A DNA stretch of 64,000 nucleotides from Limnobacter parvus (GTDB lineage Bacteria; Pseudomonadota; Gammaproteobacteria; Burkholderiales; Burkholderiaceae_B). Position numbers and translations under genes: made by a program. The stretch covers positions 473,265 to 537,264 of the forward strand of contig NZ_JANKHG010000017.1 in the NCBI RefSeq assembly GCF_024623725.1, given 5' to 3'. This document shows positions 1 through 64,000 of the stretch, piece by piece. Under the pieces are notes generated by a model. The model made no database searches and was not told where the DNA came from. It saw only the letters and a list, made by a program, of their open reading frames with translations. Position 1 is the first letter of the stretch. The number at the start of each line of letters is the position of its first letter.

Positions 1-233
1 CAGCGGTGGTCAACCAAACCGGGTAGCCAAGTCGTTAATCGTTCATAAAAACCTGGCAGCAGGTTAGAAGGGAATTGTTCCAGTTCTTGAATATCCACCA
101 ACGCTTCAATACAACTTCGATAGGTCCAGATGTTTGGGCCGTCAAGCCACATTGTTCGGAGTATTACAAGGCGTTTTTGCGTCATAAGCTGGGCATCGGC
201 AGGATTAGTTTCTAGGATTGGTTTTTCAGTCAA
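1..233 (-). CDS. cphA: Cyanophycin synthetase, N-terminal fragment (CphA or CphA'-like)
   Basis: Only the first ~75 codons lie in the window; the gene runs off the left edge. The reading contains the cyanophycin synthetase N-terminal signature (GPNIWTYRSCIEALVD, then LEQFPSN and PGFYERL). The family polymerises Asp and Arg into the storage polymer cyanophycin in the cytoplasm. I place the start at a TTG at 233 because a GGAG box at 240-243 sits 6 nt upstream; the first in-frame ATG, at 185, has no visible ribosome site and would remove 16 residues. It is divergent from the DUF1854-ABC gene at 303, which supports a cyanophycin-linked locus. Family assignment is firm; whether it is CphA or its paralogue CphA' cannot be told from this fragment. 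Confidence 0.8.
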   Translation of the reverse strand, partial: MTEKPILETNPADAQLMTQKRLVILRTMWLDGPNIWTYRSCIEALVDIQELEQFPSNLLPGFYERLTTWLPGLVDHR

Positions 234-302
234 TGTTAACTCCGTGTCGCTGGAAATAGTGGTGTAACATCAGCGAATTCGTGAACTGAGGGGGTAATCT
301 CA

Positions 303-2525
303 TTGAAAATCGTTGGATTTTCACCGTCTGAAAACGAGGTACAACGCCTCTCAGAGGTATGGGCCGCAAATTCACCAACCCAAGCAGTGTTTGTGGCTGA
401 CATGAACACTCGATGTGAGTTTTCAAGAAGCCTTGTAGCCTTTAACGCAAATGAATTAATTGTGGTAGACAAGGAATCGGAAGTGCCTGTTTTTAAGGCT
501 CCTTTTTCGGCCATTGAGAAAATTTCAATGTCGGATCATTCCGGGCTTTCTACGGTTTTGGTGCAGGTAACGTCAGGTCAGGTATTCCGTTTTTATACCA
601 GCTTCAGTTTGCATCGCGCGCTTGAGGAATTTGTAGGGCTTCTGGAAGCGGCTGTGCGTGAATTTGAGCACGGTACAGCCCATGTTGCCCAGATTCAGCA
701 CCCGGTTCCTCAGTTGTTGGCTGACGAAGATCTTGAGGAAGCTGGGTTCGAGGAACCAGTTTCGTCTCGGGCTTTGTTGCGCCTGTGGCGATTCGCGCAT
801 CCGTATCGCTGGCGTTTGCTGGCGGGTTTGTTGCTGACTTTGATGTCGACAGCGGCCACCTTGGTTGCGCCCTATTTGTCGATGCCCTTGATGGATGAAG
901 TGTTAATTCCCTTCCAGAATGGCGAGCCAATGAACACCGAGTTGGCGACCCTCTATTTAAGTGCATTGTTAGTTTCTGCAGTGGTGGCGGCGGCCTTAAG
1001 TTGGGCCCGAACCTATCTGCTGGCGCTGGTTTCAGAGCGAATTGGTTCCGACTTGCGTACCACCACTTTCAATCACCTGATGAGCTTGTCGTTGGACTAC
1101 TTCAGCGCGAAGCGAACCGGTGATTTGATTGCCCGTGTCAGCTCTGAAACAGACCGCATTAATTTGTTTCTGTCTTTGCATGCACTCGATTTCATCACCG
1201 ATGTGATCATGATCGTGATGACCGCGATTATCTTGATGAACATTGATTTTGAGCTGGCTTTGCTCACTTTGCTTCCACTGCCCATCATCGCGTGGATGAT
1301 CCACATGGTGCGCGAAAAGCTGCGCACCGGCTTTGAGAAAGTGGACCGGGTGTGGGGTGAAGTGACCAATATTTTGACTGACACGATTCCCGGTATTCGC
1401 GTGGTGAAAGCTTTCGCACAAGAACGCCGCGAATCAGACCGCTTTTTGAATGCGAACCTGCGCAATCTGGAAGTGAACGATCGAATCAACAAAACATGGT
1501 CGCTGTTCGCACCCACAGTTAGTTTTTTGACCGAGTTGGGTATTTTGGTGATCTGGGCCTCGGGCATCTGGATGATCATGAACAACGAAATCACGGTGGG
1601 TGTGCTGACTGCATTTCTGGCCTACATTGGCCGCTTCTACACTCGCCTAGATTCCATGAGCCGGATTGTGTCAGTCACCCAAAAGGCAGCCGCGGGTTCC
1701 AAACGAATTTTTGACATTCTTGATTACAAGTCTTCTGTGCCTGAAGCAGTGAACCCGGTGAATATTGATCACTTGAAGGGTGAACTGGAATTGCGCAATG
1801 TGTCATTCCGCTACGGCAGCAGGCAGGTACTGGACAACGTGAACCTGAAAGTAAAGCAGGGCGAGATGGTGGGCCTGGTCGGGCACAGTGGCTCAGGCAA
1901 GTCAACACTGGTGAATTTGCTTTGCCGATTTTATGACGTTAGCGACGGTCAGGTGTTGGCCGACGGCATTGACATTCGCCAAATCGAAATGGCCAGCTAC
2001 CGCCGTAATATTGGGCTGGTGCTGCAAGAACCTTATTTGTTTTTTGGCACCATTGCCGAGAACATTGCCTATGGCCGCCCCGACGCCACACGTGAAGAAA
2101 TTATTGCCGCAGCAAGGCTTGCACACGCGCATGAATTTATTCTGCGCCTGCAGCATGGTTACGATTCACTGGTGGGTGAACGCGGGCAAAGTTTATCTGG
2201 CGGTGAACGCCAGCGTATTTCAATAGCGCGCGCTTTGTTAATCGACCCCAAAATCCTGATTCTGGACGAAGCCACGAGTTCGGTCGACTCACAAACCGAA
2301 AAGGAAATTCAGAAAGCACTGGACAATCTTGTACAGGGTCGAACCACCATTGCAATTGCCCACCGGCTTTCGACCCTGCGCAAGGCAGACCGAATCGTGG
2401 TGATGGATCGGGGTAAGGTTGTGGAAGAGGGGCCACACGATAAACTGCTGGCTGCCAAATCCCACTTCTGGCATTTGCACCAGGCCCAGGAAAAACTTAA
2501 GCAGGAGCAGGCCCACTATGACTGA
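303..2525 (+). CDS. Cyanophycin-locus ABC exporter with N-terminal DUF1854-like region
   Basis: A 740-residue half-transporter of the ABC exporter type. Residues ~1-130 are a DUF1854-like soluble region, ~155-440 a six-helix membrane domain, and ~495-730 the ATPase domain. Visible motifs are Walker A GHSGSGKST near residue 528, signature LSGGERQR near 631, Walker B ILILDEATSS near 652 and the H-loop AHRLST near 685. The start is a TTG preceded by a G-rich ribosome site (GAGGGGG at 286-292). It overlaps the next gene (DUF1854) by 8 nt, so the two are translationally coupled. Divergent cphA suggests a role in moving or sensing cyanophycin precursors or products; the substrate is not known and the link rests on gene context. 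Confidence 0.85.
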   Translation: MKIVGFSPSENEVQRLSEVWAANSPTQAVFVADMNTRCEFSRSLVAFNANELIVVDKESEVPVFKAPFSAIEKISMSDHSGLSTVLVQVTSGQVFRFYTSFSLHRALEEFVGLLEAAVREFEHGTAHVAQIQHPVPQLLADEDLEEAGFEEPVSSRALLRLWRFAHPYRWRLLAGLLLTLMSTAATLVAPYLSMPLMDEVLIPFQNGEPMNTELATLYLSALLVSAVVAAALSWARTYLLALVSERIGSDLRTTTFNHLMSLSLDYFSAKRTGDLIARVSSETDRINLFLSLHALDFITDVIMIVMTAIILMNIDFELALLTLLPLPIIAWMIHMVREKLRTGFEKVDRVWGEVTNILTDTIPGIRVVKAFAQERRESDRFLNANLRNLEVNDRINKTWSLFAPTVSFLTELGILVIWASGIWMIMNNEITVGVLTAFLAYIGRFYTRLDSMSRIVSVTQKAAAGSKRIFDILDYKSSVPEAVNPVNIDHLKGELELRNVSFRYGSRQVLDNVNLKVKQGEMVGLVGHSGSGKSTLVNLLCRFYDVSDGQVLADGIDIRQIEMASYRRNIGLVLQEPYLFFGTIAENIAYGRPDATREEIIAAARLAHAHEFILRLQHGYDSLVGERGQSLSGGERQRISIARALLIDPKILILDEATSSVDSQTEKEIQKALDNLVQGRTTIAIAHRLSTLRKADRIVVMDRGKVVEEGPHDKLLAAKSHFWHLHQAQEKLKQEQAHYD

Positions 2526-2985
2526 TTGGCGATTACGCGAGTCCACACAAGGGAAGCTGGCACTTTTTCAATGCGAGACCCTTGTGGCCGACCAAGTCAT
2601 GCCGGTGTTGGCATTTCCGTTTTCTGCGCCCGAAGAAAGTATTTCCATTGTGGATGAGTACAGCAAGGAAATGGCCTGGATTGACCGCATGGATCAATTG
2701 GATGCAGATTCGCAGGCTGCTGTGAAGGCTTACCTGGCCTTGCGTGAGTTCAGGCCCAAAGTGTTGCGAATTACTTCGGTTTCAACCTATTCAACCCCCA
2801 GCATCTGGATGCTTGAAACAGACAGGGGCCCTTGCAAATTCGAGTTGCCAAGCGATGAAAGCATTCGCAGACTGGCCGGTAACAGTTTGGTGTTGACCCA
2901 TGCCAACGGCATGCAGTTCATCATTGATGATTTATTCGCGCTGGATGCCCGCAGCAGGCAGATTCTTGCCCGTTTCATGGCTTGA
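2518..2985 (+). CDS. DUF1854 family protein
   Basis: A 155-residue soluble protein of the DUF1854 family, the type found beside cyanophycin genes in betaproteobacteria. It has no signal peptide or membrane segment. The ATG lies inside the end of the ABC gene (8 nt overlap) and is preceded by AGGAG. The N-terminal domain of the upstream transporter belongs to the same general family, so the pair may form a complex. No catalytic motif is evident and the biochemical function is unknown. Confidence 0.8.
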   Translation: MTDWRLRESTQGKLALFQCETLVADQVMPVLAFPFSAPEESISIVDEYSKEMAWIDRMDQLDADSQAAVKAYLALREFRPKVLRITSVSTYSTPSIWMLETDRGPCKFELPSDESIRRLAGNSLVLTHANGMQFIIDDLFALDARSRQILARFMA

Positions 2986-2987
2986 GC

Positions 2988-3020
2988 AAAAAAACGCCTG
3001 TGAGTTAAATCTCACAGGCG
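2988..3020 (-). terminator. Rho-independent terminator downstream of flhC
   Basis: A perfect 10-bp stem (CGCCTGTGAG/CTCACAGGCG) with a 6-nt loop at 2995-3020. On the minus strand it is followed by seven T's (2988-2994). It terminates flhDC reading leftward. It may also stop transcripts from the DUF1854 gene, but the plus-strand side lacks a T-run. Confidence 0.85.
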
Positions 3021-3101
3021 ATTGAATTGTCCTTGAACTACGGACTGGGGAGAGAGACAAAAACAAGCTACAGCTGTACTACGGCACTACCAATCAATTC
3101 T

Positions 3102-3668
3102 TTAGGCAATTTCCATCGCAGATTCTTCATTGAAGAACCGTGTTGCGGCATTCTGTTTGGTTTTGCCTGCGCGGGAAGGCATATTGCACAAACCGCATTC
3201 ATAGTCGTTTACCAGGTCGTAGGTGTGCACAACGAAGTTGCCCTCACAGGTTTTGCAGCCCGTTGTGGTCAACATGCCGGCATCAAAAAACTTCACCAAG
3301 CGCCATGCGCGGGTTAGTGATAACACTTCAGGCAGGCCCAAGGCAGTAATTTGTTCACGGTACAGCTTGTAAGACTTCACCAGGCATTCGCCATCGTCCA
3401 TGTCCGTGTGTTTGATGCAGGCCGAGTAAAAATTCATGAACAGCGAGCAGTGAATATTGGGCTGCCAGGTCATGAACCAGTCGGTGGAGAAGGGCAGCAT
3501 GCCTTTGGGTGGCGATTTGAACTTGATTTCCTTGTACAAGCGAATCAAGCGTTCACGTGACAACTGGGTTTCGCTTTCCAGCACCTGCAAGCGGGCGTCC
3601 AGCTTGATCAGTTCTGAGGCGAGTTTGATCTGGGCAGCTTCAGCCACCAATGATTTAATCTTGGACAT
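3102..3668 (-). CDS. flhC: Flagellar transcriptional activator FlhC
   Basis: A 188-residue FlhC. With FlhD it forms the FlhD4C2 master activator of class II flagellar promoters. The family core is clear (LESETQLSRERLIRLYKE, PPKGMLPFSTDWF) and the four zinc-binding cysteines are present at C138, C141, C158 and C161, matching the E. coli spacing. The start at 3668 has GGAG 7 nt upstream; a longer in-frame reading would run toward flhD and has no such site. It lies 46 nt after flhD, ahead of the terminator at 2988-3020. No other flagellar gene is in the window, so flhDC is a stand-alone regulator operon here. Confidence 0.96.
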   Translation of the reverse strand: MSKIKSLVAEAAQIKLASELIKLDARLQVLESETQLSRERLIRLYKEIKFKSPPKGMLPFSTDWFMTWQPNIHCSLFMNFYSACIKHTDMDDGECLVKSYKLYREQITALGLPEVLSLTRAWRLVKFFDAGMLTTTGCKTCEGNFVVHTYDLVNDYECGLCNMPSRAGKTKQNAATRFFNEESAMEIA

Positions 3669-3714
3669 GTTGTTCTCCGGTGTGCCAGCAGGCACGTTTT
3701 GCGACGGTTTTTTT

Positions 3715-4032
3715 TTAAGCGGAAATCTGTGCACTGCGGCCTGCCATCAGGATGGCGGCGTGCATGCCAGAAATGGCGCGGTCTTTTCCGTGGTCGGAGA
3801 GTAGTTTCCAAACAGCCGGATCTTCAAACCGAATACTGCACATCGGCATATTGCTTGCCGCAATACGCAAAACCTGTGCGGTGGTCAGTTGATTCAGAAG
3901 GTCGGCAGTGTTTTCATCAATACCCAGGCGAATGATGGCCTCGGCTTTGTCTTCATTGATGAGTTGTTTGGCAAGAAGCAGGTAAGATAAATTGGCTTCG
4001 CGAATTTGTTCCAGTAGTTCATTTGCTTTCAT
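3715..4032 (-). CDS. flhD: Flagellar transcriptional activator FlhD
   Basis: A 105-residue FlhD, close to the usual length. The conserved start region (ELLEQIREANLSYLLLAKQL) and RLGI motif are visible. Two ATGs are possible. The one at 4032 is preferred because AGGAGG lies 9 nt upstream; the ATG at 4041 directly abuts that box. First gene of flhDC. The ~190-nt gap to the divergent hydrolase must hold its promoter, but I could not pick a convincing -35/-10 pair. Confidence 0.95.
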   Translation of the reverse strand: MKANELLEQIREANLSYLLLAKQLINEDKAEAIIRLGIDENTADLLNQLTTAQVLRIAASNMPMCSIRFEDPAVWKLLSDHGKDRAISGMHAAILMAGRSAQISA

Positions 4033-4226
4033 TTTGAACATCCTCCTATTCAAATCGAGCAATCTTTTCAGGCTGGTTTCGGCGCTTCCCACAGACATCG
4101 AAGCCAGTGAATGTATTGTTGAACAAATGCGAAAATAACTAAGCCATCCATTTGCTGTAAGCGAGATCAGCGAGCAGCTTATGATGGTGTAGGGAAAAAC
4201 CAGACAAAAAGATGGGGTGAACAACA

Positions 4227-5105
4227 ATGAGCAATGCTTTTATGAACTGGCTGTGCCGAAAACTGATCGATTCCAAGTGCAAGCAAATGGGTTTGGCAAG
4301 GTCCACTGCAGACACAGTTGACGGCCGCACGGTTTATTTCAAGGGCGGACAAGGGCCCGACATGGTATTGATTCATGGTTTTGGTGCCAACAAGGAAAAC
4401 TGGCTTGCGCTTGCTCCCCGATTGATGCGGCATTACACGGTGTGGATCCCCGATTTGATCGGCTTTGGTGAATCAGACCGCCCCAGCAACGCAAGATTTA
4501 ATATCGCAGAGCAATCTGACCGCGTGGTGCGCTGGCTGGATGCAGTAGGCGTCAAGAGTTTTCATGTGATTGGAAATTCCATGGGTGGTTACATGGCAGG
4601 CGCTTTGGCAGCGAATTTTCCGAACCGGGTGCTCAGCGCATGCCTGTTGAACCCAGCGGGTGTAGCAGGCACTGAGCACACGGCAATAGGCCGCTCGTTC
4701 GCAGAGGAAGGCAGAATTATTCTTGCTCCCAGCAATTTCAAGGAATACGAGCAGGTTATCGACCTTTGCTTTAGCGGCAAGCCGCCTGCCATGCCCACCT
4801 TCATGCGCAAGTACTTTGGGCGCATGTCCATTGAAAACAAAGGCTTGCTGGATAAGGTATTCATGGAGTTTGTGAACCCAGATGCCAATGTCAGTTTGAA
4901 CGACATGGTTGAGAAAACCACGGTGCCGCTGATGGTGGTGTGGGGCGATTCAGACCAGCTGGTTCACCCCAGTGGCTTGGCGACGTTGAAGCAGGCCAAC
5001 CCGGCCATTCATGACGTGATGCTTGAAAACACCGGGCACTGCCCAATGGTTGACAGGGCCTCGCTGGTTTACAAGGCCCATTTGGCGTTCATGCCAGCAT
5101 CTTGA
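4227..5105 (+). CDS. Alpha/beta hydrolase
   Basis: A 292-residue alpha/beta-hydrolase-fold protein. The oxyanion-hole HGFG motif is near residue 50, the nucleophile elbow GNSMGG near 118, the acid in WGDSD near 238 and the catalytic His in NTGHCP near 268. There is no signal peptide. The closest general type is the meta-cleavage-product hydrolase/lipase-like group; the substrate is unknown. Its 3' end overlaps the convergent amidase by 17 nt. Confidence 0.88.
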   Translation: MSNAFMNWLCRKLIDSKCKQMGLARSTADTVDGRTVYFKGGQGPDMVLIHGFGANKENWLALAPRLMRHYTVWIPDLIGFGESDRPSNARFNIAEQSDRVVRWLDAVGVKSFHVIGNSMGGYMAGALAANFPNRVLSACLLNPAGVAGTEHTAIGRSFAEEGRIILAPSNFKEYEQVIDLCFSGKPPAMPTFMRKYFGRMSIENKGLLDKVFMEFVNPDANVSLNDMVEKTTVPLMVVWGDSDQLVHPSGLATLKQANPAIHDVMLENTGHCPMVDRASLVYKAHLAFMPAS

Positions 5106-6516
5106 ATGGTTGCGCTTGTTCCAATTCAAGCGCGAGTTCGATCAGCCTGAATTCATGCCCCATGGCCGCCGCGAAATGAACACCCACCGGAATGCCTTCT
5201 TCGGTGTGGTGCATCGGCAGGCTGATTGCTGGTGCGCCAGCCACATTCTGAGCGGCGGTAAACGATGCGAAGTTCACCAGGCGATGGCGAGCTTCGTCGA
5301 AAGGCAAATCGAGCGTTAGATGGCCCAAGGGCGGCGCAGGCTGGCCCAGTGTGGGGCTTAGTAACACGTCCAGGTCATTGAAAGCGGTGGCGTATTCTGC
5401 TTCGAACTGATAAAGCCTGCGCATTGTGAACGGGAACTTCCACAGATTGCGGGTGAAGTGACCCGCCAAGCCGTAAGTCAAGGGTTCCAGCTTGCCGGTA
5501 TTCATATCGCGATCCACTGCCCATTTGCCCAGATGCGAAATAGAAGCGGCCAGCATGCCCCAATACAGCAAGAAGTCGTCGGCAAATTGTTCGCCAATCG
5601 GTATCTGAATTTCCCGCACTTCATGGCCCAAACTTTCACACAAGGCTGCGGCTTTGTGCACGGCTTCCACGCAAGCTGCGTCGGTGGCATGGCCCGATAC
5701 TTTTTGGGTGAACATGCCGATTTTCAGGCGTTTGCGCCCAGGGGTGGTGATGTGGCCCAAGGGCGGCAAGGTTGGGTTTTTGTAGTGTTCTTCCGCCAAT
5801 GCAAAGAAGGCGGCTGTATCGCGCACACTGCGCGTGACTACACCATCGCTAACGATATTAATTGGCAGACTTTTTGCCATTTCATTCATGACCAAGCGGC
5901 CACGGCTGGGTTTAAGACCGATCAACCCGCAACAAGCGGCTGGAATTCGAATAGACCCACCGCCATCATTGGCGTGCGCAATGGGCACCACGCCAGCAGC
6001 CACCAATGCAGCCGAGCCCCCGGAGGAACCACCCGTGCTGTGCCCGGTGTGCCAAGGGTTGTGGGCTGGTTCAGCCTGGCTGTATTCCGTGGTTGCGGTT
6101 AAGCCGAATTCAGGCAGTTTGGTTTTGCCCAGAAAAACAAGGCCAGTGTCGATCAGTTGCTGGGCCACTGCGCTATTGGTTTTTTTGGGCTTGGCCGGAA
6201 GGGCGGCTGAGCCATGCCGGGTTGGTAAGCCCAAAAGATCCAGGTTGTCTTTCAGCAAACTTGGTATGCCCTGAAATGCACGAAAATTACCCAGTTCGTC
6301 ATACAGCTTGGCCTGGGTCAAGGCAGATTCTTCCTGCAAGCACACAGTGGCATGCAGCTCGGGGTCAACCTGTTCAAGTCGTTTGTAGGCGGCTTGCACC
6401 AACTCAGTGGCGCTGGTTTTCCCGGTTTGCAGTTGTTCGGCCAAGCCCACAGCATCGTGGTGGCCCAGTGCATCATCTTGATTGAAGGCGTGCACCTGTG
6501 TTGGTTTGCTGGTCAT
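5089..6516 (-). CDS. Amidase (amidase-signature family)
   Basis: A 475-residue amidase-signature enzyme hydrolysing an unidentified amide. The Ser-Ser-Lys triad can be placed: Lys in SLLKDNLD, and the two Ser in the Gly/Ser-rich STGGSSGGSAA segment. The DGGGSIRIPA motif is also present. The start is the ATG at 6516, where homology begins; a longer in-frame extension reads through the divergent ychJ region and is rejected. It overlaps the convergent hydrolase gene by 17 nt. No signal peptide, so probably cytoplasmic. It resembles 6-aminohexanoate-cyclic-dimer hydrolase-type amidases more than GatA, which is a weak inference. Confidence 0.9.
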   Translation of the reverse strand: MTSKPTQVHAFNQDDALGHHDAVGLAEQLQTGKTSATELVQAAYKRLEQVDPELHATVCLQEESALTQAKLYDELGNFRAFQGIPSLLKDNLDLLGLPTRHGSAALPAKPKKTNSAVAQQLIDTGLVFLGKTKLPEFGLTATTEYSQAEPAHNPWHTGHSTGGSSGGSAALVAAGVVPIAHANDGGGSIRIPAACCGLIGLKPSRGRLVMNEMAKSLPINIVSDGVVTRSVRDTAAFFALAEEHYKNPTLPPLGHITTPGRKRLKIGMFTQKVSGHATDAACVEAVHKAAALCESLGHEVREIQIPIGEQFADDFLLYWGMLAASISHLGKWAVDRDMNTGKLEPLTYGLAGHFTRNLWKFPFTMRRLYQFEAEYATAFNDLDVLLSPTLGQPAPPLGHLTLDLPFDEARHRLVNFASFTAAQNVAGAPAISLPMHHTEEGIPVGVHFAAAMGHEFRLIELALELEQAQPFKMLA

Positions 6517-6558
6517 TGTTGTTGGTATTGGGTTGGCTGTCTCTGCATTCAGTCTAAA

Positions 6559-7011
6559 ATGAAAAACCCGCAAAACCGAATGCATCCGTACCACATGGCT
6601 CAAAAAAATCAACTCGCTTCGCAACCTCTCGCATGCCCTTGTGGCAAGGGCAAGTACACAACTTGCTGCGAAAATTTCCACGCAGGGCGGGAAGTTGCAT
6701 GCACCGCAGAGGCCCTGATGCGTTCGCGCTACAGCGCTTATGCCTTGGGTTTAAGTGAGTATGTTCAACGCACCTGGCATACGACAACACGCCCAGCGCA
6801 ACTACTTGATTTGCAGCAAGAACTTTCCAACGGAAAATGGCTGGGGCTCTCGGTTAAAGCACACAGCCAACAAGGCGACAATGCCGAAGTGGAATTCGTG
6901 GCACGCTACAAACCCAAGGCTGGCCCTGCCAGCCGATTGCATGAGCTTAGCCGCTTTGCGCGGGAAAACGGGCATTGGTTTTATGTGGATGGCGACTTGT
7001 TTGAGGATTGA
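6559..7011 (+). CDS. YchJ family protein with SEC-C zinc motif
   Basis: A ~150-residue YchJ/UPF0225-like protein. The N-terminal SEC-C-type motif (CPCGKGKYTTCC) binds zinc in this family. It is followed by the family core (LMRSRYSAYALG, WLGLSV, FARENGHWFYVDGD). Unlike E. coli YchJ it lacks the second, C-terminal SEC-C motif. The start is uncertain: ATGs at 6559, 6580 and 6595 are in frame and none has a strong ribosome site. Function is unknown. Confidence 0.85.
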   Translation: MKNPQNRMHPYHMAQKNQLASQPLACPCGKGKYTTCCENFHAGREVACTAEALMRSRYSAYALGLSEYVQRTWHTTTRPAQLLDLQQELSNGKWLGLSVKAHSQQGDNAEVEFVARYKPKAGPASRLHELSRFARENGHWFYVDGDLFED

Positions 7012-7027
7012 ATTTTTTTAAAGTTAT

Positions 7028-7058
7028 CCCTTGAAATTCCTTTGGTGGGCTCATAAAT
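7028..7058 (+). promoter_or_regulatory. Candidate sigma32 (heat-shock) promoter
   Basis: A CCCTTGAAA box at 7028-7036 is followed after 13 nt by CTCATAAAT at 7050-7058, a good match to the sigma32 pattern (CTTGAAA, 11-16 nt, CCCATnTA-like). It lies ~80 nt ahead of the small heat-shock gene, which is the expected class of target. Confidence 0.7.
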
Positions 7059-7112
7059 CAGTGTCGTGGGAAATGTCTCCGAGAGAGTTTCCCCAATTTG
7101 TTCAACAACTGA

Positions 7113-7141
7113 TTTTTTGCTTCTTAGGAGAATGAATCATG
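7113..7141 (+). promoter_or_regulatory. ROSE-like RNA thermometer hairpin over the hsp20 ribosome site
   Basis: The run TTTTTTGCT (7113-7121) can fold back on AGGAGAA (7126-7132) through a 4-nt loop. It forms U-A, C-G, a G.G mismatch and U-A pairs. This TTGCT/AGGA pairing with an opposed G.G is the hallmark of ROSE thermometers, which keep small heat-shock mRNAs untranslated at low temperature. The whole leader probably begins near 7065. Inference from sequence only. Confidence 0.6.
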
Positions 7142-7603
7142 GCAACAATCGACTTAACACCCCTGTACCGCAGCACCATTGGCTTTGACCGGATGGCTAG
7201 CATTCTGGATGCCGCAATGCGCGTCGACACCTCCACAGGATACCCACCCTACAACATCGAGGCTTTGGAAGAAAACCGCTACCAAATTAGTGTGGCTGTG
7301 GCGGGTTTCGATGAAAAAGAGCTAGAGCTTGAAGTAGAGCGCGGTGTGCTCACCGTGCGTGGCCGAAAGGCAGACGAGGATGGCAAGCAGTACCTGCACA
7401 AGGGCATTGCGTTTCGCAGCTTCGAGCGCAAATTCAACTTGGCTGATCACGTGCAGGTGGAAGGCGCTAATCTGAAAAATGGCTTGTTGGTGGTCGAGTT
7501 GCTCAAGGTTATTCCCGAGCAAATGAAGGCGCGCCGCATTCCTATTGGCCAGACCAACTTGCGCACGATTGAATCAGAAGGGCACGATCAAGCCGCAGCC
7601 TGA
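7139..7603 (+). CDS. Small heat-shock protein, Hsp20/IbpA type
   Basis: A 154-residue alpha-crystallin-type chaperone that would hold unfolded proteins in the cytoplasm. The N-terminal FDR motif is followed by the alpha-crystallin domain (YPPYNIE, then VAGFDEKELELEVE and GLLVVEL) and a C-terminal IPI anchor (RRIPIG). Layout and the PPYNIE motif match the IbpA/HspA class of proteobacteria. Expression appears doubly heat-controlled: a sigma32-type promoter and a ROSE-like hairpin masking the AGGAG site. A strong terminator follows. Confidence 0.95.
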   Translation: MATIDLTPLYRSTIGFDRMASILDAAMRVDTSTGYPPYNIEALEENRYQISVAVAGFDEKELELEVERGVLTVRGRKADEDGKQYLHKGIAFRSFERKFNLADHVQVEGANLKNGLLVVELLKVIPEQMKARRIPIGQTNLRTIESEGHDQAAA

Positions 7604-7632
7604 TGAATCTGTATGAATCAGCGTTGATCAGC

Positions 7633-7661
7633 AAAAAAAGCAGCCTTGTGCTGCTTTTTTT
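7633..7661 (+). terminator. Rho-independent terminator after hsp20
   Basis: A GCAGC/GCTGC stem with a 5-nt loop is flanked by seven A's (7633-7639) and seven T's (7655-7661), which can extend the stem and serve as terminator in either direction. Confidence 0.9.
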
Positions 7662-7702
7662 GTGTTTAAACTAGCCGATGGACAATTATTAAAAGCGCGG
7701 AC

Positions 7703-10123
7703 ATGACAATCGCCTTTCGAGCAGTTCTGTTGCAGCTTGCGCTTATGTGTGTCGGCTTGGGGAATGCGCCCCCTGCACACGCGCTGTCGCTGCCCGCACA
7801 GGGCCAGATGAATGCGTTCGGCATATTGGTAGATGCACCACTGGAAAAAGCTTACAGCACCTTTGTGGCTGGTGACGCAGATGCAGCCCTTGCGGCTTTA
7901 AACGAATCCAGCGAGACAGACACTGCTCATCGAAAATGGTTTGGGCAACTGCTTCGTGCTGAAGTTTTTATGCAAATGGGACGTGCTTCGGATGCACTCG
8001 ATATTTTGGAGCAAACGGCAAAGTCTGAAGTTCAACTTTTTGGAACTGCGCTGTTGTCGCAAGCCATTCAAGGTGAAGCCCGGATCAAGTTAGAGGATTA
8101 CGGACAAGCCAGCCAACAATTTAGCGCTGTGGCTCAGGCCCTCGAAAACTGGGACTTGCCGACCAGCTACAGGGAAACGCCCAATGTGCCCTGGCTTTCG
8201 CATCGCAGTCATGCGCAAGCCAGGGCCTATTCCGGCTTGGCCAATTTGGCACTGCGCAATGCCCAGTTTGATTTGGCCAAAGATTGGTCAAATAGGGCAG
8301 AAGCCGTGTATTCGACTATTCATGACTTGGCGGTCAGCAGCCAATACCAACGGTATTTCAAAGTACACGTCGACAATCAGTTGGGTCGTGCGAACAACCT
8401 GACTGTTCTTGCTGCCAGCACGGCGGTTCAAGAGCCAAATTCACAACTGGCTTCGCAAAACTTTCAAAATGCTGAACAGCTTTATCTGGCAGCTGGTAAC
8501 CCACCCGGCTTGGCCAACAGCTTGGCCATGCAGGCTTATGTGGCCTTTGAAACCAGGCAGTATGAAACAGCAATTCGAATGGGCAATTTGTCTGTTCAGC
8601 TTGCCAATCATTTGAATTTGCCTGATTTAATTTGGCGCGCGCAGTTACTGTTGGGCAAGGCTTATTTAAAAACCGGACAAATGGATCTGGCTGAAAATGC
8701 TTTTCGAGGCGCACAAGCCGCGGTGGATTTGGTCAACGGCAGCCTGGCGAGTGACCGTTCCAAGCAACAATTTGGCGTAGGGAAGTCAGAAATCCTAGCA
8801 CACCTGGTCGACTTTGATGTGCTTGCCAATAACACTGCCCAACTGTTCGAAGATGCCGAACGTGGTCGCGCGCGTGCCTTCGTGGATTTGCTCACTGACG
8901 CAGAACTAACTTTGAGCGATGACCTGCAAACCAACCAAATGGTTCGAAGTCTGGACGTGCAAATTCGAAAGCTGCGTTTGCAGCATAGCCTGCAGAAGCG
9001 ATCGGAAAGCCGTCTTCCAATTGCAGCCGAAATTCAATCACTGCTGACCCAGCGAAGCGCCTTGATGGACAAGTTAAGCGCGATCAACACCGAATGGTCA
9101 GCGGCCTACAGTGTTCGATACGCCACGCTTGCACAGGTGCAAGCAAGGCTGGCCCCAGATGAAATGTTGGTGTATGCCGTGTCGGGGCGTAATGCAGACG
9201 ATATTTATTTGATGTTTGTGCAACGCGCCAAGTCATCGATTAAACACCTGCCCAAAGGTCACTTGACCTTGAACAGCGCTTTGCTCGACTTCACCGACGC
9301 AATCGCTTTGGGTAACAGTGATTTGCAAGCCAAATCGCTCAAGCAGATAAAAGCCGCGCTTGAACTTGAAGCTTGGCCCAAAGCAAGCAAATTCTACGTG
9401 GTACCCAATAAGCAACTGCATTTTGTTCCGTGGTTTGGATTGGAATTGGGTCAATGGGTGTCGGTGTTACCCAATGGCAGTTGGCTGTTGCGTCAGGGAA
9501 GGAAGACTGAATTAGCACCCACCTACTTGGTGGTCGGTGATCCCGATTTTGCGGGTGAATTGCCCCAATTGCCGGGTGCACGCAGCGAGGTCACACGGAT
9601 TTCTCAGCAATATCGGGTCAATCCATTGATGGGCAGACAGGCCACTGCGGCGGCAATTGTTGCGCAAGCTCAGAAAAAGTTGAGCGTTCTGCATTTGGCC
9701 ACGCACGGCGTGTTTGATTATCGAAATCCATTGCAATCTGCCCTGTATTTCAGTGGTGAGGCGGGCAAGGGCGGCGCGCAGCCAATGACTGCTGAAGACA
9801 TTTTTAAACGACCCGTACGTGCCGACCTGGTGGTGTTGTCCGCCTGTGAAACTGGCGTGGGTCAAGTGTTGGAAGACAATGATATTTTGGGTTTGCAACG
9901 AAGTTTTTACATGAACGGTGCGAATCAGGTGGTCAATACCCTATGGCCCGTGTCTGATCAGGGCGTGCGAGACTTCATGGCTGTGTTTCATTCCAACCTT
10001 TCACGTGGCGTCGGTGTGGCTTTAAGCCGGGCTGTTCAAGCCAGCAAGAAAGCGGGGCAGCCACCAGCTGTGTACGCGGCATTTGTATTGAACGGATACA
10101 CGCTGCACTCGGTGGCACCTTGA
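7703..10123 (+). CDS. Exported TPR-CHAT domain protein
   Basis: An 806-residue protein with a Sec signal peptide (likely cut after AHA at residue 27), a long helical repeat region of TPR character (~50-400) and a C-terminal CHAT domain (~530-800). CHAT domains are caspase-like cysteine protease folds. The His (H668 in LATHG) and Cys (C715 in SACETG) of the dyad are both present, so it may be an active peptidase acting outside the cytoplasm. It is the first gene of a tightly overlapping unit with the CHASE2 cyclase (4-nt overlap) and an exported unknown. The target is unknown. Confidence 0.88.
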   Translation: MTIAFRAVLLQLALMCVGLGNAPPAHALSLPAQGQMNAFGILVDAPLEKAYSTFVAGDADAALAALNESSETDTAHRKWFGQLLRAEVFMQMGRASDALDILEQTAKSEVQLFGTALLSQAIQGEARIKLEDYGQASQQFSAVAQALENWDLPTSYRETPNVPWLSHRSHAQARAYSGLANLALRNAQFDLAKDWSNRAEAVYSTIHDLAVSSQYQRYFKVHVDNQLGRANNLTVLAASTAVQEPNSQLASQNFQNAEQLYLAAGNPPGLANSLAMQAYVAFETRQYETAIRMGNLSVQLANHLNLPDLIWRAQLLLGKAYLKTGQMDLAENAFRGAQAAVDLVNGSLASDRSKQQFGVGKSEILAHLVDFDVLANNTAQLFEDAERGRARAFVDLLTDAELTLSDDLQTNQMVRSLDVQIRKLRLQHSLQKRSESRLPIAAEIQSLLTQRSALMDKLSAINTEWSAAYSVRYATLAQVQARLAPDEMLVYAVSGRNADDIYLMFVQRAKSSIKHLPKGHLTLNSALLDFTDAIALGNSDLQAKSLKQIKAALELEAWPKASKFYVVPNKQLHFVPWFGLELGQWVSVLPNGSWLLRQGRKTELAPTYLVVGDPDFAGELPQLPGARSEVTRISQQYRVNPLMGRQATAAAIVAQAQKKLSVLHLATHGVFDYRNPLQSALYFSGEAGKGGAQPMTAEDIFKRPVRADLVVLSACETGVGQVLEDNDILGLQRSFYMNGANQVVNTLWPVSDQGVRDFMAVFHSNLSRGVGVALSRAVQASKKAGQPPAVYAAFVLNGYTLHSVAP

Positions 10124-12066
10124 GGCTGGTAAACGCTCAAACTGTTGGTGCGGCGCTTTTGTCTTTGATATTGGCCAGTGCATGCTGGTTCGCGTCCGCC
10201 TATTTTTCCCCATTGGCGCAGGTCGAGAACTGGCTGCTTGACGTGCGTGTTGCGGCGTTGGCACCCATGAGATCGAAGGCCAGTGACATTGTGATTGTTG
10301 GAATTACCGAAGACACCTTGGCCAACCTGACTTACCGCCAACCTGTGGATCGCGGTTTGCTGGCCGATGTGCTTGAACGCGTCGACAATGCCGGCGCTTT
10401 GGTGATTGGTCTTGATGTGTTGCTTGATCAAGCCACTGAGCCTGAAAAAGACCAGCGCTTGAAAGAGGTGATTCTCCAACTGGATACACCGCTGTTTGCC
10501 GCATACGCCACCCTTCAAGACAATTTAACTGAGTCTCAGCAGGCCTATTTGAATGCATTTGTTCCCGAGGGTAAACGTGCCTTGGTGAACTTGCGACGCG
10601 ATTCAATCGATGGTGTGGTGCGTTCTGTGTTGGCACAAAACTCAACTGGCTTGTCTGGCCTTGCCAATGCTTTGGCGAACAGTTCTCGCAGCATTGAAAT
10701 TTTGTCGCTTCAGCGCGATGCAACGGGTTCACTTGCCGCATTCCCGATTTATCCAGCGCACAACGTGGCCAGTTTGCCCGACGAATGGTTTGCCGGAAAA
10801 AAAGTGTTGATTGGTGCAAGCCTGCCCATGCAAGACCGTTACCCCACCTCATTTCAAGCCTTGCTGGGTTTGAAAGAGGGTACACGGCCTGGTGTGGAAA
10901 TACATGCCCATGCCATGTCAAATTTGATGAACAACACCGATTATCGCCGGCTCGAATTTGCAGGCCATTTGCCGGCTTTGTTCGTACTTGCCATGTTGGC
11001 ATTGTTGGTGGGGCGAAGCGATTGGCATTGGGTGCTCAAGTTCATTACGATCTTGATGCCATTGACTGTGTTTTGGGCAGCAGGGCATTTTCTGATGCTG
11101 CAAGTGCAACTGATAACGCTTGTGATCACCCCGCTGATGTGTACTTTGTTGGCGGCATCGGTAGGGGTTGCTATTGCAAGCCGGCAACACCGCATCCAAA
11201 AGCTGTTTATTCGCAATGCGATGTCACATTATGTAGCCCCGGAAATAGTAAGTGATTTGCAAAAGCATCCGGAAAAGTTGCGGTTGGGTGGGCAGCGTCG
11301 GCAACTCACCATGATTTTTACAGACATTGCTGGTTTCACAAGTTTGTCTGAACGGGTAGAGCCCGCGCTACTTTTAAACACCTTGAACCTATATCTTCAC
11401 GGCATGAGCGAAATTATTGCCAAGCACCATGGCATTGTCGACAAATTCATCGGCGATGCAGTAGTGGCCTTGTTTAATGCGCCGTTGAATGTACCTGACC
11501 ATGCCAGGCACGCCGTGCAGTGCGCGATTGAGCTGGACGTTTTTGCACAGCAATTCATGTCAACCGCACAGGCTCAAGGCCTGCACTGGGGCGAAACCCG
11601 AGTTGGCGTGCACACCGGCGATGTGACCGTAGGCAATATGGGTGGTAAAAACAGGTTTGACTACACTGCGGTGGGAGACGCCATGAACACGGCTGCGCGG
11701 CTGGAGGGTTTGAACAAATACTTGCACACCCGTGTGTGTGTGGGCGAAACCACGGTGCATGAAATTGATGAGAAAGTTCGTTTTGAATTGGGACTTTGTG
11801 AAGTGGCAAAGGTGGTGTTGAAAGGCAAAACAAATGCATTGCGGGTATTTACTACGATTCCATGCACTGACTCAACCGCTCGGGAAGAGGTGGCCAATTA
11901 TGAAATCGCCATGTGCGCACTGCGCGCTGGCGATACCCAGACCGCAGTGAATTTGTTTGAAACCATGAAAGCAGATCAAACCGAGCTGGCCAAGCTGGTG
12001 CTATTTCAGCGAACTCGGCTTTCGGCAGCCTTGGCACACTCGCCCATTGTTCTTGAGGACAAATGA
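10120..12066 (+). CDS. CHASE2-domain adenylate/guanylate cyclase
   Basis: A 648-residue membrane receptor cyclase. It has one N-terminal helix, a periplasmic CHASE2 sensor (~35-270), a cluster of about three membrane helices (~285-365) and a class III cyclase domain (~390-580). The two metal-binding aspartates are D402 (in IFTDIAGF) and D446 (in FIGDAVVA), so it should be active. The start is a TTG whose TTGA overlaps the CHAT stop, indicating coupled translation. It likely converts a periplasmic signal, perhaps from the CHAT partner, into cAMP; that link is inference. Confidence 0.88.
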   Translation: MRLVNAQTVGAALLSLILASACWFASAYFSPLAQVENWLLDVRVAALAPMRSKASDIVIVGITEDTLANLTYRQPVDRGLLADVLERVDNAGALVIGLDVLLDQATEPEKDQRLKEVILQLDTPLFAAYATLQDNLTESQQAYLNAFVPEGKRALVNLRRDSIDGVVRSVLAQNSTGLSGLANALANSSRSIEILSLQRDATGSLAAFPIYPAHNVASLPDEWFAGKKVLIGASLPMQDRYPTSFQALLGLKEGTRPGVEIHAHAMSNLMNNTDYRRLEFAGHLPALFVLAMLALLVGRSDWHWVLKFITILMPLTVFWAAGHFLMLQVQLITLVITPLMCTLLAASVGVAIASRQHRIQKLFIRNAMSHYVAPEIVSDLQKHPEKLRLGGQRRQLTMIFTDIAGFTSLSERVEPALLLNTLNLYLHGMSEIIAKHHGIVDKFIGDAVVALFNAPLNVPDHARHAVQCAIELDVFAQQFMSTAQAQGLHWGETRVGVHTGDVTVGNMGGKNRFDYTAVGDAMNTAARLEGLNKYLHTRVCVGETTVHEIDEKVRFELGLCEVAKVVLKGKTNALRVFTTIPCTDSTAREEVANYEIAMCALRAGDTQTAVNLFETMKADQTELAKLVLFQRTRLSAALAHSPIVLEDK

Positions 12067-12824
12067 AAATGCTAAAAACGGGCTTGCGCGGTTTTCTTGG
12101 GGTGGCTTTTGGCTTCATATGTTTGTTGTTCCAGCCTGTTGCATGGGGCATGCAGGCAGTGGTGCTTGAATCGAATGTGAAAGCCCTACCTGCAGGAACC
12201 CTATTGCAGGCTGATGCTGTGCTTAGCGTAGCAAAATCCGGGGTTGTTACTGTGGTGGCGGAAAACGGCAGCATGAAAACCATACGTGGGCCTTATCGCG
12301 GCGCATGGTTGCTGGCCAGCGAATCGATTGACGGTTTGGCAGATGTTAAAGCAGCGTTGGGGCGACTTTTGACCGCCCGCAGCGAGGACACCAGCACCTT
12401 GGGCACAGTGCGCCGGCTGGGGTCATCCACCGAGTGGCTTCCCGCCCATGCGAAGCAGGGCTGGAATGTGGTGTCTGCAGAGCATGAGGGTGTGCAGTGC
12501 ATTGTGCCCAGTCAGCGGGTGCAATTACTTCGGCAAAACTCCCAAGGAGCGGAGTTGGCAGCGCTTAGAAAAGCCGATTCAACGTATCAGCCGATTCATT
12601 GGTCTGAAAACGCAGCCTTTGCGGTTTGGCCTGACAGTGTGCCGATCCAAAGCGAGGACATTTACTTGCTAAGACGAACTGGCAGCAGCATTCCGTACAG
12701 GCTACAAATCATCGAGCTGGCACCCGGATTTGCGCAGTCTGCGCCTGTTTACCAGCTTGCCACGCTGCTTGCTCATCGATGTGTTGTACAGGCAACCTTG
12801 CTTAAGCATGCTGAAAATTTATAG
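12063..12824 (+). CDS. Exported protein of unknown function
   Basis: A 253-residue protein with a Sec signal peptide (hydrophobic residues ~8-25, cut probably after VAWG or MQA). Its ATGA overlaps the cyclase stop. I recognise no family with certainty. The segment around residues 50-80 (VLSVAKSG, KTIRGPYRGAW) resembles the small beta domain of FecR-like proteins that often sit beside CHASE2 cyclases, but this is a weak likeness. Third member of the CHAT-cyclase unit; its 3' end overlaps pxpB by 17 nt. Confidence 0.6.
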   Translation: MKMLKTGLRGFLGVAFGFICLLFQPVAWGMQAVVLESNVKALPAGTLLQADAVLSVAKSGVVTVVAENGSMKTIRGPYRGAWLLASESIDGLADVKAALGRLLTARSEDTSTLGTVRRLGSSTEWLPAHAKQGWNVVSAEHEGVQCIVPSQRVQLLRQNSQGAELAALRKADSTYQPIHWSENAAFAVWPDSVPIQSEDIYLLRRTGSSIPYRLQIIELAPGFAQSAPVYQLATLLAHRCVVQATLLKHAENL

Positions 12825-13500
12825 TGTTTCCGACAGAGCCATTCAAATCGACTGGCCCATGACTTCCTCCAATGTTCCTTCCTCAGGGCAATTGGCAACC
12901 TTCCCGCAAGCCTTGGTCAAGCATGGTGGTAGCAAACATTGGCCTGAATTTCAAATAGTGCAGGCGGACTGTTCCGTGTCCATTGTTTTCGCAAAACCTC
13001 CGGGTGGCCCGTTCAGCATTTGGGACATAGTTCTTCAGCTTGAATCATCGCTTGGAATGTTGAACACCAGGGCCACTAAACGAATTCTTAACGCGCGGCG
13101 CCATGTGGTTGAGGTAAATTATGGTGGACCGGCAGGGCAAGATCTTCAATGGCTGGCTGAGCAAACAGGCTTGGGTATTGAAGGCGTAATCGACCTGCAC
13201 TGCAGTTCGGTGTACACCGTTGAATTTTTGGGTTTTCTGCCCGGTTTTGCCTACCTTAGCGGTTTGCCCAAAGCGCTGCATTTTCCACGGCGCAGCAGCC
13301 CGCGTTCGCGAGTACCCGCAGGCACCTTGGCCATTGGCGCGCACTATTGCGCGGTTTACCCTTGGGAAAGCCCGGGTGGCTGGCATTTGCTGGGCCATGT
13401 CGAGCAGGTGTTGTTTAACCCCGATCACACTGACGCACAGGGGCAGTCGCTTTTCAAGGCGGGCGACACCGTTCAATTTGTACGGGCCCAATATGCTTAA
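12808..13500 (+). CDS. pxpB: 5-oxoprolinase subunit PxpB (KipI family)
   Basis: A 230-residue KipI/allophanate-hydrolase-subunit-1 family protein. Typical motifs are VEVNYGG and the FLPGFAYLSGLP segment, followed by RVPAGTLAIG and ESPGGWHLLG. With PxpC and PxpA it forms the prokaryotic ATP-dependent 5-oxoprolinase that recycles 5-oxoproline (pyroglutamate) to glutamate. The ATG at 12808 starts 17 nt inside the previous gene, and its stop overlaps pxpC. Order B-C-A with all three genes supports the oxoprolinase assignment over urea carboxylase-linked homologues. Confidence 0.92.
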   Translation: MLKIYSVSDRAIQIDWPMTSSNVPSSGQLATFPQALVKHGGSKHWPEFQIVQADCSVSIVFAKPPGGPFSIWDIVLQLESSLGMLNTRATKRILNARRHVVEVNYGGPAGQDLQWLAEQTGLGIEGVIDLHCSSVYTVEFLGFLPGFAYLSGLPKALHFPRRSSPRSRVPAGTLAIGAHYCAVYPWESPGGWHLLGHVEQVLFNPDHTDAQGQSLFKAGDTVQFVRAQYA

Positions 13501-14467
13501 ACTTGTTAAGGCACAGGGTCAGGGAATTGTTAGCGACAAAGGGCGTTGGGGTTACCAGTATCAGGGTGTTCCTGTTGGCGGAGTGCTTGATGAATTCTCA
13601 TTTGCTGTAGGCAATCTGGCGCTTGGAAATCCTGAGAATGCCGCCTGTTTGGAACTGATGGGGCAGTTCGATTTTGTGTGCGGCAAGCCCTGCCAGGTGT
13701 TTTTGGCCAACCGTGGTGCGCAAGCTCTGTTGAACAACAAACCGGTATTGGGCGGCCGTGTACTTAAGTTGCAGGAAGGTGATTTACTGCGCACCAAACC
13801 TCCATGGCTTGGGTTCTGGAATATGTTGTGCGTGCAGGGCGGTGTGAATGTGCCCCTTGTCATGGGATCTCGCAGCACCTGTCTGCCCGCAGGTTTTGGT
13901 GGGTATCTTGGCCGTGCCTTGCAGGTTGGCGATGAAATTCACGCTGGCGACAAATTCACTGCCACACTTGTATCGGAAGTTCGGTTGGGTTTGCCGACTG
14001 CATCGTTGGATCCAACAAAATGTTTGCAGGTTCGATGCTTGGCAGGTCCTGAATTTGATGCACTTACGGAAGAATCGAAACAGGTTTTTGTCAGTCAGGC
14101 TTTTATGCTGGGCCAACAAAGCAGCCGCATGGCTTATCGACTTGAAAGTGCTGGGTCGGTTTTAAGCATGAAACATCCTTTGTCACTGCGAAGCAATGCA
14201 GTACACCCTGGCATGGTGCAACTGCCACCCAGTGGGCAACCGATTGTGCTGCTTTCGGATGCACAGGTTACCGGCGGCTACCCACGCATTGCCAGTGTGT
14301 TGGCCAGCGAGCTTTGGAAGTTTGCACACCTGGGGGGTGGCCAGGGCGTACACTGGGTGTTGGTTGATGCTGCACAGGCCACACGCTTGCAGCTACAGCA
14401 CGAGCAAGAAACAAGGCGGTACCACCATGCTATCGAATCAAACAATTCCGAAAACTATGTTGATTAA
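13493..14467 (+). CDS. pxpC: 5-oxoprolinase subunit PxpC
   Basis: A 324-residue allophanate-hydrolase-subunit-2 family protein. Diagnostic segments are the GRWGYQYQGVPVGGVLDEFS region near the N terminus and the QVTGGYPRIA motif near the C terminus. It pairs with PxpB to handle ATP-dependent ring opening of 5-oxoproline. The ATG at 13493 overlaps the pxpB stop by 8 nt; its own end overlaps the pxpA start by 41 nt if pxpA begins at 14427. Confidence 0.92.
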   Translation: MLKLVKAQGQGIVSDKGRWGYQYQGVPVGGVLDEFSFAVGNLALGNPENAACLELMGQFDFVCGKPCQVFLANRGAQALLNNKPVLGGRVLKLQEGDLLRTKPPWLGFWNMLCVQGGVNVPLVMGSRSTCLPAGFGGYLGRALQVGDEIHAGDKFTATLVSEVRLGLPTASLDPTKCLQVRCLAGPEFDALTEESKQVFVSQAFMLGQQSSRMAYRLESAGSVLSMKHPLSLRSNAVHPGMVQLPPSGQPIVLLSDAQVTGGYPRIASVLASELWKFAHLGGGQGVHWVLVDAAQATRLQLQHEQETRRYHHAIESNNSENYVD

Positions 14468-15191
14468 TGCCGATTTGGGCGAAGGTTGCGCGAACGACGA
14501 ATCATTGTTCGCACTTGTTGATTGGGCAAATATTGCCTGCGGTGGGCATGCTGGCGATGAAAGCAGCATTCGCAAAGCCTGTGAACTTGCACTTGAACAC
14601 GGCGTGCAAGTGGGGGCGCACCCCAGCTATCCAGACCGTGCAGGTTTTGGTCGCAACAAGCCTCAAATTGAACGTGTTCAATTGTTGGATGAACTGGAAC
14701 GGCAAATGGATTTATTTGAAAACATCGCTGCGCAATTTGGCTGCCGCACTGCGCATTTCAAGCCCCATGGCCAGTTGTACAATGACGCGGCTTTTTTGCA
14801 GGCCGAGGCGGATCTTGTCATTCATCTGGCGAAAGCTTATCCGCACTTGAAGTTGGTGGCCTTGGCCCAAAGCCCGTTGGTAGATTTGGCACGTGCGGCC
14901 GGTGTTGTTGTGGTTGAAGAAGCCTTTCCCGACCGGGTTTACCTGCCCAATGGGGCCTTGGCCCCACGAAGCGAAGCAGGTGCGCTGATAGAAGCACCAC
15001 AACAGGTGAAGGCTCAAGCGCTATCAATCATTCGAAAAGGCCCTTTGATCTGCTTGGGTGGTTCAAGCCGGGTGGTAATGGCGCAAACGCTTTGTGTTCA
15101 TGGCGACACCCCCCAAGCCCTTGCCAATGCGCAGGCTGTGCGTGAAGCGGTCACCGAACACGATCAAGACGCGTTCAGCGGCGCAGACTAA
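14427..15191 (+). CDS. pxpA: 5-oxoprolinase subunit PxpA (LamB/YcsF family)
   Basis: A 254-residue LamB/YcsF family protein with the DLGEGC start motif, ANIACGGHAGD, GAHPSYPDR and FKPHGQLYN. These surround the putative metal/active site of the catalytic subunit. The ATG at 14427 has AAGGCGG 7 nt upstream; the ATG at 14457 would give the N terminus most like E. coli PxpA and is the alternative. Last gene of pxpBCA, ending 10 nt from a convergent gene. Confidence 0.92.
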   Translation: MLSNQTIPKTMLINADLGEGCANDESLFALVDWANIACGGHAGDESSIRKACELALEHGVQVGAHPSYPDRAGFGRNKPQIERVQLLDELERQMDLFENIAAQFGCRTAHFKPHGQLYNDAAFLQAEADLVIHLAKAYPHLKLVALAQSPLVDLARAAGVVVVEEAFPDRVYLPNGALAPRSEAGALIEAPQQVKAQALSIIRKGPLICLGGSSRVVMAQTLCVHGDTPQALANAQAVREAVTEHDQDAFSGAD

Positions 15192-15201
15192 TTAAGCTCA
15201 T

Positions 15202-15642
15202 TTACTTGGGACCGATTTCCTTTATCGGCAGTCCAATGTGAGCAGGCATGCCCACGGTTGGCACAAAGCGAACGTCCAGTGCAGCCAATCCATGTTTCGC
15301 ACGGGCCTGGTTGCAACGTGGGTTCAGTTCGCCTTGCGCATCAAATACATCGTATTCACGGCAGGGCGATGGGCGGTTTTCATATACGGTACAGGTGACC
15401 GACTCTCCAATGTTGCCAGCAAGGGCAATACAGCGCGGTTTGCTTTGCGAAGTACCTTTCATGCAACTGCGGTAGAGGTTCATTTGCTCTGTCATCTCAA
15501 CAGGCACAGTGCCACCTTCTGCAGCCGTGGTTTCGCCCCAATAAAAGCTGATTCGAAAAGTCGAGCAGCAAACGCCGCAACTTTGGCAAAGGGCTTCAAC
15601 ACCTTGGCCATCAACAATGACAGTGGTTGGATTTGACTGCAA
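15202..15642 (-). CDS. YkgJ-type cysteine cluster protein
   Basis: A 146-residue protein of the YkgJ/UPF0153 zinc- or iron-chelating family. Cysteines are arranged as CQSCGVCC near residues 19-26 with further conserved Cys in RPSPCREYD and NPRCNQAR. It starts at a TTG with GAGG 5 nt upstream. Single gene, convergent with pxpA. The family role is poorly defined; metal binding is the only safe statement. Confidence 0.82.
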   Translation of the reverse strand: MQSNPTTVIVDGQGVEALCQSCGVCCSTFRISFYWGETTAAEGGTVPVEMTEQMNLYRSCMKGTSQSKPRCIALAGNIGESVTCTVYENRPSPCREYDVFDAQGELNPRCNQARAKHGLAALDVRFVPTVGMPAHIGLPIKEIGPK

Positions 15643-15822
15643 TTGAACCTCGGGAAAGAACAGCCATCAGGGGAGTTGCGCGAATATATTCCCAGCCCTG
15701 AGGCAAAGCAAGCACTATTTTCAAGACCCGTCGTTTCGAAGAAACAAGCTTTTTGTAAGGTCCTGAGGCTACAATAGGGAAAACCATTATAAAAACCATT
15801 TTGCCAAGCGAGTGGAGAGACT

Positions 15823-17784
15823 GTGAATCGACCGAATGCCGCGCCTGCGGCCGATTTGGGGGCTGGCGCCCCTGAAGCAAGCCAGGCGAACACCAGCCCG
15901 TCTGGGCAAATGCTGGACTACATCAAGCAGCGCCTTATCAAACATGCTCCCTTCAGTGAAATACCACTTCGCGACCTGGACTGTTTGCTAGAAGGGTGTG
16001 CCGAAACCTATTTTGCCCCCAATGAAGTTATTGTTCGGCCCGAAGATGGTCCCCCGCCTTTTTTGTATTATGTGGAAAAGGGCTCTACCGTTGGGCGAAA
16101 GGGCTTGGCTGATTTGTCTTCCACCGGGTTTCAGTACGAAGCTGGCGAAATGTTTCCCGTGAATGCCTTTTTGGCCAAGCGCGCAGTTACAGCCACCTAC
16201 AGCGCTCGGGAAGACACCTTTTGCCTGATGTTCACCTTTGATTCCGTGCAAGCTCTGGCCCGCAAAAGCCCGGTTTTTTCTGATTACCTGACGCGCCGCA
16301 CCATGCAGTTTTTGGACTTGTCCAGAAAAGCAATTCAAATGGCTTATTCGTCGCAAACACTGGCTGAACAAACGCTAGAGAAACCGCTGCGCGATGTGTG
16401 CCGTCACGAGCCCTTTTCGTGCTCAGCCAGCACCCCGTTGAAGCAGGTGTTGGAAGTGATGCACGAGCACCGAATTGGCTCGATGATTGTGGTGGATGAT
16501 CAAATGCATGTTGAAGGCATACTGACCCGTCAGGATGTGCTTTCGCGAATTGCCATGACCGAAAAGCCACTCAGTACCCTGATTTCAGAAGTGATGAATA
16601 CGCCCGTGCACACGCTGGATGAAAGCAGCACCGCGCAAGACGCCGCCCTTTTGATGTCGCGGTTTGGTATTCGCCATGTGCCGGTAACACGGAATGGGAA
16701 ACTCAGTGGAATTGTGTCTGAACGCGATATTTTCGCCATGCAGCGTTTGTCGCTTAAACAGATCAGCAGCAACATTCGTTCGGCACAAGACGCAGAAATG
16801 CTTAGGGCATGCGCCAATGATATTCGCAGCTTCGCAAAGAACTTGTTGGGTCAGGGCATTGCGGCCAAGCAGCTGACAGAGCTAATCAGCCATTTAAATG
16901 ATGTACTGACCGAACGAATTCTGGAGGTGGTGGGCAACCGAATGGGAATCAACGCCAGCAGCTATTGTTGGCTTAGTTTCGGGTCGGAAGGTCGATCAGA
17001 ACAAACCATTGCGACCGACCAGGACAATGGCTTGTTGTTCATCAGCGATCAGCCCGACGTGGACCGACCACGCTGGCTGGCCTTTGGCAAGGAAGTCAAC
17101 CAGACACTCGACCTGTGTGGCTATCCGCAGTGCAAGGGCAATATCATGGCCAGCAACCCAGAGTGCTGCATGACCGCGGCCGAATGGCTGAACAAATTTG
17201 CCAAGTGGATCGATGTAGCCACTCCGGAGAATCTGTTGCGTGTGAATATATTTTTTGACTTGCGCCCGCTGGCTGGCAACAAGGAATTGGCCCAACCTCT
17301 GCGGGACTACATTGTGACCCGAGCCAAGGAGTCGACAATTTTTCTGCGCTTGTTGGCTGAAAACATAATGCGGTTCCGCCCGCCCTTGAATTGGCACGGC
17401 AGCATTGATACCACTGAAATTGAAGACGTGCGTACGCTTGATTTGAAGAAGCATGGCACCGCCGTGTTTGTGGATGCAGCGCGGTTTTTCTCATTGGCGT
17501 TTGGTATTGATGAAGTAAACACCCGCCGCCGGTTTGAAGCTGTGGCCAAGCGTTTAAGTGTTGAAGCACAGCGACGCGACGCATGGGTCAGCGCTTTTGA
17601 ATTTTTACAGATGATGCGTTTGCGCATTCAGCTTGACGAAGGGGTGGCCGTGCCCAATCTGCCCGACCAACCGAACGTAGTGAATTATGATGTGCTGGAT
17701 AACATTGACCGTCGAATTCTGAAAGAATGTTTTCGAGTGGGACGGCGTTTGCAGCAGCGCATTGAGACGGAGCACATGCGTTGA
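15823..17784 (+). CDS. cNMP-binding / CBS / DUF294 nucleotidyltransferase-like regulator
   Basis: A 653-residue cytoplasmic signalling protein. Residues ~45-170 are a cyclic-nucleotide-binding-like domain, ~195-310 a CBS pair, ~345-480 a DUF294 nucleotidyltransferase-like domain (GSEGRSEQTIATDQDNGL carries the G-S and D-x-D features of GlnD-type enzymes) and ~500-645 a DUF294 C-terminal helical domain. The start is a GTG with GGAG just upstream. It overlaps the following exonuclease by 4 nt. It could read the cAMP made by the cyclase encoded 4 kb upstream, but nothing in the sequence proves this. Confidence 0.85.
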   Translation: MNRPNAAPAADLGAGAPEASQANTSPSGQMLDYIKQRLIKHAPFSEIPLRDLDCLLEGCAETYFAPNEVIVRPEDGPPPFLYYVEKGSTVGRKGLADLSSTGFQYEAGEMFPVNAFLAKRAVTATYSAREDTFCLMFTFDSVQALARKSPVFSDYLTRRTMQFLDLSRKAIQMAYSSQTLAEQTLEKPLRDVCRHEPFSCSASTPLKQVLEVMHEHRIGSMIVVDDQMHVEGILTRQDVLSRIAMTEKPLSTLISEVMNTPVHTLDESSTAQDAALLMSRFGIRHVPVTRNGKLSGIVSERDIFAMQRLSLKQISSNIRSAQDAEMLRACANDIRSFAKNLLGQGIAAKQLTELISHLNDVLTERILEVVGNRMGINASSYCWLSFGSEGRSEQTIATDQDNGLLFISDQPDVDRPRWLAFGKEVNQTLDLCGYPQCKGNIMASNPECCMTAAEWLNKFAKWIDVATPENLLRVNIFFDLRPLAGNKELAQPLRDYIVTRAKESTIFLRLLAENIMRFRPPLNWHGSIDTTEIEDVRTLDLKKHGTAVFVDAARFFSLAFGIDEVNTRRRFEAVAKRLSVEAQRRDAWVSAFEFLQMMRLRIQLDEGVAVPNLPDQPNVVNYDVLDNIDRRILKECFRVGRRLQQRIETEHMR

Positions 17785-18515
17785 GCACCGCCGCATCCGG
17801 ACAATTGTTGCCACCGCAAGGCTGGGCTGCTTACCTCAAGCATCGTTTGCTTCAATCAGTTGATTTTTCAAACCCCAACCCCGATCGTTGGGTGGTGGTC
17901 GATGTTGAATCGTCTGGTCTAAACCCAAAACGGGACAGGCTTATTTCAATTGCAGCCACTGCAATTCAATTTGATGTCCAACGCAGGCCGCGCATTTCAT
18001 TAACCGACACATTTGAAGTGGTGATCAAACAGCCACCGGAAATCGTCGACATGATCGAATTTGAGGCTATCGACAAAACCAATATTTTGATTCACGGCAT
18101 TGGCATTGGCGAACAACAACGCGGGGTTAAAGCCGAAGTGGCTTTGTCTGAATTTCTGAGTTACGTGGGCGATTCGCCGTTGATCGCTTTTCACAGTTGG
18201 TTTGATGAAATTTTGATCAACAAAGCCATGCGCAAAGTATTGGGCCGATCTACGCACAAGCACTGGCTTGACCTTGAACATTTGGCTGCAGTGCTGCACA
18301 AAGAAGACCACCAGTTGCCGCTCGATGTGTGGATGCAGCGCTATGCTATTGAGTGCGAACAACGTCACCAGGCCGCCGCCGATGTGCTGGCGACCGCGCA
18401 ATTGCTGATGAAACTGTGGCCCATGCTTCAAAAGCGCAAAGCCACTGATTGGCGAGGGGTCAAAACAATTGCCAACGGACTTAAAACCTTACCGGGCCGG
18501 AATTTGCCGACTTAG
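17781..18515 (+). CDS. DnaQ-like 3'-5' exonuclease
   Basis: A 244-residue DEDD-type exonuclease. ExoI is DVESSGL (D41 and E43), ExoII lies in FHSWFDE near residue 137 and ExoIII is HQAAAD near residue 195, so it has the DEDDh pattern. The TTG start is coupled (TTGA) to the DUF294 gene, an arrangement that recurs for this family. It may process nucleic acid ends; a proofreading role for Pol III is not implied because dnaQ is normally separate. Confidence 0.82.
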   Translation: MSTAASGQLLPPQGWAAYLKHRLLQSVDFSNPNPDRWVVVDVESSGLNPKRDRLISIAATAIQFDVQRRPRISLTDTFEVVIKQPPEIVDMIEFEAIDKTNILIHGIGIGEQQRGVKAEVALSEFLSYVGDSPLIAFHSWFDEILINKAMRKVLGRSTHKHWLDLEHLAAVLHKEDHQLPLDVWMQRYAIECEQRHQAAADVLATAQLLMKLWPMLQKRKATDWRGVKTIANGLKTLPGRNLPT

Positions 18516-18628
18516 TTGCTAACCGAGTGACTAACTCAGTGACCACCCAGTATCCATTCAGTACCACGCTCAAGGCCATGTTTTGCGTTATCCTGCCCGC
18601 TTGAATAGTTTGTTTTGAAGTTGTTCCC

Positions 18629-19657
18629 ATGCATGATTTTTCCTGTTATTCCCTGATTATTGATGCCCGTTCTCCCCGTGAGTTCGCCGAAGATCACATA
18701 CCGGGCGCGGTCAACATGCCGGTGGTGAACAACGATGAATACGCTGAAGTTGGAACCCTTCACCGCACCGACAAAATGGGTGCTTACAGCATCGGTGTAC
18801 GCTATTCGCTGGCCAATATCGCCCGGCACTTGAGTGAAGACCTGCCCAAATACCCGAAAGATGGCAAAGTACTGGTGTATTGTTTCCGTGGCGGGAAACG
18901 CAGCAAGTTGTGGTTCGATGCCCTCGAAACCATTGGCTACGATGTTCAAAAGCTGCAGGGTGGCTGGAAAGCCTACCGTCGCTGGGTAAACGAGCAACTC
19001 GAAACAGTGCCCCCAAAATTCAATTACCACGTGTTAAGCGGCCCCACCGGTTGCGGTAAAACCCGCTTGTTGTGTGCCCTGCGGGAAGCGGGTTGTCAGG
19101 TTGTGGACCTGGAAGAAATCGCTTGCCACCGTGGCTCCATTATCGGTGCAGTACCTGGTTCGCCCCAACCCTCGCAAAAGTATTTCGACACCTTGCTGTT
19201 GGAGGAACTCGCCAAGTGCGACCCAGCTCGGCCGTTGTGGGTAGAAGCCGAGAGCAAAAAAATTGGCAACGTGCAGTTGCCTGCATCATTGCTCGATTCC
19301 ATGCGCAAGGGCACAACCATTCGCGTGCATGCCGACATGCGACAACGCGTTGAACTGTGGAGGCAGGATTACAAACACTTCGAAGAAGATCCGCAGGGCA
19401 TGCTTGAACGCCTGCGTTTTATTCGCAGCCTGGTGGGTGGCAAGGAATATGAGGAATGGGTAAAACTAGCCGACGAAGGCCAAATGCCGGAGTTGTTCGA
19501 GCGCCTGATGAGGAACCACTACGACCCAGCCTACCGGCGATCAATTTTGCGTGAATACCCGAAGATTGACCAATCTCCGCTGATTGAACTGAATGATTTG
19601 TCGCCGGCTGGTTTGCTGGAAGTTGCGAGACAAATGCGGACTCAATACGACACCTGA
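18629..19657 (+). CDS. mnmH: tRNA 2-selenouridine synthase (SelU/MnmH)
   Basis: A 342-residue protein with an N-terminal rhodanese domain (catalytic Cys C85 in VYCFRGGKRS) and a P-loop domain (GPTGCGKT, residues 138-145). This matches SelU, which replaces the sulfur of 2-thiouridine at tRNA wobble U34 with selenium, using selenophosphate, via a geranylated intermediate. Length is slightly short of the usual ~360. It implies the cell makes selenophosphate, although the formate dehydrogenase in this window uses Cys and not selenocysteine. Confidence 0.92.
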   Translation: MHDFSCYSLIIDARSPREFAEDHIPGAVNMPVVNNDEYAEVGTLHRTDKMGAYSIGVRYSLANIARHLSEDLPKYPKDGKVLVYCFRGGKRSKLWFDALETIGYDVQKLQGGWKAYRRWVNEQLETVPPKFNYHVLSGPTGCGKTRLLCALREAGCQVVDLEEIACHRGSIIGAVPGSPQPSQKYFDTLLLEELAKCDPARPLWVEAESKKIGNVQLPASLLDSMRKGTTIRVHADMRQRVELWRQDYKHFEEDPQGMLERLRFIRSLVGGKEYEEWVKLADEGQMPELFERLMRNHYDPAYRRSILREYPKIDQSPLIELNDLSPAGLLEVARQMRTQYDT

Positions 19658-19674
19658 CAGTAACCGCCAGCCTT

Positions 19675-20091
19675 TCACACCAACAACAATGCCAGCTTGC
19701 TGCGTATGCCCTCGGGTATCGGTGTTGGTTTGTTGTCAGCCTTGGTCACAAACACGTGAATGAAATAGCCTTCTGCACACAGCTCGCCTTTGGCATTGAA
19801 CAATCCCAATTCATACCGCACTGAACTGTTGCCCAGCTTGCCTACGCGTAACCCTGCGGTTACCGGTTCCGGGTAAGCCAATGGCTTTAGGTATTTGCAC
19901 TGGCTTTCCACCACAAAACCCACTTCCGTGCCGTTGTGAATGTCCAGTCCACCTTCTTCAATCAGGAAGCGGTTCACTACGCTGTCAAAGTAGCTGTAGT
20001 ACACAACATTGTTCACGTGACCGTAAATGTCGTTGTCGTGCCAACGAGTTTGCACCGATTGGTGCAGGGGGTATTGAGCCAATGTGGTCAT
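19675..20091 (-). CDS. Hot-dog acyl-CoA thioesterase (4-hydroxybenzoyl-CoA thioesterase type)
   Basis: A 138-residue single hot-dog domain protein. The RWHDNDIYGHVNNVVYYSYFD segment holds the conserved active-site Asp of the YbgC/4HBT group. The start at 20091 is chosen because family similarity begins there; a longer upstream reading overlaps the alcohol dehydrogenase gene. Last gene of the fadH operon, so likely releases acyl groups from CoA during fatty acid breakdown. Confidence 0.88.
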   Translation of the reverse strand: MTTLAQYPLHQSVQTRWHDNDIYGHVNNVVYYSYFDSVVNRFLIEEGGLDIHNGTEVGFVVESQCKYLKPLAYPEPVTAGLRVGKLGNSSVRYELGLFNAKGELCAEGYFIHVFVTKADNKPTPIPEGIRSKLALLLV

Positions 20092-20110
20092 GATCAGAAT
20101 TGAAATGAGT

Positions 20111-21283
20111 TTAGTAGGCGGCTTGGTAAATCGCCAAGGCTTCAGCTTCGCTGACATCGCGTGGGTTGTTGCTCAGCAGGCGGGTTTGAAGCATGGCTGC
20201 GCTGGCCATCACGGGCAAATCTTTCTCGCCAATGCCCACCTCGCGAAGCCCAACTGGCAGGCCAGTGGACGGTGACAAGGTTGCTGTGAAGTCGATGAAG
20301 GCTTGGGCCAGTTGCTCTGTGTTGTCTCCGTGGTGGCCAAGCTTCAACACCTGCGCAAGCTCAGCGTATTGTTGTTCTGCAGCGGGCAAATTAAAGCGCA
20401 ATACATGGGGCAACACCAGTGAATTGCTCAAGCCATGCGGCACATGAAAAATTCCGCCGATCGGGTAGGCCAAAGCATGCACGGCACCCACAGGCGCATT
20501 TGCAAAGGCCTGACCAGCCATGCATGAACCCAGCATCATGGCTTGGCGTGCCTCGCGGTTGGTGGGTTCTTTGCACACGGTGTGCAGGTTGGCAGCCAGC
20601 AGGCGCAATGCCTCGCAGGCCAGAAAATCGGCATAGGGGTTCTTAAGGCGTTTGCTGGTGTAGGCCTCAATCGCGTGCACCATGGCGTCAATGCCGGTGG
20701 CAGCTGTTACATGCTGGGGCAGGCTCAGGGTCCAGTCAGCATCCAGCACGGCCAAGTCACCATACAGCACGGGCGACACCACACCCATTTTTGTGTCGAC
20801 GCCCGTAGTCACAATTGAAATAGGGGTCACTTCACTGCCAGTACCCGCTGTGGTAGGCACCAACACCAAGGGCAGGCGATCGCTGTGCACATTGCCCACG
20901 CCGTACATGGTTTGAAGTTCTTGTTTGCTGCGTGCCAGAATGGCGATCAGCTTGGCAACATCGAGTGTGGAACCACCACCAATGGCCACCACCACATCGG
21001 CCTTGAATTCCATGGCCAGTGCGGTTACGCGGTGCACCAGTGCCTCGGGCGGATCGGGTTCCACATCGTTGCAACTGTGCACGGCATGGCCAGCTGTCGC
21101 CAGGTTTTCACATATGGTTTTGAACGTGGCTGTGCCTGCAATGAAGGGGTCAACCAGCATGAACACACGTGCTGTTTTCAAGCCATGCTGTGTCAGCAAG
21201 GGGGCCAGCAAATCCGCCATTCGTACTGAGCTGCCTGATTCGCACACAATGCGGTTCACTGTTCTGAATTCGAATGGGGCCAT
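20111..21283 (-). CDS. Iron-containing alcohol dehydrogenase
   Basis: A 390-residue group III alcohol dehydrogenase. The NAD-binding GGGST motif is near residue 101, the family TTAGTGSEVT segment near 143, and the metal ligands lie in DAMVHAIEAY near 200 and in VHALAYP and PHGLSNS near 265-280. It would interconvert an alcohol and aldehyde in the cytoplasm; substrate unknown. It sits between two hot-dog genes in a lipid-catabolism operon. Confidence 0.9.
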   Translation of the reverse strand: MAPFEFRTVNRIVCESGSSVRMADLLAPLLTQHGLKTARVFMLVDPFIAGTATFKTICENLATAGHAVHSCNDVEPDPPEALVHRVTALAMEFKADVVVAIGGGSTLDVAKLIAILARSKQELQTMYGVGNVHSDRLPLVLVPTTAGTGSEVTPISIVTTGVDTKMGVVSPVLYGDLAVLDADWTLSLPQHVTAATGIDAMVHAIEAYTSKRLKNPYADFLACEALRLLAANLHTVCKEPTNREARQAMMLGSCMAGQAFANAPVGAVHALAYPIGGIFHVPHGLSNSLVLPHVLRFNLPAAEQQYAELAQVLKLGHHGDNTEQLAQAFIDFTATLSPSTGLPVGLREVGIGEKDLPVMASAAMLQTRLLSNNPRDVSEAEALAIYQAAY

Positions 21284-21313
21284 GCTCGCGTCTCCTTGCT
21301 GTTTTCTTGTATT

Positions 21314-21808
21314 TTAAGCTTTGCGTTTGGGTGTCCAGGCCCAGATTGCGCGAACAAAGATCGGTTCTTTGCTTTCGCCGTCAGTAATGGTGACTGCCAC
21401 ATCCACTTCACCACGTTCTTCGGTTTGCATCATGGTGATTTGTTCCTGGGTCAGCATTGCTTCGGCTTTCATGTCGCCTGTAGCGCGTTTGCGATAATCC
21501 ACTTCCATGCGCTTGATCACAGGGATAGCATTGGCTGGCACGTTCAATCCCACCAGCGCACCTGTGGCTGATTCTGCAATCATGATCATGGCCACTGCAT
21601 GCACGGTGCCAATGTGGTTTTGAACGCTTGGGCGATTCTTAATCACCACGATGGAGTGGTTGGGTTCAATCCATTCAAACTTCAGGCCACTGGTTTTGAA
21701 GTATTTCACGGCACGGCCAAACAGCAGTGTAAAAGCGCGGGTTTTCAAAGGTGTGGGCAGTTTGTCCACTTGCGCGTACACCTTTTGCAGCATTGATTTC
21801 TGTGTCAT
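21314..21808 (-). CDS. DUF4442 hot-dog fold protein
   Basis: A 164-residue protein of the DUF4442 (PaaI-like thioesterase) family, with the conserved NRPSVQNHIGTVHAVAM segment and a C-terminal hot-dog strand pattern. It is 14 nt downstream of fadH and 30 nt upstream of the alcohol dehydrogenase, so clearly co-transcribed. Thioesterase activity is the family expectation, not shown. Confidence 0.82.
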   Translation of the reverse strand: MTQKSMLQKVYAQVDKLPTPLKTRAFTLLFGRAVKYFKTSGLKFEWIEPNHSIVVIKNRPSVQNHIGTVHAVAMIMIAESATGALVGLNVPANAIPVIKRMEVDYRKRATGDMKAEAMLTQEQITMMQTEERGEVDVAVTITDGESKEPIFVRAIWAWTPKRKA

Positions 21809-21822
21809 TTTTAGGTCTGCCT

Positions 21823-23871
<2,049 letters not shown>

Positions 23872-23873
23872 TT

Positions 23874-23985
23874 AAAAATCGGTCGTTTTTTGTAATGTAT
23901 CTACTTATGTTACTTAAAAGTAATTTTTATTGTTTGGGTTGGCACTCAAATAGACCTCAAAATAGCACGATCGGTCGGTTTTTTG
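23874..23985. promoter_or_regulatory. Two related operator-like sites upstream of fadH
   Basis: AATCGGTCGTTTTTTG (23877-23892) and GATCGGTCGGTTTTTTG (23969-23985) are near-identical and in the same orientation in the fadH-permease gap. The second contains a CGATCG palindrome core. They look like binding sites for a regulator, plausibly a TetR-family fatty-acid repressor. No such regulator gene is in the window. The rest of the 229-nt gap shows no gene. Confidence 0.4.
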
Positions 23986-24088
23986 CGTGTTTTATTCGTG
24001 AAGAAATTACTGCGCTGCAATATACAAGGGAACCTGTACCCCTTTGCTTTGTCCTAAACTGGTGTTTTATCCAGCAAGCGTTTCCTTC

Positions 24089-26590
24089 ATGCAGTCTTTC
24101 CAGTATTGGGCGCGGCAATCCCGCCGCTCGTCGTTCCGCATTTTGTTTGTGGCTTTGGTATTGGCCGTGGCGGCCATTTCCTCAGTGGGCGTTTTTTCTG
24201 CGCGCATTGAAGCAGCCTTGGTGCGCGACGCCAGCCAAATGCTGGGTGGCGATTTGGTGATTGAGTCCAAACGCAATGTGGCCGGCGCCCAATGGCTGCC
24301 CATACTGGATAAGCCAGAATACGCAAGCCTCAAACAGGCGCAAAGCGTGGTGTTTCCCAGCGTGGTGCCTTCAGAGCGCGTAGACCTGTTGGTGTCGCTC
24401 AAAGCAGTGAATGATTTTTACCCTTTGCGTGGCCAGCTCACCGTGCGTGATGCCCAGGGCCAAGATGAACGCCTTGACAGCGGTCCGCCCCAAGGCGAGT
24501 TGTGGGTAGATCAAGGCGTGTTGGGTTCTCTGGATGTTGAGTTGGGGGACGATATACAAGTGGGCGAAATTACACGCCCGGTTACCCGTGTCATTTTGGC
24601 AGAACCCGACCGTGGTGGTGGTTTTGTCAATTTCGCGCCGCGCGTCATGATGAACACCGCCGACCTGGAGGAATCCAAGTTGCTGGGTTTGGGCTCCCGT
24701 GCCACCTGGCGCATTTACTTCACCGGCGAGCAGCCAGTGGTGGATCAACTGATCGCCGAGCTAACCCCCGTGCTGTCGCCCGTTGAAGAAATCGAAACAC
24801 TTGAAAATGGCCGCCCGGAAGTCAGCAATACACTTGAACGTGCCAACGACTTTTTGGCCATGGCTGCTCTAATTGGCACCATGGTGGCCTGCGTGGGTAT
24901 TGCGCTGGTTGCGCATTTGTTCGCCAAAGAACAATCCAGCGAATTGGCGGTGCTGAAAAGCCTGGGCTACACACCCAAGCGATTGTTGCGCATGTGGGCC
25001 GTTGGCATGGGCATGCTCACCTTGGGCGCAGGTGCGCTGGGTGTGGCGCTGGGCTGGGCCGCGCATTGGGGCTTATTGGCATTGCTGGCGGAATTGGTCG
25101 GTGTTAATTTGCCCATGGCTGGTTTGCATTATCTGCCCATGGGCATGTTGTTGTCGGCCCTGTTGTTGTTGGGTTTTGCGGCGGTGCCCACTTGGTATGC
25201 TTTGCGCGCCCCCGCAATCGCGGTGATTCGTCATCAAACCTTGAAAAGCAGCCGCGGGCAGTTGGTGTTGTCGGTTTTGTTTGGCGTGTTTACTGCCATT
25301 GCCGTGTGCTTGCTGATCGTGAAAAACATCACACTGGCGCTGCTGCTGTTTGCAGGTTTTGTGGGTACATCTTTGGTGTTCGCCTTGCTGTTCTGGGGCT
25401 TGTTGAAAGGCTTGGCGTTCATCGGCAAGGGCCGCGCCAGCAAAGGAACCAATATTGCCGTGTTCCAAAGTATGTCCAAACGCGCCAGCACGCTGGTTTT
25501 GCAAGGTGTTAGCTTGGCCTTGGGTTTGGCCGCATTGTTGATGCTGGCGGTGGTGCAGGGCGATTTGATCGATCGTTGGCAAGAAGCCGTACCCGACGAT
25601 GCTCCCAATCGTTTTGTATTCAATATTCAGCCTGATCAGGTTCAGGGCGTTCAACAAACATTGAACACTGCAAGCCAAAGCCCGGTTCGCTTGTATCCTA
25701 TGGTGCGCGGGCGCTTAAGCGCCATCAACGGGGAAATCATTACCGCTGAAACATTTGTTGACGAACGCGCCCGCAACACCGTAGAACGCGAATTGAATTT
25801 AAGCTTTGCCGATACACTGCCCACGCACAACACGATTGCAGCCGGAAACTGGTTCGATGAAACGCAGGTGAAGGCCGAGGTGTCTGTCGAAGACGGAGTG
25901 GCCGAGCGCTTGGGTATTACTCTTGGCGATAAGTTGACATTCGACATTGCAGGCACGCCACTCACCGCAGAAATTACCAGCATTCGCGAACTGCGATGGG
26001 ATTCCATGGAAGTAAATTTCTTCATGGTGTTTCCAACCAAGGTGCTGGAAACCTTCCCGCAAACCTGGATTACATCGGTCAGTCTGGAGAGCGACAATGC
26101 CGTGCCTGTGTCGCGCGAACTGGTGCGCGAATACCCAAACCTCACAGTGCTCGATACTGAGTTGGTAATTACCCAACTGCGTAAAATTTTAGGGCAGGTG
26201 GGTCAGGCGGTTCAATTTGTTTTCCTGTTTACCGTGGCCGCAGGCGGCTTGGTGGTGGTGGCGTGCGTCATGACAGGGGCACGGGTTCGCACTCGAGAAG
26301 CTGCAATTTACCGCGCAATGGGCGCATCCACAGCCCAGTTGCAACGCGCTGCGTGGCTCGAGCTTTCCGTTTTGGGTGCACTGGCGGGTTTGGTGGCCGC
26401 CATTGCGGCGCAAGGCTTGGGCTGGGGTGTGGCGCACTTCGTGTTCGAATTTGAGTATTTCCTGTCGCCCATGCACATCGTTGCAGGCGTTATTGCTGGG
26501 TCAGTGGTGTCAGTGTTTTTCGGGGCTTGGTCGGTGAACAAGGTGTGCCGCGCGCCAGTCATGCAAACGCTTAGGCAAGCCAGCGCCTAA
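24089..26590 (+). CDS. FtsX-type ABC permease (YbbP-like)
   Basis: An 833-residue membrane protein. It has one N-terminal helix, a large periplasmic MacB-like domain (~45-245), an FtsX block of about three helices (~265-385), further helices (~400-505), a second periplasmic domain (~510-700) and a final FtsX helix block (~705-825). Such proteins are permease halves of MacB/LolCDE/YbbAP-type ATP-driven machines. The ATG at 24089 is preferred; an upstream in-frame ATG has no ribosome site. Unusually, no ATPase (YbbA-like) or TesA gene is adjacent, so the partner must be encoded elsewhere. Confidence 0.86.
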   Translation: MQSFQYWARQSRRSSFRILFVALVLAVAAISSVGVFSARIEAALVRDASQMLGGDLVIESKRNVAGAQWLPILDKPEYASLKQAQSVVFPSVVPSERVDLLVSLKAVNDFYPLRGQLTVRDAQGQDERLDSGPPQGELWVDQGVLGSLDVELGDDIQVGEITRPVTRVILAEPDRGGGFVNFAPRVMMNTADLEESKLLGLGSRATWRIYFTGEQPVVDQLIAELTPVLSPVEEIETLENGRPEVSNTLERANDFLAMAALIGTMVACVGIALVAHLFAKEQSSELAVLKSLGYTPKRLLRMWAVGMGMLTLGAGALGVALGWAAHWGLLALLAELVGVNLPMAGLHYLPMGMLLSALLLLGFAAVPTWYALRAPAIAVIRHQTLKSSRGQLVLSVLFGVFTAIAVCLLIVKNITLALLLFAGFVGTSLVFALLFWGLLKGLAFIGKGRASKGTNIAVFQSMSKRASTLVLQGVSLALGLAALLMLAVVQGDLIDRWQEAVPDDAPNRFVFNIQPDQVQGVQQTLNTASQSPVRLYPMVRGRLSAINGEIITAETFVDERARNTVERELNLSFADTLPTHNTIAAGNWFDETQVKAEVSVEDGVAERLGITLGDKLTFDIAGTPLTAEITSIRELRWDSMEVNFFMVFPTKVLETFPQTWITSVSLESDNAVPVSRELVREYPNLTVLDTELVITQLRKILGQVGQAVQFVFLFTVAAGGLVVVACVMTGARVRTREAAIYRAMGASTAQLQRAAWLELSVLGALAGLVAAIAAQGLGWGVAHFVFEFEYFLSPMHIVAGVIAGSVVSVFFGAWSVNKVCRAPVMQTLRQASA

Positions 26591-26682
26591 TCGGGTAACA
26601 GCGGATATTACAGGGCAGGTCACGGTTACAATGTGACTTGTTTATCCGCTTTATCCCAATCGACATTCAGGCCGGCAATTCC

Positions 26683-27177
26683 ATGAGCAACAACGATTCC
26701 ACCAGCACACACAACGACGCGGAACCCCAATCACCGGTTGCACCCATCGTTTACTTCGGCAACACGCCAGAAGACCAGCAGGTGGGTGTGCGCAAGCTGG
26801 TGGATTTGTTTTACGACGAGATGGACCAAAATCCCAACTTCGAGCGTATTCGCAAGTTACACCCCATGCATCTGGATCATTCCCGCGAAAAGTTTTACTT
26901 GTTTCTGTCCGGCTGGTTGGGTGGCCCCGATTTGTATTCTCCACAGTTTGGTCACCCGCGCCTTCGCATGCGCCACATGCCGTTTCCCATCTCCAGCGAA
27001 GACCGCGATCAATGGCTACTGTGCATGGTGAATGCCCTGCGCGCCATGGCATTGCCTGAAAAAGTAATCGAGGGCTTGATGCTTTCATTTTTCCGCACCG
27101 CCGACTGGATGCGAAACCAGCCCGACCCCGAGGGCAGCGCTAAGGGCCTAAGCACCATTTCCATCAAGGGCGAATAA
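26683..27177 (+). CDS. Group II truncated haemoglobin
   Basis: A 164-residue protein. A ~30-residue disordered N terminus precedes the 2-on-2 globin. Visible features are the VDLFYDEM helix, the proximal His in LRMRHMPFPI and the Trp of DQWLLCM (G8 position), typical of group II (TrHbO-like). It may bind O2 or NO. The ATG at 26683 is chosen over one 45 nt upstream because it fits domain length. It is followed 4 nt later by rmuC. Confidence 0.9.
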   Translation: MSNNDSTSTHNDAEPQSPVAPIVYFGNTPEDQQVGVRKLVDLFYDEMDQNPNFERIRKLHPMHLDHSREKFYLFLSGWLGGPDLYSPQFGHPRLRMRHMPFPISSEDRDQWLLCMVNALRAMALPEKVIEGLMLSFFRTADWMRNQPDPEGSAKGLSTISIKGE

Positions 27178-27181
27178 GTTC

Positions 27182-28624
27182 ATGGAGGCTTCATTGGCAG
27201 GCGGATTTGAAAGTACTTTGATTTGGGCTGTGCTGGTATTGCTCGTGTTGGTGTTGTTGGGTTTGTGGGCGGTGTATCGAAAGATGTCCGCAGAGAGCTC
27301 CGCTGAATTTGCCCAGTTTCGCCAGCAAGTGTTGGCCAATCTGGACGAAGTGATGGACACCCAGGTGCAGCAACGTTTTGTTTCTGAAGAACTTGGTAAA
27401 CAGTTGCGTTTGTTGAACCAGGACATTGAATCAAGGCAAAGCAAGCAAGCCGAGTTATTGCAACAAACTTTTGCGCAGGCCCGCACGGAAAGCCAGCAGG
27501 CTGCGCACGGTTTGCAACAGGTAATCGTGGGGCAGTTCACCCAAGGTAACCAGTTGCAATCTGAAAAGCTGAACCAATTCTCTGAAACTCTCCACCGCAC
27601 CAATACGCTAATTCAAGACCAGCTCACTCAAATACGCTTGTCGGTTGAGCAAAAATTGAAAGACATGCAAGAAGACAATGCCAGCAAGCTGGAGTTGATG
27701 CGCAAAACTGTGGATGAAAAATTGCATGCCACGCTTGAAACCCGTTTGGGCGAATCGTTCAAGCAGGTCAGCGAGCGTCTGGAGCAGGTGTACAAAGGCT
27801 TGGGTGAAATGCAAACCCTGGCCACTGGCGTGGGCGACCTAAAACGCGTACTCACCAACGTAAAAAGTCGCGGCACTTGGGGCGAGGTTCAGTTGCAAGC
27901 TCTGCTTGAGCAAATGCTGACGCCCTCGCAGTTTGGCCGCAACATCAAACCCGTGCCGGGTAGCAACAACATCGTGGAATTTGCAGTGCGCCTGCCCGGC
28001 AAAGAAGAAGATCAACCTGTGTGGCTGCCCATTGATTCCAAGTTCCCAAAAGAGCAGTACGAACGCTTGCAGGAGTGTTTTGACCGCGCGGATGCTGACG
28101 GCGTGGCCGTGGCTTCCAAGGCCCTTGAAATGGCCATCCGCGCGGAAGCCAAAACCATTGCAGACAAATACCTTGCCCCGCCGTACACCACCGATTTCGG
28201 TATTTTGTTTTTACCCACCGAAGGCTTGTATGCCGAAGTGGTGAAGCGCCCCGGCCTGGTTGACGATTTGCAGCGCGTTCACCGCGTTACTGTGGCTGGC
28301 CCAATTACCTTGACCACGCTGCTGAATGCATTCCAGCTGGGCTTTAAAACCCTGGCATTGGAAAAGCGTTCAAGCGAGGTGTGGACTGTGCTGAGTGCCG
28401 TGAAGACCGAGTTCAGCAAGTTTGGCGACATTCTGGCCAAAACCCGCGACACGCTCGAGAAAGCAGCCAAGAACATTGAAGGTGCCGAAATACGTTCCCG
28501 CGCCATGCAACGCAAGTTGAAGGGTGTGGACGAATTGCCCGAGAAAGATGCGCTCAGCGTTCTAGGATTCAAAGACTCAAAGCCAGACCTGCTGGATGAC
28601 GATGATGCGACCGCAAACAATTGA
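27182..28624 (+). CDS. rmuC: DNA recombination protein RmuC
   Basis: A 480-residue RmuC. One N-terminal membrane helix (~12-32) is followed by a long coiled coil (~35-225) and the RmuC nuclease-like domain (~225-430; NVKSRGTWGEVQLQALLEQ and LPIDSKFPKEQYERL are recognisable). The family limits inversions at short repeats. The 3' end overlaps the asparaginase gene by 29 nt. Confidence 0.94.
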   Translation: MEASLAGGFESTLIWAVLVLLVLVLLGLWAVYRKMSAESSAEFAQFRQQVLANLDEVMDTQVQQRFVSEELGKQLRLLNQDIESRQSKQAELLQQTFAQARTESQQAAHGLQQVIVGQFTQGNQLQSEKLNQFSETLHRTNTLIQDQLTQIRLSVEQKLKDMQEDNASKLELMRKTVDEKLHATLETRLGESFKQVSERLEQVYKGLGEMQTLATGVGDLKRVLTNVKSRGTWGEVQLQALLEQMLTPSQFGRNIKPVPGSNNIVEFAVRLPGKEEDQPVWLPIDSKFPKEQYERLQECFDRADADGVAVASKALEMAIRAEAKTIADKYLAPPYTTDFGILFLPTEGLYAEVVKRPGLVDDLQRVHRVTVAGPITLTTLLNAFQLGFKTLALEKRSSEVWTVLSAVKTEFSKFGDILAKTRDTLEKAAKNIEGAEIRSRAMQRKLKGVDELPEKDALSVLGFKDSKPDLLDDDDATANN

Positions 28625-29675
28625 TTCCTTGCCAAGAGTGGCTTTTGTGGCCACTGGCGGTACCATCGCGGGTGAATTGACCGAGGCCAGTGCCGCGGGC
28701 GATATCTATGCCTACGATTCAGCCAGGCGCAGCGGTGAAAGTTTGGTCATGGCCATTCCCGGTTTGTTGCGCCGCGCGCAGTGGCATTTCGAACAGCCTT
28801 TCAGCATTGGCAGCCAAAACATTGAGTTGGCGCACATGCTTCAATTGCGAGCAGTACTGATTCGTCTGCTAGAGTCTTCCGAAGTTGACGGAATTGTTGT
28901 GACCCATGGCACCGATACGATGGAAGACACGTTGTATTTTCTGCACCTGACGCTGCCCTCGCACTTGATGAATAAACCGGTTTTATTCACTGGCGCCATG
29001 CTGCCATCCGATCATGACCAGGCCGATGGGCCCTCCAACATTGGGAAGACCCTTGATTTTTTGATTCAATGTGTGGAAGCAAGCCAAAACGAAATTCCAT
29101 TCGGTTTGGTCATGCAGGGTCTCTTTACACCAGCGCATTGTGTTGAAAAACAAAGCACTTCGGGCCTGGATGTATTTGATGGTCCTTATTCAGTGCCCGC
29201 TGATGCGCAATGGCTTGTCAACTGGACTGGTTTGAATTCACCCGACGACCTGGGCTTGCAGGGCCAGTACTCACTGTTATTCGAATCAAATGCCAGCCAA
29301 CATCCTTTGTTTGAAGCCATGGAAGTACCTGTGGTGTATTGCACGCCCGGCAATGCGGCGTTGCGTCAATTGAATGACCTGTTGAACCGAAAGCCAGCGT
29401 CTGTGGTAGTTGCAGCCCCTGGGCATGGAAACATTCCAGATGTATGTGTACCGGCGTTGCGCCGATTGCTGTTAAACGGAGTTGGTGTAGTACGTGCAAG
29501 CCGTGTCAGTGCTGGTGGCGTGCAACAGGGCGGTGAGTTTGATGCATTGGATAACTTTCGGGAAGGTGTGAACAAACCCGGTTTCGGTATTTTTTCTGAG
29601 GCAGGCAGTTTGAGCCTTTCCAAATGCGTGATGTATGAAAGGCTGCGGGTTTTGGCCCACAGCCTTTCAGTTTAA
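28596..29675 (+). CDS. L-asparaginase (bacterial type)
   Basis: A 359-residue asparaginase. The first catalytic Thr is in ATGGTIAG (T23) and the second set in THGTDTMEDT near residue 105; GAMLPSDHDQADGP follows. No signal peptide, so cytoplasmic. It converts asparagine to aspartate and ammonia. The start may be the ATG at 28596 or the ATG two codons later; both lie inside rmuC. A role in handling Asp from cyanophycin turnover is possible but not supported by linkage. Confidence 0.9.
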   Translation: MTMMRPQTIDSLPRVAFVATGGTIAGELTEASAAGDIYAYDSARRSGESLVMAIPGLLRRAQWHFEQPFSIGSQNIELAHMLQLRAVLIRLLESSEVDGIVVTHGTDTMEDTLYFLHLTLPSHLMNKPVLFTGAMLPSDHDQADGPSNIGKTLDFLIQCVEASQNEIPFGLVMQGLFTPAHCVEKQSTSGLDVFDGPYSVPADAQWLVNWTGLNSPDDLGLQGQYSLLFESNASQHPLFEAMEVPVVYCTPGNAALRQLNDLLNRKPASVVVAAPGHGNIPDVCVPALRRLLLNGVGVVRASRVSAGGVQQGGEFDALDNFREGVNKPGFGIFSEAGSLSLSKCVMYERLRVLAHSLSV

Positions 29676-29705
29676 AGTGCGTTGCCGTCAGGCTTAGTCG
29701 ACTAT

Positions 29706-31751
29706 TTACTCAGTTGGCGCTTCAGCCAAATTCATGTTTTTCTTGTTTGGACCTGTCATGGCGCTCATGGGCATGTTCTGTTCGCGAATAATCTGCCAAA
29801 CCCCTTTGCTTTCTTTCCAGGTCAACACCTTCTTTGATCGTTCCTGATAAAACTTCGCACGGTAGTCCTGAACAAAACTGATTTCATACTCATCCGGCTT
29901 GTCGAAGCTCGGCACGACCTGCAGGTCAGCAATGTCGATATTAATTTGTTGGGCTTTGGCAATTCGCTCCCTGCGGTTGCTGACCCAAGACTCATAGCTG
30001 CCTTCTTCGGGTTTGAAGTTCGGTGCGTAAAAAGCGATGTAGCTGTTCACATCTTTGTTTTCCCACGCTTTCGCCCACGAATTTGTTTTGTCGATCAGGC
30101 TTTTTGATACTTCAGCAGGATCTCCAAACGAAGCAACTTTTTGGCCTGCAACGCCGTTATCAAGCTGCGCCAATTCAATGGGTGCAAGGCTTTGGCTGGC
30201 ATCCACTGATTTCAAAGCCTCATCAAATCCGATGTTTGGCAAATCGAAGTCTTCAAGATTAATTAAGCTTGCCGGGCAGCCATCAGCTTCCGCACCGTTT
30301 TCAGCTTGTTGCTTGTAAAGTAAAACGTTGCGCTTTGTGGGTTCATCGGCATTCACCAATTCATCCACAGAAAAAAGCGTAATCAGTTGTCCGGTTGCCG
30401 CAAGCAATTTCAATTTTGAAATACTTAAGTCAGCCTCAATATTGATCAACGCGCGCTGAGCTTGGTAGTACTCGTTCTCTGCGCTTAACAAGTCAAGCAA
30501 ACTACGGCGGCCTACTGCGAACTGCTGCTCGTAAGCTGCACGTGCTTTGGTAATTGCTGCCGCTTGTTCACGGAAGTAGTTCAGCTTCTTCTGTGAGCTA
30601 ACCACGTCGAACAAAGACGTTTGCGTGGATTGACGAATTGCCCGGCACACAACAAGTTTGTCATCCAGGCTGCGCATGCGGCGTTTGATTGCAGCGTTGC
30701 GCGAGGCAGTGTCGGCGCCACCGCGGTACAGGTTGATCGAGGCCAGCAGGTCAATTGATGATATTTGGCGTTCATCGAAAGTTGACAGGTAATTGCTGTA
30801 CATGTCCGTTTTTGCGCGCAAGTCGATACGGGGGTGAAAGCCCTCACTGGCGGCGGTTATCTCTTGTTTGGCACCACTGATTGATGCGTTCGAGGCTTTT
30901 AGCAAGGGGTGGTTGTTCAAAGCGAAAACCAGTCTTTCCTTGTTTTCAACTTCGAAGTTGGCGTTGACCACATATTCACCAGCCTCATTCACCGGCCATA
31001 CGCTGTCAGTAATTCGCTGGTAGTTGGCCATCGACGAAAATGTATTTGCCTTTTCGGTGGCCAAATTCCCCAGTGCCAATGTGTAACGGCTGCGCGCTTG
31101 TTCTAGGTCAGACTGGCGAGTAACGCCACTTTTCACCTTTTCTTCGATGCGGTTCATCAATTCTTGGTGGTACTTCAGGTTGTCTTCCGAAAGGCGGGTT
31201 AGCGCCTGAAACCTAGATACATCCACATGCGAACTGGATGCATCAAAAGCAACCTGGTTGGCCTTGTTCAGGTAGCGGTAGTAGCTTTGCATGGCACCTG
31301 AATGCGCCGCGAAGTACCTGGCATGCGATGCAAAGCCGTTGTACAGGTTCTGGCGTGCTTCAATACCGTAGGAATTGGCGTTGTAGGTACGTGAATTTGT
31401 GTCATCGATGGTAGTGCGTTCACGACCTGTCGAGCCACGGGCATCAACTGTTGGAAGCAGGGTGCCATACACCACATTCGCTTCTTCCATTTGTGCTTCC
31501 AGTGCATGCACGTCTGCATCGAGCGAGGGGCTGTTTTGCAAACCCCTTATAACGCTTTGTTGCAGTGGGTTGAGATCCGTGCTTGCCGCGGCTGGTTCAG
31601 GTGTGTTTTCCACCGGAGACAGTGTTTGTACTTCAGGGATCGCTTGGCTTTCCTGAGCCCAGCCTGATGGCATGTTGAAGGCGCACAGCGCCAGCAAAAT
31701 CGCCGAGGGCAGGATTTTCAAGGATGTATTGGGTGTGGTGCGTTTGTTCAT
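29706..31751 (-). CDS. TolC-family outer membrane protein with C-terminal NTF2-like domain
   Basis: A 681-residue protein with a signal peptide (cut near GWA-QE, residue ~33), two TolC/OEP repeats (~60-450) and, unusually, a C-terminal ~120-residue NTF2-like/Cds6-type domain (~555-665; SWAKAWENKDVNSYIAFYAP is characteristic). It would form the outer-membrane duct of the type I secretion system encoded just upstream. The start at 31751 lies 23 nt after the preceding gene; a start 30 nt earlier would overlap it. The extra domain makes it ~200 residues longer than standard TolC. Confidence 0.9.
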   Translation of the reverse strand: MNKRTTPNTSLKILPSAILLALCAFNMPSGWAQESQAIPEVQTLSPVENTPEPAAASTDLNPLQQSVIRGLQNSPSLDADVHALEAQMEEANVVYGTLLPTVDARGSTGRERTTIDDTNSRTYNANSYGIEARQNLYNGFASHARYFAAHSGAMQSYYRYLNKANQVAFDASSSHVDVSRFQALTRLSEDNLKYHQELMNRIEEKVKSGVTRQSDLEQARSRYTLALGNLATEKANTFSSMANYQRITDSVWPVNEAGEYVVNANFEVENKERLVFALNNHPLLKASNASISGAKQEITAASEGFHPRIDLRAKTDMYSNYLSTFDERQISSIDLLASINLYRGGADTASRNAAIKRRMRSLDDKLVVCRAIRQSTQTSLFDVVSSQKKLNYFREQAAAITKARAAYEQQFAVGRRSLLDLLSAENEYYQAQRALINIEADLSISKLKLLAATGQLITLFSVDELVNADEPTKRNVLLYKQQAENGAEADGCPASLINLEDFDLPNIGFDEALKSVDASQSLAPIELAQLDNGVAGQKVASFGDPAEVSKSLIDKTNSWAKAWENKDVNSYIAFYAPNFKPEEGSYESWVSNRRERIAKAQQINIDIADLQVVPSFDKPDEYEISFVQDYRAKFYQERSKKVLTWKESKGVWQIIREQNMPMSAMTGPNKKNMNLAEAPTE

Positions 31752-31774
31752 GTTGACTCGTCTAATAAATTGCA

Positions 31775-33127
31775 TCAGCAAACTGCTGCTGGTTCTTCAG
31801 CAGGTGCACAGGCAGAAGCTTCCATGCTGTTTGGGCCGAAGTTACTGCTCCAGCCAGCCTTGCTTTCTGTTACGTTGTTGACCCTGTCAAGAATCTCTTG
31901 CAGTTTGCTGTTGGCATCTGCGAAAAGTGAGTCGCTAGATGACTCGTAGGATTCCGACGAATACTCGTGGTCATGCATATTGGTTTTGCCGTCGTTCTGG
32001 GAATAGTCGGTGGGACAATCTGCATTGGAGTTTTCACCGGCGATATCATCACAAACACTGTCTGAACCCGAGTTGTAACCAGACTCAACAGTCATGTACA
32101 CGTGTGCTGTGTCAGTCATGCAGTTTTCATCGCCGATGGTGTAGCTGATTACGTCTTCACCGCAGAAGCCTTCGTTGGGCGTGTAATGCAATTTGCCGTC
32201 TTTAATTTCAACTGAACCGTTTTCTGCTGAAGCTTCAGTAATTTCCATGTCGCCGCAACCAATGTCGTTTTGCATCACGTCAATTGTCACTGGGCAATTT
32301 TTCTGCGTCGTGGCGCAATCGTTTACTGCATCAATGGGTGTGTCGCATTCTTCTTGCTCATTCACTGGAGGGCAATAAGGGGGTGGGACCGGCTCGCATT
32401 CCTCCTGTTCGTCCACGGGTGGATTCATGGGCGGGGGCGTTACAGGTGGTGTCACCGGCGGTGTTTCAGGAGGCGTTTCGCATTCTTCCTGCTCATCCAC
32501 CGGCGGACAATATGGGGGGGGGGGGTCGCAAACCTCGGGTTCTTCAGCAGGTGGTGGGCAATATGGGGGGGGTGGGCATTCGCAGTCCTCCTCTTGATCT
32601 ACCGGGGGAGGGGGGTCGACAGGTGGAGGTTCAACGGGTGGTGGTTCTTCATTTTCATTGACTGGTGGAGTCGGTGGTGTGCTTTCGCAATCGACGCTTG
32701 CCGGGCCTTCTCTCTCAACCACGCGCACTGTATCCACGCCATTTTCGCCGACAGTACCATCCAGGCTGGGCAATGGCTCCTGGTTTACACGCTCGATCAC
32801 ATAACCTTCGCTGAGCTTCGGCAGGTCTTCGGGCACGTCGTTGTCTTGTGCGCCGACGGTGATGTATTTGCGAATGACATCTTTTTCCGGGGGCGTACCT
32901 GCATCGAAAGGAACGATCTCGCCGGTTTTGGGATTAATCAACCATTCAGTCGGACCCTCAAGCGGGCGTACCATTTCAGGCGCAGTAATTTGCCCTTCGG
33001 TGAAGGGGCCAAGTTGAACAACCACCTCAGTTTGCGGCTTGCGCTTCATCGCAGGGCGTGGCTTTCTGGCCAATCCTAGCGTACTTGGGTCACATTCTTG
33101 GGCATTTACAACTGGCTTTTCGCTCAT
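31775..33127 (-). CDS. Pro/Cys-rich repeat protein with one Ig/cadherin-like domain; candidate type I secretion substrate
   Basis: A 450-residue protein without an N-terminal signal peptide. Residues 1-140 are of unknown type. Residues ~142-262 are Pro, Glu and Cys rich, with three copies of a C-x-PPPPYCPP-x5-EEC unit. Residues ~265-347 form one Big_9/cadherin-like domain (VMQNDIG, HYTPNEGFCGEDVISYTIGD) carrying four Cys. The C-terminal 100 residues are Ser/Asp/Glu rich. It lies between the HlyD adaptor and TolC genes, the place of a secreted substrate. The high Cys content is odd for a type I substrate. A 12-C tract encodes part of repeat 2. The start at 33127 has AGGA upstream. Confidence 0.65.
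   Translation of the reverse strand: MSEKPVVNAQECDPSTLGLARKPRPAMKRKPQTEVVVQLGPFTEGQITAPEMVRPLEGPTEWLINPKTGEIVPFDAGTPPEKDVIRKYITVGAQDNDVPEDLPKLSEGYVIERVNQEPLPSLDGTVGENGVDTVRVVEREGPASVDCESTPPTPPVNENEEPPPVEPPPVDPPPPVDQEEDCECPPPPYCPPPAEEPEVCDPPPPYCPPVDEQEECETPPETPPVTPPVTPPPMNPPVDEQEECEPVPPPYCPPVNEQEECDTPIDAVNDCATTQKNCPVTIDVMQNDIGCGDMEITEASAENGSVEIKDGKLHYTPNEGFCGEDVISYTIGDENCMTDTAHVYMTVESGYNSGSDSVCDDIAGENSNADCPTDYSQNDGKTNMHDHEYSSESYESSSDSLFADANSKLQEILDRVNNVTESKAGWSSNFGPNSMEASACAPAEEPAAVC
32514..32525. repeat. 12-bp homopolymeric G tract (C tract in coding sense)
   Basis: Twelve consecutive G's on the plus strand lie inside the Pro/Cys-rich gene and encode part of D201-PPPP. A second run of eight G's is at 32565-32572 in the paralogous repeat. 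Tracts of this length are prone to slipped-strand mutation, so the gene may be switched off by frameshift. Confidence 0.8.
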
Positions 33128-33276
33128 ACTAATCCTCGTAATCCTCGGGTGCGGTGTCATTGATAAGTGACCGACTCGCGAGTTTGGTTCCAAATTACCT
33201 GTGCGCAAAACAGGTGATTCGATCAGGAGGATGCAGAGTTAACTCTTTGTAGTTATGGAACCCAAGCCGAGATATT

Positions 33277-34635
33277 TTATTGTTCCGTAAAAGCTTGTAT
33301 CGAGCCGCGTACGATCGGCTTCGTGAGATACGACAGCACGGTTCGGTCTTCAGTCTCGATGCTGACGTTGGCCACCATGCCTGGCATCAGTCGCACTTTT
33401 TCATTCACTTCCAAGCGTGGCACAGTCACTTTGACACTGAAGTAGGGGCGACCGAATTCGTCGATTAAACTGTCCGCAGAAATACTGTCTACAGTGCCTT
33501 CCAGTGCACCGTAAATTGAATAGTCGTACGCGGTAACCCGAATGTTGGCTTTTTGACCCGGCCGTATGAAGGCAATGTCTTTGGGGTTGATTCGGGTTTC
33601 AAATACCAATTGTTCATCAATTGGCACAATTTCGATTACTTCTTTACCAGCGGGCACTACAGCGCCACGCGTGTTGTACAAAATGCGCTGCACCAACCCA
33701 TCCACAGGTGTTTTCAAGGTGGCTTGGTTTACTCGGTCACTTAGTTCGATCTGGTTTTGCTCAAGACTGGCGAGCCTTGCCTTAACTTCAGACAATTCCG
33801 TGCGCGCCTCGTTAATCTGTTTCAGTCGGGTTTCTTCAATTTTCTGCCGGGCTTCCCGAATTGCAGAATACAACCGGTTGGTTTGTGCGCTGCTGCCTTC
33901 GAAGTCGCCACGCGCCTTTGACACATCCCGTTCAAGCCGAAGTACTTCAATGGGCGACACAGCGCCGCTTTTTAACAAAGGCCGCATACTGGCCAGTTCT
34001 TGTTCAGCACTTACCAAGCTGCGCTTGGCCGCGGCTGCATTGCTTTGAGCTTCATCAAGTTCCCGTTGCCGCTGGTCTAGTTGTTGTTCATAAATCTGAG
34101 TTTGAGCGTCCCATTCCTGCATCTTGCTTTGAAGCAACTTGGATTCTTGCGAGTACATTTCCGGGAATAGTTTGCTGAGTTCTTCAGGAAGTTCCAGTGC
34201 GGTCTTGTTGAGTTGGGCCAACAGGCGCGCTTCACGAAACTTGAATGAGGCATCAATTGCTTCTTTTTCTTTCAGGCTGGAAGAAAAACGCGTGATGTCG
34301 ATTTGCACCAGCTTGTCGCCTGCTTTTACGAGTTGGCCTTCACGCACAAAGACATCATTGATAATGCCGCCGTCTACTGCTTGAATAACTTGCAGGCGCT
34401 GAGAGGGCACCACGCGTGCCTCCCCATGCGCTGCTTGGGGAACTGTGGCAATCGCTGACCAAGCCAGTAGTGCCAGCAGGGTGAAGGCGCAGCAGTGCAC
34501 CAGGCGCTTGGTGAGTACTTGCTGCTCTGCCCACAGACGTGATTGATCCAGAGACGCTTCTGCGGGCATGTGATATTCACCGCTTCGGCCCATGAACCAG
34601 TTTTTGACTTGCTTTAATTTAGGTTTGATTTTCAT
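33277..34635 (-). CDS. Type I secretion periplasmic adaptor (HlyD family)
   Basis: A 452-residue HlyD/membrane-fusion protein. It has a short cytoplasmic N terminus, one membrane helix (~45-65), a lipoyl half-motif (GGIINDVFVREGQLVKAGD), a long coiled-coil hairpin (~115-290), the second lipoyl half (LKTPVDGLVQRI) and a beta-barrel C terminus. It bridges the ABC exporter to TolC. It starts 2 nt after the ABC gene ends. A 149-nt gap to the substrate gene contains a 12-bp palindrome (33235-33246). Confidence 0.93.
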   Translation of the reverse strand: MKIKPKLKQVKNWFMGRSGEYHMPAEASLDQSRLWAEQQVLTKRLVHCCAFTLLALLAWSAIATVPQAAHGEARVVPSQRLQVIQAVDGGIINDVFVREGQLVKAGDKLVQIDITRFSSSLKEKEAIDASFKFREARLLAQLNKTALELPEELSKLFPEMYSQESKLLQSKMQEWDAQTQIYEQQLDQRQRELDEAQSNAAAAKRSLVSAEQELASMRPLLKSGAVSPIEVLRLERDVSKARGDFEGSSAQTNRLYSAIREARQKIEETRLKQINEARTELSEVKARLASLEQNQIELSDRVNQATLKTPVDGLVQRILYNTRGAVVPAGKEVIEIVPIDEQLVFETRINPKDIAFIRPGQKANIRVTAYDYSIYGALEGTVDSISADSLIDEFGRPYFSVKVTVPRLEVNEKVRLMPGMVANVSIETEDRTVLSYLTKPIVRGSIQAFTEQ

Positions 34636-34637
34636 GA

Positions 34638-36776
34638 TTAGGCCTGCGATTTCTGTTCACGGTTTTTGGCAAGTGCATTTGCATCATGAAGCACCTGCGG
34701 TTTGGGGCCCTGGCTGTGAATTTGCCCTTGATTCATCAACACCAGTGAATTAGCGCAGGCCAGCAAAGAAAGCTTGTGCGTGGTGAACACCAGAATGGTT
34801 TTGTCCCCAAGTTTTTGAAGGTACTGAACCAGCTTGTTTTCCATGAATTGATCAAGGCAAACTGTAGGTTCATCCAGCAGTACAAGTTGTGGTTCGCCAG
34901 CCAGTGCGCGGCACAGCGACACGGCCTGTTTTTGGCCAGAAGATAAATTGTTGCCTTGGCTTTCAATTTGCATGTGCAGGCCATCGGGGTGTTGTTCTAC
35001 CCAATCCTTTAGTCCAAGTTCTTGCAAAATTTTCCAGCAATTGGTGGTGTCAATTTGTGGGCGCATGAAACGAATGTTGTCTAAAAGGCTGCCTTTGATT
35101 AATACCGGGGGTTGTGATGCGTAGCCCACTTTGCTGCTGTATTCACCGGGGTGGTAGTGATCGATCGACAAGTGATTGGCCGCAACAGTGCCTTGGTCAC
35201 ATTGCAGCTGCTGCGCAAGTACTTTCAACACCGATGTTTTGCCTGAACCAGTGGGGCCAATAATGCCGATGCGGCTACCTGCAGGCAAATTCATGCTGAC
35301 CGAGCGCAAAATGAAACTTGAAGCTTGACCTGATTCCGCTGTGTGCCCGGGCTTTAATACACTGGCAGAGTCCAGCGACAAATGCTCAATCGAAGGAAGT
35401 GCTGAGCGCGCATTGGCAGTGTCAATTTCCTGCCCCAAAAACTTGTCAAGTTCTTCAAAGCTTGCCTGTGCTGAATGGGTTTGAACCAAGTGGCCCTGAA
35501 GTTTCTGAATTGGCGCAAAACACCGCATGGTCAGCATGGACACAGCGATCAAGCCACCCACAGTCATTTGCTTTTCAACAATTAAAACAACACCCATGGC
35601 AATCGTGATGACCCAACTGCCTTGCTGCAGCAGGTGAATGCGCTGGTTGACCAGAAACAATTGATCGCGCACCGCATTGCCGCCCATGCGCGCTTTCAAT
35701 TGGAGCTTGTTCAGCAGTTTGCTGTGCGCTTGCTGCACACCATGGGCCTGAATGTTGTCCAGGCACGCAAGTGAATCCAGCCATTGGCTTTGGGTTTCAC
35801 GCGATTGCTTCATCTGGATTTGCCCCAAGCGGGAAAGGCTGCGGTGTGAGCTGACTACAAACAGCAAGGTCAGGCCAATTACACCGCCTGCCAGCAACAG
35901 AAACAAAGGGTGAATCAAACCAATAACGGCCAGAAACAGCACAAGGAACGGTAGGTCGATGAGTGCCAGCAAAAACACACCGGTAATTAATTCCCGAAGG
36001 TGTTCAAACGATCGAAGGTGTTGCAGCAGTATGGTGGGTTCGGTTTTGTGAATCGGTACATTCAGCAACGATTGCGACAGGCGCCCAGTGCAGCGCGTAT
36101 CAATGGATGTGGCCGCAATTTCCATTAAACGGTGGCGGGCATGTTTCAGTGCATGTTCAAAGCCCAGGCAAATTGCAACGCCGAGCAGCAGGGCGGCCAT
36201 GGATGCATAGGCTTGGTTTGGAATAATTCGGTCGTACACCTGCAATGAAAAAAGCGGGCCGGCCAGCGCAAGAATATTGATCAACAGGGATGCATAAATA
36301 ACAGGTTTGAAGCTGCCATTTTCAAAATTCAGTGCTTCACGCAGCCATTTGCTTTCACGCAATTTGCGCCAGAAGTCCCACAAACTTGCAGGTGCCTGTT
36401 CTTCTAAAATTGCCTGTTTCGAGGGTTGCTTTTTGGTGTTGCCACTCTCAATTTGCAGTGCCCACAACAATGACACTGTCGGTTTGCCGGTACTTTCCAG
36501 GTCCTTGAGCAATCCGGGTTGCCCAGTGTGGGTCATTGCAATGGTATTGGGCCCCAAGTGCTGAATTTCCTGGGGTTCCACACCATTGAAAATACGGTGG
36601 GGAATATTGCAAGCCTTTAGATATGCTTGCAGTTGTGCGAGCTCGGCTTCTTCAGCCGGTTCAAGCAATGCTTCCTGCATTTGCCACTGGCTGGGCAGGA
36701 ATTCAATGCCAAGATTTTCCAGAACCTCGCACAGTGCGTGTTGCAGCGGTTTTATTGGGCGTGGATCTTGGAGCAT
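34638..36776 (-). CDS. Type I secretion ABC exporter with degenerate peptidase-like N-terminal domain
   Basis: A 712-residue exporter of the HlyB/LapB class. The ~140-residue N-terminal domain is C39-like without an evident catalytic Cys-His pair. Membrane helices (~160-440) are followed by the ATPase (Walker A GPTGSGKTS near 520, signature LSSGQKQA near 622, Walker B LVLLDEPTVCLD near 643). A non-cleaving domain suggests the substrate is exported without a double-Gly leader cut. First gene of the operon exporter-adaptor-substrate-TolC. Confidence 0.92.
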   Translation of the reverse strand: MLQDPRPIKPLQHALCEVLENLGIEFLPSQWQMQEALLEPAEEAELAQLQAYLKACNIPHRIFNGVEPQEIQHLGPNTIAMTHTGQPGLLKDLESTGKPTVSLLWALQIESGNTKKQPSKQAILEEQAPASLWDFWRKLRESKWLREALNFENGSFKPVIYASLLINILALAGPLFSLQVYDRIIPNQAYASMAALLLGVAICLGFEHALKHARHRLMEIAATSIDTRCTGRLSQSLLNVPIHKTEPTILLQHLRSFEHLRELITGVFLLALIDLPFLVLFLAVIGLIHPLFLLLAGGVIGLTLLFVVSSHRSLSRLGQIQMKQSRETQSQWLDSLACLDNIQAHGVQQAHSKLLNKLQLKARMGGNAVRDQLFLVNQRIHLLQQGSWVITIAMGVVLIVEKQMTVGGLIAVSMLTMRCFAPIQKLQGHLVQTHSAQASFEELDKFLGQEIDTANARSALPSIEHLSLDSASVLKPGHTAESGQASSFILRSVSMNLPAGSRIGIIGPTGSGKTSVLKVLAQQLQCDQGTVAANHLSIDHYHPGEYSSKVGYASQPPVLIKGSLLDNIRFMRPQIDTTNCWKILQELGLKDWVEQHPDGLHMQIESQGNNLSSGQKQAVSLCRALAGEPQLVLLDEPTVCLDQFMENKLVQYLQKLGDKTILVFTTHKLSLLACANSLVLMNQGQIHSQGPKPQVLHDANALAKNREQKSQA

Positions 36777-36891
36777 GTCAGGGGCCTGAAATCAAGAGCG
36801 CCCATGGTAGCGTTTGCATTCAGCCCTGAAAATCACTCACTTGGTTCACTCCACCTGATGGGGGTATCACCCTATGCGATTAGTCCAAGCC

Positions 36892-38136
36892 TTACAGCAA
36901 ACCCTCAAAGGGCAAGGCCAGAACCGTTTCACCAGCTTTCAGGTCGCCCTGTGCATGTTCCAGCACCAGCAGGCCATCCGATTCCGACATGCTGCGTAAA
37001 ATACCCGAACCCTGCGAGCCAGTCATGTGTGCGGTCAGCACCCCGTTTTCCATTGTCAAGCGTGCTCGTTGGTATTCCGTGCGGCCAGGGCGCTTGCGCA
37101 CATCCTGAGCCAATTTGGCGGTCACCATGGGCACCGGCAAGCTGCGTGCACTGGCCAGCCTGAAAAGGGCATCGCGCACAAAAGCGTAAAAGGTCACCAT
37201 GACCGCAACCGGGTTGCCCGGCAAGCCAAACAAATAGGCGGAATCGCCATTGGCTTTATTTTGAACCTGACCAAAAGCCATGGGGCGACCCGGGCGCATT
37301 GCAATTTTCCAGAAATTCACACTGCCCAGCTTTTCCATCACTTCTTTGGTGAAATCGGCTTCGCCGACTGAAACTCCTCCCGAGGTAAGAATTACGTCGG
37401 CTTGTTCCATGGCCTGCAGCATGGCTTGTTCAAGTGCTTCCGGGGAATCATGTACCACCCCCATGTCGAGCAATTCGACAAAGCGCAGGCGGGTCAGCAT
37501 GCCATACAGGGTGTATCGGTTGCTGTCGTACACACAGCCTTCGTCCAGCGCCTGGCCCAGCGAACGCAATTCATCGCCGGTTGAAAAAAACGCCACACGC
37601 AACTTTCTACGTACCGCAATTTCCGCAATACCCAATGAGGCCAGCAAGCCCAAATCAGCGGGGCGAAGTACTTTGCCAGCGGGCAGGGCGGGCTTGCCCA
37701 CGGTCAAATCTTCGCCTGCCAATCGGCGGTTGTCGCCTGCTTTCACAGCGCCCGGCGGAAAGCTGATGGTGTCGCCATTCACGGTCGCGTTTTCTTGAAT
37801 CAACACAGTGTCGCACCCGGGGGGCATTACCGCGCCCGTCATAATGCGCACACATTCGCCTGTGTTGCATGTGCCGTTGAAGGCCTTGCCTGCATAGGCT
37901 GTGCCCACCATTTTCAGGGAAGTCATGCCCGCGGTTTGAATGCAGGTGCCATTTAAGGCGTAGCCGTCCATCGCTGAATTGTCGTGTGCGGGTACGTTAA
38001 TTGGCGAAAGGACATCAAAGGCCAAAACCTGATCAAGCGCTTCGCGAATTGCAACCGTGCGTGTACCTGTGATCGGCTTGAGTTGATCAAGAATACTTTG
38101 CCGGGCCTGGTCAACGGTTTGAAAATCAGTTTGCAT
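36892..38136 (-). CDS. moeA: Molybdopterin molybdenumtransferase MoeA
   Basis: A 414-residue MoeA that inserts molybdate into adenylylated molybdopterin. Typical segments are PAHDNSAMDGYA, RIMTGAVMPPGCDTVL, FSTGDEL, the TSGGVSVGEADF loop and LPGNPVAVMVTF. Last gene of the cofactor operon moaA-fdhD-mobA-moeA, 16 nt after mobA. The operon supplies and finishes the Mo cofactor for the formate dehydrogenase encoded divergently. Confidence 0.96.
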   Translation of the reverse strand: MQTDFQTVDQARQSILDQLKPITGTRTVAIREALDQVLAFDVLSPINVPAHDNSAMDGYALNGTCIQTAGMTSLKMVGTAYAGKAFNGTCNTGECVRIMTGAVMPPGCDTVLIQENATVNGDTISFPPGAVKAGDNRRLAGEDLTVGKPALPAGKVLRPADLGLLASLGIAEIAVRRKLRVAFFSTGDELRSLGQALDEGCVYDSNRYTLYGMLTRLRFVELLDMGVVHDSPEALEQAMLQAMEQADVILTSGGVSVGEADFTKEVMEKLGSVNFWKIAMRPGRPMAFGQVQNKANGDSAYLFGLPGNPVAVMVTFYAFVRDALFRLASARSLPVPMVTAKLAQDVRKRPGRTEYQRARLTMENGVLTAHMTGSQGSGILRSMSESDGLLVLEHAQGDLKAGETVLALPFEGLL

Positions 38137-38152
38137 TGTTTACTTTTACCAC

Positions 38153-38746
38153 TCAGGATTTCTGTTCAAGTTCTTTGAGTTCTTCAAGGGTGTTTACGTT
38201 GTGGAATGCGGCTTCATCACCAAACTCAACCGCCTGGTGAGGAATGTTGGCATACCACGCATCAATTTTTCTTCCACCCTTGCGCAGAAATTCTTCCAGG
38301 CTGGGCAGCAGTTCAGTGCGCATTAAGCAAAACACCGGGTGATGGCGGCCTTTGGTCGCCGCCACAGTCAACATCAAACTCACATTGTTTTCGAATGGCT
38401 CGCTGAGCTTTTTCACCAAGTCAGTCGGGAAGGCGGGGACATCACAGGGCACGGTAACCAGAAACGGTACTGTTGCATTGCTTAATGCCGCCTGCATGCC
38501 GGCCAGTGGCCCTGCATAGTCGGGTTGAATATCGCACACCACTTCGACCCCGAACCCTTCATAAACACCGATATTCCGATTGGCGTTAATGCAGATGCTG
38601 CCAACCTGGTTACTTAGGCGCATCATGGCGTGCAAGGCCAATGGCGCGTTTTTGTAATTGCGCAGCCCTTTGTCAATGCCGCCCATTCTGCGACCCATGC
38701 CGCCGGCCAGAATTACCCCGGTTATATCGTCTAAAGAAATGCTCAT
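38153..38746 (-). CDS. mobA: Molybdenum cofactor guanylyltransferase MobA
   Basis: A 197-residue nucleotidyltransferase with the LAGGMGRRMGGIDKGL N-terminal GTP-binding motif and VTVPCDVPAFP. It adds GMP to Mo-molybdopterin to make the bis-MGD form used by DMSO-reductase family enzymes such as formate dehydrogenase. The start at 38746 overlaps the fdhD stop by 4 nt; a much longer in-frame reading inside fdhD is rejected. Confidence 0.95.
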   Translation of the reverse strand: MSISLDDITGVILAGGMGRRMGGIDKGLRNYKNAPLALHAMMRLSNQVGSICINANRNIGVYEGFGVEVVCDIQPDYAGPLAGMQAALSNATVPFLVTVPCDVPAFPTDLVKKLSEPFENNVSLMLTVAATKGRHHPVFCLMRTELLPSLEEFLRKGGRKIDAWYANIPHQAVEFGDEAAFHNVNTLEELKELEQKS

Positions 38747-39612
38747 GCGTATAGTGTGTCGTGAAGTGTGTTGAACCGATGCGCCCCGGTGTACAGCAGG
38801 TAATGTTTGCCTTGGCAGCGCCCCAGCATAGTGATGTTTAGTTTTTGAGCAATTTCGTAGCCCATTTGCGTAAGCCCTGAACGCGACACCAAAACGGGTA
38901 TGCCCATTTGCGCGCATTTAATGACCATCTCGGAAGTTAGGCGTCCGGTGGTGTAGAAAATCTTGTCTTCGCCAGTCATGCCATGCAACCACATTTGGCC
39001 TGCAATTGCATCGACTGCATTGTGACGCCCAACATCTTCAACAAACAGCAGAATTTCTCCGCGATTTTCGCCACTGTTGGAACACAGCGCGCAGCCATGC
39101 ACCGCACCGGCTTGCTTGTAAATCGATTCGTGTTTTCGTACATGGTCCATCACGCCGTACAACACGTCTTGCGACAAGCTGTATGCGTTGCTTAGTTGTA
39201 CCTTGTCGAGGTCTTCCATCAGGTCGCCAAACACAGTACCTTGCCCGCAGCCTGAAGTGGTCGTTTTCTTCTCCAGCTTCTGCGCTTTCTCTGTAGTTTC
39301 CCAAATCGTTTGGCCCGTGGTTTTCAGCACAGTTGAAGTGACTGCAACGCTTTCCGTTTCCCAGTCCACATGAATTGCGGCAATTTCAGAAGGGTCTGCA
39401 ACAAGGCGCTGATTCCTTAACCAGCCCAAGGCCAAGGCTTCCGGTTGTGCGCCCAGGGTCATGATGGTAAGCAGCTCTTTTTTGTCGAAATAAAGCGTCA
39501 GTGGATGCTCACCTGAAATTTGAACTGACACTTGTTCGCCACGTTCGTTGGTGGCGGTAATTTCGACTGTGCTGGGTATGCTCGCGTCGGTGGTTTGAAT
39601 GTGTGTTGCCAT
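38743..39612 (-). CDS. fdhD: Formate dehydrogenase sulfurtransferase FdhD
   Basis: A 289-residue FdhD that delivers sulfur to the Mo centre of formate dehydrogenase. The sulfur-carrying pair is in GCALCSNSGE, and FVEDVGRHNAVDA and FYTTGRLTSEMV are diagnostic. The start at 39612 sits 4 nt after the moaA stop; a longer reading would overlap moaA and is not favoured. Context with fdh genes 3 kb away is typical. Confidence 0.95.
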   Translation of the reverse strand: MATHIQTTDASIPSTVEITATNERGEQVSVQISGEHPLTLYFDKKELLTIMTLGAQPEALALGWLRNQRLVADPSEIAAIHVDWETESVAVTSTVLKTTGQTIWETTEKAQKLEKKTTTSGCGQGTVFGDLMEDLDKVQLSNAYSLSQDVLYGVMDHVRKHESIYKQAGAVHGCALCSNSGENRGEILLFVEDVGRHNAVDAIAGQMWLHGMTGEDKIFYTTGRLTSEMVIKCAQMGIPVLVSRSGLTQMGYEIAQKLNITMLGRCQGKHYLLYTGAHRFNTLHDTLYA

Positions 39613-39616
39613 GCCT

Positions 39617-40735
39617 TTAACCACCGATGTACGACATTTCAATTCTGTCTTTGGGTTGGATTGTGTTTCCGGTACGAATTTCACTGTACCGGTCTGCGCG
39701 AACAGACCACAAATTCCGGATGGCGTGGTTCAGTTGCTCGTCAATTTGCGCCGCTTCGGAACCGGACCGAATCAAGGGTTTCAGATCATGGCCTTTGCTC
39801 GCAAACAGGCAGGTGTACAGCTTGCCTTCAGTGGACAAACGAATGCGCGAGCAGTCTTTGCAGAACGCCTGGGTAACTGAGGAAATAACACCAATTTCAC
39901 CGCTGCCATCGCTGTATTTCCAGCGCTCGGCCACTTCGCCGGTGTAGTTGGGGTTCACCATTTGCAGTTGTGAAAGCCCCTGCGAGATCATGTTGATGAT
40001 GCGTGCTGAAGGCACCACCTCGTCCATTTTCCAGCCGTTGCTGCTCCCCACATCCATGTATTCTATGAAGCGCAATATGTGTGGGCTGCCCTTGAAATGG
40101 CTGGCCATGGGCAGCACTTGGTCATCGTTCATGCCGCCTTTTACCACCATGTTGACCTTCACCGGGCCCAGGTCGGCTTCATAGGCCGCTTCAATGCCAT
40201 CCAATACTTCATCAACCGAGAAATCCACATCATTCATTGCCTTGAACACTGCGTCATCGATTGCATCGAGGCTTACCGTGACACGGGTCAGACCTGCTTC
40301 TTTCAGGATTTTGGCCTTCTTTCGAAGCAGGGTGCCATTTGTGGTCAAGGTGATTTCAACTGGTTTGCCGCCAGGTGTACGCAGGCGCGCAAGTTGTTCA
40401 ATCAAAATTTCAATGTGTTTGCGAAGCAGGGGTTCGCCGCCGGTCAGGCGAATTTTTTCGACGCCAAGCGCCACAAATTGGCGGGCCACTTGCTCGATTT
40501 CTTCAAAGCTGAGCAAATCCTTGTGCGGCAGAAACTGATAGTCTTTGTCGAATATTGACTTGGGCATGCAGTACACGCAGCGAAAGTTGCAGCGGTCCGT
40601 GACAGAAATGCGCAAGTCATGAAGCCTGCGATTGAAATGATCTTTTGCGGGTACTTCTTGATTGTGCGGTTCGCTGAAATTCAGTGGAATTACGCGCGAA
40701 TTGTCTTGGACCAGTTGAATAACTCGGTCTGTCAT
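39617..40735 (-). CDS. moaA: GTP 3',8-cyclase MoaA
   Basis: A 372-residue radical SAM enzyme catalysing the first step of molybdopterin synthesis. Radical SAM cysteines are C49, C53 and C56 (CNFRCVYC), the C-terminal cluster is in FCKDCSRIR followed by a third Cys in LYTCLF, and the essential Gly-Gly tail is present (YIGG). First gene of the Mo-cofactor operon, divergent from DUF3305/DUF3306. Confidence 0.96.
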
Positions 40736-40813
40736 CGTTCAATCCCTCGCCCCATGGGGCAAACTCCTATTGTGATACTTGTGTTGTATCTTCTAATCTA
40801 TTAACCATGAATT

Positions 40814-41323
40814 GTGCCCTTACTGACGGGCACGGGCAACTCGCAGAGGTGTTTTTTGAGTGCAAATTTTTTGGTGCTGGCTGAACTGGCTTTGAATGTA
40901 AAAATAGGCAAGGTTGCGCAAAAGTCGCCTTGGCAGCCGTTTCGTTGGCAGGTTATTGAAATGGGACCCGCAGATGTGCCAATGCCCAAAGCTGAGGAAG
41001 AGGGCGTTCAAACGCTGACCGCACAGGTGTTCCAAGACCAGTTGCAAGGTTACTTCTTGAATTTGGACAACGACACACCTTTCGTCTTTTTTGGTGTGCG
41101 CTATCCGGAGGACAACAAAAATTTAATGCCCACTGTTTTCGAAGCAACTTTGAGCTACGACGAAGCTGCACGGCTGATGGATTCAAATGAGGAAGTTCAA
41201 ACGTTGCCCATGCCCGCTCCCATTGCGCGCTGGTTGGGCGAGTTGGTGGAGGCAAAATACCAGCCTGAGCCAAAACAACGGCGGCGCCCACAATCCTTTC
41301 TGAAACCCGAAGAGCGTGGATAA
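40814..41323 (+). CDS. DUF3305 protein of formate dehydrogenase loci
   Basis: A ~169-residue protein with the DUF3305 core (WQPFRWQVIEM, then WLGELVEAKYQPEPKQRRRP at the end). The family accompanies periplasmic formate dehydrogenases in proteobacteria; role unknown. The GTG at 40814 gives the longest reading. GTG at 40874 is also plausible because family similarity starts near residue 28. It is 3 nt ahead of the DUF3306 gene. Confidence 0.8.
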   Translation: MPLLTGTGNSQRCFLSANFLVLAELALNVKIGKVAQKSPWQPFRWQVIEMGPADVPMPKAEEEGVQTLTAQVFQDQLQGYFLNLDNDTPFVFFGVRYPEDNKNLMPTVFEATLSYDEAARLMDSNEEVQTLPMPAPIARWLGELVEAKYQPEPKQRRRPQSFLKPEERG

Positions 41324-41326
41324 GCG

Positions 41327-41992
41327 ATGAGTGACAATTTTTTAAGCCGTTGGTCTAAGAGAAAGCTGGAAGCGCGAGAGCAGGAAAAACTTGCCGAGTC
41401 CTCGCCCTTGCAACAAGTCACCGAGGCCCGTCAACTTGCCGAGTTACCCGCCGATGATGCTGTAGTCGACACCGAGTCGCTGCAGGCTACCCCGCCACCG
41501 GAATTGCCCTTGCCAACGGAGGCGGACCTTCTGGCGGTGGAACAAGGTGGGGACATCAAAGCATTTATGGTGGAAAAGGTGTCCACAGAGCTCCGAAACA
41601 AGGCCTTCAAGGCCCTGTTCTCTCGACCAGAGTTCAATGTGATGGATGGTCTTGATATCTACATCGATGACTACAACAAGTTCACGCCGCTTACCCAGGA
41701 AGACATTGGAAAAATGACTCTTTCCAAGCAGCTTTTAAGTCGACCTGACTTGGATGTGTTGAATACCGAAGACATACAAACCAAGGTGAAAGAGTTGGTT
41801 TCGACGGTTCAAGACCCGGTTGAGGTGGATGAGAATGTGCTGGACAAACCGAATGTTGAGAAGCCACTGGCAGTGGCCGAGAATGAAGAGCCAGAAGGGC
41901 CTAGGGTAATCCCTGATGGTTTGCAAGTGGCTGATTCTGAACAATTAATAGAAGAACGATCGTTTGAAAACCTTGAGCAAAAACCACGTTGA
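41327..41992 (+). CDS. DUF3306 protein of formate dehydrogenase loci
   Basis: A 221-residue acidic soluble protein. The N-terminal FLSRWSKRKLEAR motif and the central LRNKAFKALFSRPEFNVMDGLD segment identify DUF3306, the usual partner of DUF3305. The last ~80 residues are low complexity and Glu/Val/Pro rich. Probably an assembly or maturation helper for the formate dehydrogenase; no biochemical role is established to my knowledge. Confidence 0.82.
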   Translation: MSDNFLSRWSKRKLEAREQEKLAESSPLQQVTEARQLAELPADDAVVDTESLQATPPPELPLPTEADLLAVEQGGDIKAFMVEKVSTELRNKAFKALFSRPEFNVMDGLDIYIDDYNKFTPLTQEDIGKMTLSKQLLSRPDLDVLNTEDIQTKVKELVSTVQDPVEVDENVLDKPNVEKPLAVAENEEPEGPRVIPDGLQVADSEQLIEERSFENLEQKPR

Positions 41993-41999
41993 TTTGGTA

Positions 42000-42041
42000 C
42001 ATTTTGTCATACCTTTTGCCCAGATCGATACAGACAAAATG
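42000..42041. promoter_or_regulatory. Inverted repeat, candidate activator site for the sigma54 promoter
   Basis: CATTTTGTC (42000-42008) and GACAAAATG (42033-42041) form a perfect 9-bp inverted repeat spaced by 24 nt. It lies ~80-120 nt upstream of the sigma54 promoter, the distance expected of an enhancer-binding-protein site. A weak likeness to the FhlA box of E. coli (CATTTCGT/ACGAAATG) is noted. No T-run follows, so it is not an obvious terminator. Confidence 0.45.
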
Positions 42042-42117
42042 CACCACCCTTAGTTATTGGGCGCAAGCGCGGCTCTCTAGTGCAATGATTCTAAATAAGA
42101 AAATTTCTGGGCGTTGC

Positions 42118-42134
42118 TTGGCACAAGTTTTGCA
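42118..42134 (+). promoter_or_regulatory. Sigma54 promoter of the formate dehydrogenase operon
   Basis: TTGGCACAAGTTTTGCA has the invariant GG (42120-42121) and GC (42132-42133) exactly 10 nt apart, and matches the TGGCAC-N5-TTGC consensus. It is ~35 nt before the first gene of the operon and would need an AAA+ activator. Confidence 0.85.
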
Positions 42135-42168
42135 ATTTAATAACAAATAACCAAAATAGAAGTAGCAG

Positions 42169-44283
42169 ATGACCAACTCGGATGTGTTTGTGTGTGGTTG
42201 CCAGGGCAGTGGCGAAATGGTTGACAAGGCGTTGCAAAACGCCAAAGTTGACGGTATACGCTTTTTGTCTGCCCAGCGCGCGTGTCGCGACGGGATCACC
42301 ACAATCCTTGATTCCAAGAACAAAACCAGCGGCGCCCGCTGTTTCGTCGGTTGTACCCAAGAGCAAGCGGTCTTCGAATCGGTTGCTGAAGGTGCTGCGG
42401 TTCAAAACATCGAGTTTGTTAATCTTCGCGGCTTAATGCGCGGACAGCCCTCTGCACAGTCATCGCTCGACGCGGTGGCTACATTGGCCGCTCTTGCTGC
42501 ATATGAAACTGATTTTCAGGTTGAGCCTGTTCCTGCGGTATTGTTTAAATCGCAAGGCCGCGTGGCCATTGTGGCCAAGAATGACAAACAGCTGCACCAT
42601 GCTCAGACCCTTGCCAACAACCTGACCGTAGACCTGCTGACCGCAGACCCTACCGGGGTGGTCTTGCCCAGCAAGCGTAACTTGAATGTGCTGGCATTGG
42701 GCGTTGAGTCCGCTGAAGGCTATTTGGGTGCTTTTTCACTTTCCACACGCAAAATCAACCCTGTGGACATGGAAATGTGCACGCGTTGTGGCGCTTGTGT
42801 CGATGCCTGCCCAACTGGATCCATTTCAAAAGATTCATTCACCATCGATTTAAACAGTTGCGACCAAAGCGGTGCTTGTATCAAGGCTTGCGGCGAATTT
42901 AAAGCCATTTCGTTTGGTGACATGAATTCGGTATCGGCCCGTGAATATGACATGGTGATCGATTGCACCATGCCGGGTTTGTTTGCAGACCGCCAAGCTC
43001 CCCTGGGCTACTGGCATGTGGGCGACAGCGAGCAACTGATGCTTGAAGCCATGCTGGATGCGGTGCAAACAGTCGGTGAGTTTGAAAAACCCAAGTTTTT
43101 CGAGTACAAGCAGGGCATTTGTGCACACAGCCGATCCAACAAAGACGGTTGCAACAACTGTATTGATGCTTGTAGCACCAAGGCGATAAAGTCTGCCGGT
43201 GAAAAAATTGAAGTGAACCCGCATTTGTGCTTGGGTTGTGGCGCATGTACCACCGTGTGCCCAACAGGTGCGATTCAATTTGCATTAAGCCCAGCCACCA
43301 TTCAGGGGCGTGCAGTAAAAACCGCGGTTAAGGCATTTCGCGCCAATCAAGGGAAGAAGTTGGAACTGGTTTTTCACGGTCCTGAACTTGAGCACAATTG
43401 GCTTGAAGCAGCCAAAAAAGCCAGCAAGCCAGCGTCAAGCAAAACACCTGTCTCAGATTTCAGCCTGTTGCCCCTTGAATTGAATCACAGCGCTAGTGTC
43501 GGGCCAGACCTCTGGTTGTCTGCGTTGGCTTTTGGTGCAGATCGAATCACCATTATGCAGTCTGCAGTGGAAGCCAGCCATTATAGCGAGCCATTAAGCG
43601 CGCAGGTGGAGTGGGTAAACACCTTGCTTGAATCCATTGGCCTGCAGCGTCGTGTGCGTTTGTTGCATATTGGCCAAACCGAACAATTGTTTGAGCCAAG
43701 TCAGTTAAACGCAACGGGGGTTTTGCCTGCAAGCTTCGAGATGTCATCGAACAAGCGCACTCGCATGGAGTTTGCAGTTGATCACCTTGCGGAACATGCA
43801 CAAAAGCATGCAAGTTTAAGTTTCGCAGAGCCTATCGCCTTGCCGGCTGCAGCGCCCTTTGGTGCAGTAATGGTAAACAAAGACAAATGTACCCTGTGCA
43901 TGAGTTGTACCAGCGCTTGCCCGGCGTCTGCATTGATCGATAATCCTGAAATGCCGCAATTGCGCTTTATTGAACGCAATTGCGTCCAGTGTGGCCTGTG
44001 CGTTGAAACATGCCCTGAAAATGCCATGGAGCTGGTGCCCCAGTTGTTACTAGGCCCGGCTGCGCGTGAAAAGCGTGTGTTGAATGAATCGCAACCCTTC
44101 CACTGCATTAGCTGTGGCAAGGCTTTTGGCACCAAGCACATGATTGACAACATGTTCGCCAAATTGAGCGCACACAGCATGTTTGAACGCAATGCCAATC
44201 GCCTGAAAATGTGCGCCGATTGCCGTGTTACCGACATGTACAGCGCCAAAGACGAAATGACCATTTTTGAGGTGAAGAAATGA
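42169..44283 (+). CDS. Multi-cluster 4Fe-4S ferredoxin-like protein of the formate dehydrogenase operon
   Basis: A 704-residue cytoplasmic electron-transfer protein. 4Fe-4S motifs occur near residues 204 (CTRCGACVDACP), 350 (CLGCGACTTVCP), 573 (CTLCMSCTSACP) and 605 (CVQCGLCVETCP). Irregular Cys sets lie near 225 and 325, and two CxxC pairs near the end (CISCGK, CADCRV) may bind zinc. First gene after the sigma54 promoter; its stop overlaps the TorD gene by 4 nt. It belongs to the FDH-associated 4Fe-4S proteins of beta/alphaproteobacteria; exact partner unknown. Confidence 0.85.
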   Translation: MTNSDVFVCGCQGSGEMVDKALQNAKVDGIRFLSAQRACRDGITTILDSKNKTSGARCFVGCTQEQAVFESVAEGAAVQNIEFVNLRGLMRGQPSAQSSLDAVATLAALAAYETDFQVEPVPAVLFKSQGRVAIVAKNDKQLHHAQTLANNLTVDLLTADPTGVVLPSKRNLNVLALGVESAEGYLGAFSLSTRKINPVDMEMCTRCGACVDACPTGSISKDSFTIDLNSCDQSGACIKACGEFKAISFGDMNSVSAREYDMVIDCTMPGLFADRQAPLGYWHVGDSEQLMLEAMLDAVQTVGEFEKPKFFEYKQGICAHSRSNKDGCNNCIDACSTKAIKSAGEKIEVNPHLCLGCGACTTVCPTGAIQFALSPATIQGRAVKTAVKAFRANQGKKLELVFHGPELEHNWLEAAKKASKPASSKTPVSDFSLLPLELNHSASVGPDLWLSALAFGADRITIMQSAVEASHYSEPLSAQVEWVNTLLESIGLQRRVRLLHIGQTEQLFEPSQLNATGVLPASFEMSSNKRTRMEFAVDHLAEHAQKHASLSFAEPIALPAAAPFGAVMVNKDKCTLCMSCTSACPASALIDNPEMPQLRFIERNCVQCGLCVETCPENAMELVPQLLLGPAAREKRVLNESQPFHCISCGKAFGTKHMIDNMFAKLSAHSMFERNANRLKMCADCRVTDMYSAKDEMTIFEVKK

Positions 44284-44906
44284 TCGCCCCAGCGCAACAA
44301 GACGACAACCTGATTGCTGGTGAAGACTGGGCCCGCGCCGATTTTTACGGTCTGCTTTCGCAATTGTTTTCTGGCAATGTGACCGACGAATTTTTGGCCA
44401 AATTTCGTGAAATAGATCGCGCGACCCTCGATATCACAACCCCCTTGGGTTTTGAGTTTTCTGAGCTGATTCGCGCAGTTACTCAATTCGATGCCAAGAA
44501 AATCAATCAGGAATTTGTCGATAATTTTATTGGTGTCGGTCGTCCTGAAGTCATGTTGTATGGCTCTTATTACATGTCTGGTTTTCTGAACGAAAAGCCG
44601 CTTGTGTTGCTACGCGACGATTTGGCCAAGTTCGGACTGACCCGTGACGAAGCCTTGGTTGAGACAGAAGACCACATTGCATTTTTGTGTGAAGTAATGC
44701 GCTACCTGATTCTGGCCGATGATCCGCCCGTTGCGTTTCCCGAGCAGCGCGCGTTCTTCCATGCCCACATGGCCACTTGGTACACCCAGATGGCCGATGA
44801 CATTGAGGCAGCAGCCAATACCGATTTTTATAAAACCGTGGGCCGCTTGGCTCGCGTGTTCTTTGATGTTGAAACACAGTCTTTCGATTTTGAAAGTGCC
44901 GTTTGA
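44280..44906 (+). CDS. TorD/DmsD-family molecular chaperone
   Basis: A 208-residue all-helical chaperone of the TorD family (DFYGLLSQLF at the start, EDHIAFLCEVMRYLI in the middle). Such proteins hold a Mo-enzyme and its Tat signal until cofactor insertion is complete. Here the clients are probably the Tat-bearing catalytic subunit and/or the small Tat protein that follow. ATGA overlap with the preceding gene. Confidence 0.87.
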   Translation: MIAPAQQDDNLIAGEDWARADFYGLLSQLFSGNVTDEFLAKFREIDRATLDITTPLGFEFSELIRAVTQFDAKKINQEFVDNFIGVGRPEVMLYGSYYMSGFLNEKPLVLLRDDLAKFGLTRDEALVETEDHIAFLCEVMRYLILADDPPVAFPEQRAFFHAHMATWYTQMADDIEAAANTDFYKTVGRLARVFFDVETQSFDFESAV

Positions 44907-44920
44907 TTGGAGGTGATGAG

Positions 44921-45139
44921 ATGACCAAGAAAATAACAAGCCAAGACCAACCCAAGCTAGCAAGACGCCAATTCCTGGTAGGCGCTGGTGTGGGCGTAGC
45001 TGCTGCCGGTGCTGCACTGGTGGTTAGCAAACAGCCTGAAGTGGCAGAGCAAGCGGCTGCTGAAGGCACTGAGAAAAAAGCCAAGGGTTATCAGCTCTCT
45101 GAGCATGTGAAAACCTATTACAGAACCTTGCTGGTGTAA
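44921..45139 (+). CDS. Small Tat-signal protein of the formate dehydrogenase operon
   Basis: A 72-residue protein made almost entirely of a Tat signal (ARRQFLVGAG, then an Ala/Gly hydrophobic stretch) and a ~30-residue tail ending SEHVKTYYRTLLV. The start at 44921 is set by a near-perfect GGAGGTGAT ribosome site. Such small Tat proteins recur just upstream of fdhA in this type of locus. It may be an extra membrane-anchored subunit or assembly factor; function unknown. Confidence 0.85.
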   Translation: MTKKITSQDQPKLARRQFLVGAGVGVAAAGAALVVSKQPEVAEQAAAEGTEKKAKGYQLSEHVKTYYRTLLV

Positions 45140-45154
45140 TTCAAGGAGACCAGG

Positions 45155-48094
45155 ATGTTAAAGAGAAGAGAAGAAAAGACAGTGGCCAAAGTGATTCCGA
45201 ATCACAACCACAGCCTGCTCAATAAAATTGGGTCACGCTTGGGCGCCACGATGGACCGTCGGTCATTCCTGAAGCGCTCAGGCATTGGTGTGGGTGCAGG
45301 TGCCGTTGCGGGCAGCCTTCCATTTGGCATGGTTCGCAAGGCCGAAGCCGCTGCCGAAGGCAGCACCGCTGGCGGCACAATCGAAATTAAACGCACGATT
45401 TGTTCACATTGCTCCGTGGGTTGCGCCACCGATGCAGTAGTGCAAAACGGCGTGTGGGTTCGCCAAAACCCTGTGTTCGAAAGCCCGATCAACCTGGGCG
45501 CACATTGTGCCAAGGGCGCAGCTTTGCGTGAACACGGCCATGGCGAACACCGCTTGAAATACCCCATGAAGCTGGTGGACGGCAAGTACCAGAAAATTAC
45601 CTGGGACGAGGCGCTGGAAGCGGTCAGCAAGAAAATGATGGAATTGCGCGAGGCCAATGGCCCCGATTCCATTTTTGTAATTGGCTCTTCAAAGCACAGC
45701 AATGAACAAGCCTACTTGATGCGCAAGTGGGTTTCTCTCTGGGGTTCAAACAACACTGACCACCAGGCGCGTATTTGCCATTCCACGACAGTGGCTGGCG
45801 TTGCGAACACCTGGGGTTATGGCGCAATGACCAACTCCTACAACGACATGCAGAACACGAAGTGTGCGTTGTACATTGGTTCTAACGCAGCTGAAGCACA
45901 CCCTGTATCCATGTTGCACATGCTGCATGCCAAGGAAACCGGCGCGAAGATGATCGTGGTCGATCCACGCTTTACACGCACCGCAGCCCGCGCTGATGAG
46001 TACGTTCGAATTCGTTCAGGTTCAGACATTCCATTCCTGTTCGGCATGTTGTACCACATCTTCAAAAATGGCTGGGAAGACAAAAAGTACATCAATGACC
46101 GTGTTTACGGCATGGACCAGATCAAGGCTGAAGTGATGGCCAACTGGACCCCCGAGAAGGTTGAAGAAGCCTGCGGCGTGAATGAAGCCCAGATGTACAA
46201 AGTCGCAGAAATGATGGCCAAAGCCAAGCCAGCAACCATCGTGTGGTGTATGGGCCAAACCCAGCACAGCATCGGTAACGCCATGGTACGTGCATCTTGC
46301 ATTTTGCAGCTTGCACTTGGTAACGTGGGTGTATCTGGCGGTGGTGCGAACATTTTCCGTGGTCACTGTAACGTACAGGGCGCGACCGATGTAGGTCCAA
46401 ACCCAGATTCGTTGCCCGGTTACTACGGTGTTGCCGAGGGTTCATGGAAGCACTGGTGCCGCGTGTGGGATCTTGATTATGAATACATTAAGAGCCGCTA
46501 CGCCGAAGGGATGAGCACCAAGGCCGGCATGACAGTTTCCCGCTGGGTAGACGGTGTACTTGAAAACCCCGAGCTGATTGATCAAAAAGCTGGCAATTTG
46601 CGTGGCCTGTTCTTCTGGGGGCATGCACCCAACTCGCAAAGCCGTGGTTTGGACATGAAGAAAGCCATGGACAAGCTGGATTTGTTGGTGATCGTGGACC
46701 CCTATCCAACAGCAGCTGCCGCTATGGCAGCAATGCCTGGCGACCCCGCTGGTTTGAACCCAAATCGTGAAGTGTATTTGCTGCCTTCAACCACTCAGTT
46801 TGAATCGTCAGGATCGATCACAGCATCCAACCGTTCGATTCAGTGGCGCGAGAAAGTAATTGAGCCCTTGTATGACAGCCGCAACGACCACATGATCATG
46901 TATCAATTGGCCGAAAAGCTGGGCTTTGCTGCGGAATTGACTAAGACCTTGACCATGGTCAAAGGCAAGGGCGGCATGATGGAACCGGAAATCGAATCCA
47001 TTTTGCGTGAAATCAACAAGGGCACGTGGACCATCGGTTACACCGGCCAAAGCCCAGAGCGCTTGAAGCTGCACATGAAAAACATGCACACCTTCAACGT
47101 TCGTACATTGAAAGCCGAAGGCGGTCCATGTGATGGTGAATACTTCGGCCTGCCATGGCCATGCTATGGCAACGCAGACGCCAAGCACCCAGGTTCACCC
47201 AACCTGTACCAGACCGACAAACACGTGATGGATGGTGGCGGCAATTTCCGCGCCAACTTTGGTGTTGAGAAGGACGGTGTTAATTTGTTGGCTGAAGACG
47301 GCTCCCATTCTTTGGGTGCGGAAATCACCACAGGTTACCCAGAATTTACCGCCGACATGGTCAAGCAGATGGGCTGGTGGGATGATCTGACCGAAGCTGA
47401 AAAAACCGAAGCTGAAGGCAAAAACTGGAAGACCGATCTTTCTGGTGGCATCCAGCGTGTGGTGATGAAGCACGGCTGCCATCCGTTTGGCAACGCCAAG
47501 GCCCGCGCCGTGGTGTGGAACTTCCCGGATCCAGTGCCCAAGCACCGTGAGCCGATTTACTCGACCAAGCCTGATTTGGTCGCCAAGTACCCTACACATG
47601 ACGACAAGGCTGGCTTCTGGCGCCTGCCAACCCTGTACAAGTCACTTCAGGAAAAGAATGCCGACATCGGCAATTCTTTCCCCTTGATCATGACTTCAGG
47701 TCGTTTGGTGGAATACGAAGGTGGTGGTGAGGAAACACGTTCCAACCCATGGCTGGCGGAACTTCAACAAGACATGTTTGTTGAAATCAACCCGGTTGCG
47801 GCAAACGACCGTGGCATCAAGCATGGCGATCAGGTTCGTGTCACTACACCGACAGGCGCAAAAATCCAGGTTCAAGCCTTGGTTACACGCCGCGTGGGTC
47901 CAGACACTGTGTTCCTTCCATTCCACTTCTCTGGACATTGGGAAGGCAAGGACATGATCGACAGCTATCCGGAAGGCGCAGCACCAATCGTGCGTGGTGA
48001 AGCAGTGAATACTGCAACTACTTACGGTTACGACAGCGTCACCATGATGCAAGAGACGAAGACCACCGTATGCCAAATCGAAAAGTTGGCATAA
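45155..48094 (+). CDS. fdhA: Formate dehydrogenase catalytic (alpha) subunit, Mo-bisMGD, Cys type
   Basis: A 979-residue periplasmic enzyme of the DMSO-reductase family oxidising formate to CO2. A Tat signal (DRRSFLKRSG near residue 35) is followed by a 4Fe-4S motif starting at C82 (CSHCSVGC, then HCAKG), and a Mo-ligand Cys at C208 in HQARICHSTT. The ORF has no in-frame TGA, so it uses Cys, not selenocysteine. A strong AAGGAG precedes the ATG. It works with the 4Fe-4S beta and cytochrome b gamma subunits downstream. Confidence 0.95.
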   Translation: MLKRREEKTVAKVIPNHNHSLLNKIGSRLGATMDRRSFLKRSGIGVGAGAVAGSLPFGMVRKAEAAAEGSTAGGTIEIKRTICSHCSVGCATDAVVQNGVWVRQNPVFESPINLGAHCAKGAALREHGHGEHRLKYPMKLVDGKYQKITWDEALEAVSKKMMELREANGPDSIFVIGSSKHSNEQAYLMRKWVSLWGSNNTDHQARICHSTTVAGVANTWGYGAMTNSYNDMQNTKCALYIGSNAAEAHPVSMLHMLHAKETGAKMIVVDPRFTRTAARADEYVRIRSGSDIPFLFGMLYHIFKNGWEDKKYINDRVYGMDQIKAEVMANWTPEKVEEACGVNEAQMYKVAEMMAKAKPATIVWCMGQTQHSIGNAMVRASCILQLALGNVGVSGGGANIFRGHCNVQGATDVGPNPDSLPGYYGVAEGSWKHWCRVWDLDYEYIKSRYAEGMSTKAGMTVSRWVDGVLENPELIDQKAGNLRGLFFWGHAPNSQSRGLDMKKAMDKLDLLVIVDPYPTAAAAMAAMPGDPAGLNPNREVYLLPSTTQFESSGSITASNRSIQWREKVIEPLYDSRNDHMIMYQLAEKLGFAAELTKTLTMVKGKGGMMEPEIESILREINKGTWTIGYTGQSPERLKLHMKNMHTFNVRTLKAEGGPCDGEYFGLPWPCYGNADAKHPGSPNLYQTDKHVMDGGGNFRANFGVEKDGVNLLAEDGSHSLGAEITTGYPEFTADMVKQMGWWDDLTEAEKTEAEGKNWKTDLSGGIQRVVMKHGCHPFGNAKARAVVWNFPDPVPKHREPIYSTKPDLVAKYPTHDDKAGFWRLPTLYKSLQEKNADIGNSFPLIMTSGRLVEYEGGGEETRSNPWLAELQQDMFVEINPVAANDRGIKHGDQVRVTTPTGAKIQVQALVTRRVGPDTVFLPFHFSGHWEGKDMIDSYPEGAAPIVRGEAVNTATTYGYDSVTMMQETKTTVCQIEKLA

Positions 48095-48119
48095 GCACTA
48101 ATGCAAAGGAGATAAGAAA

Positions 48120-48722
48120 ATGGCACGTATGAAGTTTCTATGTGATGCCGAGCGTTGCATTGAGTGCAATGGCTGCGTCACCGCCTGTAAAAACGAGCAC
48201 GAGGTGGCATGGGGCATTAACCGCCGCCGCGTTGTAACGATTAATGATGGCGAACCCGGAGAGCGTTCAATCTCCGTAGCCTGTATGCACTGCTCAGATG
48301 CGCCTTGCCAGGCTGTCTGCCCTGTGAATTGCTTCTACAAGACCGACGAAGGTGTTGTGTTGCACGACAAGGACCTGTGTATCGGTTGCGGTTACTGCTT
48401 CTATGCTTGCCCGTTCGGCGCACCACAGTTCCCTCAGGAAGGTGCTTTCGGTCAGCGCGGCAAAATGGACAAATGCACATTCTGTGCAGGCGGTCCTGAA
48501 GAAGACGCTTCTGAAGCCGAGTTCGAAAAGTACGGTCGCAACCGTCTTGCCGAGGGCAAGCTGCCACTGTGCGCGGAAATGTGTTCAACCAAGGCCTTGT
48601 TGGCTGGTGACGGTGACGTAGTCTCCGACATCTTCCGCAATCGCGTGGTTGTTCGTGGCAAAGGCGCTGAAGTGTGGGGCTGGAGTTCTGCTTATGGTCA
48701 ACCTGCCAAGGAGGGCGCGTAA
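48120..48722 (+). CDS. fdhB: Formate dehydrogenase iron-sulfur (beta) subunit
   Basis: A 200-residue ferredoxin-type subunit with four Cys sets: CIECNGCVTACKNEH near residue 15, CMHCSDAPCQAVCP near 58, CIGCGYCFYACPFG near 90, and CTFC plus a later Cys near 120-155. It carries electrons from the catalytic subunit to the cytochrome b. No Tat signal, so exported with the alpha subunit or held by it. It is 25 nt after fdhA. Confidence 0.95.
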   Translation: MARMKFLCDAERCIECNGCVTACKNEHEVAWGINRRRVVTINDGEPGERSISVACMHCSDAPCQAVCPVNCFYKTDEGVVLHDKDLCIGCGYCFYACPFGAPQFPQEGAFGQRGKMDKCTFCAGGPEEDASEAEFEKYGRNRLAEGKLPLCAEMCSTKALLAGDGDVVSDIFRNRVVVRGKGAEVWGWSSAYGQPAKEGA

Positions 48723-48724
48723 TT

Positions 48725-48988
48725 ATGGCGCTTCGCAGCAAGTTGATTCTGTCTGGGGCAGTTTTCGGTCTTGTGTTGGCTGCTGGCTGTTCACCTCTGG
48801 AAGATGCCAATGAAGGCAAGGGGTACGCAGGCAAGGCCGATACACCCGCGTATGAAACTGGTGGCGGTGAATACACCGCTGGCGGCTTCAAGGCGGGTGA
48901 CAAGCAAGGCTGGTCAGACACCCTGAACAACCGAGCCAAGGCACAGAACGAATATGTTCGCACTGGTGATTCGGCAAAGGCCCAATAA
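48725..48988 (+). CDS. Small lipoprotein in the formate dehydrogenase operon
   Basis: An 87-residue protein with a lipoprotein signal (hydrophobic GAVFGLVLAAGC; lipobox Cys at residue 22). The remaining ~65 residues are Gly/Ala/Asp/Glu rich with repeated ETGGGEYTAGG-like elements. It lies 2 nt after fdhB and 12 nt before the gamma subunit, so it is part of the operon. I recognise no family. It may be an accessory envelope factor for the dehydrogenase. Confidence 0.75.
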   Translation: MALRSKLILSGAVFGLVLAAGCSPLEDANEGKGYAGKADTPAYETGGGEYTAGGFKAGDKQGWSDTLNNRAKAQNEYVRTGDSAKAQ

Positions 48989-49000
48989 GGAGAGTCAATC

Positions 49001-50077
49001 ATGACACATTCAACCATTCGGGCCGCTGCACAGCCTGGCTTGAACAAGGCCCTTGTGGCTTTGTTCATGGCCATGGTGTTGGCAGTTTGCTCACTTTGGT
49101 CGGCGGGGGCCATGGCGCAAGATGCAACTGAACGCTCGCAAGCGCAAGTTCAGAAGCAACAAACGCAGCCCCTGAATAACGCACCGGTTTGGGAAGGTGT
49201 TGCGTCGGGTGAGTCTTTCACCACCGTAACAAAAGGCCGTGAAACCGGGGTGTTGATTAACAAAAGCGGTGAAACATGGCGCATGATCCGCAATGACTGG
49301 ATTTCTTACTATGGCGGCTGGGCCGTTGCGTTGGTTTTCCTGATTATTGTGGGTGCTCATTTGGTAAAAGGCCCTGTAAAATTGCCCGAGCCACGTACCG
49401 GCAGGCTGATTGAGCGTTTTACGTCTGCAGAACGTGTGGCCCACTGGACCATGGCATTCAGTTTTGTGGCGTTGGCAATCACCGGCTTGTTGTTGATGTT
49501 CGGCAAATATGTGTTGGCACCATGGATGGGGCTTACCCTCAATTCATGGCTGGCATCCATCAGCATTGTGATTCACAACTTCGTGGGTCCTTTGTTTGCA
49601 GTTAGCGTCATCGTGTTCTTCATCATGTATGTGAAAGACAACTTGCCCGAGAAGAATGACATCGAGTGGCTGAAGAAAGGTGGTGGTTTGTTCGGGCATG
49701 CGCCAGCGGGTCGCTTCAACATGGGCGAGAAAATCTGGTTCTGGGGCGGCGTTACGGTACTTGGCATTGTGGTGTCCGTAACAGGCTTGATCCTCGACTT
49801 CCCCAACTTTGACCAGGGTCGCGTGTTGATGCAGCAGTCGCATGTCATTCATGCAAGTGCAGCCATGTTGTTCATGATCATGTCCATGGGGCACATCTAC
49901 ATCGGCTCTGTTGGCATGGAAGGTGCCCTCGAAGCCATGCGTGATGGTTACGTGGATGAAACATGGGCTAAGGCGCATCACGACGCTTGGTACGAGGACA
50001 TCAAATCAGGCAAGATTTCGCCTGTGCGTTCGAAAGAGGGTGCTACTGCAATGGGTTCACAGGTAATGGCTCGCTAA
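49001..50077 (+). CDS. fdhC: Formate dehydrogenase cytochrome b (gamma) subunit
   Basis: A 358-residue membrane protein. A signal peptide (~1-40, cut near AMA-QD) and a ~65-residue periplasmic segment precede four membrane helices (~105, 145, 188 and 245, with a last span near 285). Heme-binding His candidates are in VAHWTMAF, VIHNF and SHVIHAS. It passes electrons from formate to the quinone pool. Longer at the N terminus than FdnI of E. coli. Its stop overlaps that of the convergent HDO gene by 4 nt. Confidence 0.92.
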   Translation: MTHSTIRAAAQPGLNKALVALFMAMVLAVCSLWSAGAMAQDATERSQAQVQKQQTQPLNNAPVWEGVASGESFTTVTKGRETGVLINKSGETWRMIRNDWISYYGGWAVALVFLIIVGAHLVKGPVKLPEPRTGRLIERFTSAERVAHWTMAFSFVALAITGLLLMFGKYVLAPWMGLTLNSWLASISIVIHNFVGPLFAVSVIVFFIMYVKDNLPEKNDIEWLKKGGGLFGHAPAGRFNMGEKIWFWGGVTVLGIVVSVTGLILDFPNFDQGRVLMQQSHVIHASAAMLFMIMSMGHIYIGSVGMEGALEAMRDGYVDETWAKAHHDAWYEDIKSGKISPVRSKEGATAMGSQVMAR

Positions 50078-50811
50078 GATGAGTTTTTAACCTTGTGTAT
50101 TCCCCAAGGAAGATTAAAAACCCGCTCAGCAATGAGCGGGTTTTTTTTAGACCGGCTCCGAATTGCGCTTAACACACTCACACCACTTTGTAGCGTGTGC
50201 AAACCGCTGACCCCAACAGCGACTTCCTCTCGAGTTTCCAGATTAAGCTGGTCTATTAAGTCCAGAATCTCTATTTTGTGCTTTAGGTCGAGCACCTCAT
50301 GGCGCGCTATGGCACTGAAGGCCTTGCTCGGAAAGCCAGTTAATTTGGCCAAACGTTTGGAAAATCCTGCGGGTGGATGATTTATCTCCAGAGCGGCAAT
50401 GTGCCCCATGATCATCACAGGATGGTGGTGAATAATCCAGTAATATTGAGCGCCAACCATGGAGGCCACTTGGCAAGATGGAATTTTGGAAATTAAATAC
50501 TCTTTCCTGCCACCCGTGGCTTCATAGTCATCCATTAACCACTGATCGTGGCCTTTTTCCTCTTCAATGTGTTTGTCCAGGTAATCCACCAAGGTTCTTC
50601 GAAAGGCGCAAGATTCCGACAATTTGCTGGCTGCCAAAGCGGCTGTTCTCATGAGGGAAACGCCGCTTCGCACCACCATGTGCATCTGCTCCAAATACAA
50701 GGGATAAATTTTCCTGACATTCGGAGAAGACCACAGTTTTTCAGCCGCTTCTTGCATGGCTGGTCGCAATAACTCCAGTTTTTCTTCAAGTCGAGTGGAT
50801 GTGGTGTTCAT
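50074..50811 (-). CDS. Heme-oxygenase-like diiron oxidase (HDO) family protein of a RiPP-like cluster
   Basis: A 245-residue all-helical protein. The metal-ligand pattern of HDO/TENA-like diiron enzymes is visible: E41 (YLEQMHM), a cluster around H81, E84, E85 and H88 (HIEEEKGHDQW), E142, and H171-D175-H178 (HEVLDLKH). Known relatives carry out O2-dependent cleavage or N-oxygenation. The start at 50811 is set by GGGAG 6 nt upstream and lies 26 nt inside the radical SAM gene. Last gene of the cluster; the fdh operon terminator lies in its 3' end. It probably acts on the same peptide as the two radical SAM enzymes; that is inference. Confidence 0.75.
   Translation of the reverse strand: MNTTSTRLEEKLELLRPAMQEAAEKLWSSPNVRKIYPLYLEQMHMVVRSGVSLMRTAALAASKLSESCAFRRTLVDYLDKHIEEEKGHDQWLMDDYEATGGRKEYLISKIPSCQVASMVGAQYYWIIHHHPVMIMGHIAALEINHPPAGFSKRLAKLTGFPSKAFSAIARHEVLDLKHKIEILDLIDQLNLETREEVAVGVSGLHTLQSGVSVLSAIRSRSKKNPLIAERVFNLPWGIHKVKNSS
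50116..50148 (+). terminator. Rho-independent terminator of the formate dehydrogenase operon
   Basis: A perfect CCCGCTCA/TGAGCGGG stem with a GCAA tetraloop is preceded by five A's and followed by eight T's. It lies inside the 3' coding end of the convergent HDO gene, so both functions share the DNA. Confidence 0.93.
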
Positions 50812-51775
50812 CGGCTTCTCCCAGTTCGGCGATTGCATGGATTAATCGATCAGTTGGAGGCAAGGCTGGAAATTTTTTCATGATCTCCCAGCACAATTGG
50901 CAGGTACTTACGTACTTTTGTTTATTCAGCGAGTCCAGTCGAGGGTGTATCAGCAATTGCCCAAGACCCACCCCGGCAACACAGCGCATCAATGGATCAT
51001 GTTTGTAGCGAACCAGTATTTCATCCAGATCATCACTGCTTCTTGCTTTTGAACGAAACCTTTGGGGACCATGTCCCATGATGATTTCTTCGTTGCAGCA
51101 GGAAGTGACGATGCCGTCATACCTAACCACCGGTGTAATGGCCAGGGCGCAACTACCAACTGAAGCGGCCGGAGTGGCTGGCCTGAAGTTGAAAATCTGT
51201 TTGCCTCGACCATTTTGAAGTGGAACGATAGGAACAATCTCGGCAAAACTGGTGAAATCTGTCTTGAATGCCTTGTGCAGGATATCCGACGCCTGTTTAA
51301 CATCCAAAGTTTGAACAACAATATGTGCCCCTGCGTCCGCGATCTGGCACGCAGCGTGAGTGAAATGTTGTACCGGAACCCCAGCTTGATGGAATGAATC
51401 AGTACTCAAATAAATGGTGCTGCACTTTTTCAGCACATCGGTAATCCAGCCTGGGGGTTTTGAAGCCTTAGCCCACACCCCACTTGTATAAATCACAATC
51501 GATTTGCCACATTCATTGAATTTCGAACACGCTAATGTCAACCCCCGTCGCTCTGCAAATGGCTCCCCGCCAGAGATCCCGACCACCTCAATTTTTTCTT
51601 GTTGGCATATTCCAGTTAAAAGCGCATCGAATAAATCGTAATCGGAGATGACCGGACCATCTGACCGCGAATCCACCGAGCAGTGGGCGCAATTCACCGG
51701 GCAACGGTCTGTGATGAACAGCAACAGCGAGGAACCTGGCATGCGTCGAATACGCTCAATGTCATCATGATTCAT
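50786..51775 (-). CDS. Radical SAM enzyme 2 of the RiPP-like cluster
   Basis: A 329-residue radical SAM protein with the canonical C25-x3-C29-x2-C32 (CPVNCAHC) and ISGGEPF motif. A C-terminal SPASM/twitch-like set of Cys (C209, C226, C227, C265, C292, C295) suggests auxiliary Fe-S clusters. It shares with radical SAM 1 the motifs CP-x2-CAHCS, SGGE, a D-x-FH box (STDSFHQ) and PVVRYDGIV-x2-C, so the two look like ancient duplicates. ATGA overlap with radical SAM 1. Predicted to modify the peptide encoded first in the cluster. Confidence 0.85.
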   Translation of the reverse strand: MNHDDIERIRRMPGSSLLLFITDRCPVNCAHCSVDSRSDGPVISDYDLFDALLTGICQQEKIEVVGISGGEPFAERRGLTLACSKFNECGKSIVIYTSGVWAKASKPPGWITDVLKKCSTIYLSTDSFHQAGVPVQHFTHAACQIADAGAHIVVQTLDVKQASDILHKAFKTDFTSFAEIVPIVPLQNGRGKQIFNFRPATPAASVGSCALAITPVVRYDGIVTSCCNEEIIMGHGPQRFRSKARSSDDLDEILVRYKHDPLMRCVAGVGLGQLLIHPRLDSLNKQKYVSTCQLCWEIMKKFPALPPTDRLIHAIAELGEADEHHIHST

Positions 51776-52890
51776 TGGCGAGAACCCAACAAAACCAGTT
51801 CAGCGAATCGCGGGTGACTGTATCGCTTTGCAAATTGAACAGCACCCATTTCGACTTGCATTTGAGTGACGGAATCGCTCAATACTTTCGATCCTGGTTT
51901 TCTCATGTGGGTCGACACGAGATTTTGCAGCGCGATTTTTGTTTCCAGACTAATGCACGAGTTGCAATAACCCACGCATGCGGACCCGGCTTTGCCAAAG
52001 CTACTCTGCAAGTATTCCGGTCCGTATGTTCTCAAAGCAGAGGGCATTGTTCCGCCGATGCACCTTGCCTGAATTTCCGGCCAAGTGTCGGTTCGAATGT
52101 CACCGAGCCGAAGATGCGATGGCACACATCCAATTAAATCATCGTTTCCACAGACCGCCACCACACCATCAAAACCGACCACAGGCCAGGCGGCCATGGT
52201 GCACGGATTAGCCCTGGGTTTATCAAGTTTCGAAACCACCCTGATCACAAAGGCTTTTGCACGTCCAAACGGAGAAAGCGTGTTGACCAGCATCGGAATT
52301 CGATCGCCGAAGTGTTTTTGAACGTCATGAACCAAATCATCCAGATAAGGGTCATCATTGCTTCGACCAGCAATGTGCATGCTCATCGATATGCCGTCAT
52401 CCAGCAGACGGCCAATGACCTTGAAGACATTGGATCGTGAAACTTCTCTTTCGTGAAATTCATCCATGCTGACCGAAAAATGATCGACTGCATCGATTGC
52501 CGCCTTTACCGATCTGGAAATGCTGGTTTTTCGAGCGAAAAACATGCCGGATAGTACGCTTGATTTGGTGCCTGATTCCCTTGCCTTGACTGCAAGCTTT
52601 CTAACCAGTTGAGGGCGCAGTAGAGCTTCGCCGCCCGACATGGCCATGAATTTTGGATGCGATTTGACGGAAAAGGTGTCCACGAACCGGGTGTAAAGTT
52701 CGGCTGGACTCTCTTCGCTGTCCATTGACGAATTGGTTGAGCAATGCGCGCAGCTTAAAGGGCATTTTCTGGTGATTCCGATCGATATTCCTGCTGCCGG
52801 TACCGCTCGATTTGCAAGCATTTCAGCTAGATGCATGGTGGTTGACGTCCATGAAACAAAGCAATCAATGGGGGGCATTGATGCAGTCAT
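51772..52890 (-). CDS. Radical SAM enzyme 1 of the RiPP-like cluster
   Basis: A 372-residue radical SAM protein. The 4Fe-4S cysteines are C43, C47 and C50 (CPLSCAHC), with MSGGEAL following. C-terminal Cys at 230, 247, 255, 277, 305, 309 and 312 (ending CVGYCNSC) resemble a SPASM domain, typical of peptide-modifying radical SAM enzymes. The D-x-FH box (SMDEFHE) is shared with radical SAM 2. The ATG at 52890 (GAGGG upstream) is used; an ATG four codons later is the alternative. It is 41 nt after the precursor gene. Confidence 0.85.
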   Translation of the reverse strand: MTASMPPIDCFVSWTSTTMHLAEMLANRAVPAAGISIGITRKCPLSCAHCSTNSSMDSEESPAELYTRFVDTFSVKSHPKFMAMSGGEALLRPQLVRKLAVKARESGTKSSVLSGMFFARKTSISRSVKAAIDAVDHFSVSMDEFHEREVSRSNVFKVIGRLLDDGISMSMHIAGRSNDDPYLDDLVHDVQKHFGDRIPMLVNTLSPFGRAKAFVIRVVSKLDKPRANPCTMAAWPVVGFDGVVAVCGNDDLIGCVPSHLRLGDIRTDTWPEIQARCIGGTMPSALRTYGPEYLQSSFGKAGSACVGYCNSCISLETKIALQNLVSTHMRKPGSKVLSDSVTQMQVEMGAVQFAKRYSHPRFAELVLLGSRQ

Positions 52891-52931
52891 GCAGACAATG
52901 CCCTCAAGTTACTGCAGTTGCTGCTGGAGTT

Positions 52932-53156
52932 TTACCAGACGAAGCCGCCCACTGTGTCGGCAGCTCGCTTGATTTTTTCATCCAGACCAGAATTCAACTT
53001 CAACTTGATACTGCTGAGCACAGCGAGTTCATCGTCGTCCAGCAATGCAACCTGCGCTTTCAAATTGTCACTGAGCGCATCCATTTGAAATACAACTCCC
53101 GAGGACCGAATACGCACGGCCCTGGCTGAAGACATACTTGCTTTTTCATCTGACAT
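52932..53156 (-). CDS. Candidate RiPP precursor peptide
   Basis: A 74-residue peptide with a charged, helix-prone leader (~1-60, including LLDDDELAVLSSIKLKL) and a short tail AADTVGGFVW at the very end. The AAGGAGGT ribosome site 5 nt before the ATG is the strongest in the cluster, as expected of a highly expressed precursor. It contains no Cys, so it cannot be a classical thioether sactipeptide. The ELAVLSSIK-like leader and aromatic tail recall the so-called aroma-sacti precursors, from memory and unverified. First gene of the cluster, followed by two radical SAM genes and an HDO gene. A longer upstream reading to 53279 lacks a ribosome site. Confidence 0.75.
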   Translation of the reverse strand: MSDEKASMSSARAVRIRSSGVVFQMDALSDNLKAQVALLDDDELAVLSSIKLKLNSGLDEKIKRAADTVGGFVW

Positions 53157-53238
53157 AACAACCTCCTTTTTAGGTGGTTGACCGGCAGATCCTGAACTCA
53201 ATCTGACGATCAATGCATTGGAGATCAATGCCAAACAA

Positions 53239-53267
53239 CTTTTACGCCTGCGCTTTTTCGGGGTCAA
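53239..53267 (-). promoter_or_regulatory. Candidate sigma70 promoter of the RiPP-like cluster
   Basis: On the minus strand TTGACC (53267-53262) and TAAAAG (53244-53239) are separated by 17 nt. Transcription would start near 53232, giving a ~75-nt leader before the precursor ATG at 53156. The -10 box is a 4/6 match, so this is moderate support. Confidence 0.5.
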
Positions 53268-53311
53268 AAACAAACTCAATTCTGATTTAAGCGCATGTTC
53301 TTGAAAGCAAA

Positions 53312-53347
53312 TAAGAAAAGCCCGCGGAAAGTACTTTCCACGGGCTT
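53312..53347 (-). terminator. Rho-independent terminator downstream of rne
   Basis: A near-perfect inverted repeat AAGCCCGCGGAAAG/CTTTCCACGGGCTT (53319-53347). On the minus strand it is followed by the T-rich run TTTTCTTATTT. It separates rne from the RiPP-like cluster, which lies on the same strand and needs its own promoter. Confidence 0.85.
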
Positions 53348-53386
53348 GGTTTTTACAAAACGAGAGTTCGTCTAGCGTGAGCTGGA

Positions 53387-56362
53387 TTAGTTCGAGCTGT
53401 TTCGGAACTCGGGTTTGGTTTCAACCAACACCAGGTTCTCGCTTGCAATTTGAACAACTGGCTTGCGTTCACGCGGAACGCGGGCTGCTTTGGGTGCAGC
53501 CTTTAAACTTGACTGAACCACATTCCATTTGTCTTGGTCTGTTTCAACCCACAACATGCCCGCGTTACCAAGCATTTGCTCTAAGCCAGCTTTGTCCAGC
53601 TTGGGCGTCGTGCTTATCGCTGTTGTGTAGACCAACGGAGCGGCGTCCTCCTTGGCTGTTGCCTCTGCCACTTGTTCCGGGGGTGCTGGTACAGCAGCAG
53701 TCAAAATTTCATGATCTGTCGCTTCAGGTTCGGCCACAGGCTCAATCTTGTTTTCAACCTTGTTCTCATCAATTGTCTGTTCCACTGCTTCGGTGTGAGC
53801 AACTGCAGCGATTACCGACTGTACTGATTGAACATTCGATTCATCAGGGTTGTTTTCCGTTGATCCCATCTGCGTGGGTTCAGCTGGAAGTCCCATTTCC
53901 GAGACGTTCAACCCGGTGGATGCGTTAACTGGTGATGCGTAATCACGGGTATCACCGATTTCCAAGTTGGCATTTTCGACATTTTGAACAATTTCGGTGC
54001 CTTCAGTTGCTTCTGCAACCCCCAGTACTTCACGTCCTTCACGGTTTCCACCCCGACCCCCGCGACCACGACGACGTCTGCGGCGTGGTTCGTCACCACC
54101 AGCTTCTTCGTCGCTGCCGTAGGACATCGTTTCGGCAAGCTTGTTGGCCAGCTCTTCATCATCGGCTGCATCTGCCGCTTGGAAGGCATCTTCAGATTGT
54201 AGCGCTGACTGCTCCATGGCGGAGCCAGCTGCCATTTCGCCTTCGCCTTCACCGGCGCCCCGACCACCGCGACCACGGCGACGTCTGCGGCGACCCCCCG
54301 TGCGTTCGCTTTGTTCCGCCGTGTCAGCCGCTTCACTGGTTGCCGCTTCTACAGCAGCCAAGGGCTTGACCTCAAGAACTTCCGCACCAGCCGTGCGTTC
54401 GTCGCGTGGCTTGCCACGACCGCCACGGTTCTGTTGTGAAGAACGTGGTTGTTGAGCGTCGCCTGCTTTTACTTCATCACCAGCACCAGTTGTCGCCTCG
54501 TCTTCACGACCACGACCACCACCGCGGCGGCGATTGCGCCCGCGTCCGCCGCGTGAGTCGTTGCGATCACCTTGTGGGCGACCTTGTCCACGACCACCAC
54601 GTTCACCGATTTTTTGATCGATAACCACTGCTGGTACTTCGGGGGCTGCGCTGCCTTTAAACCATGCGATGATTTTTTGGATGAAAGTAGGGCCTGCCAC
54701 TGTTGCTGCAACTGCAACTTCAGTTTTTGGCTTGCGTTCTTGGTGGGGCGGCGCAGGTTGGGTAGGAATTACGCCTTTGATCACTGCTTCCTGGCGTTTT
54801 ACAGCTTCACCTTCTACTTTCTTTTCGTAGTAGTTTTGCTCTTCTTTGGGCGTTGCCAGTTCAAAGCTTTGACGTGTGTCTTCCAGACGCTCATCATCGT
54901 GACGCAGGCGCGTGATCTCGTAGTGCGGCGTTTCCAAATGTTTGTTTGGAATCAAGAGCACATTCACCTTCAAGCGCGCTTCCAGCTTGTAAATCTCTGA
55001 ACGCTTTTCGTTCAGCAGGAAAGTGGCCACATCAACTGGCACTTGCGTGTGTACGCTGGCTGTGCCTTCTTTCATGGCTTCTTCTTGCAAAATACGTAGT
55101 ACATGCAAAGCCGTGCTTTCGGTGTCGCGAATTACGCCAGTGCCATTACAGCGAGGGCAGGTTGTGTGGGAACCTTCGTTCAGGGCGGGGCGAATACGCT
55201 GACGGCTTAACTCCATCAAGCCGAAACGGCTGATCTTGCCCATTTGCACGCGCGCACGGTCAAAATGCAGGCTGTCTTTAACCCGGTTTTCAACTTCTTT
55301 CTGATTGCTGGCTTTTTCCATGTCGATGAAATCGATCACGATCAAGCCGCCCAGGTCACGCAGGCGCAGTTGGCGAGCCACTTCTTCAGCGGCTTCCAGG
55401 TTGGTGCGCAAAGCGGTGTCTTCAATGTCGGTTCCGCGGGTAGAGCGTGCCGAGTTTACGTCGATCGACACCAATGCTTCAGTGTGGTCGATTACGATAG
55501 CGCCGCCTGAAGGCAGGGGAACCATCCGGCTGTATGCGGTTTCAATCTGGTGTTCAATCTGGAAACGGCTGAACAGCGGAATGTCGTCGCGATAACGCTT
55601 CACCAAGTTCATCATGTCAGGCATCACGTGTTGCATGAATTGCTTGGCTTGGTCGTAAATTTCATCGGTGTCGATCAGTACTTCACCAATGTCTGGGCTG
55701 AAGTAGTCGCGAATGGCACGAATTACCAGGCTGCTTTCCTGATAAATCAGGAATGCGCCATTGGCTGACTTGCCTGCGCCATCAATCGCTGTCCACAGCT
55801 GAAGCAGGTAATTCAAGTCCCACTGCAGTTCTTCAACTGAGCGGCCAATGCCTGCAGTGCGGGCAATAATGCTCATGCCCTTGGGGTAATCGAGCTTGTC
55901 CAGCGCTTCACGCAGTTCCTGGCGCTCTTCACCCTCAATGCGACGGGAAACACCACCACCACGCGGGTTGTTGGGCATCAACACCAAATAACGGCCTGCC
56001 AGTGAAATGAAGGTGGTCAGGGCTGCGCCCTTGTTGCCACGTTCTTCCTTTTCAACCTGAACAAACAGTTCCTGGCCTTCTTTGACAACGTCTTGAATGC
56101 GGGCTTTGCCGGCTTCTACGCCTTCTTTGAAGTACTGACGGGAAATTTCCTTGAATGGCAGAAAACCGTGACGGTCTTCGCCGTAGTTGACGAAACAGGC
56201 TTCCAGACTGGGTTCTACTCGGGTAATGATCCCTTTGTAGATGTTGCTTTTCCGTTGTTCACGGCCAGCTGTTTCAATGTCAATGTCGATAAGCTTCTGG
56301 CCGTCGACAATCGCGACCCGCAACTCTTCAGAATGAGTTGCGTTAAATAACATGCGCTTCAT
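53387..56362 (-). CDS. rne: Ribonuclease E
   Basis: A 991-residue RNase E, the main mRNA decay and rRNA/tRNA processing endonuclease. The conserved KRMLFNAT start, S1 domain (~35-125), DNase-I-like core with the catalytic Asp residues in [10 protein letters not shown] and VIDFIDMEK, and the Zn-link CPRCNGTG near residue 410 are all visible. The C-terminal half is disordered, with three Arg/Gly-rich RNA-binding blocks and a long acidic tail rich in Glu/Val/Ala. The start at 56362 follows the family; an upstream extension is not used. Confidence 0.96.
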
Positions 56363-56742
56363 GCACACTCCAATGGCACCGTAGTGCGAAAAGAGATGCT
56401 GAAAAAGCGGAAGGAGCAAAGAGAATCAACAACGAACACAACAAAGCGCCACCCGGCTTAAGCAAGGGCGGCGATTATACTAAGGCATTGATATTTAATA
56501 ATAAATATTGGTTCAAATTTCACCTGGTGAGGTGGGCCTGCGTCGTTCTTGTTAGTACCCAGCGCTTCTAGTGCGCGCTGGTGCGTAAAATTCTTTGTTT
56601 CCAGCTTCAGGCGGGCTAAAAGCCGCGCGCCTCTTTTTCAGCCATCATTGCCACCATCCAGGGTAGGCGGCACACCCACTAAATAAAACCGCGGTGGGGC
56701 GTATCCAGAAGTCTATTCGGACGCTTCCCAAGCGATAATCCG
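56363..56742 (-). promoter_or_regulatory. Long structured 5' leader of rne
   Basis: About 370 nt with no gene between rne and its promoter. It contains several GC-rich inverted repeats, for example CCAGCGC/GCGCTGG (near 56559-56582) and GGCGGGCT/AGCCGCGCGCC (near 56611-56632), and AT-rich single-stranded stretches near 56480-56520. This is what is expected of the rne leader, which RNase E cleaves to autoregulate its own message in enterobacteria. Whether the same control operates here is inference. Confidence 0.6.
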
Positions 56743-56772
56743 ATTATATGCTGAACCCGCCCAATTGGTAAA
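56743..56772 (-). promoter_or_regulatory. Candidate sigma70 promoter of rne
   Basis: Minus strand TATAAT (56748-56743), a perfect -10, with TTTACC (56772-56767) as -35 at 18-nt spacing. It is ~385 nt upstream of the rne start and lies just before the divergent rluC start. Confidence 0.65.
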
Positions 56773-56780
56773 ACAAAGAA

Positions 56781-57788
56781 TTGAAAACACAGGAAAAACC
56801 CAATCCCGACAGGGCTGTTCTGATCGAAATTGACGAATCACATCAAGACCAGCGTCTCGATAATTTTCTGTGCAGCCTTTGCAAAGGTGTGCCCAAAAGC
56901 CACGTATTCCGGATAATCCGGTCTGGCGAGGTGCGAATCAACCGCAAACGGGCAGAAGCCAAAACCAAACTTTGTATCGGTGATGTGGTTCGTGTTCCAC
57001 CCATTCAGGTGTTGGAAAAACAAAGCTTTGAATTCATTCCATCAAGTAGCACTTTAAGTAAAGTACAGCTTTTGAAATCGGCTGCCGACATTCCGATTTT
57101 GTTTGAAGACGATCACCTTCTGGTTGTTAACAAGCCTTCGGGTATGGCGGTACACGGCGGCTCAGGTTCGTCCTTTGGTTTAATTGAATGTATTCGGGCG
57201 CTTAGAGCGGAAACTCATAAAGATCTCGAGCTTGTTCACCGGATTGATCGTGAAACGTCAGGAATTTTGATCGTCTCAAAAAAACGCAGTGCGCTCAGAA
57301 TATTACAAGAACAACTTCGAGCGCGTTCCTGGAAGAAATATTATCAAACCCTGGTGTTGGGAAACTGGCCTTTGTCACTGAAGCAGGTTGATTTGCCTTT
57401 GCTGAAAACGAATACTGGCGAGAAAGAGGCCCGGGTTTTTGTAGATGAAAGCGGCGACAAGGCATGTACCAAATTCAAGATTATTCAAGCATATAAATCA
57501 GCTTATTCGAGCTTTACTTTAATTCAGGCGCAAATTTTGACTGGGCGAACGCATCAAATACGGGTCCACACCAGTGCCAACAAGTTTCCAATTGCTGGTG
57601 ATGATCGCTACGGCAATTTCGAGATGAACAAGCAGTTGGCCAGGAACGGCCTTAAACGCATGTTTTTACACGCAGCCCGCTTGCAGTTGATACACCCAGC
57701 CACAAATGAAACTATAGTACTAGAGGCGCCATTGGCGCCTGAATTGGCCAGTTTTTTAAAATCGTTACAGGCAGTTGACAGCAAATGA
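56781..57788 (+). CDS. rluC: 23S rRNA pseudouridine synthase RluC
   Basis: A 335-residue RluA-family synthase with an N-terminal S4 RNA-binding domain (~20-80) and the catalytic domain carrying HRIDRETSG, in which D156 is the catalytic Asp. RluC modifies U955, U2504 and U2580 in E. coli; its place beside rne is the usual one for rluC. It begins with TTG, the only possible start, since an in-frame TAA is just upstream, and has only a weak ribosome site. ATGA overlap with the HAD gene. Confidence 0.92.
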   Translation: MKTQEKPNPDRAVLIEIDESHQDQRLDNFLCSLCKGVPKSHVFRIIRSGEVRINRKRAEAKTKLCIGDVVRVPPIQVLEKQSFEFIPSSSTLSKVQLLKSAADIPILFEDDHLLVVNKPSGMAVHGGSGSSFGLIECIRALRAETHKDLELVHRIDRETSGILIVSKKRSALRILQEQLRARSWKKYYQTLVLGNWPLSLKQVDLPLLKTNTGEKEARVFVDESGDKACTKFKIIQAYKSAYSSFTLIQAQILTGRTHQIRVHTSANKFPIAGDDRYGNFEMNKQLARNGLKRMFLHAARLQLIHPATNETIVLEAPLAPELASFLKSLQAVDSK

Positions 57789-58447
57789 CTTACAAAATGG
57801 TGGTGTTTGATTGGGATGGCACCATACTCGACTCAACCGGTGCAATTACCCGTTCTATTCAACGTGCATGTGTAGACGCAGGCTTGCCCGACCCGGGTGA
57901 GGAAATCGCTTCTTATGTCATTGGTTTGGGATTAAGCGACGCGTTGCGCCATGCCGCACCTGGCGCAAGTGAAGATCAAATCGCCTTGCTTGTTCAGAGT
58001 TACCGCACACACTATTTAAGTAAAGACCATGAACTTGAGCTGTTCACTGGCGCCATTCCTTTGTTGAAAGAACTCAATGACATGGGTGTAATTTGCACAG
58101 TGGCCACTGGCAAAAGTAGGCATGGACTGAATCGGGCCATGTCCAATTCCGACACGGCGAAGTATTTCTTGGGCTCGCGTTGTGCTGACGAATGCCACAG
58201 CAAGCCACACCCGCAAATGATTCTGGAATTGATGGACGAGTTCAACACCGACCCATCGGATGTTGTCATGATCGGCGATACGACTCACGACTTGAATATG
58301 GCGAAGGCTGCTGGCGTACAAGCCTTGTCGGTTCAAACTGGTGCACACCCACCCAAATTGTTGAACCAAGTGCCGCATCTGCAGTCTTTCAGGTCAATCA
58401 ATGAACTGGCACCTTGGCTTATTCAAACCATTTCTTCCAAGCTTTAA
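57785..58447 (+). CDS. HAD-superfamily phosphatase (phosphoglycolate phosphatase-like)
   Basis: A 220-residue HAD hydrolase. Motif I is FDWDGTILDS (nucleophile near D9), motif II ATGKSRHGL, motif III in KPHPQMI and motif IV GDTTHDLNMAK. The helical cap is of the Gph type. Substrate uncertain. Coupled to rluC and followed after 2 nt by the Rieske gene, an order I regard as conserved in betaproteobacteria. Confidence 0.88.
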   Translation: MTYKMVVFDWDGTILDSTGAITRSIQRACVDAGLPDPGEEIASYVIGLGLSDALRHAAPGASEDQIALLVQSYRTHYLSKDHELELFTGAIPLLKELNDMGVICTVATGKSRHGLNRAMSNSDTAKYFLGSRCADECHSKPHPQMILELMDEFNTDPSDVVMIGDTTHDLNMAKAAGVQALSVQTGAHPPKLLNQVPHLQSFRSINELAPWLIQTISSKL

Positions 58448-58449
58448 TC

Positions 58450-58827
58450 ATGCAACAACTTCAAGTATGCAAATCAAGCGACCTTGAAGAGGGCGGTACA
58501 GGTTACCGCTTCAAGGTTTTGTACAATGGTGAAGAAACCACCGCATTTGTGGTGCGTGTTGATAACCAAGCACGCTGTTTCCTGAACCGCTGCTCCCACG
58601 TACCAGTGGAACTGGATTGGAATTACGGTGAATTTCTCGATGATTCTGGTCGAATTGTCGTTTGTGCCACCCATGGCGCCAGCTACGACGCCACCGACGG
58701 TAGCTGCCTGGGTGGCCCATGCGACGGCAACCCACTGGTGCGATTAAACATTGAAGAGAAAGAGGGTGCAGTGTTCTGGACCCCCTCCGAACTAATTACA
58801 GTGCCTGCTGACGGTATTGAGGATTAA
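58450..58827 (+). CDS. Rieske 2Fe-2S protein
   Basis: A 125-residue single-domain Rieske protein. The cluster ligands are C-x-H in NRCSHVPV and C-x2-H in VCATHGASYD. It has no signal peptide and no fused oxygenase domain, so it is probably a soluble ferredoxin-type carrier. It sits 2 nt from both neighbours, in the rluC-HAD-Rieske-sppA operon. Partner unknown. Confidence 0.9.
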   Translation: MQQLQVCKSSDLEEGGTGYRFKVLYNGEETTAFVVRVDNQARCFLNRCSHVPVELDWNYGEFLDDSGRIVVCATHGASYDATDGSCLGGPCDGNPLVRLNIEEKEGAVFWTPSELITVPADGIED

Positions 58828-58829
58828 AA

Positions 58830-59786
58830 ATGAGCGACGAAAACACGCAGTGGGAGCGCAAGCTGCTCGAAAAACTGGCCTCAGAGGCCCTGGTAGAACA
58901 ACGACGCAAGCGCCGGTGGGGAATTTTCTTCAAGCTGATCGGATTCGCATACATTGGCATTGTGATCGCATCCTTAATGGGATTGATCAATGGACCCAGC
59001 CTGGAGGTAAGTCGCCACACTGCGCTTGTGGACCTTGAGGGCGTGATTGCAAGTGACACAATGGCCAGTGCGGACCGCATTAATTCGGGCTTGCGAAGCG
59101 CCTTTGAAAGTGAAAGTTCAGCGGGGGTTATTTTGCGGATCAACAGCCCGGGGGGCAGCCCTGTTCAGGCAGGCTTGATTAATGATGAAATCAAACGCCT
59201 GCGTGCAAAGTATCCAAACAAGCCTTTTTATGCAGTAGTTGAGGAGGTGTGCGCTTCGGGTGGCTATTACGTGGCAGCCGCTGCGGACAAAATTTACGTT
59301 GACAAAGCCAGCTTGGTTGGTTCAATCGGCGTTGTCATGAACGGTTTTGGCTTCACCGGCACCATGGAAAAATTGGGCGTGGAGCGTCGTTTGATCACCT
59401 CAGGCGACAACAAGGGCTTTTTAGACCCATTTAGCGAGGCAGATCCCTATCAGACCGAGTTTGCCAAGCAAATGGCCGAGGAAATTCACCAGCAGTTCAT
59501 TAAGGTGGTGAAAGATGGTCGAGGCGATAAACTTGCTTCAAACCCCGAGCTTTTCAGTGGTTTGGTGTGGACGGGTGAAAGAAGCGTGGAACTTGGCCTG
59601 GCCGACGCGTTGGGCTCGATTGATACCGTAGCTCGTGATGTAATAAAGGCCGAGAACATTCTGGACTACTCTGAGCAAGATTCATTCGCTGAACGCTTCG
59701 CCGAGCGAGTAGGGGTTGTGTTTGGTCAGGGTGTGCGAAGCGTGTTTCCTGAGTTTGGCGCAAGCCAGCGACTGGGCTTTCAGTAA
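58830..59786 (+). CDS. sppA: Signal peptide peptidase SppA (S49 family, short form)
   Basis: A 318-residue membrane-anchored S49 serine peptidase. One membrane helix (~31-53) precedes the catalytic domain; nucleophile S143 in VCASGGYY and general-base K195 in SGDNKGFLDP are visible, as is NSPGGS (oxyanion region, ~106). It cuts leftover signal peptides in the inner membrane. Last gene of its operon. Confidence 0.93.
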   Translation: MSDENTQWERKLLEKLASEALVEQRRKRRWGIFFKLIGFAYIGIVIASLMGLINGPSLEVSRHTALVDLEGVIASDTMASADRINSGLRSAFESESSAGVILRINSPGGSPVQAGLINDEIKRLRAKYPNKPFYAVVEEVCASGGYYVAAAADKIYVDKASLVGSIGVVMNGFGFTGTMEKLGVERRLITSGDNKGFLDPFSEADPYQTEFAKQMAEEIHQQFIKVVKDGRGDKLASNPELFSGLVWTGERSVELGLADALGSIDTVARDVIKAENILDYSEQDSFAERFAERVGVVFGQGVRSVFPEFGASQRLGFQ

Positions 59787-60105
59787 ATTGCTGCGAGTTT
59801 TCGCCCGGTCGGCGAGGGTTCTGGCCCATTCGGCGCGGGTCCAACGCGCTCGGTAGGCTCGGGTGTTAATTGCCCGAATCGGCGCGAATCCCAACGTTTC
59901 GCCTAAAAACCTGTTGATCCCTCTTCGAAGTTCACACTGACTCATCTTTCTCGACAAAACAGATGGTCGAGAAAGATGTCGGCTATCTGTTTTGCCGAAT
60001 TCTTTGAGCAAGGGCGAACATCAAAAAGGGATCAAGCGGTTTTTAGTGCGGAACAAGTGAACCAACGCCGGGTTGGCGTACCACTCTCACCGACTTGGCA
60101 GCGAA
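59787..60105. other. 319-nt gap between convergent genes, with degenerate 21-nt repeats
   Basis: No convincing gene. Three imperfect copies of GCCC-x2-TCGGCG-x-GGGTC occur at 59803-59822, 59824-59843 and 59872-59892. A minus-strand reading crosses them as a 7-residue repeat but has no ribosome site and runs into sppA. The right half holds the inverted repeats listed separately. Confidence 0.5.
59944..59994. repeat. Two interlocked inverted repeats (pseudoknot-capable)
   Basis: ATCTTTCTCGAC (59944-59955) pairs perfectly with GTCGAGAAAGAT (59966-59977). The 10-nt loop between them is essentially the left arm of a second perfect pair, CAAAACAGAT (59955-59964) with ATCTGTTTTG (59985-59994). The two stems interlock as in an H-type pseudoknot. 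It lies between convergent sppA and the methylase gene, so a terminator role is possible, but there is no T-run. Confidence 0.7.
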
Positions 60106-60801
60106 TCAGCTGGCGAGCCACAAAAACAGGCAGGGCGCTTTCCCTGGTGATGGCGGCTGCTTTTTCCATTGCTCAACAGTTTGCGTGTGAATATGTTGCT
60201 CATCACCTGTTAAGTCCCAAGCAACACACAACAAGGTGTCGCTTGAAAGCTGTTTGAGCAATGCTTCAATCAGCTTTTCATTGCGAAACGGCGTTTCAAT
60301 CACAATCTGAGTGCATTTTTGGGCTTTGGATTCTTTTTCGGTTTGTTTAATCCAGGTGTCGCGCTGAGCGGGCTCCAAGGGTGGGTAGCCATAAAACCGA
60401 AAGTTTTGTCCATTCAAACCACTGCCCATTAGCGCAAGCAAAATGGAACTTGGTCCAACAAGTGGATACACCGGGCAGGCCAGCTTGTGCGCCAAAGCGA
60501 CAATCTCTGCGCCTGGATCCGCCACACCCGGGCAGCCTGCGTCGCTCATTATTGCGATTGGTTCTCCCGCTTTGGATTGCTCGATAAACTTTTTGCGTTG
60601 TTCGGCATCAAGTTGAGCAATTTCAAAAATTCCTAGATCGCGAATAGCAACCGGCATATTGAAATGGCTCAACGCCGCTCGAGCAGGTTTTGCGTTTTCA
60701 ACCAACCAAACTTTGCATTGCTGTACCTTGGGCAGGTCAGCAGCCAGCACGGGAAGTTTTGGTGTTTTTTGGCTAAGGGGGCTGGGTACCAAATAGAGCA
60801 T
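60106..60801 (-). CDS. SAM-dependent methyltransferase, tetrapyrrole methylase / RsmI-like family
   Basis: A 231-residue protein with the fold signature of the RsmI/CbiE family (LYLVPSPLS, IMSDAGCPGVADPGAEIV, YPLVGPSSILLALMGSG). RsmI methylates C1402 of 16S rRNA, but this protein is shorter and differs enough that it is probably the second, RsmI-like paralogue seen beside maf. It ends 1 nt before maf begins on the same strand (maf is upstream). Confidence 0.85.
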   Translation of the reverse strand: MLYLVPSPLSQKTPKLPVLAADLPKVQQCKVWLVENAKPARAALSHFNMPVAIRDLGIFEIAQLDAEQRKKFIEQSKAGEPIAIMSDAGCPGVADPGAEIVALAHKLACPVYPLVGPSSILLALMGSGLNGQNFRFYGYPPLEPAQRDTWIKQTEKESKAQKCTQIVIETPFRNEKLIEALLKQLSSDTLLCVAWDLTGDEQHIHTQTVEQWKKQPPSPGKAPCLFLWLAS

Positions 60802-60802
60802 G

Positions 60803-61384
60803 TCAGGGCAGGGTCACTTCAAATTGTCGAAGGGCATTGGCCACTTCAATTAAAGGCAAACCGATTAAAGCGGTTGGGTCGCTTGACTCAATTCGTTTCA
60901 ACAGTGAAATACCAAGTCCTTCGCTTTTGGCGGAGCCTGCACAGTCGTAAGGTTCTTCGGCAATCAGGTAGCGCTCAATTTCTGCTGAGTTCAGTTCTCT
61001 GAACTCAACTGAGGTAGGTACCGTGAACTCAATGGTTTGTTTGGTTTCAATGCAACACACGCAAACGGCAGTATGAAATACGATGGTTTTGCCGCTCATG
61101 CTTCGTAGTTGTGCACGTGCGCGGTCATGCGTGCCAGGCTTGCTAATGGCGACGCCATCTACATCGGCCACTTGGTCTGAACCTATCACGACTGATGCTG
61201 GGTGTTCAGCCGCAATAGCCAGCGCTTTTTCACGTGCCAGTCGCTGGCACGTGTCCAAAGGCGTCTCATTGGGTTTGGTTGACTCATCAATCTGAGGTGA
61301 CTGGCAACGAAAATTTATTTGCAGGCGGGCTAAAAGCTCGCGGCGGTATTTGGAACTGGATGCTAAATACAGGGAACGAGTCAT
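60803..61384 (-). CDS. Maf-family nucleotide pyrophosphatase (YceF-like)
   Basis: A 193-residue Maf protein with LASSSKYRRELL at the N terminus and the catalytic ESTKP, GSDQV and KPGT segments, then DCAGSAKSEGLG. The SKYRR and EGLGISL variants suggest the YceF (7-methyl-GTP pyrophosphatase) subgroup. It hydrolyses non-canonical nucleotides. Divergent from yceD. Same transcription unit as the methylase. Confidence 0.92.
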   Translation of the reverse strand: MTRSLYLASSSKYRRELLARLQINFRCQSPQIDESTKPNETPLDTCQRLAREKALAIAAEHPASVVIGSDQVADVDGVAISKPGTHDRARAQLRSMSGKTIVFHTAVCVCCIETKQTIEFTVPTSVEFRELNSAEIERYLIAEEPYDCAGSAKSEGLGISLLKRIESSDPTALIGLPLIEVANALRQFEVTLP

Positions 61385-61458
61385 GGTTGGGGTGTGCTGG
61401 CTTTGACAGAATACTTTAAGCAGAGTATTATCGCGCGTTTCCTGCTTTTCTTATCTGC

Positions 61459-62049
61459 ATGCGCCAAAAAGGCCCACTAAAACAGTTTGATGAATTCGAC
61501 GCATGGTCGTTTTCTCGCTTGGGCGAACGCATTGGCAGCGATGAAGTGAAGTTTGACTTCCCAAGGCTGGCCGAAGACGAAAACATTGTTTCAAGCACGG
61601 TAGAGTTCTGGGAAGTGTCTGCGCGTGTAAATGCCAAGTCTGAAAGCGTGGTCCGGTTCAAAGGCCGGTTCAATGCTGAACTTTCTTGTGTGGTGTGTGG
61701 TTCTGGCGTTGAATACGCCATTGATTTTGAACGTCATTTGGTTTTAGTGACCTCCGAGGCGCAAGCCGACGCATACGATGAAGAGACGTTGGATGAGCAC
61801 ACTGACGTTGTTGCATGCCCGGGTGCGATAAACTTACGAGATTGGCTTGAAGACGAAATATTACTGGCCTGCCCGATGTTTCCCAAGCATGACGCCTGCG
61901 CTGAAGAAGCTGGGCGAAGCTGGCGGGAAGAGGGTGATGGCGAAGAGAATACTGATGAGTCCCAGGATGACACTGCTGGTGGCCCTACACAGGAAGTACA
62001 GCGTCCCTTTGCCAACTTGAGCGATTTGCTCAAGGGCAGCAAGAAGTAA
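61459..62049 (+). CDS. yceD: YceD (DUF177) family protein
   Basis: A 196-residue YceD needed for normal 23S rRNA accumulation in E. coli. The CxxC pair in LSCVVCGSGV and a later conserved Cys in LLACPMFP are present; the acidic Glu/Asp-rich stretch ~150-180 is linker-like. It is followed 24 nt later by rpmF, the universal yceD-rpmF order. Confidence 0.92.
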   Translation: MRQKGPLKQFDEFDAWSFSRLGERIGSDEVKFDFPRLAEDENIVSSTVEFWEVSARVNAKSESVVRFKGRFNAELSCVVCGSGVEYAIDFERHLVLVTSEAQADAYDEETLDEHTDVVACPGAINLRDWLEDEILLACPMFPKHDACAEEAGRSWREEGDGEENTDESQDDTAGGPTQEVQRPFANLSDLLKGSKK

Positions 62050-62073
62050 CACCTTTATACATGGAGCTCTAAA

Positions 62074-62256
62074 ATGGCTGTTCAACAGAACAAAAAATCA
62101 CCTTCCAAGCGTGGCATGCACCGCTCGCACCAGAACCTGACTGCACCGACCTTGTCGGCTGACTCATCTTCTGGCGAAATTCACTTGCGTCACCACATCA
62201 GCCCCAATGGCATGTACCGTGGCAAGAAAGTTGTAAAAACAAAAGCTGACGAGTAA
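62074..62256 (+). CDS. rpmF: 50S ribosomal protein L32
   Basis: A 60-residue L32 beginning [19 protein letters not shown] and ending in the basic [10 protein letters not shown] tail. Full length and unambiguous. ATGGAGC at ~62061 serves as ribosome site. Lies between yceD and plsX. Confidence 0.97.
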
Positions 62257-62322
62257 TTTATTTACAGCTCAACAAGGCAACTGCAGTCATGTTGCCATGA
62301 AAACCAAAAGGTCTAAGAACGG

Positions 62323-63405
62323 ATGGTTCGCATAGCGATTGATTGCATGGGTGGAGACCACGGATTGTCGGTCACCATCCCGGCCTGTTTGCGCTTTATC
62401 AAGCTGCATCCCGATGCTCAGCTTGTGCTGGTTGGTAAGCAGGTTGAAATTGAAGCGGCTTTAACCAAGAAAAAAGCCTTGGAGCATCCCCAGATCACCA
62501 TTCGTCACGCCAGTGAAGTGGTTGAAATGGACGAGCCGCCCGCTCAAGCCCTACGCAACAAAAAAGACTCGTCTATTCGAGTGTGTGCCAACCTGGTGAA
62601 AGACGGGTTGGCGTCTGCGTTCGTCAGTGCGGGTAATACAGGTGCATTGATGGCCATTTCGCGCTTCGTGCTTAAAACGCTCGACAGCATTGACCGCCCA
62701 GCGATTGCATCTGCTTTGCCCAATATGAAAGGCAAGGGCACACTGATGCTTGATTTGGGTGCCAATGTGGATTGCGAGCCCACTCACCTTTTTCAGTTTG
62801 CCGTCATGGGCTCAGCGTTCGTGAAGGGCACTGAAGGAATTGAGCGCCCAACCGTTGGCTTGTTGAACATTGGCGAAGAAGTAATCAAAGGCAATGACGT
62901 GGTGAAAAAAGCCTCGGAGTTGTTGCGTGCAAGCGATTTGAATTTTTACGGCAACGTAGAAGGCAATGACATATACAAAGGCACCACCGACGTAGTGGTG
63001 TGCGATGGTTTTGTTGGCAATGTTGCCCTGAAAACCTCTGAGGGCCTGGCTCAAATGCTGGGCGATATAATAAAGACAGAGTTCAAGAGAGGCCTGTGGC
63101 CCAAAGTGGCTGCAATATTTGCAGCGCCAGTGTTGCTTCGATTTAAAAAAAGGGTGGACCACCGCCGCTACAACGGAGCTGCATTGCTTGGGCTTAAAGG
63201 GATTGTGATAAAAAGCCATGGCTCGGCAGACGCCTATGCCTTTTCCTATGCGATCAAGCGAGCTTACGATGCAGCCAAAGGCAATCTGCTGGACGGTATC
63301 AGGCTCACGATGTCACATTACGTGCCGCTGGCCGCTCCGGCGGCCGAAAGCGCAGGAGAAGCCGCATCTGTTGTAGTCGCGGTGAAACCAGACCAAGTGA
63401 ATTAA
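62323..63405 (+). CDS. plsX: Phosphate acyltransferase PlsX
   Basis: A 360-residue PlsX converting acyl-ACP and phosphate to acyl-phosphate, the first step of membrane phospholipid synthesis. The [11 protein letters not shown] start motif, [12 protein letters not shown] and [12 protein letters not shown] are diagnostic. Its TAA stop shares one base with the fabH ATG. Order rpmF-plsX-fabH is standard. Confidence 0.96.
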
Positions 63406-64000
63406 TGTCTCCTTATAGTGCAATCCTTGGCACAGGCGCAAGCCTGCCAAGGCGTGCGGTTTCAAATCAAGAATTAACTGAGTTCCTGGCCGCCAAAGGC
63501 GTAGAAACCAGTGCTGAATGGATTGAAACGCGCACTGGTATCCAACAAAGATACCTCTGTGAACCTGATGAAACCAACAGCCAAATGGCGACCAAGGCCG
63601 CTTTGCGGGCTCTGACTGCTGCCAGCTTGTTGCCAGATCAAATCGACCTCATCATTCTTGCCACTTCAACTCCTGATCAGGTGTTTCCATCCACCGCTTG
63701 CGCAGTTCAAGCGGAAATTGGCGCTAAAAACGCCATGGCTTTCGATATTCAGGCCGTGTGCAGCGGCTTCGTGTATGCGCTCACCGTGGCCGATTCAATG
63801 ATTCGCGCCGGGCAAGCCCGCAACGCATTGGTGATTGGCTCTGAGGTGTTCAGCCGTTTAATGGACTGGCATGACCGAACCACTTGCGTGTTGTTCGGAG
63901 ATGGCGCGGGTGCGGTGGTTTTACAAGCCAGTGAAGCGCCAGGAGTAATGGGTTGCAAATTGCACTCAGATGGCACTTTGAGCGGTATATTGAATGCAAA
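63405..64000 (+). CDS. fabH: 3-oxoacyl-ACP synthase III, N-terminal part
   Basis: First ~198 residues of FabH; the gene runs off the right edge. The active-site Cys is C119 in IQAVCSGF, preceded by [12 protein letters not shown] and followed by [11 protein letters not shown]. The enzyme starts fatty acid synthesis by joining acetyl-CoA to malonyl-ACP. The His and Asn of the triad lie beyond the window. Confidence 0.95.

Follow-up and report, generated by a model that had tools for sequence, protein, structure and literature searches.

An undescribed-looking RiPP-type cassette in Limnobacter parvus: a precursor peptide, two radical SAM enzymes and a haem-oxygenase-like diiron oxidase

Background

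Haem-oxygenase-like diiron oxidases (HDOs) are a fast-growing family of which about a dozen members have been tested; the portion of the source available to us credits them with many reactions on amino acids, gives the rule that three histidines and three carboxylates (3H/3C) act as ligands, and includes AetD and SktA, which act on bromotryptophans (PMC13108848). VarO is the sole HDO of a ribosomal peptide that we have met in print. It belongs to the RiPP pathway of thiovarsolin, where, in the accessible part of the paper, its proposed role is to place a double bond in an arginine side chain, not to decarboxylate, and where production falls from four compounds to two in a varO mutant (PMC6511847). 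The closest solved radical SAM enzyme for present purposes is EpeE, of the EpeE/YydG family, whose Cys223 is the proposed hydrogen donor in the excerpt used here (PMC8326336). FxSxx-COOH systems with an AP-ATPase-TPR protein resemble the loci discussed below in having a radical SAM enzyme, a small peptide and an NTPase-TPR partner, but they have another peptide motif and another maturation set, and the words "heme oxygenase" do not occur in the main text, to which this comparison is limited (PMC7159879).

The locus considered here runs from 53156 to 50074 on the minus strand of a 64,000-nucleotide stretch of Limnobacter parvus DNA ("the window", meaning the whole stretch analysed) and encodes a 74-residue peptide, two radical SAM proteins (rSAM-A and rSAM-B) and an HDO. 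The original prediction took it for an undescribed RiPP-type cluster, and the analysis supports that reading; no published pathway with the same four families was found in open-access full text, a coverage outside which most subscription papers fall. The cassette suggests an uncharacterised kind of modified peptide in which HDO and peptide are the constant pair. Its HDO shares fold and a 3H/3C-compatible ligand set with UndA, CtCADD, VarO and AetD, and differs from them in that its partners are EpeE-like enzymes and a peptide with an aroma-sacti leader.

Results and discussion

The cassette and its flanks

All four predicted minus-strand genes are present as open reading frames, and the flanks are as originally described: a terminator-like hairpin at about 53345-53320 on the rne side, and on the other an fdh cytochrome-b-like gene (assigned by eye) that converges on the cassette. 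The tight packing holds for the 4-nt overlap of the rSAM-A and rSAM-B frames and for the 26-nt overlap of rSAM-B with the HDO. The supposed 41-nt gap between peptide and rSAM-A is probably 95 nt instead, because conservation sets the start of rSAM-A at M19 (position 52836). Two relatives that lack the cassette have an rne-fdh spacing of only about 150-250 bp, which marks it as a discrete unit.

Directly upstream of the peptide gene, on the minus strand, lies AAGGAGGT. A -35-like box, TTTTTGAC (53263..53270, minus strand), is identical in four Limnobacter loci, and between this box and the peptide gene there is a spaced palindrome, GCATTG-N5-CAATGC (53215..53231, minus strand), with both arms invariant in the same number of loci. 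The palindrome has a single exact copy within the window and is possibly an operator or a 5' leader hairpin. At the far end, an A8 run with a hairpin (50116..50148) forms a bidirectional terminator-like element in which the HDO gene and the convergent fdh gene both end. Scans with Rfam and for tRNAs give no matches in the window. PADLOC might suggest viperin or a defence function for the window genes, a reading set aside because the matches of the radical SAM enzymes are at a weak superfamily level (19-26 bits); the window peptide and HDO have no PADLOC matches.

The precursor peptide

The first gene (52932..53156, minus strand) encodes the 74-residue peptide (P0001), which scores 35.5 bits against the NCBIfam model NF045560, "aroma-sacti cluster domain", above the curated cut-off of 30. 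The domain spans leader residues 15-59, and the tail AADTVGGFVW, the last ten residues, is invariant across the four Limnobacter loci. Identity of the peptide to its three Limnobacter relatives is 77-81%, against 53-70% for the enzymes, and because the peptide is the more conserved, the cassette is not a product of chance. Encoded precursor, conserved leader with C-terminal core, and adjoining modifying enzymes are together the genetic features expected of a RiPP system. The peptide family is already catalogued as NF045560, though that name covers only a domain; a search of open-access full text for the name "aroma-sacti cluster domain" and its function found nothing.

The "sacti" of that name is not literal. 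A thioether needs a core cysteine; the window peptide contains no Cys, and none of 45 peptides has one in its last 55 residues, so the family are not literal sactipeptides and that reading was rejected. Against the model for StsA-related sactipeptides (NF045559, cut-off 75), the leader part of an L016 peptide matches at 28.7 bits, but P0001 reaches only 12.9 bits; the window peptide lacks the CxC motif, and a Pfam search of the four window proteins for a PqqD-type recognition protein found none. The peptide of L030, a locus with the HDO only, scores 28.2 bits against the Os1348-family NHLP clan (NF038399; NHLP/Os17 leaders), below the cut-off of 40.

The radical SAM enzymes

Both rSAM-A (51772..52836, minus strand, with the frame open from 52890) and rSAM-B (50786..51775, minus strand) match Pfam Radical_SAM and resemble EpeE. 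Of their original description as SPASM/twitch-like radical SAM enzymes the radical SAM part stands; the Pfam SPASM model matches neither protein. In rSAM-A, the CxxxCxxC motif and C230, C247, C305, C309 and C312 (numbered from 52890) are invariant in five sequences, and the best solved relative is EpeE (8ai6, 6.8e-9). EpeE is likewise the best solved relative of rSAM-B by sequence (1.5e-12), and fills ranks 1-9 in a fold search with the AF2 model of rSAM-B (mean pLDDT 73.1). The CxxxCxxC cysteines of rSAM-B are C25, C29 and C32, and its C226-C227 align with EpeE Cys222-Cys223 (residue numbering fixed from the D210A entry, 8ai6). Because it has this Cys223 equivalent, rSAM-B would most likely epimerise a core residue, by analogy with EpeE. 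The rSAM-A/EpeE alignment ends before the Cys223-like site, at which Gly stands in Limnobacter rSAM-A and in L099a, and Ser in L104; given Gly where B has C227, rSAM-A need not be an epimerase.

Resemblance to EpeE falls short of membership in its family: against TIGR04078 (EpeE/YydG, cut-off 300), rSAM-A scores 49.0 bits and rSAM-B 45.6 bits, and two paralogues here accompany an HDO. The EpeE precursor is not known to be related to the window peptide. A PQQ-like reading was also tried and rejected, the scores against the PqqE family (TIGR02109, cut-off 381.35) being weak at 26.1 bits for rSAM-A and 16.7 bits for rSAM-B.

The diiron protein

The HDO (50074..50811, minus strand) matches Pfam Haem_oxygenas_2 (PF14518), and a Foldseek search with its AF2 model (mean pLDDT 85.7) matches 3dde, CtCADD and UndA; family and predicted fold thus agree with the heme-oxygenase-like diiron protein first proposed. 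Its sole significant solved relative by sequence is 3dde (6.7e-9, the next match being at 0.55), a structure with no function assigned. The likely ligands are E85, H88, E142, H171, D175 and H178, three histidines and three carboxylates, the choice of Glu and His resting on analogy with the spacing in UndA. In an alignment of 44 HDOs, E85, E142 and H171 are found in every sequence, while H88, D175 and H178 are each found in 43, and all six occur together in 42. The exceptions are L035, which lacks H88, and L104, where Pro and Arg stand in place of D175 and H178; either these two HDOs have no activity or the proposed ligand set is not the full picture. The 3' end of the window gene crosses the hairpin and, after the A8 run, is one base out of frame relative to its relatives, so that the last residues of the protein are uncertain.

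Distribution and tail rules

The cassette is present in 4 of 16 listed Limnobacter genomes. Architectures among the relatives examined are A+B+HDO, A+HDO and apparently HDO alone, the HDO being the sole enzyme common to all. An intact peptide lies near the HDO in 42/44 HDO loci; the remaining two are L034, with a damaged peptide gene, and L098 (A+B+HDO), with no peptide detectable within 19 kb. Homologous loci thus keep the small open reading frame almost throughout, and its expected co-occurrence with the HDO is borne out by separate searches with the two, which match the same Actinomycetota genomes. The HDO profile matches 7 of 396 genomes and NF045560 matches 6 of 386 (E <= 0.001; four above its cut-off); all six are among the seven HDO-positive genomes, and in the one left over the peptide gene is damaged. 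As controls, not family members, we took a further 24 HDO-type loci, scoring 59-81 bits, from the class of Limnobacter, and these show no such peptide within about 1.5 kb.

Peptides of the Streptomyces relatives score 64.6-75.1 bits against NF045560. Long frames, of 404 and 313 aa, enclose the weak matches in G295 and G509, which were disregarded. For the Actinomycetota loci classed as "HDO alone", the view covered contigs of 3.6-13 kb, and these genomes may have radical SAM genes at other sites; a search of the whole G598 genome with the B profile gave no match. A scan of genome contigs with the single rSAM-B sequence found nothing, and one with an rSAM-A alignment found the Streptomyces relative. 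Among plasmids, the one match to rSAM-A is a remote radical SAM protein of Halocatena (23.5% identity), and no relatives of it were found in viral contigs.

The last residue is Trp, Phe or Val in all 17 distinct tails, and these tail classes recur beyond Limnobacter; upstream of it the tail varies widely between architectures. A Trp-ending peptide is present in 9/9 loci that have B and a peptide, and a Phe-ending one in 27/27 loci that have A without B. On the HDO tree, B and Trp each change four times, and a pair test of the link between them is too small for significance. L034, identical to L030 where aligned, is excluded from tail counts and tree for its damaged peptide gene, and L098 is left out of the tail counts for want of a peptide. 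L077 is counted as having no radical SAM gene though it is probably A+HDO, its rSAM-A (32 bits) being cut by the contig end. A further peptide, in L068, has the tail ITAQMV with no HDO in view, and stands outside the counts.

Proposed maturation and its alternatives

The reading we prefer, at a probability of about one half, is a RiPP in which radical SAM enzymes alter the hydrophobic C-terminus as EpeE would, while the HDO oxidises the last residue, perhaps in the manner of UndA to give an enamide. The leader domain of the ribosomally made 74-residue precursor would be recognised by the enzymes, and within the hydrophobic core, VGGFVW, rSAM-B and perhaps rSAM-A would abstract C-alpha hydrogens as EpeE does. 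The diiron site and O2 would act on the C-terminal residue (Trp in Limnobacter; Phe or Val elsewhere). The likeliest chemistry, an UndA-like route, would bring the free carboxylate to the diiron site, take a weak C-beta hydrogen, release CO2 and leave a C-terminal enamide; such a hydrogen is benzylic in Trp and Phe and tertiary in Val. If the reaction is a decarboxylation, it would represent an O2-dependent route to C-terminal enamides. Alternatively, the hydrophobic C-terminus could serve for recognition or export and not be what the HDO acts on.

A wider formulation, which we put forward tentatively and well short of even odds, is of an HDO-defined RiPP family with an aroma-sacti/NHLP-type leader, in which the HDO turns a terminal Trp, Phe or Val into an enamide by oxidative decarboxylation, with or without EpeE-type epimerases, the product controls a cyclase-NTPase-TPR protein, and the core form is an HDO and peptide pair that has no radical SAM gene next to it. 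That Limnobacter would then hold a stand-alone A+B+HDO form is, taken jointly with that formulation, just as tentative. Since the HDO is the constant maturase across phyla and the tails differ in a predictable way between the three architectures, loci with and without each enzyme can reveal its role.

The best surviving alternative, itself unlikely, is that the HDO introduces a double bond or a hydroxyl group into a side chain of the core while the C-terminal carboxylate stays, with the terminal Trp, Phe or Val as a recognition feature only; against it, the upstream tail varies widely, whereas the last residue is limited to three amino acids with a weak C-beta hydrogen. In its favour are the arginine double bond proposed for VarO (PMC6511847) and the diversity of amino-acid reactions by HDOs (PMC13108848), as given in the parts of those sources cited above.

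Ranking after it is the doubtful proposal that the radical SAM enzymes form no D-residues and instead cross-link, by a C-C or other bond, the Trp or Phe ring or another core residue, leaving the HDO to finish the product. B pairs with Trp and A+HDO with Phe, Limnobacter rSAM-A has its Gly at the Cys223-like site, and SuiB, the cross-linking enzyme of streptide, comes after EpeE in the rSAM-B fold search (7e-6). EpeE is nevertheless ahead by four orders of magnitude, the catalytic Cys (C227) is retained in 10/10 B proteins, and the core is very short with its aromatic residue last.

It is improbable that the peptide is a scaffold from which the C-terminal Trp, Phe or Val is released as a small, cofactor-like molecule, as in PQQ or in the action of AetD and SktA on free Trp derivatives, even though the part of the source seen has both of these HDOs acting on bromotryptophans (PMC13108848) and the Limnobacter cassette has no exporter or peptidase. 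The cassette contains no ligase or further small-molecule enzymes, the core upstream of the last residue is conserved too (ADTVGGFVW is invariant in Limnobacter), and Streptomyces relatives have cyclase-NTPase and subtilase genes beside them, some loci an MFS transporter gene as well. The cofactor-like product once offered as an option finds no positive support. That these are four unrelated genes, or a chance open reading frame beside redox enzymes, has nothing found in its favour and can be dismissed, since the peptide family is conserved across phyla and adjoins the HDO, and the co-occurrence contradicts it.

Neighbouring genes outside Limnobacter

In most relatives, the peptide oxidised at its last residue would probably talk to a neighbouring cyclase-NTPase protein, whose gene is nearby in 38 of 39 non-Limnobacter regions and gives the system a testable biological role in Streptomyces. 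The Limnobacter maturation genes have no such neighbour. The Streptomyces L032 cyclase-NTPase scores 148.1 bits against the TOMM kinase/cyclase model TIGR03903, but this is below the cut-off of 705.75 with the first 270 model positions unmatched, and no such system was found in the L. parvus genome. Matches to the L032 protein in that genome and in G154 are to the cyclase domain only, apart from one further 30-bit match in G154. The absence of any transporter or peptidase, as first noted, holds for the Limnobacter cassette and not for the relatives: an MFS transporter gene adjoins the cassette in L016 and L099, and a subtilase gene is present in 10 of 11 long Streptomyces regions. Because the Streptomyces neighbours match PADLOC models, at 59 bits for its Pycsar cyclase and at 70 bits for a subtilase, a role in conflict is possible there.

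The cassette in Limnobacter

The original prediction of four closely packed minus-strand genes, encoding a peptide, two radical SAM enzymes and a haem-oxygenase-like protein, is borne out at 53156-50074 of the window. The first gene encodes a putative 74-residue precursor peptide, which passes no family cut-off in Pfam and scores over the NCBIfam cut-off for NF045560, "aroma-sacti cluster domain-containing protein" (35.5 bits vs. 30). Next come two minus-strand genes matching Pfam Radical_SAM, for rSAM-A (A; ORF 52890-51772, with its start placed at M19, 52836, by comparison with relatives) and rSAM-B (B; 51775-50786), and the last gene of the cassette encodes the diiron oxidase HDO, a match to Pfam Haem_oxygenas_2. 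At 50074-50148 the HDO frame is one base off that of its relatives, 3' of an A8 run, through either a homopolymer error or a genuine frame change; in the related loci L007 and L008 the HDO stop falls inside a hairpin after this run, while the window HDO reads through and overlaps the convergent fdh gene.

B occurs in 4 of 268 genomes of the family, all four in Limnobacter (16 genomes of the genus listed), and each of them carries the complete set of four genes. Identity to the Limnobacter relatives is 77-81% for the peptide and 53-70% for the enzymes, and the last ten peptide residues are invariant among the four loci. In genome G156 the cassette is flanked by rne and fdh, as in the window, and so it is in G153, judged by a matching ORF pattern; in G154 it is found at another site, beside a CHASE3/HisKA_3 kinase and a gene that by eye reads like rho. 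Only about 150-250 bp separate rne from fdh in the cassette-free relatives G155 and G143; the four genes were therefore acquired or lost together. (In G156, a lipase-like gene, L007 5693-6745, stands between fdh and the cassette, where the window has no room for such a gene.) Upstream of the peptide gene the four loci have TTTTTGAC in common, and between it and the start codon an invariant spaced palindrome, GCATTG-N5-CAATGC (window 53231-53215), that may be an operator or a leader hairpin.

HDO and peptide outside the genus

A scan with the rSAM-A alignment found Streptomyces scabichelini (L016), with A, B and HDO at 39-43% identity, which also encodes an MFS transporter and four successive aroma-sacti peptides. 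The HDO profile matches 7 of 396 genomes in Actinomycetota and, within Streptomyces, 33 of 194; among 350 genomes of the window's class, it exceeds 81 bits in the window's own genome alone. A separate search with NF045560 matches 6 of 386 Actinomycetota genomes, 4 above the family cut-off, and all six fall among the seven HDO-positive genomes, though the 386 may not all belong to the 396. In G962, the remaining HDO-positive genome, the peptide gene is damaged. In the window's phylum the peptide search matches 4 of 398 genomes, two of which, the window's own and G598, score above the cut-off; in G598 HDO adjoins the peptide.

An intact peptide lies near HDO in 42 of 44 HDO loci, and in 0 of 24 other HDO-type loci, taken as a control, is such a peptide present within about 1.5 kb. 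L098, an A+B+HDO locus, has no detectable peptide in 19 kb; a B12-binding radical SAM protein and a SPASM radical SAM protein are encoded nearby (L098 14623-17283).

Architectures and peptide tails

The 44 loci divide into 10 with A+B+HDO, 27 with A+HDO, and 7 lacking any radical SAM gene within 4 kb, among which L077 is truncated at a contig end, L034 has a damaged peptide gene, and the other five, G598 excepted, are on short contigs and may have a radical SAM gene elsewhere in the genome. A B-profile search of the whole G598 genome gave no radical SAM match.

All 17 distinct nine-residue tails end in W, F or V, and none of 45 peptides has Cys within its last 55 residues. At A+B+HDO loci, 11 peptides have Trp tails and one additional L016 peptide ends in F; at A+HDO loci the tail ends in F (27/27); at loci without radical SAM genes four tails end in V and two, those of G598 and the contig-cut L077, in F. 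Both B and Trp change four times on the HDO tree, but only two independent pairs sit on well supported branches (four when all branches are counted), so the link between B and Trp is suggestive. One Streptomyces genome (L099) carries two cassettes a short way apart, one on each strand: the first is A+B+HDO, its peptide ending in SGAFVW, and the second is A+HDO, with GGVLF as its tail and an MFS transporter. G846 has an extra aroma-sacti peptide (L068 146-319, tail ITAQMV) near a contig end that cuts off its surroundings.

The precursor domain already has a catalogue entry, and radical SAM RiPPs are a known kind. In full-text searches of an open-access library (most subscription papers lie outside it) we found neither the HDO combination, nor the apparent HDO-only form, nor the tail rule, and the original remark that the combination could not be matched to a characterised pathway stands within that scope.

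HDO as the likely core maturase

HDO is the only modifying enzyme present in every architecture, and is therefore the likely core maturase. Structures nearest to its AlphaFold2 model (mean pLDDT 85.7) include 3dde, a protein of unknown function, CtCADD and UndA. E85, E142 and H171 are invariant in the 44 sequences, and 43 of them retain H88, 43 D175 and 43 H178; this set of six likely ligand residues fits the 3H/3C rule as quoted in a review (PMC13108848). The HDOs of L035 (1745-2443, without H88) and L104 (8183-8803, without D175 and H178) lack expected metal ligands and may be inactive or differently built. Trp, Phe and Val share a weak C-beta hydrogen; from this and a free carboxylate, an oxidative decarboxylation like that of UndA, yielding an enamide, may be inferred. 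VarO, of the thiovarsolin pathway, is a precedent for an HDO in RiPP maturation, with Arg desaturation as the reaction proposed in passages of PMC6511847.

Radical SAM enzymes A and B

The epipeptide epimerase EpeE/YydG is the first match for both A and B in NCBIfam and PDB, well below the family cut-off. For the B model (mean pLDDT 73.1), EpeE fills ranks 1-9 and leads the following match by four orders of magnitude. With EpeE numbering anchored by the D210A entry 8ai6, B C226-C227, kept in 10/10 B proteins, align with EpeE Cys222-Cys223, the latter a hydrogen donor according to the proposal in passages of PMC8326336. The equivalent site in A, assigned from A-B likeness since the A-EpeE alignment stops short of it, is Cys-Cys in 27/27 A+HDO loci and in L016, L098, L100 and L101, Cys-Gly in the four Limnobacter loci and one L099 cassette (L099a), and Cys-Ser in L104; all loci whose A has Cys-Gly or Cys-Ser have B. 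Because B keeps the equivalent of Cys223 and Limnobacter A has Cys-Gly, B is the better epimerase candidate, and Limnobacter A may do something other than epimerisation.

Neighbouring genes

A relative of a cyclase-NTPase protein, of the class III cyclase type, is encoded in 17/17 long non-Limnobacter regions (L016, L017, L029-L035, L098-L105), four of which supplied the queries, and in 21 of 22 short Streptomyces regions, the remaining one (L081) being cut by a contig end. Among five of these proteins Pfam finds cyclase, AAA_16 and TPRs in four; matches in the L104 protein are below cut-offs, with no TPRs. In NCBIfam the L032 protein comes nearest to TOMM kinase/cyclase, at 148 bits vs. a cut-off of 705.75. 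Given such recurrent neighbours, most hosts may use the peptide in a system for signalling or conflict; the window's genome gives cyclase-domain matches only. In passages of PMC7159879, which treats similar systems of peptides and NTPases, the gene set of the cassette is not described. One HDO-only peptide resembles an NHLP-clan leader, at 28.2 bits vs. a cut-off of 40. A subtilase and a GAF protein are encoded in 10 of 11 long Streptomyces regions. Two 391-residue neighbour proteins (L100 11730-12905 and L101 5787-6962) are alike at the start, and that of L100 has a weak PqqD-like (RRE) match, under the Pfam cut-off, near its C-terminus.
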